This document shows positions 1 through 64,000 of a stretch of 64,000 nucleotides of DNA, in pieces; position 1 is the first letter of the stretch, and each line of letters begins with the position of its first letter. The stretch is from Antedon mediterranea (taxonomy: Eukaryota > Echinodermata > Crinoidea > Comatulida > Antedonidae): assembly GCF_964355755.1 (NCBI RefSeq), contig NC_092680.1, forward strand, positions 17,647,001 to 17,711,000, read 5' to 3'. A program made the position numbers and the translations under genes. A model generated the notes under the pieces. The model was not told the origin of the DNA and made no database searches. It was given only the letters and a program-made list of their open reading frames with translations.

Positions 1-2377
1 CTACGAAAGTGATTAACTTTATTAAAACTATTAAAAAATCTATTCAAAGTCAGTTTTGTCTTCATTTTCATATTATCTGAGGATTACTAGTAATCGATAC
101 TTTATGATGATAATAATAATAATAATCATTTTTTCGATATCGTAAAAACCATGTATGCAAGGTATAGTACCATCGATCAACAGGCTGACAAAAACTCAGG
201 GGGACGCGAATCACGTCTAAAACTCAGAGGGACGCGAATCACGTCAAATACTGTCTCTAAACTGACGAAAAAAATATAATCTATAGAATAATAATTCATT
301 CAGTTTCGGTTGACCATCAACCAGAAAAAATGCAAAGAAATGTATTACACGAATATGCATTAATAACTTGTGTAGTTGTTATTAATATTATTATCTCATA
401 AACATTTATTAGGTACATATAAATTTAACAAGATATATATTAAATTCATTGTTTATTTATAATATAAGCATTGCATTAATATATGAAGAACGGACATATT
501 CCGCACGATATCATTATTACTGTATGATATAACTATTAAAATTGATGAATATTTATTGAAGCGAAATTGCATTTTATGGGTTTTTGCGTCGTAACGTATA
601 TAATTGACGCAAAATGAGTTCTTGTTCCTTATTGATAGGTCTATTATGCAATATTTTAATTTTCTGATACAGTAGCCGTTAATAATACTGCTCGTTTAAT
701 ACGTTTGGATAAACAGTATCGTATCGATTAAAAAAAATCCGTTTCTTTGCCAAGCGATTTGTAGGCTATAATACAGTACATACATATAACGAACACATTC
801 ACTATCTGGGATATTAGGCTATACTTAATGTTGAGGTAAACTGTGCGGTAGACCACGTGTACATTTAGTTCTGAAAAGAACTGTTGAGTTTGTCGGCGTT
901 TTGATATTACTGAACATTAGGACAGAACCACCCCCCCCCCCCCCCCCACACAATTAAAAAAAAACGGAAACAAGACAAATTACAGTATTAATGTTATTCT
1001 TAAACTGATCAATCATATGTATTATTACCATCAACTGCCGTTATCATCCCAATTTTTTTTTTTTTTACTATTGATTATTTTTTGGTTTGTGGAGGAAGAT
1101 TTTCATCAGCGAGTCATCTCTCGACATACACTATAATATAATACAGAACCTAGTTACGCATGTTAATGTATTGTGTAGCGTGGCCTACAATTGGAGTGTG
1201 CTTCCTCACTTGATTCCTTCGTTTGGGGACGGCTAACGGCACAATATGCACTAGAGATCGTAGGTACGTCCCGGTCGAAATTTAAGTACGTTCAAACTGT
1301 TTGCTGTGAATACCAATTACTGTGTGAAATAATTACCATTTAAAAGAAATTTAGGCTAACACAAGTTCAATTGGTAGGCTTACCGGAATAATACATTACT
1401 CGTCAATTACAGGATGGATAAACTGTTTTATATTGTATCGTGTTTAAACCTAGTCTCATTTTAGGCTTAGGGAGTGAAGTTGAAAGAGTTACAAGTCTGG
1501 CACTAAGGTCAGGATTGAACCCTTAACCCAAGTTACCCACCAAGCTACAGTTCCACTCATCTCATAGAACTAATATATAGGCCTAATGATTATCTACTGT
1601 AATACTATAAAGATACAACTGTCATTGTGCAACGTTATTAGATTATATTATCGACACGATCCCGCGAGTCATTATGCATTTTAAAAAAATAATACCCATC
1701 ATCAAGGACATTTCTCCATAACGCAATTAACATTAATTGTCTGCAATTTCAAATTACCTGATATACCATTCTACATGTGTTTCTACCAATTAACAGGTCA
1801 ATCATATTTTTACAAGTTAATGTCGTAACGTGATTTAGGTGTATGTCATTTAGCGATATACCTTACAATAATACAATTAATTTTATATCTATAAGCTTAT
1901 CCTTACGGGTATTATAGGTATAGGATTCTTGTTAGTAAATGCGACATGAGAAGGAAATAACGATTAGATAATCGTACTAAACTTTATGAATCCCCTCCCC
2001 CACCCCCCAAAACCGGATTAATATATGGAGTGCAAACAGTCAAGGAAAGTGCAGTAAAAGTCATTCGAGATGGGGAGGAATCTCATACAATTGAAAAAAA
2101 AAACAAGCAAATTTCTAAAAATATTAAAATCAATCATAATTTTTTTTTCTCTGTCAAGATGTTACCATCTGGTAACTCCCAAAAAAATTACCGATAAAAA
2201 CCCCAGATTTCTCTGTCTAATTTCAACTATGCGCTGAATTTTTCAAAATTCGTGTAGTAAAAAAAAATCTATTGATAGATGATCGATAGAAATGTTAATA
2301 ATAATTATAGTTAATCTAGTGATAATAATAACAGTATTGTGTAATTATATATTACCAGTAGTGTTATATATTTCATT
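1..2377. other. AT-rich non-coding DNA, probably intron 1 of the sodium-channel-like gene
   Basis: I see no convincing coding exon on either strand. The stretch contains a TAA/AAT microsatellite near 108-128, a two-copy 28-bp direct repeat at 191-246 (AACTCAGGGGGACGCGAATC-like), a poly-C run near 930-946, and several A- or T-rich homopolymers. Because the minus-strand exon at 2519-2806 ends in a splice donor, this stretch is inferred to be its downstream intron, with the next exon either here unseen or off the left edge. Confidence 0.6.
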
Positions 2378-2518
2378 TCATCTTTTATTTCGGAAAAAAT
2401 AATACAGGGTACAAAATTCTCCATAGCTCAAGACAAAATTAGTGTCCACATTATTATAAATATAAAGGAAACAAAATATATATATTTTTTTACTAGCACA
2501 CATACTAAACATTATTAC

Positions 2519-2806
2519 CTGTTCATCTTCTCTAGCTGGATCTAATTCCACTATCGGTTTTCCGAGATATGCCTTTGGTACTTTTCCGTATCGTTCTGGT
2601 AGAGGTTTAGGAGGTATAAGATCCACATCATATGTCTTAGACTTTGGTTCCTCTTCTTCTTCCTCTTCCGAAAGTATACTTCTTTTACTGGCGGCTCTTT
2701 CCACGTTTCCATCTGTTGTCTCCGTTCCTCTTTCCACCTCATTCTGAAGGTAGTCGACCGTGAAGAGTTTTAATTTTGAGTTTTGACTATCCTTATCTGT
2801 ACTCAT
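2519..2806 (-). CDS. First coding exon, voltage-gated sodium channel alpha-like (partial)
   Basis: Ninety-six codons starting at an ATG at 2806 and ending in phase 0 at a donor CAG|GTAATA. The N-terminal half is hydrophilic with an acidic run of seven Glu (about residues 47-53). It is followed by LPERYGKVPKAYLGKPIVEL and DP, which resembles the cytoplasmic N-terminus of animal Nav alpha subunits (P-x-YG-x-P...P-L-E-D-L-D-P). In those genes the first coding exon ends at almost the same place, just after the LDPYY segment and before TFIVLNKGK. The exon-end position and phase support the family call as much as the weak sequence match does. No membrane segment or channel domain is visible here; the remaining exons would lie to the left. 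Other cation-channel N-termini remain possible. The open frame continues into the intron as nonsense. Confidence 0.5.
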
Positions 2807-3825
2807 TTTATCTGTTTCTACACCTCGACAATAAATCTATCGCTATGCAATTTTGATTATAAAAGTATACAATGTTAGCTATGCCATCCATGGTTTGGTA
2901 ACATGATTTAAACTATAGGTATAGATACTTGCGGTCTCAATGTCGAACATGACGTAACAATCCAATGTAGAAACAATTATGCCGTGTATAAAGAGTAGGA
3001 ACAAACCGACTTGATTGCAATTTATATCCACTAATAATTGAGTTCTCACATGCGGAAGGCACTATAGGGAGGCGATGTTAAAAATCCATTGCTGTCGACT
3101 AAAGGCGCTGCTGTACGAAAAGAAATATCGATCCATTCTGTCAAGAGATTGTGGCAAGTAATAACGAACCATTCACATGTGAACAAATTAATATCAATCG
3201 GAAACTAGAAACCAATCCTAACTATGTGTTGATAAGGACTAAGGATACGTTGTGTAGGCCTAAGTATTTTCCTTAGAGGATGTCCCAATGTACAGCTAGG
3301 GGATCACCGTTACCTCTTCACCCCTATTTAGCAGATCTCAGGCTCAATGTTGATTCTAAAAAGATCCAAACCCTTTTGTTTCCGGAACTATTGTTACCGT
3401 ACTGGAGGCCGATTTATCCTTTAGTTGCTACAACAGTGGCTATTGTTCGTATTTTGGAGATTTCGTGACATGCGCAGTGGCACTGATCGAGATTGGCATT
3501 TCCATTCAACGAGGTATTCTATTATGAACGTGTGCTTATTTGCATGTTAATGAGAATTAACGCCTGTTTACTGGCAACCAACTTGGATTTCAAGGTGTGC
3601 GCTACTTGCTTATTTATTTCAAGTAATTTACACAAAAATAGGGCAATAATTGCCTCGTGTTTTACTAAAAACATATATACAATTCACTGTCATTAGTTCA
3701 ACCTAAAAGCTTGGAGCTGACAAATTATCATAATTATTAAAATATAAATATAAATTCAAAGCATACACAAGGTCTCTACGTAGCCTTTATAAACTTATAT
3801 TTGTATGTAGGCCTATTTACATAAA

Positions 3826-4020
3826 CAGTGGCGGAAGCAACGGAGTGTACAAAGTTGATCAAATTAATTAATTATATTTTAAAAATTTATGGTCTGATTA
3901 TAAGAGAGGGTGGGGCTGAAAGTAGGATGCTACATGTGATGTACGTACTAGTTCACAAGAACTTCTTGTTACCGTTAGACCCTGCCCCACCGCTTGTCAA
4001 AATCCTAGATCCGCCACTGA
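3826..4020. mobile_element. Short terminal-inverted-repeat element (hAT-like ends)
   Basis: The ends read CAGTGGCGGA on the left and TCCGCCACTG on the right, a perfect 10-bp inverted pair separated by about 175 bp. This terminus is the type often seen on non-autonomous hAT-like elements, but no 8-bp target duplication is obvious in the flanks, so the superfamily is uncertain. There is no coding capacity beyond a chance open frame. Related but degraded ends (GTGGCAGATCCAGG and similar) occur near 21790. Confidence 0.5.
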
Positions 4021-4484
4021 AAGGAGATATGTGATCCCTACCCAATTAAGAAATGGTGTCCAAAAAAATGCCTTCCCATCTCTGGACCAGATCCGCCTAT
4101 AATATGAATTTATAGAATATGTTATATATGATAAATCAGTATTGTTAGCCACGAAGGTAAAATATAGGTTTCATTCATCAACCCAGTTTACTAACGGTTC
4201 ATGCGTTGGACCAAACTAATGATGATCAATATATTGAATGGTCAGTGGGCAAAAATCGTTTAATCTTCTTAGGACTAGCCTTCATTGTCATGTTTAAAAT
4301 AACATTAAAGATTAAAACCAATGACCCTGAGGCCTAACTAACTATAGTGAAGATCAAAATCGTTCTGTAATATTTGAAATTTAAGCAATTATTTATATTT
4401 TGCTTAGATATAGTGCAGCATAATCAGAACTAACTCAGTTAGTAACGGTTACCCATCTCCACATCTTATAATATGATTGCAATG

Positions 4485-4597
4485 GCGTTTTTGCAACCTG
4501 CGTTTTTAACACTACTTTAACATTGGCCTATAGCGTTTTTGCAATGTGCGTTTTTAACACTACTTTAACATTGGCCTATAGCGTTTTTGCAACGTAT
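4485..4597. repeat. 48-bp tandem repeat, about 2.3 copies
   Basis: Units start with GCGTTTTTGCAA at 4485, 4533 and 4581, an exact 48-bp spacing. The first two full copies differ at only a few bases and the third is truncated. It lies in the intergenic region and has no coding potential. Confidence 0.9.
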
Positions 4598-5551
4598 TTG
4601 TTATTGTCTTAATTAAGCCAAGCAAAATGAATTTTCATTTTAAGTGGACCAATAAAATGTCTTGAATCTTAATTTGTATTTCATGACAGCTTAGTTTGCT
4701 CTTGTATTCCTCTATTTGTGTTATACTGTAGTAGATAATAAACAAACAAATATCTATCTTTGTTATTTTGCACCTATTATTATGATAATTATAAATGCTA
4801 TATGTTATCAAATTTGTATTTTCTAGTGAAACCTAACCATCTCAACACCTCAACGAGCAACAAAAATTGTATGAATATATAAGTAATGGGCAAGAACATT
4901 GTTGGACCAAGACAAGCTAACAACAGGATGCTGAGCTCCGGAGATCAAATGGTTTATATGTGACTGCGACATGATCAGTTGAATGGCACGCCCCTTAACA
5001 TATAAATTAACTATTTTTTTGCTTTAAACTACAATTTCTTTTAAGGTAAATAATTTGTTTGATCCGAGTTTTGTTCTAAGTGAATAACTATTATTAATAG
5101 CATATTCAACAACAACAATTTAATAATATCTTTATTAACCTTGTTTTATGTTCTAAAAAGTGGTTGAATGAATGAATTTCTATATTAATAAATACATCTT
5201 CAACACATGATAGACATTATAATTTACCCTTCAACTCGTATAGTGTTCAATCGTAGATCTATGTAAGGCGTTAATTCATTTCAAATGAATTCCAAATCCG
5301 TAACTCATCTAACAAGTCCAGTTCCTATGGGACGCATTTTGTGACAATTAAGGCTCTAGGATGAATGCAGTCACCCGAGGGAACCTGTCAGTTATGTATG
5401 TTACAATGACAGCGAATTAATTAATAAATAATTGAAAAAAATATTGTTATTTATTATATACTGGAACGCCATAGTTGTCTGTTCTGCTTTTCCTACGCAA
5501 GAACAACACACAGTGAAATTCAAGGGATATAATAATCAAGAATGTTGTGGG

Positions 5552-5860
5552 GCGTGTGGTGCAGTGTCTCGGACGTTGGACTACTAATTGTGAGATCGAG
5601 GTTCGAAATCCAACTCTGCCGCATTGCTTGTATCCTTAGGCAAGATACTTTACTTTACTCCACCCGGGTGTATAACTGGGTACCCGGTTAGATAAAGACA
5701 CAACTTTGCGCTGATTACTAGCTGCATTATGAGAGTATGTTTCCATACGTGTTTGATCCAAAAAAAATGTCTGGGGTAATAATGTTCAGAGCTTAGAGGT
5801 TTCAAAACATTAGGCGCTATATAAATCCAGGATATTATTATTATTATATTGCCTGATGGT
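5552..5860 (+). mobile_element. tRNA-derived SINE, full-length-like copy
   Basis: The head shows RNA polymerase III promoter elements: an A-box-like GTGGTGCAGTG and a B-box-like GGTTCGAAATCC (one base longer than consensus). It is followed by a body containing CCACCCGGGTGTATAACTGG and a tail GGCGCTATATAAATCC ending in ATT repeats. A second copy of the same family lies at about 9790-10040. The tRNA-like head is too diverged to fold as a working tRNA. Confidence 0.85.
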
Positions 5861-6994
5861 TCATAAAATCAACTAAATTTCTTGCCACAAAATAACCGAT
5901 TACAGAGTATATTTTTAATATTAATCTTTGTTATGCTTATATTCTAAAGTAGCTATGTCATCGAGCATTAGTTGAGTTTAGGAGACAGGGACTGCCAGCG
6001 ATTTTTGTTTCGTACATAAGTTGAAAGATAGCCGAATAACTTCCCTAAATATAAATAAACCTAACCCTCTAAATAATCTCTCTCACACTATAAAGTAAAA
6101 GAAGTAACTCATAAGAGTCGAACCCCATACATCGACAGTCCATAGTCTTATCCACTCGACTACACAGACGGCTCGACAGAAATCGCTTGCATTAGCGAAT
6201 TGTAGTTAGCTCAATTCTTACGTCACACCTTATGGATATGACTAATGAATATTCATGTTTATATTGTTATGTTTCACGAGGGGTCTCCAACTTATGTATG
6301 AAAAGAAATATCGTGGGCTGCCAAGGGGGACCCTGGGGGTCAGGGGGACCCTGGGGGTCAGAGGGAGCGAATTCACCGTTCCAACGTAATTCGATACTGT
6401 TTTAATCGATTATGAGGCAATTTGCTCTTTTTTGGTACATGTAAAATACTGTGCACGCACATCCATTCTTTCACATGAACTTTTGGATAGTGTGACACAA
6501 TATAAATAAGGAAAACCACCGAACCTGACCATAAATGCTATTGCCTGAATTCTGCCCTGCTTGTATTTCAATCCCACATATTCTAATCAGGAAAGTGGGC
6601 AATTACAATTTGTCCATGATTCTAATGCGTTAACCATGGTTACTCCATTAACCCATTGCTGGATTTTTCGAGGCTGTTAAATATAATTATATTGTCCCCT
6701 GAACAAATAATTTTGTAAATTGTTTTTGTTGACTATACCATTTTAATGTCACACAGTTCGACTTCACCAAAAATTGGATTAAAAAATATTGTTTACCTCA
6801 AACTGTAATTAAACGAAACAAGGCCATATACATGGCTACAGTCGCGTACTCAAGTTAGTGTTTACCGACCAACCGACCGACATAGTGAGCTGTAGAGTCA
6901 AATTGACTGGAAGTCATTGTGTTTTTGGTTGGTCTTCTAAAGTTTCTGTATACAGAGGGCGCTATTTAACTTACCTGGATGTTTTTAATCTAGG

Positions 6995-8642
6995 ATGGCT
7001 GAATGTGCAGTAACAAAAATAAATGTACATGTGTTGTTTTTCGCAAAAAGTCGAGAACTAACTGGTACAACGGAGACGTATCTAGATCTTCCAAGTAATA
7101 TTAGTACAATAGAGCTATTGAAACAGTTAATTACATCATATCCAAAGTAAGTTTTAATCCTACTACAATAATACAGTGTGTATCTTGACTGGCCTGTTCT
7201 GTTTTAGGCCTGCCTGTCTATCCTAGCTAGCATAAATAGTCAATACACAACTGTACCGCGTCGCGGCCTACTCAACTCGGCCTTCGAGTGTAGTCAACCT
7301 CGATTGGTGCCATAAGACCTTATTATATACTCTACCCGCATATAAATAGTGCAGTACTGTACTACAGTATGTACTGTATTAGTATTATCATGGTATTATA
7401 TTAGGCGCCGCCTACTAGCCTAGGTATATACCATGGTCCATGGAGTAAAGATTCTTTACTCCATGGATGGTATATACTTGTTATGCGCGATTTGAACGAT
7501 TTGCGCAATTTGAAATTGCGCAACAAAAATCCTTGCGCAATTTGAATTGAAACATGTGTTTCAAATTGCGCAAGCAACGTATTAAATTGCGCAAGTAATC
7601 TGCAAATTGCGCAAGGTTTTTCGACAGATTGTGAAATCATGCACACCCGTATTTTTATAGTAATTTCTAAGAATGATTCAAAATTAAAGATAAATATCGC
7701 ATTTCCTTATTTTAGTAGTGCAAATATTGTTATAAGTTAGCAAACCGACGAAGGAAAACGAAGCGGTGGTGTTCCACCAGGCGGGCGCGGCGCGGGCGGC
7801 CGGCTATACTACTCTAGCCTAGCTAGGGTCTGGACTACTGATACTGACTAGGTTACATGGCCTAGCTTAAACTAATATTAAAAACTTAATTTTTACATTT
7901 ATTTTGATTTATTTCAAGTTACAGTGATAATATTATTTAATTGTAATAATAAATGTTATGTATTTATTACACACATCTTCGCATTTATTATGTTTTATTT
8001 TGAGTTATTTAGTTTCCAATAAATTATTATAATACCGATTGTCTGGTAGAATTTTGTTGCGCAATTTGAAAATTTACAGTTCGTTTTCAAATTGCGCAAA
8101 GGTGTCATATTGCGCAAGAACTATCTATCCTTGCGCAATTTTAAATTGCGCAAGAATTCTTTGCGCAATTTCAAATTGTGCAAGGATTTTTTTGCGCAAT
8201 TTCAAATTGCGCAAATCGTTCAAATCGATGATTTGAATAGACGGACCTCCTCCCTCTCATTATGTTAAAGGCTAGTGGTCAAACAATCTCTATTGATCAT
8301 ACATTCCATTTTCATTGACTATCGACCCATTATCAATCATCAATTTTGGGAAGTTTGTGTTACACAATAACAAAAAAATGGCACTGTCTGTGAGGATGAT
8401 ACCCTGTAGTAAATCCTACCCATTTTTAATCTTCTTTTGAATTACAATGTCTTGCTTGTAGTGTAGCTGAGTTTTAACATATCAATAAACACATGCATCT
8501 CTCTTTTTTGTTTAGACTTGATGTGTTGAAAGAAAATCTAGTTATTGCTGTAAACCAAGAATATGTGCAAGACCGATCGCTACCCCTTGATTTGAAAGAT
8601 AATTCTGAGATTGCAATTATACCACCATTGAGTGGTGGCTAA
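6995..8642 (+). CDS. MOCS2: Molybdopterin synthase small (sulfur-carrier) subunit, MOCS2A
   Basis: Two coding exons, 6995-7146 and 8516-8642, join in phase to give a 92-aa protein, close to the usual MOCS2A length (about 88 aa). It is a MoaD/ubiquitin-fold protein: the segment VLFFAKSRELTG near the N-terminus is typical, and it ends in IPPLSGG. The terminal Gly-Gly is the residue pair that becomes a thiocarboxylate and donates sulfur to precursor Z (cPMP) in molybdenum-cofactor synthesis. The donor is AA|GTAAGT and the acceptor TTTAG|A. The intron (7147-8515) contains a 736-bp TIR transposon. The stop is followed 26 nt later by a donor consistent with splicing directly to the MOCS2B exon, implying a bicistronic mRNA as in vertebrates. 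A TAG just before the start suggests an upstream untranslated exon. Confidence 0.95.
7425..7476. repeat. Near-perfect short hairpin in MOCS2A intron
   Basis: TATACCATGGTCCATGGAG on the left is mirrored by CTCCATGGATGGTATA on the right around a TAAAGATTCTTTA centre, forming a stem of about 23 bp with one unpaired base. It lies 14 bp upstream of the TTGCGCAA-rich transposon and could be a small separate insertion or part of an outer end of it. Confidence 0.8.
7490..8225. mobile_element. Non-autonomous TIR transposon with TTGCGCAA subterminal array
   Basis: The left end begins ATTTGAACGATTTGCGCAAT and the right end is its inverted match, ending ATTGCGCAAATCGTTCAAAT. Inside each end the palindrome TTGCGCAA recurs: about six copies in 7501-7615 and eight in 8055-8215. 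The centre is AT-rich, apart from a GC-rich patch near 7776-7803. There is no transposase frame. Dense subterminal copies of one short palindrome are typical of transposase-binding sites in non-autonomous elements; I cannot assign the superfamily and the target duplication is unclear. It sits wholly inside the MOCS2A intron. Confidence 0.75.
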
Positions 8643-9088
8643 TTAATATTAATAATTTAATTGGATTGGTACGTTCAATCATGGAGAACTCCTTATCTAC
8701 AAAATGATTTCTTAATTTATTAATTGTGAGATACTGTCTTTTTAATATTCCTTATATCTTTTCATGTACAGCAGTCGTTAAAAGGCCAAACAAGTTTCTC
8801 TACAGTCAGGGTAGAAAAAATTGCATAAGGCTTCCTACTTTCTAGGAGTTTTATCAGATAATCTATATTGTTTTGGCAACTTTTGTAACATGACAACAGT
8901 GCTGATTCCCTCCCCCCCCCCCCCCCCACCCCCTAACTGTCTACTGAATAATAAAGTTCTAATTGAATTGGATATTGACTAATATTAATTTAGTAATTAT
9001 TATTATTATTATTATTATTAGCATGGAGTAGCATGTTGTTTGCAACCTTATAAAAATAATTTAAATCTTTTTTTTTTACTTTTTAGGT

Positions 9089-11191
9089 ATGGAGTGCAAA
9101 AAGAGTCAAAATATTATCAAGATATCGCATGATGTTTTAAAATGTGATGATGTCTATCAGATGATAGGTTGTCCAACTTGTGGAGCTATTTCTCTGTTTG
9201 TTGGTACAGTTTTAATAACAAAATAATATGTTTTGCATTTAAAATATCCATTGTTTGCTCCATGTCCTGACATCCCAATTTGCAATCAAATGTATTTTCC
9301 TTTTCTTAGGAACAACTAGGGACCATTTTGAGGGTAAAAAAGTGGTTGAGCTTGAGTACGAGGCATACATACCTATGGCTGAAAAGGAGATAGAGACTAT
9401 ATGTGCGGAAGTCAGATCAAAATGGCAGGTTAAACACATTGCTGTTTATCATAGATTAGGGTAAGACATTCAATAATCAATGTATTGTCACATATAATTA
9501 TGTTACATTTGTTTTCCAGAGCATATATATAAACATACACATGATTCAACATAAAAACTTTAACTTAAATCTCGAAAAAAATTATTATAAAGGCATATAG
9601 CAATTTTTATATTTAATTTTATAGTTGGTATTAACTTCACATTGCCGAATTATACCAGATCTATTAATGCATACAATACTATTTAGTATTGTATTGTAAG
9701 CTAAATACAGTAAAAGTAAAAGATTTACTGTGGAAAGAGTTAATGATATGGAATTGTTTAGATCGTGTTCAACCAGATGCTATCTTAGGTGAGGGTGTGT
9801 GGCGCAGTGCGATAAACGTTGGATTACTGCTTGTGAAATCGTGGTTCGAATCCTACTCTTGCAGCATTGCTTGTATATAGGCAAGGCACTTTATTTACAT
9901 TTGCCTCTCGCCATCCAGGTGCATAAATGGGTACCTGGTTAGATCAAGCAACACATTTGCGCTGATTACTAGTTTGCATTATGGGAATATGTTTCCATAC
10001 GTTTTTGATCCAAAAAATGACCAGGGTAATAATGTGTTATTTTTTATTATTTTTATTTTAAGCCACTGCCATAATATTCTCTTTTAAGGTTAGTTAAAAT
10101 TGGTGAAGCTAGCGTCATCATTGGTATCTCATCTACGCATCGTCATGAGTCATTGCAAGCAGTACAGTATTGTATTGATAAACTGAAAGAAAAGGTGCCT
10201 ATATGGAAAAAGGTAACGTTCTTGTTGTAATACACTAGGCTTATTTGAGATTCCACACATAAACAAAGATTTGACAAGTTTTTTTGTCTTGATATTTTAT
10301 TTATTTTATGTGGAACAATAAAAATAAAAATGAAGTTATATTATACTACTACAGTAAACAAACAGGCTTACATAAGCTCTACATGTTTGCCACAAGGAGA
10401 ATACCTTCTTTTTACGAGCATGTCCACAAGAGCGTCTAAGGTTTTAAGAATTTTGAATAGTGAAAATAATCTTGTTATCTGATCTTCAAATAAATGGGAG
10501 AAAATCCTATTTTTGTGTGATTTTCCATTTTGTATTGTTTGTTGTATACATGGAATTTGTATTCGGAAATAAAGTGATCAATCAATCAAAAATGGTTCAA
10601 ACAACATAATGGACAGACTGTCAGACTGACAGTCTGTCAGTCTGACAGTCTGACAGTCTGACAGACATCATATTCATCATTTGGCGTGTTTCTTGCTATT
10701 AGATGTGCATGACAAAGAAAACATTTCTACTTGTGTAGTTGATTGACAAACATAAGCTTATAGTGCAATATAAGTGTCTTGGAAACACGGATTCTGTACA
10801 TACCAAATCTATAGTAAAGTGTGTCGACTAATTCAGCTATTGAGTGAACATATTTTGAGATTAAAGTTATACCACGATTATATTAAAGTAGTGTGGGGAA
10901 AACAAACCATCTATTGCTCAAGTCATGTTAAAGTACGGATATATGTCCAGCTGAAGCAGATGTTAACATTTTAAGATTTTAAATTCAGGTGACCAATAAC
11001 CCTTAAGTGGAGCGGTATTAAAAATCCCCACATGTTCGTTTGTTAAAAAAAGTTGGAAAAATTTGTAAATATCCCATTCACAATTTACTTGATTTTATTT
11101 CTACTTTTAGGAAGTTTATGAAGATGGTGGTAGTGACTGGAAAGCAAATAAGGAATGTGATTGGTCAGCTGAGAATATTTCCCACACCTGA
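9089..11191 (+). CDS. MOCS2: Molybdopterin synthase catalytic (large) subunit, MOCS2B
   Basis: Four coding exons, 9089-9203, 9310-9460, 10089-10212 and 11111-11191, join in phase to give a 156-aa MoaE-family protein. Diagnostic segments are [48 protein letters not shown], the HRHESLQAV active-site region, and [10 protein letters not shown]. It pairs with MOCS2A to convert cPMP to molybdopterin. It is shorter at the N-terminus than human MOCS2B (188 aa). The ATG lies two bases after the acceptor TTTTAG|GT, and spliced to the MOCS2A exon the two reading frames would be 28 nt apart. Intron 2 holds a SINE and intron 3 a LINE-like tail. The last exon overlaps the start of a ~50-bp tandem repeat (11153 on). 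Confidence 0.95.
9790..10040 (+). mobile_element. tRNA-derived SINE, 3'-truncated copy
   Basis: Same family as the element at 5552: A-box-like GTGTGGCGCAGTGCG, a good B box GGTTCGAATCC, then the CATCCAGGTGCATAAATGGG and GTTTCCATACGTTTTTGATC body. The 3' tail with the GGCGC and ATT repeats is missing. It lies in MOCS2B intron 2 on the gene strand, about 50 bp before the next exon. Confidence 0.85.
10260..10605 (+). mobile_element. Probable LINE 3' end fragment
   Basis: The stretch ends with TTGTTGTATACATGGAATTT, then GTATTCGGAAATAAAGTG and an ATCA-type short repeat (ATCAATCAATCA), the tail style of CR1-like or L2-like LINEs. No reading frame is preserved, so the family is uncertain. It lies in MOCS2B intron 3. 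Confidence 0.4.
10612..10668. repeat. CAGTCTGA palindromic short tandem repeat
   Basis: About six alternating copies of CAGTCTGA/CTGTCAGA-like units, so both strands read similarly and the tract can fold on itself. Non-coding, in MOCS2B intron 3. Confidence 0.85.
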
Positions 11192-11310
11192 CCGCAAAGA
11201 AAGAATGTTATTGGTCAACTGAGAATGTTTACCGAACTTGACTGCAAAATAAAGAATGTGATTGGTCAACTGATAATGTTTCCCACACCTGACTGCAAAT
11301 ATGATTGGTC
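11153..11310. repeat. 50-bp tandem repeat starting in the last MOCS2B exon
   Basis: Units beginning GAATGTGATTGGTCAGCTGA start at 11153, 11203 and 11254, with a partial fourth near 11298 (ATGATTGGTC). The first unit covers the last codons and stop of MOCS2B; the rest lie in the presumed 3' UTR. Copies differ at several positions. CCAAT-type pentamers (reverse ATTGG) recur in every unit. Confidence 0.85.
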
Positions 11311-11467
11311 AAAAACACTTGAGTCTTCAATAAGCATGGATGGTCATTCCAAAAACGTAGTTCTTCCATTTTTAAGACACCGTCTAAATGATCCACGTTG
11401 ACAATAAAAATGTTTATGTACATTACAATATTAAATTAATTTCATGTTGATACAAGTAGTCACAAGA

Positions 11468-11550
11468 TTTATGTAGTAGTCACATGATCACGTAGTAGTC
11501 ACATGACCACGTAGTAGTCACATGACCATGTAGTAGTCACATGACATGAC
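11468..11550. repeat. 19-bp minisatellite, about 4 copies
   Basis: The unit is GTAGTAGTCACATGACCAC with small variation, repeated in exact 19-bp register. It lies downstream of MOCS2B. Confidence 0.9.
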
Positions 11551-11678
11551 ATCAGAAATTATCAATACATTGCTATAGAAAACTTTAAGACAGGATTATG
11601 ATTTAAATTGAGTTGATCAATTTGTTATAATATTATTGCCAAGTATGTTCTATACTATATATACTACATGAAGGTACC

Positions 11679-11794
11679 GTTGTGGTTTTCACTTGGACAC
11701 AACGCAAGGATGCAAGACTTAATTTGAGTAACGGTGACGCAATGTCATCCAAAGTTGGTCCACTCAGTTGAGTTGCGTTGAAGTGGCAACCACA
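11679..11794. mobile_element. Possible small TIR element related to the 19153 family
   Basis: Left GTTGTGGTTTTCACTTGGAC with ACAACGCAAGG, and right GTTGCGTTGAAGTGGCAACC, form a loose inverted pair. The ACGCAAGG core resembles the MITE at 19153-19337. Degraded; low certainty. Confidence 0.4.
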
Positions 11795-14491
11795 AGATTT
11801 GATAACAAGTCTTTGGGTTCTGTTTTCAAGTTCTCATTCTGGCTCAATGCCACACCACTGCTTACACCACTACCAGGGCAAATTATTACTGCTTTACTGT
11901 ACCATAAAAAAACATTATAAATTTAGAAAGCATAGGTTATTAATTTCATCCTTGGAAATTTCTGTACATTTTTTTGGGATATATTATTATTGAAACAATT
12001 TGATGTGGTGTTAGGTAATTGTGTCAACTGTATAGGTGATTAACCCTGTCTACAGTACATCAAAGCTACAATATGGTGGTTAATGAAATTCCAATCAAGA
12101 ATTTAATCATGTTGTTTGAAGTGGCTCTCGCTATCAAAGATTAAATGCCAATAAACCCATTCAGTCACCTGGCACGAGAGTGCACAAGCAACTTGATAAC
12201 AATTCATAATTAATTTCATACTTGAATAAAACATAAGTATCATTTATTGTGTTAATCAGATGGGGTCAACAAAGTTGAGTGGATTACATAAATACATAGA
12301 TCAAAATATTATATAGCTTGTATTGTTATGTACAGGTGAGCATGTCACTAACCTTTGACCTTATGTGATCTTAAGTGGTCAGCATATGGTTGTGTTAAGT
12401 GTCTTATTGTGGATGTTGTTCATTGTAATATACATGTGTAAAAGTAGTTTATTAAATTATAATCATGACATGTATTTTGTAAAGGAATTTATCGGTTTAC
12501 TCCCACTGACACACAATCATGAATATTACAGGACAAGTTGGTAGTTAATTGTGTGTTTTACAATCAATTAAAGTACAGTACTATCGCATCGTAGGCCTGG
12601 GTTATTGTTTAACCATATTAGGAACCATCTAAAAACTATTTTAATGCAGTTCCTACAGTAAATACATTTTTTTTTCTATTTACCTTTACAATCATAAATA
12701 GGCCTAGTATTTCGCCATATTACGAATCATTTTCGAAATAAAAACATTCAAAGACTTAAACCTGAGGCTTTTTTTGTAGTATAAATGATTAATCAATGTA
12801 TAACAGTAATTGCAGATTTATTTCAAGAAAATTGACGTCACAAATCTCGAGCATTTTGTATCTTCAATATAGACCGAAATATTGGGTCATAGCTGCAACC
12901 CAATATGCTCAGAGATTAATCTTTTTCGAAATTCAAGTTTCTGATTTTTTAATGTATATTTTATCGTAAATTTTCATAATGCCACAGTTAAAACTGACTT
13001 AATTTGTAAGTACCGGTAGTTCCAAGCGGTTATTGTCCAAAGAAAGTAGGCCGAATTCTGATAGGTTATTTTGAGGACATCGATTGGCTAGTTTTGTGGC
13101 ACGCGTACTACGGTTTATACGATAATTCTTTTAGCATGCGTCTTTGTCTCATCTCTTGATTTTGGCGACTTTTCGTGGAAATTACGATGCACAGAGTACC
13201 CACGCCTTCTCTCCTATTAGAACAAATTTCTCTATCTTAATAATCTTAGTACAATGTAATGAATTCTGTACATCATGATATTATATATAGGCCTATTAAG
13301 TTTTATAAATAAACTAAGAAGATTGGTACAGGTGGGGCTGTCTCCATTTTTTTTACCTAATAAGCCTAATAACCTTAATTCAGTACGTGATTCTTAAACT
13401 GTATTACCTTATTGAAACGTGGAAAATACACCAAACAACTGGAGTTAATACTTTTGTACAATTCTTTAATCTAAATCAGTACTGGAATATTATTATAAAG
13501 GGTTACACATTAAACAAGCGTTGTGGATTATTGTTTTTCTTACGATAATATACATAACAAATTCATAAGTTTAAATCATATCATCGAATTGGATGGTTTC
13601 AGTATTTCACCATAATTAAAATAGTTTCCATGACTTTTTAAATCCTGTGAAACTAAATAATTGTCATGCTGTTAAAAGTTAAAATTTGTAATAATATTTC
13701 TATTCGTTCTCTGCCGGTAAATTCCTCATAATAAAAGATGGTAAGAATAATAGATATATTTTAATCTCGTGTTGTTGACCACGAATATTTCTTTTTCAAC
13801 AAGTGTTACTTAAGATACAACCCATCTGGATACTTGTACATAACAATGGTTGCGAATCCACCTCAAGTACCTTGTATCATATCTTATTCAGCTCCTGCTA
13901 TTTTGTCAGTCATTCGTAACTTACCAACTTGGAACTTCGTCAACCATTCTGTTCTCAACTTTAGTGAATTTTATTTCACCGTTTCAACAGGTAAGATGAT
14001 TCTATATGCCTATTTCTAAAGTTCTCCAAAATAAATATATTGGCCATTGTTTATTATATTTTTTTTAAATACACACCTAATTGGAGACAGTGGCTTAGAC
14101 TGCCCTTTTGCTTTCCTGGCAGCTATGTGTCTATGATTTCATATTTTCTTCTTGTGTCATAATTTGTTTAATTTGTTGATTTTGTAAAATTTATCTTTTG
14201 CCTAAATAAATATTGAATAAATAAAATCAAAATGTTGGCTTAAAATCATTTAAATATAATGATTTATAAAATTATCGCTAAACAATAAAAATAATTTGTT
14301 TGATTATATATTTATTTATAGATTATAGGTCTAATCAATTATTTAAATTGTTAATTGATTCGACTGTGGCATGCCTGCTGCGGACTATCTACCTTTAGGC
14401 CTAATAAGCATATCTACAAATCTTGAATGTCTTCTTTTTAAACGTAATAGTAATGTATAAACAATAATTATGATCACTATAAAAAAAAAGC
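11795..14491. other. Intergenic DNA between MOCS2B and the cysteine-rich secreted protein gene
   Basis: No gene recognised. A LINE-like tail with AATAAATATTGAATAAATAA lies near 14050-14225. A good splice donor CAG|GTAAGA at 13990/13991 follows a short open stretch and could be the end of a 5' untranslated exon of the gene at 14778; there is no further support for that. Confidence 0.5.
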
Positions 14492-14650
14492 GCTGTCTAC
14501 ACTATCAAACTATTTTGAAAAAAAAAAGTGTGACGTACCCAAATATGGTAGTAATATGTCCAAATATGGTAGTGCTATGACACGAGCATATCCATGTATT
14601 TGTTGTCACATAAAGTTTGATATTGTATATAGGCCTATTGTAGACAAAGC
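14492..14650. mobile_element. MITE, CTGTCTACACTATCAAACT family, copy 1
   Basis: The left end GCTGTCTACACTATCAAACT is matched by an inverted right end TTTGATATTG...TGTAGACAAAGC. Five copies of this family occur in the window (14492, 18871, 21127, 54111, 57311). This copy has a 12-bp interruption near the right end containing TAGGCCTA. Two perfect CCAAATATGG sequences lie at 14539 and 14560. Confidence 0.85.
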
Positions 14651-14777
14651 TTTAAATTTGTTTCTGTTTACTATAATATTTGTGTATGTTTCGTGATTAT
14701 TTGACCCAAATTTGTTTGAGCATTATTTATTTAACAATTATAAATTATTTTGAAATTCTTAAATTGTAATTGTTAGA

Positions 14778-17598
14778 ATGACAGGTGGTTATGTGGTTTA
14801 CTTGCTGACGCTTATCCTACTTTCTGGAGTTGTGAACGGGAGTCAATATACCAGACAGTACCTTACTCGTCAAATAGCATGTCCAAGAAATCAGCACACG
14901 CGAGACTGTTCGTTTTGTTGGTGTGCTATACCACTTACACGTGATACAATTCCGTCAGCATTAAATCAGGATCAGATTCTGGAACTGAACAGGTTCCGAG
15001 ATTGGTTTATCAACGAACAACCGAGTCCCGAAACGTTATACGATCGGACAGAACCAGTGTTTGAGTGAGTTGCTTTTGCTAAACATTTTACGATACACAT
15101 TTATTATTCTGGGGAGGAGTTTATGTTTTATGTGTAATGTGGTAACAATAATATGTATAATCAAATAAATGCCCTTAGATATGAAAAACACAATTAATCC
15201 CTATAAAGTCATCAAATGCTGTACAAATAGTATCAATGTATTCTACTATAATAGAAATGTGATAGTATACAAATAATGAATGTTTATGAGTGTAATGGTA
15301 CAAATAATGGCATGACGTGAATTCACCATTATTTGTACCATTAGGCTACACGAATAGAAAACATTTATTATTTGTTTTATGTAACATCTAAATAGATTCT
15401 TGTCATTTGAATCAAATAAAAGGTAGCCCCACCCAAAAGGCCTACATTTGATTCACATTGATTAAAACAGTAACATTTGGTTTTTAATAATATTAGGCCT
15501 ATATTAAATGTTATATTTATATGGATTTTATAAACACACCTACTTTAGTGTTAATTATGTAAACAAACGATCCAGGCCTAATACTAGCTTGGCTGAAAGG
15601 CAAAACTTCGACAGACAACTGGAACTCATCTAGGAAGGCTAATTATGTTTTTTCCAACGATTCTACAAACCATCTAAAGCTAATTTAAATGCCTTTTAAT
15701 TTGATCTAAATTAGTACATATATCTCTCCAGAAATGTACTTTCATCGCGAAAAACCAGTCATAACATTCAAATCGCAGCGAAAGTACAAAATAGGTGGCG
15801 CTATTGTATTTCAAAAGAAATACTATAAAACAAAATATTTTCCAAACGCGAACAATTTTTGTTTTCGTAACACAAAAAAGGTACTATTAAACGATTGTTT
15901 AATAGTGAGTTCTATTGCCCCCGCCATGTGACCCACATTCGTCCAATCAAATGACAGAAATTTATTTAGGTGTTATATAAAATACAATTTTGTTTATATA
16001 TGCATGTGGCGGGGAGTTTTTTTTTTCAGGAGGTGGGAGGTAATTCAGAATGATGTTCTATGGGGGAGCGATTTATTCAAAGCGGGAGGTTTATTCGAAT
16101 AAATAAGTATATAAATATTAACGGATCGATAATATTTTTTACTTCAGGAGGTGGGAGGTAATTCAGAATGATGTTCTATGGGGGAGCGATTTATTCAAAG
16201 CGGGAGGTTTATTCGAATAAATAAGTATATAAATATTAACGGATCGATAATATTTTTTACTTCGGAGTAGTAAAGTTATTACTGATAAAATATCACTAGT
16301 GACTTACTTACAATGCTGTAACATTGTTACCGTACCTATTTGAATCTTCCAAATTAGAAAACATAGTTTAAATGATTTGAATTTTCAGCAAAAGCAAACA
16401 TTGATACAAAAAGCAAGTCTCTTATAAACTGACACATTTTAAACCAATATGTCATTTCAGATTAACTCCGAAACAAAAGATAGCAATATTGGATGATTTC
16501 AGAGACTTTTTCCAAACGTGTGAGAATTTTGATAGCGTCAACAATGTGTGTCTGGATGCAGGCCCGACGATTCAAAGAAGTGGTCGAATTACACGATCCA
16601 ATGACAGGATCTGCTCTGTCGTCATTCAAGCTACACCTTACTTTGCTGCTCTTTCCGATACCAACAGACCAACGGTGGTAGTTCAGGTAAGGAGCGAATT
16701 TAAAATACTCTCTACGATTCTAATAATTAAACACCACCTTCAATGTCAAGAAAGGCACCTTTCCTACAAGTTTATAAGAGCAATTTGCCTTTCACCAATG
16801 TCCACCATCATGCAAAGAAACTATTTAAAGTTTAACACTTTTCGGAAGGTTTCTTTTCTTTTATCAGTTTTTAAGAGCAATTTGCCTTGGACTACATCAA
16901 TTTTTGTGATCCAGAGTGATCGTTTTAAAGGGTGTTGCGTTACCGATTAAAGTGCTTTCTCCGAGATCATACAGAATAAAACCAGCCGATTTTTGTACGG
17001 TGTCATGCCTCACAAGAAACTGCTGTTTAATGTAAAGCGACGGTAAAAAGCCTATCACACGTTGTGATACTGAGTCAGATGTACATCTCTTCTATTTAAA
17101 ATAAAATAAACGATATTGACCGATGTTAAAACCATGTCTTCCGATGGGGAAGTTTATGAAAGCACTTTCAGCCAAACACAGTGTATAAAATGAACTACGA
17201 ACTATGAAATATACAGGTTGTGGTCAGCAGACAAGAAAGACAAGATCCGGGATTCGTCATTTTGCTCTTCTTCCTCTTTTCTTCTTGTTTCTTCTTTTCA
17301 GTGTTTCAACAAATACATTTTCTCTTGGTTTCACTCATTTTTAAGTAGGCCTACAATATCATATTAGGTTGTAAAAATATAAATTGTATCCGTTCTATTA
17401 CAGATATCATTGCAAGTTATTCAAGAATTTGAGGAAGAATTGTGCGTCAGTGACCGATGTAATTATTTCTCCAGTTGTTTTTGTAAGAGAAATTTCCGAT
17501 TGGCCAGGGCAATAATCTACGACACGGAGCAACAAGAAATATACACACCTTCTATTGGAGACATTAAAATAAGAAGTTGCCACGCCTACAAACAATAA
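14778..17598 (+). CDS. Secreted cysteine-rich protein, tentatively Spaetzle/Trunk-like cystine knot
   Basis: Three exons, 14778-15064, 16461-16686 and 17404-17598, join in phase to 235 aa. Residues 1-21 are a clear signal peptide (hydrophobic VVYLLTLILLSGVV). The mature part has 12 cysteines. A CPRNQHTRDCSFCWC cluster lies near the N-terminus. The C-terminal exon has the spacing C-x4-C-x5-C-x-C followed by KRNFRLARAI and a final SCHAY, reminiscent of Spaetzle/Trunk/PTTH-type cystine knots (C-x-Q-x-Y with basic residues, closing PSC). That family call rests on Cys spacing only. Splice sites are GA|GTGAGT, TTTCAG|A, CAG|GTAAGG and TTACAG|A. Intron 1 holds an exact 118-bp duplication. The gene structure is well supported; the function is not. 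Confidence 0.7.
15293..15343. repeat. Perfect 18-bp inverted repeat (hairpin)
   Basis: TAATGGTACAAATAATGG and its exact reverse complement are separated by 15 bp. It lies in intron 1 of the cysteine-rich protein gene. Confidence 0.95.
16027..16262. repeat. Two-copy 118-bp exact tandem duplication
   Basis: The block beginning CAGGAGGTGGGAGGTAATTC at 16027 repeats at 16145 with no difference that I can see. It contains ATGATGTTCTATGGGGGAGC and GGGAGGTTTATTCGAATAAA, which are also found, diverged, in the foldback loop (about 43445-43525) and in reverse near 22770-22985. This is therefore a dispersed repeat that has recently duplicated in tandem. Confidence 0.9.
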
Positions 17599-18870
17599 GA
17601 AAAGCCTATTGCTGCCCTGTCAATTTGAATTTTAGAACATGGTCACAACCGGCTGTGAGGAGCAATACGTTTTTTACTGATTTCCTTTAATACAACAATG
17701 ATGGACGTGGCCCCGATGTTGATTAGCTCCAACAAGCACTTCAGCACGGGCGAAACTTGACTATAACCATGTAGAGGTTAATTGTGACAAAACGGCGGCT
17801 TTTTTAATTTAAAAGTCCTTATTATAAACTACTTGACGAAAGAAGTGTAATGTCGCACGTAACTATACATTCTTAAACGCGGTTCGAAAAGACATAATCT
17901 CAACAATGCAAGATCATCCGAACTGTCGCTTGTGATATTGGTCAACTCACTGGCGTTGCGTCCAATTAAAAACCATGGCTTTAAACGAGAATGCTGGTCG
18001 AAATAACCTGATTATGAGTCAAATGTCGCTATTGTTGAAGTTGATGTAACTCATTCAGCCAATCGAATTGCGTATACTTCTTGAAGAAAAGGGTGGAGTG
18101 GGAGATAGTTTATGTTCAATTCAGCGCTAATTTTAATTCAAAGTACAGTGTAGCTTGCTACCACAATTAGTACTAATCACACCTTAATTATGCAAATAAT
18201 AAAGATAAAATACATTTACGCCTATCCTTTTAAATTGTGTTTATTAATAAATAAAGGAATAACTTCGAAGATGGAAGGCGTAGCCAATTCCACAACACAC
18301 GTACGTGTAAACAAAGACAACCGAATATTTTATTTAAATTTGTGACATGATTTGTTGTGACACGTACCAAGACACTATTACAATTCTTCTGCGCAGTTTT
18401 CCTATATTTAAATACAAAGCACATTGGAGTTACTTACATAAACTTTTATTTTGTATCTACAAATATAACAAAACAAAAATTAAAACCTTATATACCAAGT
18501 CAGAACTAAAAACAAACAAAATCATTTTGTAAATACTCCATCCTACAAACAATATTTAAAATAGGGCCTTCTATGTGGTCTGTCCAGTAACTGGTTTGAC
18601 CATAAACAACAACATAAAAAAAAAAAAATAATAATCGCTGTATGATGAAGAGCATTGTGCACCAAGAGATATCTTCTGTAATTTTTTTTCTACATTATAA
18701 TATATTTCTATAATTTATTATATTAAATTTTTATTAATTTATTTCACCCTCACCAAAATAGAATAAACAAATACAAATTATTTTCATTAGTACCCAAAAT
18801 AAATCATTTAAGTTTATAAACACAAAGAAAAAACATCAAAATCAGGTGCAAGAGTTTAGAGAAAGGCTAA

Positions 18871-19002
18871 GCTATGTCTACACTATCAAACTAGTTTGAC
18901 AAAAAAAGTGTGCCCAAACATGGTAGTGATATGGCGTCATCGTGTACATATATGGGCAAATCACATTTTTTTAAACATAAAGTTTGATAGTGTAGACAGA
19001 GC
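18871..19002. mobile_element. MITE, CTGTCTACACTATCAAACT family, copy 2
   Basis: The left end is GCTATGTCTACACTATCAAA and the right end AGTTTGATAGTGTAGACAGA plus GC, inverted. The internal sequence AAACATGGTAGTGATATGGC matches the other copies. Confidence 0.9.
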
Positions 19003-19152
19003 TTTATCCTTGGGTTGACGTTTTTTTTTTAGTCTATAGTATAAAGCACTCACTTTATAGTTTTCATATCATTTCATATGATTCTTTTATACTACAACCA
19101 ACTTTTTTTTAAAAATTGGTAAAGTTATGTTTGCGGTACAACATGCATTTCT

Positions 19153-19337
19153 AAAGCTTGGTTCCCACTAGAACGTAACGCAAGGACGTAAACGCAACGC
19201 AAGCGTTTTAACCAATGACAAGCGAAGTTATAGACAGTTAGCAATCACAAGCGAATAAGCCATCGCTTGTGATTGGTCAATTCACTTGCGTTACGTTACG
19301 TCCTTGCGTTGCGTCGCTAGTGGGAACCACGCTTAAA
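19153..19337. mobile_element. MITE with GGTTCCCACTAG terminal inverted repeats
   Basis: AAGCTTGGTTCCCACTAGAA at the left is the inverse of the right end CTAGTGGGAACCACGCTT. The ACGTAACGCAAGGACGTAA and CACAAGCGA motifs also recur in inverted order inside. It is about 185 bp with no coding capacity. Related relics lie near 11679 and 17925. Confidence 0.85.
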
Positions 19338-21126
19338 GAATGTTTCGGCTGTTATGCACCGCCTTCTGCAGAAGACGAAGACAGTTGTAGATAGATAGTT
19401 GTAACATTCTCAACATGGTGTACCTAACATGGTGTAACTTTACGCGTGTTCATTCGCCATGCAACATTTAAACAATATATTATTAAGATGAACGCCTAAT
19501 ACATTTATATACTAATTTGTCAAGATTTAGTGAATTCAATATTAAGGAAGTATCTCTTGTAGTAAAAGTTATATTTTTGAATTTGTTTATTGTTACAAAT
19601 TGAACATAATATATTTACAGAGTTCCAATAATAATAATTTAATTATTTCTTCCATTTTTATAACTAATATAATAATGAAATACCAACATAAATCGCACAT
19701 TATTAGAAAATATTGTGCTGTAGTAAACAAATGAATCTTGGCATTACCTAGTATAATTTGATAAAACAATTGTTTGTAAGTAACTTTAATTTAATTTGTA
19801 AGGTTTTTAAAATGTTAAATTTCAAAATACATTTTTATTCTTTTAAACTAAAACACTGCTTACTAGTAAATCATAATAAATTTTTAAAAAATTCTACAAT
19901 TACACATAAATTAATGTTTATGCAATAATATAAGGATGGAAATTCTCATATATGAAGTATATTTTTCAAACTACAAAAATGGAATAAAGTTGGTAACCTG
20001 AATAAATATTTATTAAGACTGAAGAGTAGTTTCAGTAATATAAACAATACTTCGTCTACATTATGTGCAGTTACCAGGAAAGCAGACACTTTTATATCCC
20101 CAAGGAAGTATAGTATTTGAGCACAGAGATCATATCAGCAATCAACACGTTTTCTACTGCAGGTATCACAAGATACCACCATAGGTTCACAAACTGCCAT
20201 TTTCAATACATACACTGGCAATTTCTCTAGCAAATGCTACGTTTTCAAATAGTAAAAATACATATAATATTACCAAACAAGTGTATCAATACTGCACGTG
20301 CTTTAATAAATGTATAGCATAAGAAACGCATATTTTCTCATTAAAAAAATCTCCAAAGATGGTTAGGTATATACATAAGCACGGATATTGTGAACATACC
20401 GATAACAGTAACACCCTAGATACTGTAAATAAGGACATGTCATGCACGAGTGAACTTTGTTGCAGGAGAATAACTTTTGTCAATTCACTTATCTTGTTTG
20501 CTTGGGTACATATCTTGAACCATGTATTTTAAGAACACATGTGTATTTAATTAACATACAAATAAACACATATAAAATAAAAATGTACACATTTTAAGTA
20601 TGTATGTATGTTCAAATAAGTGAAACAATCGACATGTGATTGACTACTGTACGTGTGTGTTGGTCATGTGACTTAGCATCATGTGAACACAGTTCTTACT
20701 GTATGTGAGATATCTTCCTAAAGAACACATAATACATTATAAACATGATAACATTATCGGCAGTACATACATGGGCCAGGGAGTGTTATTTGATATGGCC
20801 TGAAATAAACCTTAGACATTTCGGAGGGTTGAATGGGGAAATGAGAAAATTTAGGAAACCACTCCCCATCACCAACTATAACAAGAATTTTATTAGAATA
20901 CATAAATAGAATATTTGCCTAATATCACAACCAGGGCTTGGGTTTTTAAGCATTTAAATGGTTGTGAATTTGCTAGTGTAAAGTAGTTTTAGAGCCTTCA
21001 TTTTATTCTTGCACAGGTAAGCAGGGCTCGATTGACTCTATTTTCTCACATTAGCCAATTGGGCTAGTTAGTGTATACTAGCCTAATGAGCCAATTTGCT
21101 AGTGCCATCAACCTCAACATGACTAA

Positions 21127-21286
21127 AACTCTGTTTACACTAACAAACTTTATGTGACAACAAAATGTGATGTGCCCATATATAGACATGATGATGTCAT
21201 ATCACTACCATATTTGGGTATATAACTACCATATTTGGGCACATCATACTTTTTTGTCAAACTAGTTTGATAGTGTAGACAGAGCT
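21127..21286. mobile_element. MITE, CTGTCTACACTATCAAACT family, copy 3
   Basis: Reverse orientation relative to copies 1 and 5. The left end CTGTTTACACTAACAAACTT and right end GTTTGATAGTGTAGACAGAG are inverted. It has two perfect CCATATTTGG sites at 21208 and 21229. Confidence 0.9.
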
Positions 21287-21521
21287 TTACTATGCACTTA
21301 AAAAATGTAGTCTACAGGTATGCAGATCTTATTTTTTTCACTAGCACACCAAGGTGTTCAAATACAGAGTACTCAGGACCCCAGGATAGAATACTAAATC
21401 GTGCCGTTTGTGAAGGTACTGAAACAATTTCATTGTTTAATTGACCCATACTCGGAAAATATATACATGATTGGAAAATAAATGCATTTGAATTTAAACA
21501 TCATCCAGTTTAATTATGAAA

Positions 21522-28251
<6,730 letters not shown>

Positions 28252-28596
28252 CTTAAACTATTCGCCTAACTATAATCTTTAACAGTATTTTAATTTAATT
28301 TATTTTAAATGAACAATGAAATGAGAAAAACACTTGCAATGTATGCGAGTAGTCCCTATTTCATAACACGTACACAAAATACATCATGGCTGCCAATGAC
28401 GTCATTTAATTTGTGCTCCTATAGAGGGGGTACTACTGTATTTCTGTGTCGATGCGCTGCAGCGCGGTGTTATAATTATTCTCATAATCTTATACATAAA
28501 GAATGAAAATGAAATCAAATTTTAATGAAGAGGATTGACCTACTCGGGTCAACCGTGGCAAAAACATTTTACAATACACTAAGACATAAATTACTC

Positions 28597-28931
28597 ATTT
28601 ATTTATAAATGTAAACTAGTTAAATGTAAGCCAACTATCAAAATGGTTATGAACAAGTTAAAAAGGTTTTATGAAACAGAAAAATTTATTTATCATCAGA
28701 ATTTTGAGGACAGTATTTTTAATAGAAAATGGATAAAATTAGAAGAATTTATAAATCAAATATAAAATGGTTTAGAGAGTAGAATAATTTTTATGAACCT
28801 TTATTTAATTTGTTAGATGGATATCTTTGTTGTTTTTGTTTGTTGCTTTTTATTTTAATTTTTTATTTGATTATGTTTTTCCTTTGTAATGTATTATATG
28901 ATGAAATAAAAAAATAAAAAAAAAAAAATAA
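28597..28931 (+). mobile_element. 5'-truncated L1-like LINE 3' end with target-site duplication
   Basis: The body is short and contains a decayed coding remnant followed by a T-rich segment, then ATGATGAAATAAAAAAATAA and an A-rich tail. It is flanked by an exact 11-bp direct repeat ATAAATTACTC at 28586-28596 and 28932-28942, the expected signature of target-primed reverse transcription. Confidence 0.7.
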
Positions 28932-29874
28932 ATAAATTACTCTAGGATTAAAGTGAGTTCGAATTACCGAGTTCAATTGGTCCATCACTGGATTGAATTA
29001 ATGAATTAAAAATTCCTAATAATAGGCTAATTTGAATATTTGGAGGCGCTCTACCAAATGTTTTACCAACAAATAGGCCTATTGTAAATAACGTTAGGCC
29101 TATAAAATGGTGTAACTTTAAAATATATATTTTAATTCAACCAACCGGTTGATATATATACTGAAGAGTAATTGGAGGAATCGATAATGATGATGTGAGA
29201 ATTTAGGAACAATAAACGCCCAATCGAGATTCGACTCGAATCGGAATTCCTTGTTAAAATAAATACACATATATTTATCAATAGGCCTATATACGATGAG
29301 TTAAGCGACTACGTGAAATAAAAGTTCCAGATTGGCATGAATTGTATTGACATTTTTTATTACCTTGGTGAAATAGAAGATCATCAAGATTGTTAACAAT
29401 CTTGTAAGAATAGAAAGTATTGCACACTAGTCTAAAGTTCAAACTGTTTTCCCTTACTATCCCACAAACTCTCATTTTGTCTAGATTAATGAAAACCTCT
29501 AAACTGATCGATTATACAAATGTTTCCGCATTGGATCTCAAATGCAAACAGTGACCAAAACGAAAGGCTTTTAAGACTCAACTAATATTGTATAGGCCTA
29601 ATGTCACGAATGCTAAAGTGTTTTTAATTCACGACGGGGATAATATTTTGCGTAATTAAAAAATGATCAAGTATTTATCATACAGTTATAAATTAATATT
29701 ACCTAACAATTTGAAGTCTAATCTTTAATAAAAAAAAACTGCGATAAACCAAAATATTAACATAATTCACGGATCACTAGCTTCTATAGGCCTAGTAGGT
29801 ATTTGCTAAACATTTTATTATATTCAGGTGTCTTTGTTCGTTCCAGGGGGCGCTATGATGTAAATGCAGTAATA

Positions 29875-29935
29875 GATTTCATTTCATTTCATTTCATTTC
29901 ATTTATTTTGTCTCATAAAAATACAATATAAAAAA
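29875..29935 (-). mobile_element. LINE tail in reverse orientation, with ATTTC microsatellite
   Basis: Read on the minus strand this is TTGTATTTTTATGAGACAAA followed by ATAAATG and GAAAT repeats, the type of 3' end carried by CR1-like LINEs with a short tandem tail. How far the element extends to the right is unknown. Confidence 0.5.
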
Positions 29936-30458
29936 ACATGGAAATGAACAAGAAAACATCACACAAAACCAGGCAGAGACAGGATTCCTAAAAAGCGAAC
30001 TTAATCACTATCTAGTAGGTCTCCTATTGCACTGATTGTATAAAAAACATTTAGAATAAAATTTGTATTAAACATTAAAATTGCATATAATACTATATCA
30101 AAATGAATTAAAATATATTACAATATCATAGATGCAGTATTACAAAAACATTGACGAAATTCTGAAACAAGTTGGTACAGTATGCCTTAAATATCATATT
30201 CGTATAAAAATCTGACTAATTGCAAAAATAATATAGAACGTTTTTTTTTTAAATTTTTTTTTATAACTTTAAATGCGATATATATGAATCTGAGTAAATC
30301 TTCTTATCCGATATATAATCCGACATGGAGGATTTTTAATTTTATTCTCTACGGAATGTATCCCGAGAACCCATCTTCAACAGGCATCCTTATACTTCCC
30401 TCTACCAGATTAAAACTCACGAAACGAATAAAAGGCAACACTTAAGCGTAAGTTGGAT

Positions 30459-33400
30459 TCATATGTCCATTGCATTAGGATTATTTGCATTTCTTCTTCG
30501 TCGTTTCAGATACATTATAATGATCAGCATCATTACTACACCCATAGCCCCAACCACTCCTACCACAACGTAGAGAACAATAGCAGTATCAGTTTCATCA
30601 GGATTAAGCGGCGGAATATACTGAAGATTTGCAGCTACAATGTTAGATAACCCACCAGTATTGTTAGCATCATCGATTGCCTGGATACCGAAAAAATACG
30701 AAACTTCGTCCCCACGTGACGGCAAACGAACCGTTATCTCTTCAATGTCACCAGGTTTCCCGATTACTGATAGATCTCCATTGGTTACGTCATCAAACGT
30801 CACTCTGTCCGCGTCAGAAAAGTTTCTGGATATACCTTGAAAGGTTTCGGCAAAGCGAATATCGTATTCAAAAACTAGATATAGGAAACACAATAGTCAA
30901 AAAAAAAAGTTAGGTGCCGTGCAAGATGGTGTAAATATGGTCATAATATTTTGTAGATTCTAAGTCCGACTATATTTATTGTCGATTAGGCCTATGTTTT
31001 GGCGTGATGGTACTGCCTATGCTTTGTTCAAATAATTCATTATAGTTATTCTGTTTAACTGTGTAGACAAACATCACAATAATGATACACAATAGTCATA
31101 ATGCATGTTATAAAGGTATAGTAAGTTGTAGACTAGTAGGAAGTATAGGCTAATGATCTGAGGTTTGCATGGCGAAATCAAAGTTGATATAAGTTTGCGT
31201 TACACCAAGTATATAGTTCTGAAACGAACTGTCTCGTTTCTCTCTCTCAACAGTTTCAGAACTTTGCAGAACTATAATATACGTGATGTACCGCAAACTT
31301 TATATCAAGATCTGACATTACCTTTTCCTTTATCGAAATCATCCCCAACAGCGGTCCATTGTAAGGTGGCACTTTGTCTTTCATAAGACACACCAATAAC
31401 GGCTAGATCGATAATCTGAGACGGTCCAAAAAAGTCAATATCACTGTCAACATGATTAGTCACTTGAATAGCGCCTCCTGACGCTGAGCGTTCAAACATG
31501 TCAACTGGAATCATAACCGCCTCCTCTTCTAGGCCTATCAGTATTAAAATAAAACATGTATAACAACAAGTACATTGGAAAGTATCTCTCTCTTTCATAT
31601 AACATTTCTACATAATCTTGTGTTTATTTTAAAGATACATAAAGATAATTTGAAAGAGGTCACTGCTACATAAACACAATTGACTTCGAGATACAAGATG
31701 TTTTTATTGTCACTTTTGGAAGAATAGAAAAGTAAAATTCAGTATGCTGATGCTAAGTAATACACAAACAAAGCGCGAGGTTTTGCACATTGATCAAAGT
31801 TAGTATGTACTTCTTTTTTAAATATAATTGTCCCCCAGAAATGTTTTGGAATAGGCCATTTAAATGTCATATAATTGTTATTCACCTTGGCCAATAATTG
31901 AAAAAAAAAAACATAAATCATAATCTTAATTATTGTCTAACCATTGTTTGGTTTTTTTTATTTTTTACTGTTATCATAAGCGAATTATTTTTGCTCATTT
32001 TTTTTTGCAAAAGTGATAAATCGTTTGACTTTATTGATCTTTATTTTTCATGTTTTGAGGACGAATACATCTTTGAATGATCTGTATTAGTAAATTATGC
32101 TAACCTTGAATAGGATAAGATCTTGAATTCCCACCATTTGAAATTGCTGCTGTGTTTTGATTTCCACGAACTTTAACTTCAACATTATATCGACCATCAC
32201 CGGTAAAATTGAAGAAATATCCCGAATAAACACCATCATCTTTCGTTATGTCTGCGCTTGTACCACTGTCGTAGAGTTCTATGACGTCATCAGATCCATC
32301 CGACTTTTCCAAAATGGCAATAACGTCAGCATTCGCAACAGGATCGTTGCCCTTAGTAGCGAACGCAAATACTACAATATAAGGATCTTGTTGATAATCG
32401 ATAAATGGATCACTGACAAACGAATTAATCGTAACTGGTGGGTCATCTTCAGATACTTGTTTAGATTGTACATTAACGCTAACAATTTGAGATTGAAACT
32501 GTGATGATGATGACAAGAGTGTTATGAAGAACTTCCAATTTCCACTCTGAATAAAACAAGCACGGTACGTCATTATATATTTTTGAGTTACGTTTTTGCA
32601 TAAAATAATCTGTATTTAAACATACTCAAGTTACTCAGTGATCTTTCGACCACATGTAGAACCAACAAGAGCAAACATTGTGAAAATTTACCAAACTCAA
32701 TACTTACTACAGCTGTTGTTGTAAGACGGATTGTGATAATATTATCATTGTTATTTAGATCATATTCTTCACTCGATTGGTCAAAAGTTATCCCATTTGG
32801 GCCATTCAAGGTTACCTCTATAGGAAAGTCTAACCAAGTGAAGGAAAATATTGTATCGACTCCGACACTTTTGTCAATAGTGACTTCACCTGTTGTGTTT
32901 GCAGAAGAGGAGGCAGATAGTGCTTCACTGAACAGCTGTAAATTAGAGAAAACAAATTGAAAAGATAATTTTTTTAAACGCATATATATTTTACACGTCA
33001 AAGTCTACAAATTATAATTGACTCAAGTATTTTAATTGATGGAGTCTAACTTAACCAGGCAATTTAGTTAACGTCAGACACTTTAGATTCAGAGTATAGG
33101 CCTACTATACTACTATAGGCTGTATCAGATAATCATGTTACCGAAATAGGCGGATCCTGATTTTCCAGATCAGATCTATCTGTGATCGTTGCAATCAGTA
33201 CCTCGTTAAGAACCGTGATGCTGTCAGTATCTGCACGATAAAAGTATGTATTTCCTCCAGAAACGTCGGATAGAATTCTCAGAGAGGTATCAGCATTATC
33301 GGTGAATGCAATTGTATCGACAATAACACCTGCATTCACGACTTCATCAACCACATCATCAATATCTGGATTAAAATTGTTGTTTCCATCACTTACAACT

Positions 33401-36400
33401 AGCAGAAACCCACCAGCTGGGTCTTGGTCAAAAGACAACACCTATTGAAGTTATTCGGAATATTCACAACATTATTTTATTTTTCTAATTGTAGGCTTAC
33501 ATTATGATATTAATAGCGGTAAAACTTTCTTTTAATTAATAATTCTCTAATGCCAATATTCACATTATGGATATTCTAGCGTTAGAGTTGGTGAAAATAT
33601 TGAGGAGGATTGAGTAGTGTACAATGATGTGTAGGTCTATTTGCATGGTGATTGAATATACTATATGGCGCTTAGTTAGTAAATAAATACTATTGTTCGG
33701 TGTGAACTGCAGAAAACAATATTGATGTCTTGAGTGTGTACTGAAGTCAATGTTAGTGGAAGTGGCCAAGGGTGTAAATATTGCGTTATTTTCTCAATAT
33801 CTCATAATTCACGTTAGGTTTACGTAACGGTGGGTTACTTGCCTGTATTCCCTCAAGAACACCAGAGCCTATGCTTGTGGAGCCACCTGTCCTCGAGGGC
33901 AGTTTAAGAATAAGATCTTCTCTAGAACTTTGATCGTCTAAGAGTGCAAGATTAGCTTTTCGCACTGCAGTGTTTGAGAAAGTTACAATACCAACGTAAC
34001 TCCCAGTAGGTACGATTGAACTTATATATTGGTCCATGCCTTGACGAAGCTTCGCTATTGGATCTCCCTATGTCAATATAAACATTGATGGTTAAATATT
34101 TCAACTTGCCTGTGATACATACCATGGTTACCACATGTAACCATGGTTACCACATGTAACCATGGTTACCACATACCATAATGGGCTCAAGCTAACTGTA
34201 ACATCTAATACACTAATCTCAGTTTTTTTCAGCTTTTGCCAAATATTAATTCAAATCCTTTTTAAAAAATCTATAAATATCTTTCATATTAATAAACTCG
34301 TGGCAGTTTAGATTAAAGAGACTTAATAATTATGTTCTTTTGATCTGCACTTACTGCCATACTGCCAGATGTATCCAGAATTAGCACAATTCGTCTTGTT
34401 GACGAATATTGAACAATTTGGAATGTTGGATTTGTGTTTACATCTCCCACTATTGGCGGATTGTTGCCATCTTTAAAATCATCAGTATTCAAAATGACAT
34501 CCCAGGTACCCTGCCGACTGCAGTGTTTATTCTGGTTGTTTGGAGCTTCTTCATAATGACGTTTGCTTTCATCGGCCGCATTACTACTGCAAAAGAAATT
34601 TACCTGACGAAGATAAAACAAAAAACAGGATTTGCCCAAAATCAAGAAAACGATATGTACGAGAAATCTGCATTTAAAAAAAGCTATGCAAATTTTATTT
34701 GATAAACTACCGGTACTTCAAAAGAAATTTACCAAAATATTTTTCTTGGTATAAAAGCTCACTAAAAATAGTAAAATTCATATCTTTAATATGTAGAGAA
34801 ATTAATATGTAAACATAATAACGTTTATTAGCCATCTTGAATTGGTAAAATGGTGAACAGAATCATTATGCTTTAAAATTGCTTTGAGCTCCTTTATATT
34901 TATAATAATGTAGACACTATTGTTCTTAAGCTATGGAGAATTTTGTACTCTGTATTATTTTTTCAGAAGTAAAAGATGAAATTAAAGTGCGTTTGACAAA
35001 GATGTTCAACGAATATGTGTTGAGTTTAGGTAAAAGCATCACGGAATTATAGAATCATTTTATTTTCCACACACTCGTTAAAAAATACATGAATTATGGA
35101 GGAAAACATTATATGCATTGTATGGAAGGAGACTATTTAAGTTAAGACAATAACTTTAAGTCATAGCCACCTTTAACTGAGTTGAAAAAAAACAATAACG
35201 AAGCACGACTTGAAGAATAGTTTAAAGTCAATCTAAATCATAATTCTTAAATAAAATATAAAAATAAAAGTATAAGTAAAAATACCAGGTATAAATTACA
35301 ACATACATACATTTTAAGTAAATAAAATGATTGCAGAAACTTAAGTGCTGTATTCAGAGACCAGAAATTTCATTACGCAATGTTTAAAGAGAATTTGTTT
35401 TTCAAGTTTTCGGAGAGCTTATTCCATATATTTGGACGATACTAAAGAATAGAACGACGTTTATTACTTGGTAAAAATTTTTTGAAAGAAAATCTAGTAT
35501 TATAATTGTGACGTTGAGAAGCTCTGTTGAAAAGGTTAATAATGTGAGAAGGTAACATTATTAGATAATCTGAACATAAAAGCAACAACAGGAATTAAAA
35601 TGCCAGATTTTAAATTACATACAAAAGCACTTAATGTCACAGAGCTAAAAAGGTTGTTACATTTATACATAAAATGCATATGTTTTATGAGAGTAGTATG
35701 TTGAAAGCATGCATAAAGTATAATAATTGTAAAATAAGTGTAGACACATATGATGATATAATGAATGAACAGTTGTGGGGTAATAAGTTAATACAACTTA
35801 AAAACCAATCACTATTTTGTAAACATTGGATTGAATGTGGCATTATTTTAGTGAAGGATATTATAAAAGAAAATAAATTCATAACTTCAAAAGAATTATT
35901 GGTAAAATTAAAGTACAAAGCAAACTGGTTAAATGAATACATGTGCTTATTAAAAGCGATACCAATACAATAGAAAACTATAATCCAATACGATAAAAAT
36001 TGTTATTATAATATAACAGAAAATATCATTAAGAATAGATATAAGGACATCACAACAAATAGTATTTATCTCTGTTTTGTGGAGGAAATTTTTGTCCCTC
36101 CGGTTTGTCAAGGAAAATGGGAAAAATATTTTGATAATTTTAATATTGATTGGAAGTCATTGTGGTTATCTAAAGTTTGTAAAATGAAAGATAAAAAATT
36201 AATACACTTTAATTACAAACTGTTAAATAGAAATTTAGCAACAAACAAATAGTTATTTATCTGGAAACTAAAATATACTAATATATGTGGTAGATGTGGA
36301 GAGGTACAAGATTAGGGCATATGTTTTTTACTTGTAAATTTATTAAAGGTTTTTGGACAAAAATAGAGATTGTTTTAAAAGGTACCAATCATATAAACAT

Positions 36401-39400
36401 GTCTTTTCAAAATCTAGTAATTGGAACAAGAAATATTCTTACTGATTTTATATATACATTTTGTTGCTTTCACGGTTTATAAACAAAAGATACTGGCTGA
36501 TTTGCTGATGATTATTTTGTGATGTTCTAATGGCAATAGTGAACCTATAATTATTATGTGATGTATATTTTTATATAACTTCTGTCTATTTTCTAAATGC
36601 TTTAACTTTTTATATATGTAAAATACTCAAAATAAGAAAAAAAAAATTAAGCTGCAGCGATAGTTTTCTACTGAAACTAAATTGATATAGATTATTGTAA
36701 CAAATGTAAAGAATGAAATAAAAGTGAGTGAATCTCACAAAAGACAACAAAAAAAGCAGCAGTTTGTAGTTTGTTTATATAAAATACATTAAGAATTTTA
36801 AATTGATGAACATAATGTTTTGTGTTTGCTCTATAAGAAGCTCCAGCGCAAATACGAAAAGCCCGCTTTTGAAGACGGAAAAGATGATCAATATTTATTA
36901 TTTAACAACATATTTATACAAGATTTGACAATCAGGTAAAATATACGTTTTACATTTTCGTCCTGTCTAAGACACGAAAATTGGAAGAAAAATTTAAAAC
37001 TTTATTTTTATGAAAATAAATAAGATCTATATCTTGTTTCCATGGCCTAATTGTTTTTACTCACCGAATCTAGAAACTGTTTGTACATTAGCGAGGTTTG
37101 AGATGTCTGCCTGATACTTTCATCGGTAAAATCACAACTTCGTCGGTATATCCCTGTCTTGGGGTCTGCCTGGCAAGGTGCCCCGTTTTCTACATATTTC
37201 CCGTTAATTGCTTCTGAACAACGCGTTGCTTCTATCAAATCTCTACTGCTCACAAAGAATTTTGGATTAAATGGTGTTGGATATTCATCAAACACACCCC
37301 ATCGCAAATGACCCCATTCATGGACAACAGTCTTATCTATAAAAAAAAAAGTGAAATAAAAAAGAGTGAAAAAAAAGTGACATTAAAAATGAAAACTAAA
37401 TGAGGCCATAATAGGCCATATGTTGAAATGTTGCGCACAGAAAAAGATTATACCATTATGACCTAAAAAATATGTTGCTACTGCTAAATTCTGTCTGTCT
37501 ATTTTGTGTTATATAGTATACTAGCAATTATACCCGTCCCAGGGCGGGTTTTAAAATTAGTTTAAAGCCTTCTTAGTACATAACACCCGACGCCAGTAGG
37601 CCTACCTCCCATACTCACCCACCCCCACCCCTCTTCAATAACACCCCACACTCTTTTTTAAAAACAAATTCTTCCCAGTACAAATTCAATTCAACTTCAA
37701 ATTGAGAGGGTATACATAGCTACGATATGGTAAGTCCGTTGTACTGTGTAAATAAATAGGTGTCATATTGGCTGATAATTAAAATATCTAATTTTTATAC
37801 TGCGGCCCCCTAGCCTTCATTCTCCTCTCACCATCCAAGCCACAATCAACAAACCTTAACTCCTCCTCTGGACAGTTCAAATGTAGTAACTGTCGTATTA
37901 CAATTCAAATCATATAGGCTACCGTACTCCATTACGCCAGTATTTTGGGTCCTCCTCCTCCCCCAGATACTGGGTGATGTGTTTAAGAAGGTTCCAGTAA
38001 AAATTATGTTAGCCATCACTCCCAACCCATAATCCATCAGTGGCAGTTTTCAAAAGTAGTTTAAAACATTCCCAATACTGTTTCGGTCTTGGTGATAGGC
38101 CTCTATACATCCTCACCACAAACTCACAGCCACTTTCCGGGGATAATTAAAATACGTTAACATCTTCCAACCACAATTCCATATGTATGGTTACATGCAG
38201 AAATCGAAATTTGTATAACAAACAAACATCGAAAATGGCCCATTTTGACCACATTATGACCCCTAACTTGGATCCTATATATATACAGTAAAACTATTTC
38301 TTTGGATCCTATTGAGAGGACACCCCTAATAAGAAAACATTTTCATGCAAAACGAAGGGCAATATGTTTTAACACTCTACCCTCTACCAAGTGGACAGTC
38401 CTAAAGGGGACAGGGATACATTTGAGTCCATCGAATGGTTGACTTAACTCCAGATGAGGGGACAATATTTTTTCCCATCACAAAAACAACAGAAAAGTAC
38501 CAACATAATTATATTCATTTAGATGGTTATTAGTACAAAAACAGAACTATGTTCATAATAATTATAATTTCTCGGTCTTTAACGCTCTAATTTTTTGCCC
38601 AATATTACCATATTTCCAATGTTTGTGTACCACTTCCAAAACTTGTGCACATTAAATCAATTAATGTGGATTGTGACCAATAAGTGGTGGATCCAAATTG
38701 TAAAATGATGTGCTGAACTTAACCTAATGATATTTTGTATTGTAGTGTATTTTCACCCCAACCCTCTTCTGCCTAGTATGCCAACAATCTCTTTATTTTT
38801 ACTAAACACATCATAGGTACCTGTCACCTGCAAAATCTTTATCACTTTAGGCCACTGAAAAAGTTAAAGAGGACAATTTCAGTTTTTGATTAGTGTTCCC
38901 TCAATAGGGCTACCCTATCCATATTAAGGAGATAATATGTGCCCACTTATTAATAGCGGTTCAGTTCTACTGTATCGTGAAATTTAATGAAAGAATACAT
39001 TTATAATAGCTGAGTAACGGGAGATGATTGTAGCATAAGAACCAAAACGAGACATTCCCCACCATACTGTTTGTTTTACAGTGTAGGTCGACCTACCACA
39101 AACCTAACTTTACTAGCGTTTATTTGCCATACAAACCTTTAATATAAACAATAAAACAAATTGATTGATTATTTACAAAATTTAAACATTTTAAAATTTA
39201 ACAATTTGGATTAGGCCTATGTTCAAATTTGTTCATGTGTAACAAAATGAAGTCTTTAAACGCCAAACAACCGCAATGTAATATATATGTTATGTGTCAG
39301 AAATACATTTTCTGGTCATTTTAGAAGAAAGTGTTCTATTTAGTTCATTATTCGGTTCAACTTTAACGATTTAAGATTTTAACGATTTTCAACGTTAATT

Positions 39401-41309
39401 TTTACCCCCTTTTCCTGTTAAATCGTTGAATATGTCAACTCAACGCAACTCAACGTAACTTAACGTCGACAGGAAAACAGGCTTAAGATATATGATATAA
39501 AGCGGCCATTTTGAAAAAGCGCCCAACACGTAACGGTGAAAAACGCATCTAAAAGTTGGACACCAAGTTGAAATTTGTTTCTTGATGTCATTGACCACAT
39601 GAAAGTGAAAAATCAAACTTGGTCAAATCGTATAAAGTAAATAACAAATGCTTCCTGACTATAATGAAGAGTGTTAAGAAAGCATGAAACTCTGAAAGAG
39701 TAAAATTAAGAAAGATAATAAGAAAGAATAAGAATAAGAAAAATGGATCAAATAGAGTAAAATAAGGTTTAAGCCTAATTAATAACTTTATTAGTACAGT
39801 AATTATGTTTTAACCTGCAAGTTACAATTTCAGCTAAAATATTTTTAAAGATTTTAAGGTATAGAGCTAAAAAAAACTATAGTAAACTAATACTTGTTAC
39901 TACTGGAGACTTGGCAGTTACAGATAATAAATAATACTATACTGTACATTAAAAGTAAAGTTTATCTTGTCCTCCTCCCTGCCACTAAGCAGAAAATATA
40001 GATGGCCTATATCATTGTTATTTCACATTACCTCTTCTACCATAACGATTTTCAGCGTAGACTTTATCTCGCACGTACTTTGGAGATAAGACCATCATTT
40101 CGCCCTGTTTACCACACCCCATTATGTTAGTCACATATGGGCCATCGTCACCTTCTATCACAACATTCGCTCTGTCGTACGTTTCTGTTCTTGCATTTTT
40201 ATATTCGTCGCGTCGGGGCCACGACGTTGGAACGAGTATGATGATACTTTTCCAGTAAACTCTTTGATTCGTAGCTTGGAACAAAAACGACGACCCTGTA
40301 GTGAAGATTTCCTAAAATGCAAAAATATTAAATAATGATTTGAAAATAGCCTACAATTACAAGCAGTGTCGTATTTAACATGACTCGTTGAAACGTGTTT
40401 ATTCTACCATAACAAATTGAATTATTGTTTTGATCAACTTTACCTACAATAAATTAAAAAAACGTCATTAACCTTTCTATCCCACACTGGTAGGAAATTC
40501 ATTTGCTCGTGGAAGACAAATATCAATAACATGTGTTTAAATAAAGAAATAAATTACAAAAAGCAGAGCATATTATCATCTAAGAGTACCATTATAAAAA
40601 TATTATTATTCACTTATTTCTTATGTATATTTATTTATTATTATTTTTTTTATAATTATACTTAATTTCCTATACAGTACTATTATTATCATTATTATTA
40701 TTATTATTATTATTTTTACTTCATTGTCTATAGTAACGTTTCAATAAAAAAAACTATCTTATGTTAAAATACAAGAATGTCCATCTAGGAGTATCGTTAA
40801 CATAACTTTTATATCCCTTTATTGGTATTTCGTATCACGTGCAGTTTATCCCATTTCAACGACTATGGGTAGCATACTATTGCACGTTCGACTTTTTAAA
40901 AATACTTTGAGAAATGTGTGCGATACTGTGTTATATATAGGTTGTTATACCTAGTATCTTATCGGTCCGTTACGTTACCGTACATTAAAAATGAATCCGG
41001 TCCGGTAGCAGACTAGAACCCTAGATCCACCACTATTCTCATAGGGCGAAACTTTCCATTGTTTTTATTTATATCCCGTGTACATTCTGAAGGTGAATGC
41101 GGATCTTTTTAAATCGATACAGAAAATTCGGACATTCTTACCTTAATATTGTCTATCAAGTCCTGGCTCTCTGATTCTTTCTTACTAATGGCAATCAATA
41201 GGTTTTCATAGCCGCCTTCGCTTAGAGTAACAGGATTTCTTTTCGAAGCAGCCAAAGTAAACGCGATAAGACAAGATAAAAAGATAAAGCAGCAAAATGA
41301 ATTAGCCAT
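30459..41309 (-). CDS. Calcium-activated chloride channel regulator (CLCA) family protein
   Basis: Ten coding exons on the minus strand: 41309-41142, 40311-40032, 37336-37065, 34603-34355, 34067-33843, 33441-33142, 32935-32708, 32546-32105, 31534-31322 and 30874-30459. All join in frame to 930 aa, normal for CLCA. Order of parts: signal peptide (CCFIFLSCLIAFTLAASKR), N-terminal CLCA domain with zinc-protease motif HEWGH in VVHEWGHLRWGVFDEY, a Cys-rich segment, a VWA domain with MIDAS DTSGS and TGGSTS, a beta-rich region with KDDGVYSGYF, a fibronectin-like segment (LQWTAVGDDFD), then a membrane helix (about residues 895-920) and a basic tail RRRR. CLCA proteins are self-cleaving metalloproteases that modulate TMEM16A-type chloride currents. 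One intron has a GC donor. The vertebrate paralog equivalent cannot be assigned. Confidence 0.95.
31183..31308. repeat. Long imperfect hairpin in CLCA intron 9
   Basis: Arms of about 50 bp: TTGATATAAGTTTGCGTTAC...AGTTCTGAAAC and its imperfect inverse GTTTCAGAAC...GTACCGCAAACTTTATATCAA, with a short CT-rich loop. It lies 14 bp from the donor end of exon 9 (31322), so it sits at the start of the intron on the gene strand. Confidence 0.85.
34116..34174. repeat. 19-bp palindromic tandem repeat
   Basis: Three copies of CCATGGTTACCACATGTAA in tandem. Each contains the palindromes CCATGG and ACATGT. In CLCA intron 4. Confidence 0.9.
35580..36646 (+). mobile_element. Decayed L1/Tx1-like LINE ORF2 C-terminus
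   Basis: On the plus strand, antisense to CLCA, an open stretch at 35674-35973 reads LWGNKLIQLKNQSLFCKHWI and then LVKDIIKENKFITSKELLVK, typical of the region after the reverse transcriptase in Tx1/L1-clade elements. Further along, broken by stops and frame changes, come KDKKLIHFNYKLLNRNLATN and a CCHC-like knuckle (C-GRC...HMFFTCKF, about 36282-36345). It ends in an A-rich tail near 36628-36646. There is no intact frame, so it is inactive. It lies within CLCA intron 3 (34604-37064). Confidence 0.8.
37526..37560. repeat. Short hairpin ACCCGTCCCAGGGCGGGT
   Basis: The stem ACCCG/CGGGT sits in an AT-rich surround (TATACTAGCAATTATACCCG). This could be an end of a dispersed element, but no partner end was found. 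In CLCA intron 2. Confidence 0.35.
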
Positions 41310-42273
41310 CCTTCAACACTTAATACCAACTAATATTATTAAAATGTTACACTGCTGTTCAACAGAAAAACAATCGGTTCCTTGCACTCACTTTGCCATA
41401 GTATTTGTGGTGTGTAGGCCTACAATGAAATGATGCATAACGATGCAAGGGAAAATAAGGGGAACACCCACATACCAAATCAAAAACAAATGTTTGTTTT
41501 GAATTGTTATCAGAAAGAATGTGTTTGGGCCAACTGCACATAAATAATGGAACCTTTCAAAAATTAAATCATAACCCTGAAAATAATATCGACGGTTCCA
41601 GAAAATCGAAACTTTCTTTTAATAGAATAATAATAGGCTAAATTTCCAGAAATGCAATATGACCTATAACCCTATACTGCAGCTAATGTTCAATTGTGTG
41701 CAATTTATACAGAGTGCAATTTTAAACAATCACAACCATAGTCCGTAGAATTAAAATAAATATGTTTTGACGTTTAGCAAAGTTTTACGAGTCTTGGAAT
41801 TTCCAAAAAAGTACAGAATTCTACGTTGGCCTTTCAATGTATTTTAAGTACAAGGGGGATTTTTGGCTAGCAACGTGACGTCAGAGTGACATTTGAAGCT
41901 TTCGATCGCGCGGATAGGACCCGGTCTCGTCTGTTTACCTCAATAGTTAGAGATTGTAAACTCATCGATAATAAGCGGTCGAGACAAGTTTTTAGTTCTA
42001 AACCAGTTCCTCTTAACCAAAAAAGGGGGAAATGTTAAATTAAAAATGCTAAAAATGTATTCTATATACTATTATAATTGTTTGTTTTTTCTTCTTGGTT
42101 GAATAAATACTAGTCAATTTGCATCATCGACACAAAGATCTTTTTTTCCATTTTGTCTACGATATTCCTAAATGTTAGGCGTACTTTTGGTCCTATCATG
42201 ACAGTCTACAGAAGTATAAACCACTAGCGTAAAAAACCTTACCATTTATGGTATAACTTTCTTATTGTTATTG
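41310..42273. other. Region upstream of CLCA
   Basis: No coding exon seen. It should contain the CLCA promoter and any 5' untranslated exon, but I cannot place a TATA box or start site with confidence. Confidence 0.5.
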
Positions 42274-44575
42274 TTACGTACGGCCATACTGCGTTGAAAC
42301 ACCGGTTCTCGTCAGATCACCGAAGTTAAGCAATTTACTCTAGTAGCTAGATCAACTTTCGTATGCACTTTGAGGTCCAGAGAATTTGACTTCAGAAATT
42401 GGTTTAGGATGGTCAAACAATCATTATTGGCTTGGTTACACATTTTGAAAATGTGGCGAAAGGTCAAAAGGTCAGGGTGAAAGGTTATCAAACTAAACAC
42501 CAATAAGTCCTTAAATCTCGACAACGACTGGTCACAGCGAGGTAATTTTGGTCTCAAATTGATCAGAAGGTATACATTTATATTCAGTCTAATGGGACAT
42601 TTTAGTCAAAAATGACCGGAAATGCCATTTCTGACCTTTGACCCACACCCCAGGGCATGTATGTATCTCCGTAACTACTGATTGTAGACACTTGAATTTG
42701 GTCTTAAATTGTTTGAAATAAACATTTTGTTATTTGTTGCACATTTTTTAAAATGTTACAAAAGGTCAAAGGGTCAGGGTCAAGGGTTATATGAACAAAT
42801 ATAAATAGATAATTGTATCTCGGCAACTACTCGTCGCAGCAAGTCAATTTTAGTCTCAAAATGTTCAGAAGGCATGCATTTATATTCCGTCTAATGGGAC
42901 ATTTTAGTCAAATTTAGTCAGAAATGCCATTTCTGACCTTTGACCCACATATCATGGCATCTTCATATCTCTGTAAGTACTGGTCGTAGAAACTTAAATT
43001 TGGTATCAAATTGTTCGAAATATACATATTTACATTCATTGTAATAGAAAATGTGGTTAAAAGATGAACAGAAATACTATTACTAATGTTTCAAACAAAA
43101 CAAAAATCTCTACATAACTTATCCAGTAATGTTATGCAATAACTGATACTTTAAATTGTTTCAATTTCAAGTACTTATAGCTCAACGGTTCTTTTCGGAA
43201 TGCTAGAATTGTAACTTGCCATGTGTATCCGATTAAACGCCCCGGGCATTTATTGTTTAAAGGGGTTTTTAGGGGGAGGGGAGGCATCTTTATTTGGAGT
43301 ATAATATGGTAACATGTATAATAAAATAAATACCACCTAGATGTAAAAAAATACAGCACAATTAATATCAAAAAGTCAAAAAAATGCTTGGTAAATTGTA
43401 GATTATGGTAGTTAATGTATATGTTGTGATACAATTATTGTGTAAATGCATGTGGCGGGCGTATTCCACATGATGTTCTATTGGAGGGAATGGTGGCGTT
43501 TATTTGAGGGAGGCTTTTATTCAAATATGATATGAAGATGCCCTGGTATGTGGGTCCAAGGTCAGAAATGGCATTTCTGATCATTTTTACTAAAATGCCC
43601 CATTAGACGGAATATAAATGCATGCCTTCTGAACATTTTGAGATCAAAATTGACTTGCTGCGACCAGTGGTTGCCGAGATACAAGTACCTTTATTTATTT
43701 GTTCATATAACCCTGGACCCTGACCCTTTGACCTTTTGTAACATTTTTCAAAATGTGTAAAAAATAACAAAATATATATTTCGAACAATTTAAAACCAAA
43801 TTCAAGTGTCTACGACCAGTAGTTACGGAGATAAATACATGCCCTGGATTGTGGGTCAAAGGTCAGAAATGTCATTTCCGGTCATTGTTAAGTAAAATGT
43901 CCCATTAGACTGAATATAAATGTATACCTTCTGATAAATTTGAGACCAAAATTACTTCGCTGTGACCAGTGGTTGTTGAGATTTAAGGACATATTGGTGT
44001 TTGGTCTTATGACCTTTCACCCTGACCTTTTGACCTTTCGCCACATTTTCAAAATGTGTAACCAAGCCAAAAATGATTGTTTGACCACCCTAAACCAATT
44101 TCTGAAGTCAAATTCTCTGGACCTCAAAGTGCATACGAAAGTTGATCTAGCTACTAGAGTAATTGGGCCCGCGGTAGCGTACTGGATGGGAGACCGTTTA
44201 GAAATGGCGGCGGGTGCTGTATATACTGGAGAGTGATGGTTTAATGGCAATATCGGACTAGCATGTAATAGGCATGGGTTCGAGGTTATCTGTACCATAC
44301 TAATTGCATCCTTAGGCAAGATGGTTTACTCTCATTGCCTCATCCTTCGGATCGGATGTAAAGCCTTCGGTCCTGTGTACTTAACAGTGCACGTTAAAGA
44401 ACTTGGTACACTATTCGAAAAGAGTAGAGGATCGTCTCCCGGTGTGCTGATCTGGTAGGCGCTGCACTGCTGGCTGCCGTGGGTTCGTGGAGGGCCTAAT
44501 CCGAATTTTCTCAGTTTCCAGTTAAGCTTGAGGACAAATATAAACACCTTTACATTTACCTTTACCTTTATTGAC
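42274..44575 (+). mobile_element. 5S-rRNA-derived SINE, split by a foldback transposon
   Basis: The left piece (about 42274-42335) matches the 5' half of 5S rRNA: CGGCCATACTGCGTTGAAAC then ACCGGTTCTCGTCAGATCAC and CGAAGTTAAGCAA. The right piece (44165-about 44222) matches the 3' half: GGGCCCG...ACTGGATGGGAGACCG...GGGTGCTGT, including the C-box of the internal pol III promoter. After this comes a SINE body (CATCCTTAGGCAAGATGGTT, GGATGTAAAGCCTTCGGTCC, ACGTTAAAGAACTTGG) and a TTTACCTTTACC-type tail ending near 44575. The head plus body suggests a SINE3/DeuSINE-type element; that subfamily assignment is inference. Confidence 0.85.
42336..44161. mobile_element. Foldback DNA transposon with ~640-bp inverted arms
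   Basis: The ends TACTCTAGTAGCTAGATCAA and its exact inverse TTGATCTAGCTACTAGAGTA lie at 42336 and 44161, flanked by ATT on both sides (42333-42335, 44162-44164), a possible 3-bp target duplication. The left arm (to about 42971) and right arm (from about 43529) are inverted copies with high identity at the ends and lower identity inward. Each arm is itself two diverged ~302-bp units. The loop (about 42972-43528) contains a GGGCGTTTATT-type dispersed repeat related to 16027-16262. There is no transposase frame. It is inserted in the 5S part of the SINE. Confidence 0.9.
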
Positions 44576-45697
44576 AATTTGTAAAAGTACAAATGAGTCG
44601 TGGACACAGATGATTAACTCTTCATTTTATAAAATCATGTTAAAAAACTTCTGAACCAAAAAGGAATGCGTAATACAAATAATTAAATGTAATTTGTTTC
44701 TAGAAAAACCAAAATATTTATTTTATATTGAATATAGGTTATACATTTTCAGATATACCATTAAAATTGGAAATCGATTGAAACCCCACAATTTCAAATC
44801 GACGTAAAGAAGAAATCTTCTCCCGTTTGCCACGTCCAAATATTTATTTATTCACAATTCACAATTACATTTAATTTACAATATTGAATAGTATATCAAA
44901 AGAAGCGAGTGCTTGTCAGTTTGATAACCATTGTTTAAATGCATTTAAATGTACAGTACATACAACATTTTAAAAAAAATATGTGCAAAAAAAAAGTAAA
45001 AACGTTGGTTGCCCAGGACCGGTTAGCACCTCAGGTGGGGCACTCCCTTGTGGAGATATGACATTGACAAGAATCCAGAATATTTATGATAATATACGCC
45101 AAAATATTTTTTATTTTATCTCTATAGGCCTATGTGTAAAAGATGCAAATGATTTGTAAAAATTACATTGCATCTTGCGCTATCTGAGCCAGTAAATGTG
45201 GAGCCCGACTGCTGCCTGTAGTTGTCTGCACAACTCACCAATAAGAACGTCAGGTTAGAACAAATGAGCACATCACGTTTTCTACAACGTAGATGCGCTC
45301 TCTGACATACTTCCCATACTGTCTTCAAAACCACCATGAACGTTTGTTTGAGAAAAAGCTATTTATACGCGGCGGAACCTGGACACGCAAAGACGATTGG
45401 AACTCACCATGTCATTTTGGAATTTATATTTATTTTTATTTTTTACGCGTGGATTCGACGTGCACCGTGACTTCTTGTTTTCACGTTGGGCGTGTGTATC
45501 CACTAGTTTGTTTCCTAACATTGTTTTTAAACATTAGTGGTTATTGGTTACGACACATTTTCTTCTTCTGTCGCTGCTGATGCTGGACTACAAGCAAGAA
45601 TAATTAACATCGTAATTAATTAAAATTCTGTTTCTTGCATTTTATGGGGTTAGGCCCTACATTTTCAAGTTTTGTTTCGACAAATGAATGTAGTATG
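44576..45697. other. Intergenic DNA between SINE and STAND/TPR gene
   Basis: No exon recognised; an open stretch at 45293-45580 has no family resemblance and skewed composition. This is downstream of the minus-strand STAND/TPR gene and may hold its 3' UTR. Confidence 0.5.
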
Positions 45698-48625
45698 TCA
45701 TGTACAGTACCAGATACCGACCAGATGATGTTCTGCTATGTCCCAATGCTTCTGTGCCAACAGTAAGCTACCTTGCTGCAGATAAAGATCACCAAGGCTA
45801 TCCATAACTTCAATAAACAATTCATCTTTCTCATAGGCTATCTCTTCCATAATTTCCAAACAGTTTTGGAAGTAACTCAAAGCCTTGCTTAGTTCGCCTT
45901 GAATCATTTTAAGACGTGCAGCTTGAAAGAGTGACTCAAGCGTATCCGGAACACTACCTAAAATATCATTTCTAATACGATATGCATGTTCAAAACTTGT
46001 CTGAGCTTGGCTGTAATCTCCCTGTTTCTTGTACACCAAACCTCGACAATGGTGGATATTTGAGATATCGATATGCATTCCACCCAGAGATGTTCTCATT
46101 TTTAATGCTTTATCCAGAAGTATGTGTGCTTTATCGTAATTACGGTCAACATTACATGTATAGTTTGCCACGTTTATCAGCGAATCTATGACGTCTGTGC
46201 ATGGCTCGCGCTTAAAAAACGTCTTTAATTTTAATCCTAAATTCGCATGATCCAAAGCCTGTTTATGATTACCTATTTGATGATAGGATTCACTCATGTT
46301 GTTATAGATGCTTCCAATCGATGGGTGGCTCACCCAGAGGTTCTTTCGTATCTCTAGAGCTTGTTTGTGATAGTCTAGGGCAAGTCTTGGTTTCCCTGTA
46401 AAACAATTCATTAACTTTAAGTTAAAATAAGCAACTCCTCGTTTGAAATGCCATTAATGCAATGGACGCAGATATGGAGGAGCTTTCTCTGGGCCTACAT
46501 GTCCCATAATAATAATAATAATAATAAAAAAATAATAATAATAATAATAATACAGATTTCTATAGCGCACTTCGTCACCAATGGTGCTCAAGGCGCTTTT
46601 GATTGCATAGTATGAAATCACCCATGCCGTAATGTAAATAAGTTAGTCTTTTGGTATTGGTCATTGGATTCTTTTTGTGTATGAGAAAAAAAGTCTAAAA
46701 AAATCTATTCCATTCTGAATGTTGCATAACATATTTCCGTTTGGATCCGCCACATACGATAATATAATTTGTAGGTTACAAACCAATTGCTGCATATGTT
46801 AGCCCTAAGCAAGATACAACAGATGCCATTGTACGTTGTCCTCCAGATATGTCGTTGACAAATCCAACCTGAAGACAGCGTTTTAACATTTGTTCAGCTT
46901 TCTTAAAGTTGCTGTACAAGAAATAATTTTTAAATAAATTATTCTCTACAATATATTGACCAAATACACCGGGCTCTCCTAAATATCACTCCTACCATGC
47001 CAAACCAAGCGTTAACAGTATAAAATTTAAATCATACGAATTAGTATTTAGAGAAAACTTCTTACCTTAGAGCTTCATCAAACTTTCCATTGACATAACG
47101 GCTAAATCCTATATGGTTAAAAAGCCATGCCAAATCAACACTGTCACCGAATGGCGATAAACATTCTAAAGCTCTCTTATTTTGTATATCTGCCAATTTG
47201 TAATTGGTCTGTGCATGACCCAACACTTGGCCGTATCCAGACAGCATCAAACCCAATTGTTTCTTCATTGAAAGACCGCGACTCTCCGCCGTTCGAACAC
47301 ACGCCGCATAAAACTCGATAGATTCCTTTCGCGGAAGGAAATTTATTATCAGGTATTCTGCCTCGTATGCAATGTCAATAAAGAGTTTGTAATTTTCGGA
47401 GGGACTCAATGCAGCTTCTTCTAACATCTTCTGAATGTTTATCATCTCCATCGAAAATAATGAGAGTTGTTTACACGATTCTTCTTCGACGACTGGTGCT
47501 ATAGCCAGGAGCAGCTTCCCGTAAAAAAACACAATAACGATTTCGAAGACTAAGTAGCTGCTCTTTTGGAAGCGAAGACAATTCATCTGATAAATATTCA
47601 CGCAAGAAATCATGGATATCAAAACGATCACACAAGACGTCCCTGGCAACGAGTGAACGAATTGCTAATGGAATAAGAACATTTTGTTTAGCAAGTGCTG
47701 GGTTGTTATCAGGCAATTCAAGAATGTGTGCTACCGCGTCAGCATTAAATGACGACGGGATAACAGACAACTTGATGTACTCATTCTTTAATATACATCT
47801 TAACCTGTCGACTGACGATTTGATGACATGGTGAACTTGTTGTTCTTTGCAATAGTTGTTTTTGCTCATGGCCTCTAATCGATCTTTGTCCAACAAATCT
47901 ACAAGTTCTTTTGGACAATATGAATCCGCATCTAGGAGGAGAGTTGCAGCAATTACCAAGGCAAGTGGGATTCCAGCACACAGTTCAGCGAGTGTTTCCT
48001 TCGTGTTAGCTGTAAAATCAATGTTTACCGTAATAGACGTCAACAGGTCAATGGAGTCTTGGATGTCCAGTGGCTTTAAACGATGGTGATACACATTAGC
48101 GTGCATCGACAGAAACCTGTATTTAAACCTGGAGTTTATTAGAAGCAATACTTTGGAGGTATTGACAAGTCTTGTACAAAAGTCTACAAACCGAGTCTGC
48201 AACTCATTAGACGTATCAACAGACAAGTGTTCCGCCGAATCAAATATCACTAGACAAGAACGACCAAGCCGCTTAAAATGTTTTATAAGTGCATTGTCAG
48301 AGCACATTGGAAGTCCTAAGGCAGCAGATAGCTTGACAAGGACTGTTCGGAAATCTGTTACACGCCTTAGTTCAATAAGATACGCATCCAGATGATAATG
48401 CGCTTGGTGACAATCGTTTACAAGCTGGTGCTTAATTTCTTTCGAAAGACGTGTTTTGCCAATCATTGGTTCTCCTGTGAGTAGCATAACCCGAATACTC
48501 TGTTTGAATTTTAGCTCAGGTTGTAAGCCAAGTACGGCATTCATTAGTTTCTCTTTTAAATGTTTTAATTCCTTTTCCCGACCAATGAATCTGAACTCCT
48601 CATACGTTTCATATCCTCCTTCCAT
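45698..48625 (-). pseudogene. STAND/NB-ARC-like NTPase with TPR repeats, one-base frameshift
   Basis: Minus strand, exons 48625-47066, 46911-46784 and 46395-45698. The ATG at 48625 is preceded four codons earlier by an in-frame stop. The N-terminal ~370 residues are a STAND P-loop NTPase: Walker A GEPMIGKTRLS, Walker B CLVIFDSAEH, a sensor-like LLLINSRFKYR and the GIPLAL motif. About 350 residues of TPR repeats follow (e.g. ALDYHKQALEIRKNL, GDYSQAQTSFEHAYRIRN), like kinesin-light-chain-type TPRs. The reading frame breaks at a run of seven T (plus-strand A, 47523-47529): the upstream frame ends soon after RNRYCVF, and the TPR frame resumes one base over. Discounting one base gives about 794 aa. 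It could be a sequencing error, an allele or a true pseudogene; both halves look otherwise intact. The role is unknown; related proteins act as signalling scaffolds. Confidence 0.8.
46500..46620 (-). mobile_element. SINE 3' tail fragment, reverse orientation
   Basis: An AAT/ATT microsatellite is followed by CAGATTTCTATAGCGCACTT and GTGCTCAAGGCGCTTTT. Read in reverse, GCGCTATAGAAATC plus ATT repeats resembles the tail of the SINE at 5552. It lies in intron 2 of the STAND/TPR gene. Confidence 0.55.
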
Positions 48626-50516
48626 TTTGTTAAATCAGCATAATCTGGAAAATCATTGTACATACAACTTAAACCAAATAGTAGGATAGTATGGAGAGAC
48701 ACGCCATTTTGGCGATAGTTGTCTTTGACAGCTTTCGTCTCTCCACAGTGCTCACTTTGTATGTATCACTGAAAGGGGAAAAATAAATAGACAACATGCA
48801 AATGGAGAGGGTAGGGATCTATAAATGACATTGGCAAACTCAGATATCTTTGTTTGCTTGTTTTAATTGTTTCTTCTCTGCACACATATTGAAATGATAT
48901 AGTATCCCAGTTTACAAGAAAAACATCTAATAATATTAAGAAACAGCAGCAGGAGGTTTAATTGCCATAAGCCGCAACAAGATACTTTAGATTATATTTG
49001 AAAGAAAGAAGATTAGAAAGAGATTTAAATGCTTAATAAATTCCATAATTTTGGGTCATTGTAAACAATTTATTTTCTTCTCCTCATTACGTTCCATAGT
49101 AATAGCCTCTATAGCATATGGCTAAAAAGTAGTATAATAAATATAGAGACAAGGGAGTCAAGAGAGCGCCAATCTCTCAATACAGAATTACAATTACAAT
49201 CATAGGCTTCTATTAACTAATTCTACATAATAGGTACCGTAGGCCAACAATAATAATCGTTCAAATATCATTGCAAAAACCATAGAAGCACCTATTTTCC
49301 CCCCAAGTGTCCCGTCCCCTTAATAGGGGTTAGTATATCACCCGTGAAGGTGTCCTCTTATTAATGGGGGTGTCTTGTGAATAGGAGTGTTCCAAAGTAG
49401 GTGTTCTAAAGTATACACAATTTGCTCCAACCTAAATTGAAGTCCGGTACGGGAAAACAATTAGGCCTACTTGGCATGGCGGAAGCATCGCATAGTAAGT
49501 AACTTCGGATGTTCTTACATGGGTTGGGTGCTATATAGGCCTAACTACTTACAAAGGTTGTTTTGAATATTTGTACTGTATATATCATTGTTCTAAAACA
49601 GTCTGTTCCACTGAATTCACTCTGAACTCAAATTATTGCTCCATCACCGAATAATTTATCCAATCCATGCTTCTTAAACTGAACAAAACGAACTGTTAGT
49701 ATATATTAATCACGGTTGTTTTCCATCTTTACTTCCTGAACTAAAAACTGATTCGGTCGTTCGGTGAAATTGCCAGCGTCTTATTCTTGTTTTTGATATT
49801 CATATCAGCCAATCGGAGGCAACTTGTGTTGTAGCTCGTATACTATTTTTCAATATGCCAAGAATGTATTAGTGTCCACGGAAGGCATATTAATTACCTA
49901 TTTTACTGTAGGCCTATGCCCAATAACTATTACCGTAATAAGGGATCTGATGGATGGGGACTATACAGTATATACACATATATCTCTTGATTTTCGATAA
50001 TTTCGCAGATAAAAATGTTGCTTAAAGCTAATTAGGTACAGTTATGAATTTTAAATATAATATTTGGTTAATTGTAGGCCTACATAAAAAAAATCAAATA
50101 TTGTACATAGGCTAAATAAAAACATGGTCGAACAAAAGCAAACACAATTTTTTTGAAGTTTTTTCAGAAGTTTTTTTGTATTGTCTTTGACATTCTGATG
50201 ATACTCTAAAATGTTTTTTGGACAGGGACAATTCCCATCCAACTTTTTCCTCTTTAATTCTCACAGCAGAACCCACGCAATAATTTTTTATAGCTATAGG
50301 TTACTAAGATTTGACAGTTTTTTTGTTTTTTTGCGTGATAATTGGATTAAGATTGAAATGTCGCCCTCATCATTCACTCTAGTTCACGCATGCGCTTCTT
50401 GTATAAGAGCTAGTTGCTTAGCGCAGGTAAACTCCTCTCACACTTTGTAAACAATAAGTTCTGACCTGCTGGCTACATTTTTATTTTAAAACTCACTGTA
50501 TATCAAACTGAATAGC
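48626..50516. other. Head-to-head intergenic region, STAND/TPR gene and CFAP161
   Basis: The two genes start 1.9 kb apart and diverge, so both promoters lie here. No coding exon is seen. The TAGGCCTA palindrome appears near 49464, 49541, 49910 and 50080. I cannot place core promoter elements reliably. Confidence 0.55.
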
Positions 50517-53500
50517 ATGAGTGTAAGAACATATAATCCGTCGGTAAGAGTGGGAAACTGGAGTGAAGACATATGTCTTGAAGAGGTTTGTAAATTTGTT
50601 TGTAGGCCCTAGAACACGATCGGGTTTTTCTAGCTAGGCTAGTAGGCCTATCCTCTAGGCCCTAGCTAGGCAGGCTAGGTAGACCCAGCAGGGCCTAGCC
50701 TCTAGCTAGGCGCCCTCTAGCCAGCGCTCTCTCTGTAGGCCTATATTTAACCCTAGAGAGGCCTCTACTAGGCTATATAGGCCTAGTAAAGTAGCCAATG
50801 GTTTGTAAAATGAATTGTATATTGGCAATTGCTGGTTTGTGATTAAATTAATAATACAGTATTAATAAATATGAAATGAAATTGTCAATGACAAGTTGAT
50901 AAACAATTGTCTTTTTGTTTTTGATCAAAATTGCTAATTCAGTTGTATGATAAAGTAAGTACAGAAAAATTAAATGTTTAAAGTTCTAATAAAAGAAAGG
51001 ATGTTGTATGGTAATATAGCTATCTAGGCCCGGTAGTAACAGTAGGCCTAGGCATAGCTCTAAAAGCTAGGCCTACTAGACATTAATTTACTGTATTTAT
51101 TTATTAGGTTCGTTTTATATTGCTCATGCTTAATATTAATGCTTGGAAAATGACAGGCGTATTTTGATTGATGCTTATGTATGTACAGTACAATAAAAAA
51201 CACTTATTTACTTTTATAGAGACATTTCATTGTTGCTATTCTTCCAAAACCTTGAATCTACATTTTTTGGTGCAATTTAGTTATTATTGTGTTATACTAT
51301 ACTGTACAGGCATACAAATAATTATTGCTTATGAGTGCAATGGGGCAAATATTTTCATGAGATAAAAGATGAAAGGGTCATCTGTGCTTACTGTAGGAAA
51401 TGAAAAACCAAAATCTTGTATAATTGTGGAATCTGATATTTTTTCAAATTTATTACATATTTACAAGCAATAAATACAATACACAAAAGACAAAGTATCG
51501 TATTACTATGTCTAGTAAAATTTTCTTTTGTCAATTTGATGTTTTGAAAGAATAACAACAATTTGAAGTTTTTTGGTATTACAGTAGTAAAATACACTTG
51601 CCAATTGTATGACCCACTATATTACCCCCAGGAGAGATGTGTTAAGGTTGCGTCATTTACAAATAATTATTGGCGCAGGGTGCTTCTAAAAACCTAAATG
51701 GTACGTCAATAAACAATGGTGTGTCAATGTCCGTCACTTTACCACCCACCATATCATGAACAACATGGTACAATACGTCATTGTTCTTTAAAATGTATGC
51801 ATTATGGTCACTTAAAGGTAAGTCACTTTTTTTAAGTTACTAAAGTAATATATGATGCACCTCTCCCCAGGTCGAATAGTGGGTCATACAATTGACAAAT
51901 GCATTAACATTCTATCTTGTATACACTTTAATTTGATGCCAAATGTGCTTTTCAACATTTTTGCATAGCTAAATCAATCAGTACTGTAATGCTTAAAATG
52001 CTAATACTACTAACAGTATTTTGTAAGTTGAACTCATTAATCAATGTAGTCCACCAATCTAGTACCCATTTGAGACGAGTTAAGGATTACACCGGCGTAC
52101 TAGTCCACACAGCCATTGTCACACACTGGCAACTAAACTGGTACCCACACTGGTACCACAGCGCCTTTAGGAGCATGGTGTGGAGGGTGGTTGGATACCC
52201 AGTTGGTACTTAAAACAAAAAACTAACTACAAGGGCGTCGGTTAGGAGAACCAACAAGGGTCAACCCCACCATCCTGGAGAGGAGATATGGCTTATGCCT
52301 GTGTATCATATCATGATGAGTACTACTACTTTATCTCATCTGCTACGCCCTACAATCCTCTAAATCATGGGACAACTAGAACTAGAGAATCAATGAGCCC
52401 TATTAATAGCTTTGGTGTCAAAAATAAAATGTTATTTAAGGGGGATTGGGATGGTGGTAATATGGCTCTTTTGAGTCTTTATATCAACTTTGGGAAGAGT
52501 ACATTGAAGGATTTTTGTTTTGTGTTTGTACTGTAATATAATATAAATGATTAGTTTTCAATGTTGTAATTTTGGTGTTTTTTTTAGTATTTTACTGTAT
52601 ATATAGTAGAATGGTTTTATCTTTCTCAATGGCTACAGCACAGTTTAATAACATGTTTTCTTAATTACAATTGCCATGCTGTATCAAAAACAAATATTTG
52701 ATATATTTTAATTTTTAGGATACACTGAAGGATCATTTAGAAAAGAGAGAACGAGGCGAACTGCTTATCCAGAAATCCTCCAGACTGTCAGAAACTATAT
52801 TGAAACCAGTAAGTTTGTTTATATACAGTATCACCAAAATAAAATTTTAAAAAATAGATCAATTAAACATCAAAAATATAGATTTACACTCATCTAAAGT
52901 TGGTTTAGATACAATTTGTTTATTAATAATATATTATTATATTTAGAATTTCCAATTTATCCTTTTTGCTATGTATAATAATTATTTGTTTTTAATGAAA
53001 TGCCATTATTAATTTGTATACGTTTTTATTGTTGTAGGTTGAACTATCAGTAACTTCTGATGGATTACTACATTTTGGCGATGTTGTCATGGTAATGAAT
53101 GAAGCGCCACGCTTACAGGTTGCCACAAGCTTTGGCGACATGCCGCAAACCTCAAGTGCATTATCTGTAAACATGGCAGAGAGTAAAATACACGAAGCAT
53201 TAAATTTTGAGGGTAATTGCAGCGTATCTGCCTCAAAGCTCTTACAACCATGCGCACGAAATGCCTTTGTTATTTCACAAGTGTAAGCACCATTATCATC
53301 TTTTAATTATTTTAATTGTGTCAGGAGTACTATAATACAAAAATATATTTATAATGTCTCGTACACAAAGTAGTCACTATGATTTGATATCAGTGATAGA
53401 TCCAGCAGACTAGATAAAATCTTCTCGAATAAGGACTATAAACCGAAAGTCCAGTGTAAACATCTATCTCCGGTACACTAAAGAACCCAGTACATGTTTC

Positions 53501-55169
53501 CAGATGAGTAGGGGGTTACCCCGGTTTAGACACACACACAACCACTGTCGCACACATCCACTGGTCATAACTGGCTCATTGTGCAATGGGAACTGGACAG
53601 TTTTAGGTGTTTACCACCTGTTTGTCCCATCCTTCACTATGTTATGTCTAGTTCTTCGGATGTACATCTTAGTGAGGAGTAAATAAAAGAAAACATAGCA
53701 TCACTATGCGTAAAGATATATTATTATGAAGAACATAATGTTCAAGATACTGATATGTAATTTATTAAAATTTTTTCTTTTAACAGAAAAGGCGCCAATA
53801 TTCCAACAGGATCACCATTAGTGTATAATCAACATTTCTATTTACGTACATTACCAGGAGTTGGTGGTGATGTAAGTATAACAGGAATTAAATTACAATG
53901 CATTAGGTAATTGAACAATGAGTACATTGAAACAACCTATGTTGAAGAATTTTTGTTAAAATAAAGATATAACAAAGTAAAAAAAAAGAACTTTTCAGAA
54001 AAAATCAGCAGAGATGAATGAACGCCAGGCTTTTTATCTGGAGATAGTGGGTTCAAGTCCCACCAGAGAATTTTTAATATTTTCGCCAAGAGTTCTCAAT
54101 GTAATGAGCATCAGTCTAAAACCATCAAACTTTATGTGACAAAAAAATGTGATGTGTCCATATATGGACATAATGATGTCATATCACTATCATATTTAGG
54201 CACATTACAAACTAGTTGGATAGTTTAAGTGGTCTTTACAGTATTGTAAATCAAACTGAATAGCATGAGTGTAAGAACATATAATAATTGTTTTTTAGTT
54301 GATTATGAAGAGTGATATTGCAACATTCCAGTCGTCTGCTAAGAAATCTCGTAAGCAATTGCTGGAGTTTAGTGAAGATGATTCCTCGTACATAGGAGAA
54401 TGGAGGATTCTTTGCTTTAACCCACAATTAAGAATGGAGACCGAGGGTTTACCAGTACAGGTAAATACAAAAATAAGTAACATTTATAAAGTGCTGTGAT
54501 ACCGTAAACAGCCTGAAATACCCAAAAGAATTAATGGTAAAAAAATGCATTTGGTTCTTTAAAAATGCACACAAGCCAAGTGTCCTTCTGAGAAAATTGT
54601 TCTACCACCAGAACTATGGCCGAGGTAGCCAATATCTGGCTTTAATCTTTTAACAACTCAGCCACTAAAATCTCCTAGAAAAATTGTATACACACCATAC
54701 AAAACACTACAAAATAGATTTTGGAAGTGACTTGAATTGCTTGAGAGATTTACACTGACTGACAGAATAAAATACATTACTTTTCTTTCACAGGCAAATC
54801 AAAAGATAATTTTCAATCATTGTAAGACAAATCAAGATCTTTGTGTCATTTCAAATAAAATTGTTAGGTAAGGCTATGTTTTAATTTTTAATATTTTTGC
54901 ACACGACATGTCATACTTGAGCTAGTTACGAGCAAATCCAAAATGCTGCGGGTTCTTGAAATCATGTCTCATTGACATTATTTTTAATAATGAATTTTTC
55001 ATGTTTTATATCTAGAACTGCCTTTGGAGTAGACTACGAAGCAGTGGCATACACTGACCTTGATTCACATAAAGCGGAAAAACCCAATAACCATTGGATT
55101 ATGGTAACTGGTTCACCCAGTGAGCCGAGGACACCAGCTCAAATCCTGAAAGTCGGTGAAACACAGTAG
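50517..55169 (+). CDS. CFAP161: Cilia- and flagella-associated protein 161
   Basis: Seven exons, 50517-50585, 52719-52808, 53038-53282, 53787-53871, 54299-54460, 54794-54867 and 55016-55169, join in phase to 292 aa (human 301). CFAP161 is an axonemal microtubule inner protein. Matching segments are VRVGNWSEDICLEE at the N-terminus, LLIQKSSRLS, LSVTSDGLLHFGDVVMV, QHFYLR, the GEWRILCFNPQLRMETEGLP block, ANQKIIFNHCKTNQ, and the C-terminal AYTDLDSHKAEKPNNHWIMV followed by TG. All junctions are GT-AG; exon 3 uses GT|GTAAGC. Intron 1 carries a TAGGCCTA-rich patch and a MITE. Intron 4 carries another MITE, a tRNA-like arm and a 35-bp copy of the start of exon 1. No breaks were found. Confidence 0.96.
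50625..50790. repeat. CTAG/GGCC-rich low-complexity patch in CFAP161 intron 1
   Basis: Dense overlapping CTAGGC, TAGGCCTA, CTAGCTAGG and GGCCTAG words over about 165 bp, more GC-rich than the surrounding intron. Similar patches lie at 27680-27735 and 27845-27880 in GOLPH3 intron 1. No unit length is evident. Confidence 0.7.
51599..51900. mobile_element. MITE with ~45-bp inverted ends in CFAP161 intron 1
   Basis: The left end TTGCCAATTGTATGACCCAC and right end GTGGGTCATACAATTGACAA are inverted matches. Identity continues inward with CCCCCAGGAGAGATG on the left and CACCTCTCCCCAGG on the right. It is about 300 bp with no coding capacity. Confidence 0.85.
54013..54071 (+). other. tRNA-like sequence with intact T arm, probable tRNA-derived relic
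   Basis: GTGGGTTCAAGTCCCAC forms a perfect 5-bp T stem with a TTCAAGT loop. Just upstream, CCAGG-CTTTTTA-TCTGG forms a 5-bp stem with a 7-nt loop whose central triplet is TTT (Lys-type anticodon). The D arm and acceptor stem cannot be paired convincingly, so this looks like a decayed tRNA or tRNA-SINE head rather than a working gene. In CFAP161 intron 4. Confidence 0.45.
54111..54229. mobile_element. MITE, CTGTCTACACTATCAAACT family, copy 4 (degraded)
   Basis: CCATCAAACTTTATGTGACA and the right part ACAAACTAGTTGGATAGTTT match the family in reverse orientation. The terminal GTAGACAGAG bases are lost. In CFAP161 intron 4. Confidence 0.8.
54251..54285 (+). repeat. 35-bp copy of the CFAP161 start-codon region
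   Basis: TCAAACTGAATAGCATGAGT and the next 15 bases are identical to 50502-50536, which spans the end of the 5' UTR and the first seven codons. The copy ends 13 bases before the exon 5 acceptor. Confidence 0.95.
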
Positions 55170-55671
55170 AGGGCAGTCTTAATATAGAATATTTAATAAT
55201 AAAATTTTAGTAATTAAAACATTCTGATTGAATGACCAGATAAAAACTTATTTATGAAAAGCGATTTGGTTATCTTTTTATTGTTTTAATCGTATGGGAT
55301 CTGAATGAGGACTCATGGCACCTATATAGTAAAAATCAGGCTAGCTAAATCCTAGCTTTCTTTTGTTGGGGGAGAATAATCCCACCATCAGCCGCCACCA
55401 CTTTCACAACGCTTATTCTGTTTCACTACTTTTTTTGGAAAATAAGTTGGGTTATAATTAATGCTGTTGCAAAAGGTTTATATTTTGCAGTTATACCCTT
55501 TAATAGGAGGAAATGTATATGAACAATTACAGTGATGTAACATGTTTAGGCAAGCTTAAAATGTTTTAGTACCATTCCAATTGACATACACATTATTTAC
55601 AGTCACTTTGCACATGCTCGACTAAATAATTAAGCTTTAAAGATGAAATATGTTCCATGCTGTCTACCTTT

Positions 55672-56338
55672 AAACTAGGCTTTGCTTTACACAACTTTAG
55701 TGTGTACACAGTAGGTTGTATACCTTTATACAAGGCTTTGCCTTACACAACTTTAGTGTGTACACAGTAGGTTGTATACCTTTATACAAGGCTTTGCTTA
55801 ACATAACTTTAGTGTGTACACAGTAGGTTGTATACCTTTATACAAGGCTTTGCTTTACACAACTTTAGTGTGTACACAGTAGGTTGTATACCTTTATACA
55901 AGGCTTTGCTTTACACAACTTTAGTGTGTACACAGTAGGTTGTATACCTTTATACAAGGCTTTGCTTTACATAACCTTAGTGTGTACACAGTAGGTTGTA
56001 AACCTTTAAACAGGGCTTTGCCTTACACAACTTTAGTGTATACACAGTAGGTTGTATACCTTTATACAAGGCTTTGCTTTACACAACTTTAGTGTGTACA
56101 CAGTAGGTTGTATACCGTTAAACAGGGCTTTGCCTTACACAACTTTAGTGTGTACACAGTAGGTTGTATACCGTTAAACAGGGCTTTGCCTTAAACAACT
56201 TTAGTGTGTACACAGTAGGTTGTATACCGTTAAACAGAGCTTTGCCTTACACAACGTTAGTGTGTACACAGTAGGTAGTATACTATTATACCTTTATACA
56301 AGGCTTTGCTTCACATAACTTTAGTCTGTACACATTCA
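55672..56338. repeat. 56-bp minisatellite, about 12 copies, downstream of CFAP161
   Basis: The unit TTTGCTTTACACAACTTTAG continues with GTGTACACAGTAGGTTGTAT and ACCTTTATACAAGGC. Register is exactly 56 bp from 55681 (55681, 55737, 55793 and so on). Variants include CCTTTATACAAGG versus CGTTAAACAGGG, clustered in the right half. It begins about 500 bp after the CFAP161 stop, between the converging 3' ends of CFAP161 and the FASTK-domain gene. Confidence 0.95.
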
Positions 56339-57026
56339 GTCTTCTACTTTTATACTCATGGTTCATTTGCAAAATGAAAAAAAAATTCTCCCCAAAAAGT
56401 AAATGTTGTTACTCTTCCATTTGGACCTCCCCAAGCTATTCCATATTTTCACCAAAGACCAGCTAAGCAACAATATTCTTTCTAGTTCTTGAATAGAAAA
56501 ATTGTAAATATTGTACCATGTAATTATTGTAGTATTGTGGTAAATAAAATCAATTATACTGTATTGTGGAATATAGTTCTACAGTATATATATTGTCTCA
56601 GTTGTACATAATTTTTTCTCAACCATCTAATTTTAATATTCATCAAAGTTAGGCCAAATAACTTGACTAAACAGGTGTTAAATTTTCAAAGCCCATGTAA
56701 GTTAAATTTTTTCGAATCACACATTCAAAAACATGTCTAGAACTCCCACAGAGTCCATTAATAAATCATTATAAGTATAACATCTTTTCACAAATAATTT
56801 TATATATAATGCTACTTACGTTTTTAAAAACAAAATATACATAATTAATTCTGTAGGTGATATTGATTTCATGTACATATTAAACAAAACAAAAAATTAA
56901 TGTGCCATTAATATCGTTTTATAAATTTATTGATTCATCCCAGAATGTTATATACAGAAATTTTGCTTTCTGTTAAAATTCATGTAAAAGTACCATTTAA
57001 TTTTTACTGCTCTGTAGGCCACTGTC
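56339..57026. other. AT-rich region between the 56-bp minisatellite and the FASTK-domain gene
   Basis: No coding exon seen. It likely contains the 3' UTR of the minus-strand FASTK-domain gene. Confidence 0.5.
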
Positions 57027-60000
57027 TCAAACTTTGTCACATGATTCTAGTGATAAGGATAACTTGTTGATAAGGTAGTCCTCTTTTTCTTTGTCACTAT
57101 GCGATTCGCTCCATTCTTTAGTTTTTACCTACGTGAAAGGAAACACAATCATGAATCAACGAATAGGGTTACCGTATTAATTAAAAAGTTAGAAATATAG
57201 TTGCTATAAATAACTTATAAGTGTGACTGTAAAATATAAAAGCTATATATACATATTAAGTGATCATTTTTTATATTAACAAATAACATTTGTGTTATAT
57301 TATCTTTTTAGCTGTCTACACTATCAAACTAGTTTGACAAACAAGTGTGATGTGCTAAAATATGGTACTGATATTCCCAAATATGGTAGTGATATGACAT
57401 CATCATGTCCATATTTGGGTACATCACATTTTTTTGTGTCACAAAGTTTGATAATGTAGACAGAGCTTTAGAATCTGTGTCCGAGAATCACCCCATGATG
57501 GGGACATTATTTCTCTTTTAAGTTAACTACAGTATGTTCTGTAATATTAAATAATCACAAACAGGCACAAAATTAGACCTTTGCATTGTTCGCATGAGTT
57601 TACGGTTCGCATGTGCGAAGGTCACCCGGAGTAGGTTTTTTTCAAAATAATAAGTTAAATTAAGTCTTAGTCTTATTATGCGACATTTACCAGATTGTAG
57701 TTACGGTATGTCATGAGTCGATACAGACAAGTTTATGCAAATTGCGTAGGCCCATAGAAAAAATAATACATGAACCGTCGTTCAGTTGATCGTACAAAAG
57801 GATGCCGACAGAAGACCGTTTATATGCCATCATGAAACTGCAACACTGAGCTGCTCTACCTTCCACATGTCATACTCTGCCTGCGCATTCGCATGAGAAA
57901 GCTGGCTGGATCATGTTGAAAGCTGTAGTAGTATAGTAAATCCAGCCTAACCAACAATATCGGCTAGATGACTTTTTGTTGACATGAGCGAAAAAGATTT
58001 GTTTGCAGCTGATTTTTTTGTAATGATTCATAAATTTATCAGTTCAAATATCATTGATAAAATTAACATTGTTTATTTGCAAAACCGATTTTTACATCTC
58101 ACCTTTCACCATATTTACATGTGCCTGTAAACTGATTAAAACAAGCTATAAACTCGCTCTGTAAGCCAAGGGCCAGGGGCCTCTGATTGCCCCAGCTCTT
58201 GCCGTGTTGATATGCAACGCAAGTTATCAACGATCACGGTAATTGTCGTACAACAGTCATAATGAATCGCTGGATCCGCGGCGTCTGACACATGATTGTG
58301 CTCATACAGGGCGGGCATTTTAGCAATTAAAACTTGATGGTGTCAAAGGTTAAGTCAATGACAAACAACCCATGCATAGATCAGTGATAATTAGTAACAA
58401 TATAAGAATAGCTTTTGAAAATGACAACCATGTTATCATTATCATTTGATTCTATGTTTAATTCAATTTAGAGAATAATAAAAATAAATGTACTGTACTG
58501 AGTAAGGCTACGTACCTGTTTAACAGTATACCCTAGCTTTTGAAGATGTCTAACCTTCATCGCTTGTGAACCATGAGGTGTGTCAGAATCCTGAAGACAG
58601 TGGCTTTGAGAGATTAGGAGTACGGCCAACCTGAAACAATGGATTAAAGACATAACAGCACACCAGTACTAACACTGGATTAAAAGACATTTAAATCAAG
58701 TCAAATTCTTTATTCCCACGTGGGGCAATTTTAAAACTAGGAATGATTATAAATTATAAAGTACTGTACATAGTAACAAAGAGTAAAACTACAGTACCAC
58801 AGTATATGGGAGTGTTTGTAAAAAATGATGGAAAATGAACCTACTTAGTTGTTGGCTCTGATTCAGTGTTAGTCTCTCCACCAACTTTCATTGGTTGACC
58901 GTTTTTGTCCAACAGCATTTCTATGTCTGTAAATGAAAGGCTAATGATTATATAAATTTAACATAACATAGTATTTTATAATTTTCATTCAACAATTTAT
59001 CTAAATTATAAAAAAATAGTGTCATAACATTTTTTTAAGCTTTAATTTGTTACACAAATAAACTAGAACCAGATCAGTTTGGAAACGTAGAGTGAATCAT
59101 GTTGTTAAAGAAGTTTAATGAAGAATGGTATAAAAGTAGAGGTAGTAGGAATCAAGCACCCTATTCACACTTACGATTGGGTCTTGGGCTGGCCCAGAAT
59201 CGGGTCAAAATTAATTTTGTTGGGCCCAATCCAGCGTATTTACACTTGTTCCCTGAAGATTCATTGACTTCATTTTCTCATTGGTCACGGTACACTGGAT
59301 AAGCCGGCCTAGAGCTGGCCTAACTTTATAGAGTGTTTAAACTTAGCGATTTGCGACCCTGGGCTAGCCCAAATCGTAAGTGGAAAAGGGGTCTTAGATC
59401 TGCCGTCACTGTCTTTACCTGCAACTGTGCTAAAATAGCCAGCATGGTTGAGTATACAGTGCAACTTGACAAACTCTGGACCGCCAGTCAGTCTTTGCAG
59501 ACTCTCTGAAACTTCATTCACTTCAATCTTAAAATCTCTTGTAAAGGAATGTTCTTGCAATGTTCCATTGTGATATAAAGCATCCTAATAAAACAAATAA
59601 AAATAGTTGATATGTTTGAATGTTCCATAGTTCCATTACCCAAGTACTAATGTATGCTAATGTATGTTGTTACCTTAGTAAATAGTTTGTGACCACTGTA
59701 TTCAGGTTTGTCAATCTTTATACAGGTGCTGAGGAACTGTAGATGCTTCTCTACTCCAGGTGGTGATCTCTCTGTAAATGCAAATGTTATTGAACTCAAT
59801 TATTATTGGCTACTTCGTAGCTTTATGGGACACTCGGCTCGAAAAGGAAAGGCAACTTAATGTATCACTGCAGTATCATAGTCTGTTTGGAAGCCAATAT
59901 TATTGTTCATATTCTACTTTTGAAAGATTTTTTAAATTGGAGAATATTCACATTTAAATATGGGGAAATCGCCACTGCATACAAAAAAGGGTAAACATAA

Positions 60001-61623
60001 ACCCCTGCCTAAGTCTATTGTTAATGCACTCCTGTTTAAAATCTAATGGATCAGTTCCTGGAAGTCCAGAGTACAAAGCTGTAAAAAAGGTGTGCAAGAC
60101 ATTTTTCTATGCTGCAATGAATTTAAAAAGTTTGCATCATGCAAAATGTATATTTATAGGAATAAGATTTAAAAAACAATACTGTATTGGTGTATTACTG
60201 GATACTTACCAATGCAAAATTCCAGAAATTCTGGTTCATATAGAATATCAAGTAGGCTGTCATAGTACCTGTTGATGTAAGCGAGAGAGATGAGCGCCCT
60301 CAAGAACTGAAATGGAAATTGCTGACATTGCTGTTTGCGCTGAAGCATTAGGTCAACACACTTTTCAAAAAAAGTGTCTGCATCAGAAGGTTCGTAATTT
60401 AATCGTGTAAATGCCCTGAGCAACATCCAAGTGCTCTTGATACGAAGCTTTGTTGTTGTTTCTTCAACCACCCTCTTTGCCACACTGTCCATGAATGGTT
60501 GACTAAGAACTCTGAATCTAGACAATGCAAATGCATTGTGTGCTAGCATCTCTAATGTCATGTCTGAAAACTTCTCTGGCAAATGCTTGACTGCTACCTC
60601 TAGAAACTTGTGGTGGAAGAAATAACATCTTGATAAACTTCGAAGAACAACTGTTAAATCATGCGCAGAAATGTCTTGTATATTCCGGGACACACGGTCC
60701 CCAATTTGATACATTAATTTGTCATTATTGTCAACTTTTCCTTTACATTTTATAATCGCAGAGCAGATTATAATAACACCATTTAAAGACAGACTATCAA
60801 CATTATCCTCAATCAATTTCAAAATGTCATTTAAAAAAGGCATGGGGACATTTTGATATATACCGATATTGTAACAAAGTTGAAGAATGTTTGGTGTTGA
60901 GAGCTGGGTTACAACGTTTCTCATGACTGCCATCATCTTCAGATGATAACTTTGAGATCTGTAACCCGATACTAACCACCAATCTCCAACTAGGAAGATG
61001 TTGTTTAATGTCAACGTCTCTATTCTCTGAAGGCACTGTGATTCCACAATGTGAATATTCTTAATATCACATTTCATTCTATACAACAAGATAAGTGCAT
61101 CAATGAACAAGGCGTCCGACATCGAATTTAACTTCTCTACTAATAATGAAGAAACTTCACCTTGAGATGTTTTGCTGGTCAAGACATCATTGATGGTTAT
61201 CTCTTGCAAACCAATGTGTGCCATCAAGCCATTAAAGTCAATAACTTTAGAAAAATCTTCACTTTTATAATTCTTCTCTACGATCTTCATACTTGTGGAT
61301 AATGATGGAATATCATCAAGGAATTTTCTTCTAAATTGTGAAGCTTTGATTCCCAATATACCTGGCTCTATGTTTGTGTCATTTCCAGGAAAGGCAATAT
61401 TTAGTACGTGTTTAGCAGCATTACTTCGTTGAGTAACGTACACTCGTGATTTCCATTTCTTCTTCTGTTTCTTCCTAGCAGAAGTGGCAAGATTTTCCTT
61501 GACAACTGAAGTTTCTGCAACCTCTCCTGGGGGAAAAGAGGTTGATGATTTACAGTATGAGCCTAGCAGTATCTTGCAAGTGCTCACATGAAGTGGTCGC
61601 CTTCTTATTAATGTTGACAGCAT
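57027..61623 (-). CDS. FAST kinase domain-containing protein (mitochondrial RNA metabolism)
   Basis: Six coding exons on the minus strand (61623-60210, 59771-59674, 59584-59419, 58926-58845, 58630-58516, 57128-57027) join in phase to 658 aa. The start MLSTLIRRRPLHVSTCKI follows an untranslated acceptor (TTTCAG| at 61651), and the basic, Ser-rich N-terminus fits a mitochondrial targeting peptide. The middle is a series of helical repeats with FAST_1-like features (FLVGDWWL, LMYQIGDRVSRNIQDIS, LEMLAHNAFALSRF, LRAFTRLNYEP). The last three exons encode a RAP domain (LAVLLISQSHC, QAMKVRHLQKLGYTVKQV and KTKEWSE). FASTKD proteins bind and process mitochondrial mRNAs. Which of FASTKD1-5/TBRG4 is the ortholog cannot be decided by eye. 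MITEs occupy introns 3 and 5. Confidence 0.88.
57311..57466. mobile_element. MITE, CTGTCTACACTATCAAACT family, copy 5 (best preserved)
   Basis: The left end GCTGTCTACACTATCAAACT and inverted right end GTTTGATAATGTAGACAGAG plus C are well preserved. Perfect CCAAATATGG at 57377 and CCATATTTGG at 57409 flank TGACATCATCATG. In intron 5 of the FASTK-domain gene. Confidence 0.92.
59157..59399. mobile_element. MITE with CACTTACGATT inverted ends in FASTK-gene intron 3
   Basis: The left CACACTTACGATTGGGTCTT, GGGCTGGCCCAG is mirrored by the right CTGGGCTAGCCCAAATCGTA, AGTGG. It is about 240 bp with no coding capacity beyond chance frames. It ends about 20 bp before the donor end of exon 3 (59419). 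Confidence 0.8.
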
Positions 61624-62578
61624 TATTACAAGCCTCAGATGCACACTATTCTGAAATAGATTCAATATTAAAACTTTGTTATGTATAGTCATGCTTGTTG
61701 ATTATAATATGGATGTTTACACTTGGACCTATTCAAAGGAAGGACCATATGTCCAGCATCCTTTTTTTACTACTTTTATCTACAAATTGTCTACAGTGAC
61801 TAGAAATACTGTACGTATGACTGTCAGTGTCAGCCGTAAACCTGTACAAATATTCTGGCAATGGATTCTGATACTCTTACCTTTTGCCAAAGGGGAATTT
61901 TTTAATATTTAACAAACAAATAATGTGTTTGGAAATTTCTGGAAGGTGCCTTGCATCCATTGTTACTACACTATGCAGATGCCCAAGATAGTTTTTAAAA
62001 GCACCCCTTCTATAGCATGGCTATGCTTTTATAAATTCTCCCAAAGCCAAAACTTCTTCTTCAAGTTTGGACCTTTGTGGCCCACATAATAATAAAATAT
62101 TCACTCCTCATATCATTCATAAATACTAAGTTCTAAGATTTTGAGAAAAGGATGCAGAATAGGGGTCAAAATCTTCACCCTCTGTTCCTTTAATTAACTT
62201 CCAAAAGATAGTGTAACATTAATATTAATCAGTATATTTTAACCAAAATTAATTTAATTCCAAACAAAAAAATTGATTAGGCATAAATCTTATAAATTTT
62301 TTTTAATGATAATATGCAAATTTACTTTACTATACAACACATTTTAGATTGATAATAAAAAAAAACATATTTTTTAAATAATTGTTTCCCATCCCTGTTT
62401 GGTTGTTTATTATAGATATTCCATGTTCAGATTGATTATGTTAGGTTCACTCTGGTACGTTAAAATCACTTTGAAATACTCATTTACTAAAGTATTACGA
62501 CATAACTTGACCAATGTTCTTTAAGTTATTAAGAGGCATATGCATCTACATTGTATTGTAAAATTGCAGTTTTTTAAT
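61624..62578. other. Gap between TUBE1 stop and FASTK-domain gene start
   Basis: The genes are head-to-tail on the minus strand with 955 bp between. It includes an untranslated exon edge for the FASTK-domain gene (acceptor at 61651) and the TUBE1 3' UTR. No further gene seen. Confidence 0.55.
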
Positions 62579-63916
62579 TTAATCTGCAATAATAATAGGA
62601 GCTGCATTAGATGGTAAATTTCCAGTTTCTAAGTTAGTATAATCTTGTATCAGTGTTGATAAACTCTCAAGACTTTGAGAGAAGATTTCATTATCCATTC
62701 CATCGACGCTTGTGTAGTGGTGAATATGTGCTTTACGGCGGTACAACTTCACAAAGCGGTCTTTCAGATTTTGCATACTGTGGCGAATACAAGTGTTGTT
62801 AGAAAGCGCAACCAGAGCTTGTTGTTGTCCAACTGGTGCTACTGAACAAAGACCAGTTTTCCATCCATCCGTGTTCCAATGGATGAAGTTTAATGATGGT
62901 CTAAGACGGTCGATATTCCGTCTGAGATCAGATAGTTCTATTTTTCCACGGCACATTAAAGCGCATGACAAGTACATAGAGTTTCTGGGGTCTGCCTTAA
63001 TCATCTGGTGTTCCCTGAGGAAAACGTCAGTGAAGAGTTGATCTAGTCTCCTTAATGGCATACTAGATCCATCCTGAACAAGAGGAGTCTGGCTTGATAC
63101 CAAATAATGTAACTTTGGAAACGGAACAAGATTTGTTGTAATTTCATTTATATCCACATTGAGAGCTCCTTCAAAACGTGAAGAACTTGTAATATTCAAC
63201 AACATTTTTCCAACAATATCATTCATTGAATCGTACGGATTCTTGTCAGCTTTATCTTTTCCTTCCTTGCCAAATTTCATTGTTATATCCATAAGGGCTT
63301 GGTTCTCAAATGGCAAAACACAATCTGCATGTTCCGTTAACTGATTCATGGCAAGGACCGCATTATATGGTGACGTCACAACATCATCATCAGCTGATGG
63401 ATACACTGCGGTGACAAAACGATAGATATCTGGGTAATTATCTTGCAGCATGGACAGTATGGAAGTCCCAACACCAGATCCAGTTCCTCCTCCCATGGAA
63501 TGAAACAAGAAGAAGCATTGTAAACAATCGCACTGCTCAGCAGCACGGCGTACACATTCCTCAATTCGTTCTCTATACTGTGCACCAAAATGCAAATGCC
63601 CAGTAGCCCAATTGTTCCCAGCACCAGAAACATCGGTCAACAGTTGTTTCTGATCAAGGAGTTTTGCCAAAGGTCCTTTCAGTAACTGATTGATGACACC
63701 TTCTTCCATATCTACAAGCACAGCTCGAGCTTTTATGGATTCACTTAAATTATCTGATAAATTGCCTGATTTTGACTGCATAAAAAAGCTGTTCCAAGAG
63801 TCGTCCCTAGATCCACGTTTCCTATACTGAGCGTGTTCCTGTAATGCAAGGTCCCAGAATCGACATCCTATCTGGTTGCCACACTGCCCAACTTGTATCA
63901 CTATAGATTGTGTCAT
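62579..63916 (-). CDS. TUBE1: Epsilon-tubulin
   Basis: One uninterrupted frame of 445 aa on the minus strand, start MTQSIVIQVGQCGNQIGCRF, near the human 475. Epsilon-tubulin is needed for centriole triplet microtubules and works with delta-tubulin. Diagnostic features: the GTP loop HSMGGGTGSGVG, AVLVDMEEGVINQLLKGPL, SGAGNNWATGH, FRF-like VTAVYPSADDDVVTSPYN, RFEGALNVDINEITTNLVPF, DLRRNIDRLRPSLNFIHWN and C-terminal YRRKAHIHHY. It is shorter than human in the loop after ALMDITMKF, where human has a longer insert. The ATG at 63916 is chosen because TTTTACAG| just upstream is a good acceptor, so the upstream Met is in an intron. The coding region has no intron, unlike the human gene. Confidence 0.96.
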   Translation of the reverse strand: MTQSIVIQVGQCGNQIGCRFWDLALQEHAQYRKRGSRDDSWNSFFMQSKSGNLSDNLSESIKARAVLVDMEEGVINQLLKGPLAKLLDQKQLLTDVSGAGNNWATGHLHFGAQYRERIEECVRRAAEQCDCLQCFFLFHSMGGGTGSGVGTSILSMLQDNYPDIYRFVTAVYPSADDDVVTSPYNAVLAMNQLTEHADCVLPFENQALMDITMKFGKEGKDKADKNPYDSMNDIVGKMLLNITSSSRFEGALNVDINEITTNLVPFPKLHYLVSSQTPLVQDGSSMPLRRLDQLFTDVFLREHQMIKADPRNSMYLSCALMCRGKIELSDLRRNIDRLRPSLNFIHWNTDGWKTGLCSVAPVGQQQALVALSNNTCIRHSMQNLKDRFVKLYRRKAHIHHYTSVDGMDNEIFSQSLESLSTLIQDYTNLETGNLPSNAAPIIIAD

Positions 63917-64000
63917 TTTAAATTCTGTAAAATAAAATATAAACTTCACAATTGCTAGTTTTTCTTTCAGTTTAAAGTAAAAATATTGATATATTGCAGC
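63917..64000 (-). other. TUBE1: TUBE1 5' leader and probable 5'-UTR intron edge
   Basis: Reading on the minus strand, ATTTTATTTTACAG|AATTTAAA precedes the ATG, so a short UTR piece and an upstream intron are likely. The promoter lies beyond the right edge. Confidence 0.6.

Follow-up and report, generated by a model that had tools for sequence, protein, structure and literature searches.

Little is understood about transposon ends that are long and internally repetitive; a binding protein has been mapped in only a few cases, of which Galileo is one. This Drosophila element of the P superfamily has long foldback-like TIRs that contain several binding sites for its THAP-domain transposase (PMC3688188). 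The element described here, which lies in a 64-kb window (the whole stretch of DNA analysed) and is termed family A, is similar to Galileo in its long, internally repetitive inverted arms, in the repetition of short sites at each end, and in having non-autonomous derivatives. It differs in its 3-bp target duplications, in that no P-type transposase was seen, and in the site itself, which is an AGGTCA direct repeat rather than a THAP site. Moreover, the binding protein of Galileo has been mapped, whereas protein binding to the present site is predicted from the DNA sequence.

Academ transposons, which Kapitonov and Jurka are said to have described in 2010, reportedly encode an XPG nuclease, and their target-site duplication is 3-4 bp long. 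They are listed as a superfamily of DNA transposons in PMC4455052. The likeness to Academ lies in the XPG-like motifs of coding elements that share a module with family A and in the 3-bp duplications of families A and B, but family A is without coding sequence, and the motifs were recognised by eye.

AGGTCA direct repeats are also spread by Alu repeats, which carry DR2 retinoic-acid and HNF4-type sites (PMC1785376, PMC3252374). Family A is likewise a mobile element spreading such repeats; unlike in Alu, which is a retroposon, exact DR1 sites occur here in the subterminal repeats of several DNA-transposon families. The CERP2/CELE2 MITEs of Caenorhabditis are bound by HIM-17 and have been shown to be used as promoters (PMC9757741). 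They share with the present element MITE-type inverted repeats and paired motifs in a fixed orientation, but their motifs and their clade are different, and the demonstrated promoter use belongs to CERP2/CELE2. The occurrence of one 13-bp site across several families and repeat contexts of a single genome makes its binder directly testable.

Structure and insertion site of the family A element

Family A is a foldback-type, or MITE, non-autonomous DNA transposon, with long inverted arms, defined ends, a target duplication, many copies, and no transposase gene (Table 1). The arms are complementary across 578 nt (93%; 42335-42912 and 43585-44162), and each of them contains a 302-bp unit twice in tandem, with the two units 78% alike. 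Over its outer 304 bp, the element has 97-100% identity to at least 40 genomic places, the window copy included. Fuller relatives of ~3.4 kb (3.36-3.39 kb; L031, L032, and L038) have arms of ~1.27 kb, and five of the six further copies that could be traced to both ends are flanked by 3-bp duplications. In the family A relatives examined, there was neither a transposase gene nor any trace of XPG-like coding remnants, and the ends of family A, TACTCTAG, were not found on any coding element.

Table 1. Positions of the family A element, its insertion target, and its repeated sites in the window
Feature	Position	Strand	Remarks
Family A element, foldback-type non-autonomous DNA transposon	42336-44161		Ends TACTCTAG...CTAGAGTA
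Left target-site duplication	42333-42335		ATT; sequence
Right target-site duplication	44162-44164		ATT; sequence
Left arm	42336-42912	+	93% complementary to right arm
Right arm	43585-44161	-	93% complementary to left arm
Left-arm tandem units, 2 x 302-bp	42443-42739, 42745-43041 (42443-43041)	+	78% alike
5S-rRNA-derived sequence, insertion target	42276-42335, resumes 44165	+	Rfam RF00001
~130-bp module	42508-42644	+	ATCTC..AACxACTGG ... GACCGGAAATG ... TGACCTTTGACCC; common to other transposon families
DR2-type site AGGTCAAAAGGTCA	42461-42474	+	Within longest invariant stretch of 30 copies (42457-42474)
DR1 site GGGTCAAAGGTCA	42632-42644	-	Forward-strand letters TGACCTTTGACCC; direct reading and scan
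DR2-type site AGGTCAAAGGGTCA	42763-42776	+	Varies between copies
DR1 site GGGTCAAAGGTCA	42934-42946	-	Forward-strand letters TGACCTTTGACCC; direct reading and scan
DR1 site with one mismatch, GGGTCCAAGGTCA	43552-43564	+	Scan
DR2-type site AGGTCAAAGGGTCA	43721-43734	-	Direct reading
DR1 site GGGTCAAAGGTCA	43853-43865	+	Scan
DR2-type site AGGTCAAAAGGTCA	44023-44036	-	Direct reading

The insertion target is derived from 5S rRNA. A match to RF00001 from 42276 (32.4 bits, E 3.8e-4) was obtained in a permissive Rfam search at a score under the gathering score, which could be explained by the interruption of the 5S-derived sequence by the family A element. It was the sole credible match of the permissive search, and there was no Rfam match at gathering scores. 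The two parts of the split sequence, 42276-42335 and 44165-44570, comprise a 5S-derived head, further sequence, and ACCTTT repeats at the end, and the interrupted repeat is probably a 5S-type SINE.

The DR1 site and its module across the genome

Eight AGGTCA direct repeats in symmetric positions of the arms, more than expected by chance, had been claimed in the original prediction. All eight were found where it had placed them, by direct reading and by a scan, and the DR1 sites among them consist of two directly repeated RGGTCA half-sites with a spacer of 1. At one mismatch or less, RGGTCAAAGGTCA has six matches in the window compared with 0.09 expected from shuffles, in agreement with an excess over chance; however, the eight sites do not represent eight independent events, because they descend from two that were copied with the 302-bp tandem unit and then with the inverted arms. 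The ancestral pair is a DR2-type AGGTCAAAAGGTCA and, 171 bp further on, an inverted DR1 GGGTCAAAGGTCA.

The proposed comparison of these sites with neutral decay between copies pointed mostly to constraint. The site at 42461-42474 showed no difference in 30 family A copies, for which 5.3 were expected, suggesting constraint, and in a wider family A set, differences amount to 0.4% at the DR1 site of 42632 and 1.0% at that of 42934, compared with 4.9% elsewhere. By contrast, the DR2-type site at 42763 differs by 7.3% in the same set, against the same 4.9%. The within-family test is a weak one because the copies are young (97-100%) and related, and their differences are few and shared by descent.

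The ~130-bp module and its 13-mer are also present in families B, C, and D, which have other ends. Families B and C were reached via the 13-mer, and family D via homology to the module of a coding relative, L078. Family B has the ends TAGACTAG, 149-bp repeats, and 3-bp duplications in both copies tested, and its arms encode a fragment with XPG-like motifs. Both arms carry such gene fragments, which are oppositely oriented and separated by ~1.8 kb (L033, L037, and further pairs); the pairs occur at dozens of loci and represent a foldback derived from the end of a gene. In family C (L034-L036), the spacing is 164 bp, the orientation of DR1 is opposite to that in the other families, and the arms reach 1.3 kb with 99.7% identity; reading frames for reverse transcriptase, of two kinds, lie between these arms and are presumably nested insertions.

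Over seven modules from the four families, DR1 is the best-conserved 13-bp window, with 94% identity compared to a module mean of 62%, and none of 113 non-overlapping module windows equals it, although this comparison is biased because several of the modules were found through DR1. Two checks are free of this bias. Family D, which was found by module homology, shows AGGTCAAAGGTCA without a mismatch in each of the three copies read. When modules were anchored on another 13-mer, 18 of the 28 anchors had an exact RGGTCANRGGTCA at 21-29 bp, in which the spacer is always A. An ETS-like block, ACCGGAAAT or its one-base variants, also recurs in the modules of families A, B, C, and D and in those of the coding elements, and its distance to DR1 is fixed at 21 bp, or at 29 bp in family D.

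In the 354-Mb genome, there are 3,581 exact matches to RGGTCAAAGGTCA and 25 for the reversed controls, with 1287 for GGGTCAAAGGTCA and 2294 for AGGTCAAAGGTCA compared to 8 and 17, respectively, when these are read backwards. The DR1 count is 3.4 times that of the well-conserved module 13-mer AATGACCGGAAAT (1062 exact matches, 9 for its control) and seven times that of TGGTCTCAAATTG (501). Direct repeats of RGGTCA exceed their reversed controls most strongly at a spacing of 1 (5636 vs 71, 79-fold), followed by spacings of 2 (1522 vs 87, 17-fold), 4 (1204 vs 148, 8-fold), and 3 (600 vs 90, 7-fold). Among 100 listed places for each form, a neighbour within 6 kb was found for 72 of GGGTCAAAGGTCA and 69 of AGGTCAAAGGTCA, where 4 and 6 were expected, and the listed opposite-strand neighbours 0.6-6 kb apart are in the order -..+ in 34 cases and +..- in three. 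The DR1 sites are often arranged in tandem and often mirrored at both ends of elements of 1-5 kb. A literature search for the site combined with transposons found no earlier report. Separately, AGGTCAGTAGAGGTCA (DR4) overlapping AGGTCAAAAGGTCA (DR2) forms arrays with a period of ~370 bp at C1:7151255-7155588 and C1:8158448-8159904, of which the one at 7.15 Mb is arranged in inverted halves; they make up a further repeat family based on AGGTCA half-sites.

Coding relatives of the module

The module accompanies genes whose protein product, of ~1,400 aa, has motifs like those of XPG nucleases. Full-length genes of this type, related to the family B fragment, are spread through the genome, and two of them were read. 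L078 contains an open frame of 1360 aa preceded by a 161-aa piece; in L077, the frame for a protein of this kind is broken. Visual inspection revealed XPG-like motifs in family B as well as in L077 and L078; those of the coding relatives are VDGMALL, EEADT, SPDTDV, and SGCDTTSAF. A Pfam search with the XPG-like proteins gave no family match above the curated cut-off, and a PDB sequence search gave no match; AlphaFold models of the XPG-like region have mean pLDDT values of 36 and 49, and a fold search on them gave noise. A scan of related coding proteins, which come from elements with other ends than those of family A, found no THAP domain.

The module of L078 lies directly downstream of the gene, and all ten near-identical L078-type modules, L078 included, adjoin coding-gene matches. 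On the 3′ side of the genes, which is the DNA covered here, tandem repeats are found in all six coding lineages examined. DR1 is present in three of these, downstream of the gene and in three unrelated repeat contexts: within the module in L078/L082, as AGGTCAAAGGTCA inside a different ~400-bp repeat in L077, and as GGGTCAAAGGTTA inside a different 289-bp repeat in L079. The other three lineages, L080, L081, and L083, lack DR1 on this side. The repeats that carry DR1 in L077 and L079 do not contain the ETS-like block. A further DR1 at 7902, at the far end of L077, was rejected as a site of L077 itself since it lies in an inserted family A copy (7607 onwards).

Possible roles of the DR1 site

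We propose, with moderate confidence and from sequence comparisons, that the DR1 13-mer, the conserved core of the module, could be a protein-binding site used in cis for transposition, with mobilisation by the XPG-type protein or a partner. The long inverted arms of family A are made up of DR1-bearing subterminal repeat modules, a protein would bind the 13-mer in cis, and the several mirrored copies near each end may help to assemble or specify an end-pairing complex. Family A would most likely be mobilised by the XPG-type protein or a partner of it, because the module is shared with the elements that encode this protein; the linkage of family A to these genes runs only through the non-coding module. 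Geneless elements need only what mobilisation requires, and their keeping, multiplying, and mirroring of the DR1 module at both ends argues for a binding site. An unrelated transposase as the binder would match a nuclear-receptor DR1 exactly only by chance, which counts against the proposal. It is also weakened by the three coding lineages that lack DR1, by the position of the site solely 3′ of the genes in the DNA covered, and by the failure to find a coding element with the ends of family A or a trace of the XPG-like gene within it. The original prediction had left open whether the repeats are sites of the transposon itself or a mobile enhancer. The former has gained support from the 13-mer being the best-kept part of a cross-family module and from its varied contexts beside coding elements and its presence at both ends, and it is better supported than the enhancer reading.

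The exact fit to DR1 raises the alternative that host nuclear receptors of the RXR, HNF4, or COUP-TF class bind the sites, by which the transposons would gain transcriptional input and their copies may act as enhancers. With its A spacer and CAAAG core, RGGTCAAAGGTCA is a classic DR1 of the kind that HNF4 and RXR favour (PMC3252374), and receptors could plausibly bind it in vitro. The preference for DR1 among DR1-DR4 spacings is in line with this alternative, and a host factor of fixed specificity would explain one site in unrelated repeat contexts; the forms fixed in different families vary at purine positions that receptors tolerate, but this is partly a product of the search pattern and does not prove receptor binding. 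In primates, Alu likewise spreads DR2 and HNF4-type sites (PMC1785376, PMC3252374). Nevertheless, elements without a gene retain and amplify these sites at both ends, although promoter input is of no use to them there, and the sites detected in coding elements are downstream of the gene. This alternative appears rather unlikely.

It is a little more doubtful still that the XPG-type lineage made a host nuclear receptor, or a receptor-like protein, essential for end recognition and thereby spread more than 3,500 perfect DR1 sites, in mirrored pairs, through the genome. A host receptor as the binder would link transposition with a conserved transcription factor and account for the large stock of ready-made DR1 sites, and a binder encoded by the transposon would be a transposon protein with receptor-like specificity.

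The sites might also have no function and be abundant only through the abundance of the repeats, their conservation reflecting recent descent or gene conversion between repeats. The youth of the family A copies, with few differences shared by descent, and the variation of the DR2 site at 42763 would fit this explanation. It is made improbable by the prominence of the 13-mer between families that are otherwise ~62% alike, by the unrelated contexts of DR1 in L077 and L079, and by the excess of DR1 over AATGACCGGAAAT and TGGTCTCAAATTG. Lastly, a promoter or germline regulatory unit acting via a transposase-derived host factor, with ACCGGAAAT as a second input, could draw on the HIM-17 precedent (PMC9757741) and on the recurrence of this block in families A-D and the coding elements at a fixed distance from DR1, but is very improbable given that the sites of coding relatives are 3′ of the genes and that L077 and L079 have DR1 repeats without the block.

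Other features of the window

Another inverted-repeat structure with satellite-like arms is found at 22100-23755, where arrays of GGACAACTACCCCC-type units of 15-17 bp and their reverse complement surround a central 22-bp array. At 24050-25812, a 28-bp unit containing TAGGCCTA is present in 61 head-to-tail copies that are 95% alike. Two host-type genes lie on the reverse strand: one at 45698-48634 for an AAA/NB-ARC-like NTPase with TPR repeats, and one at 60169-61701 for a FAST-kinase-domain protein.
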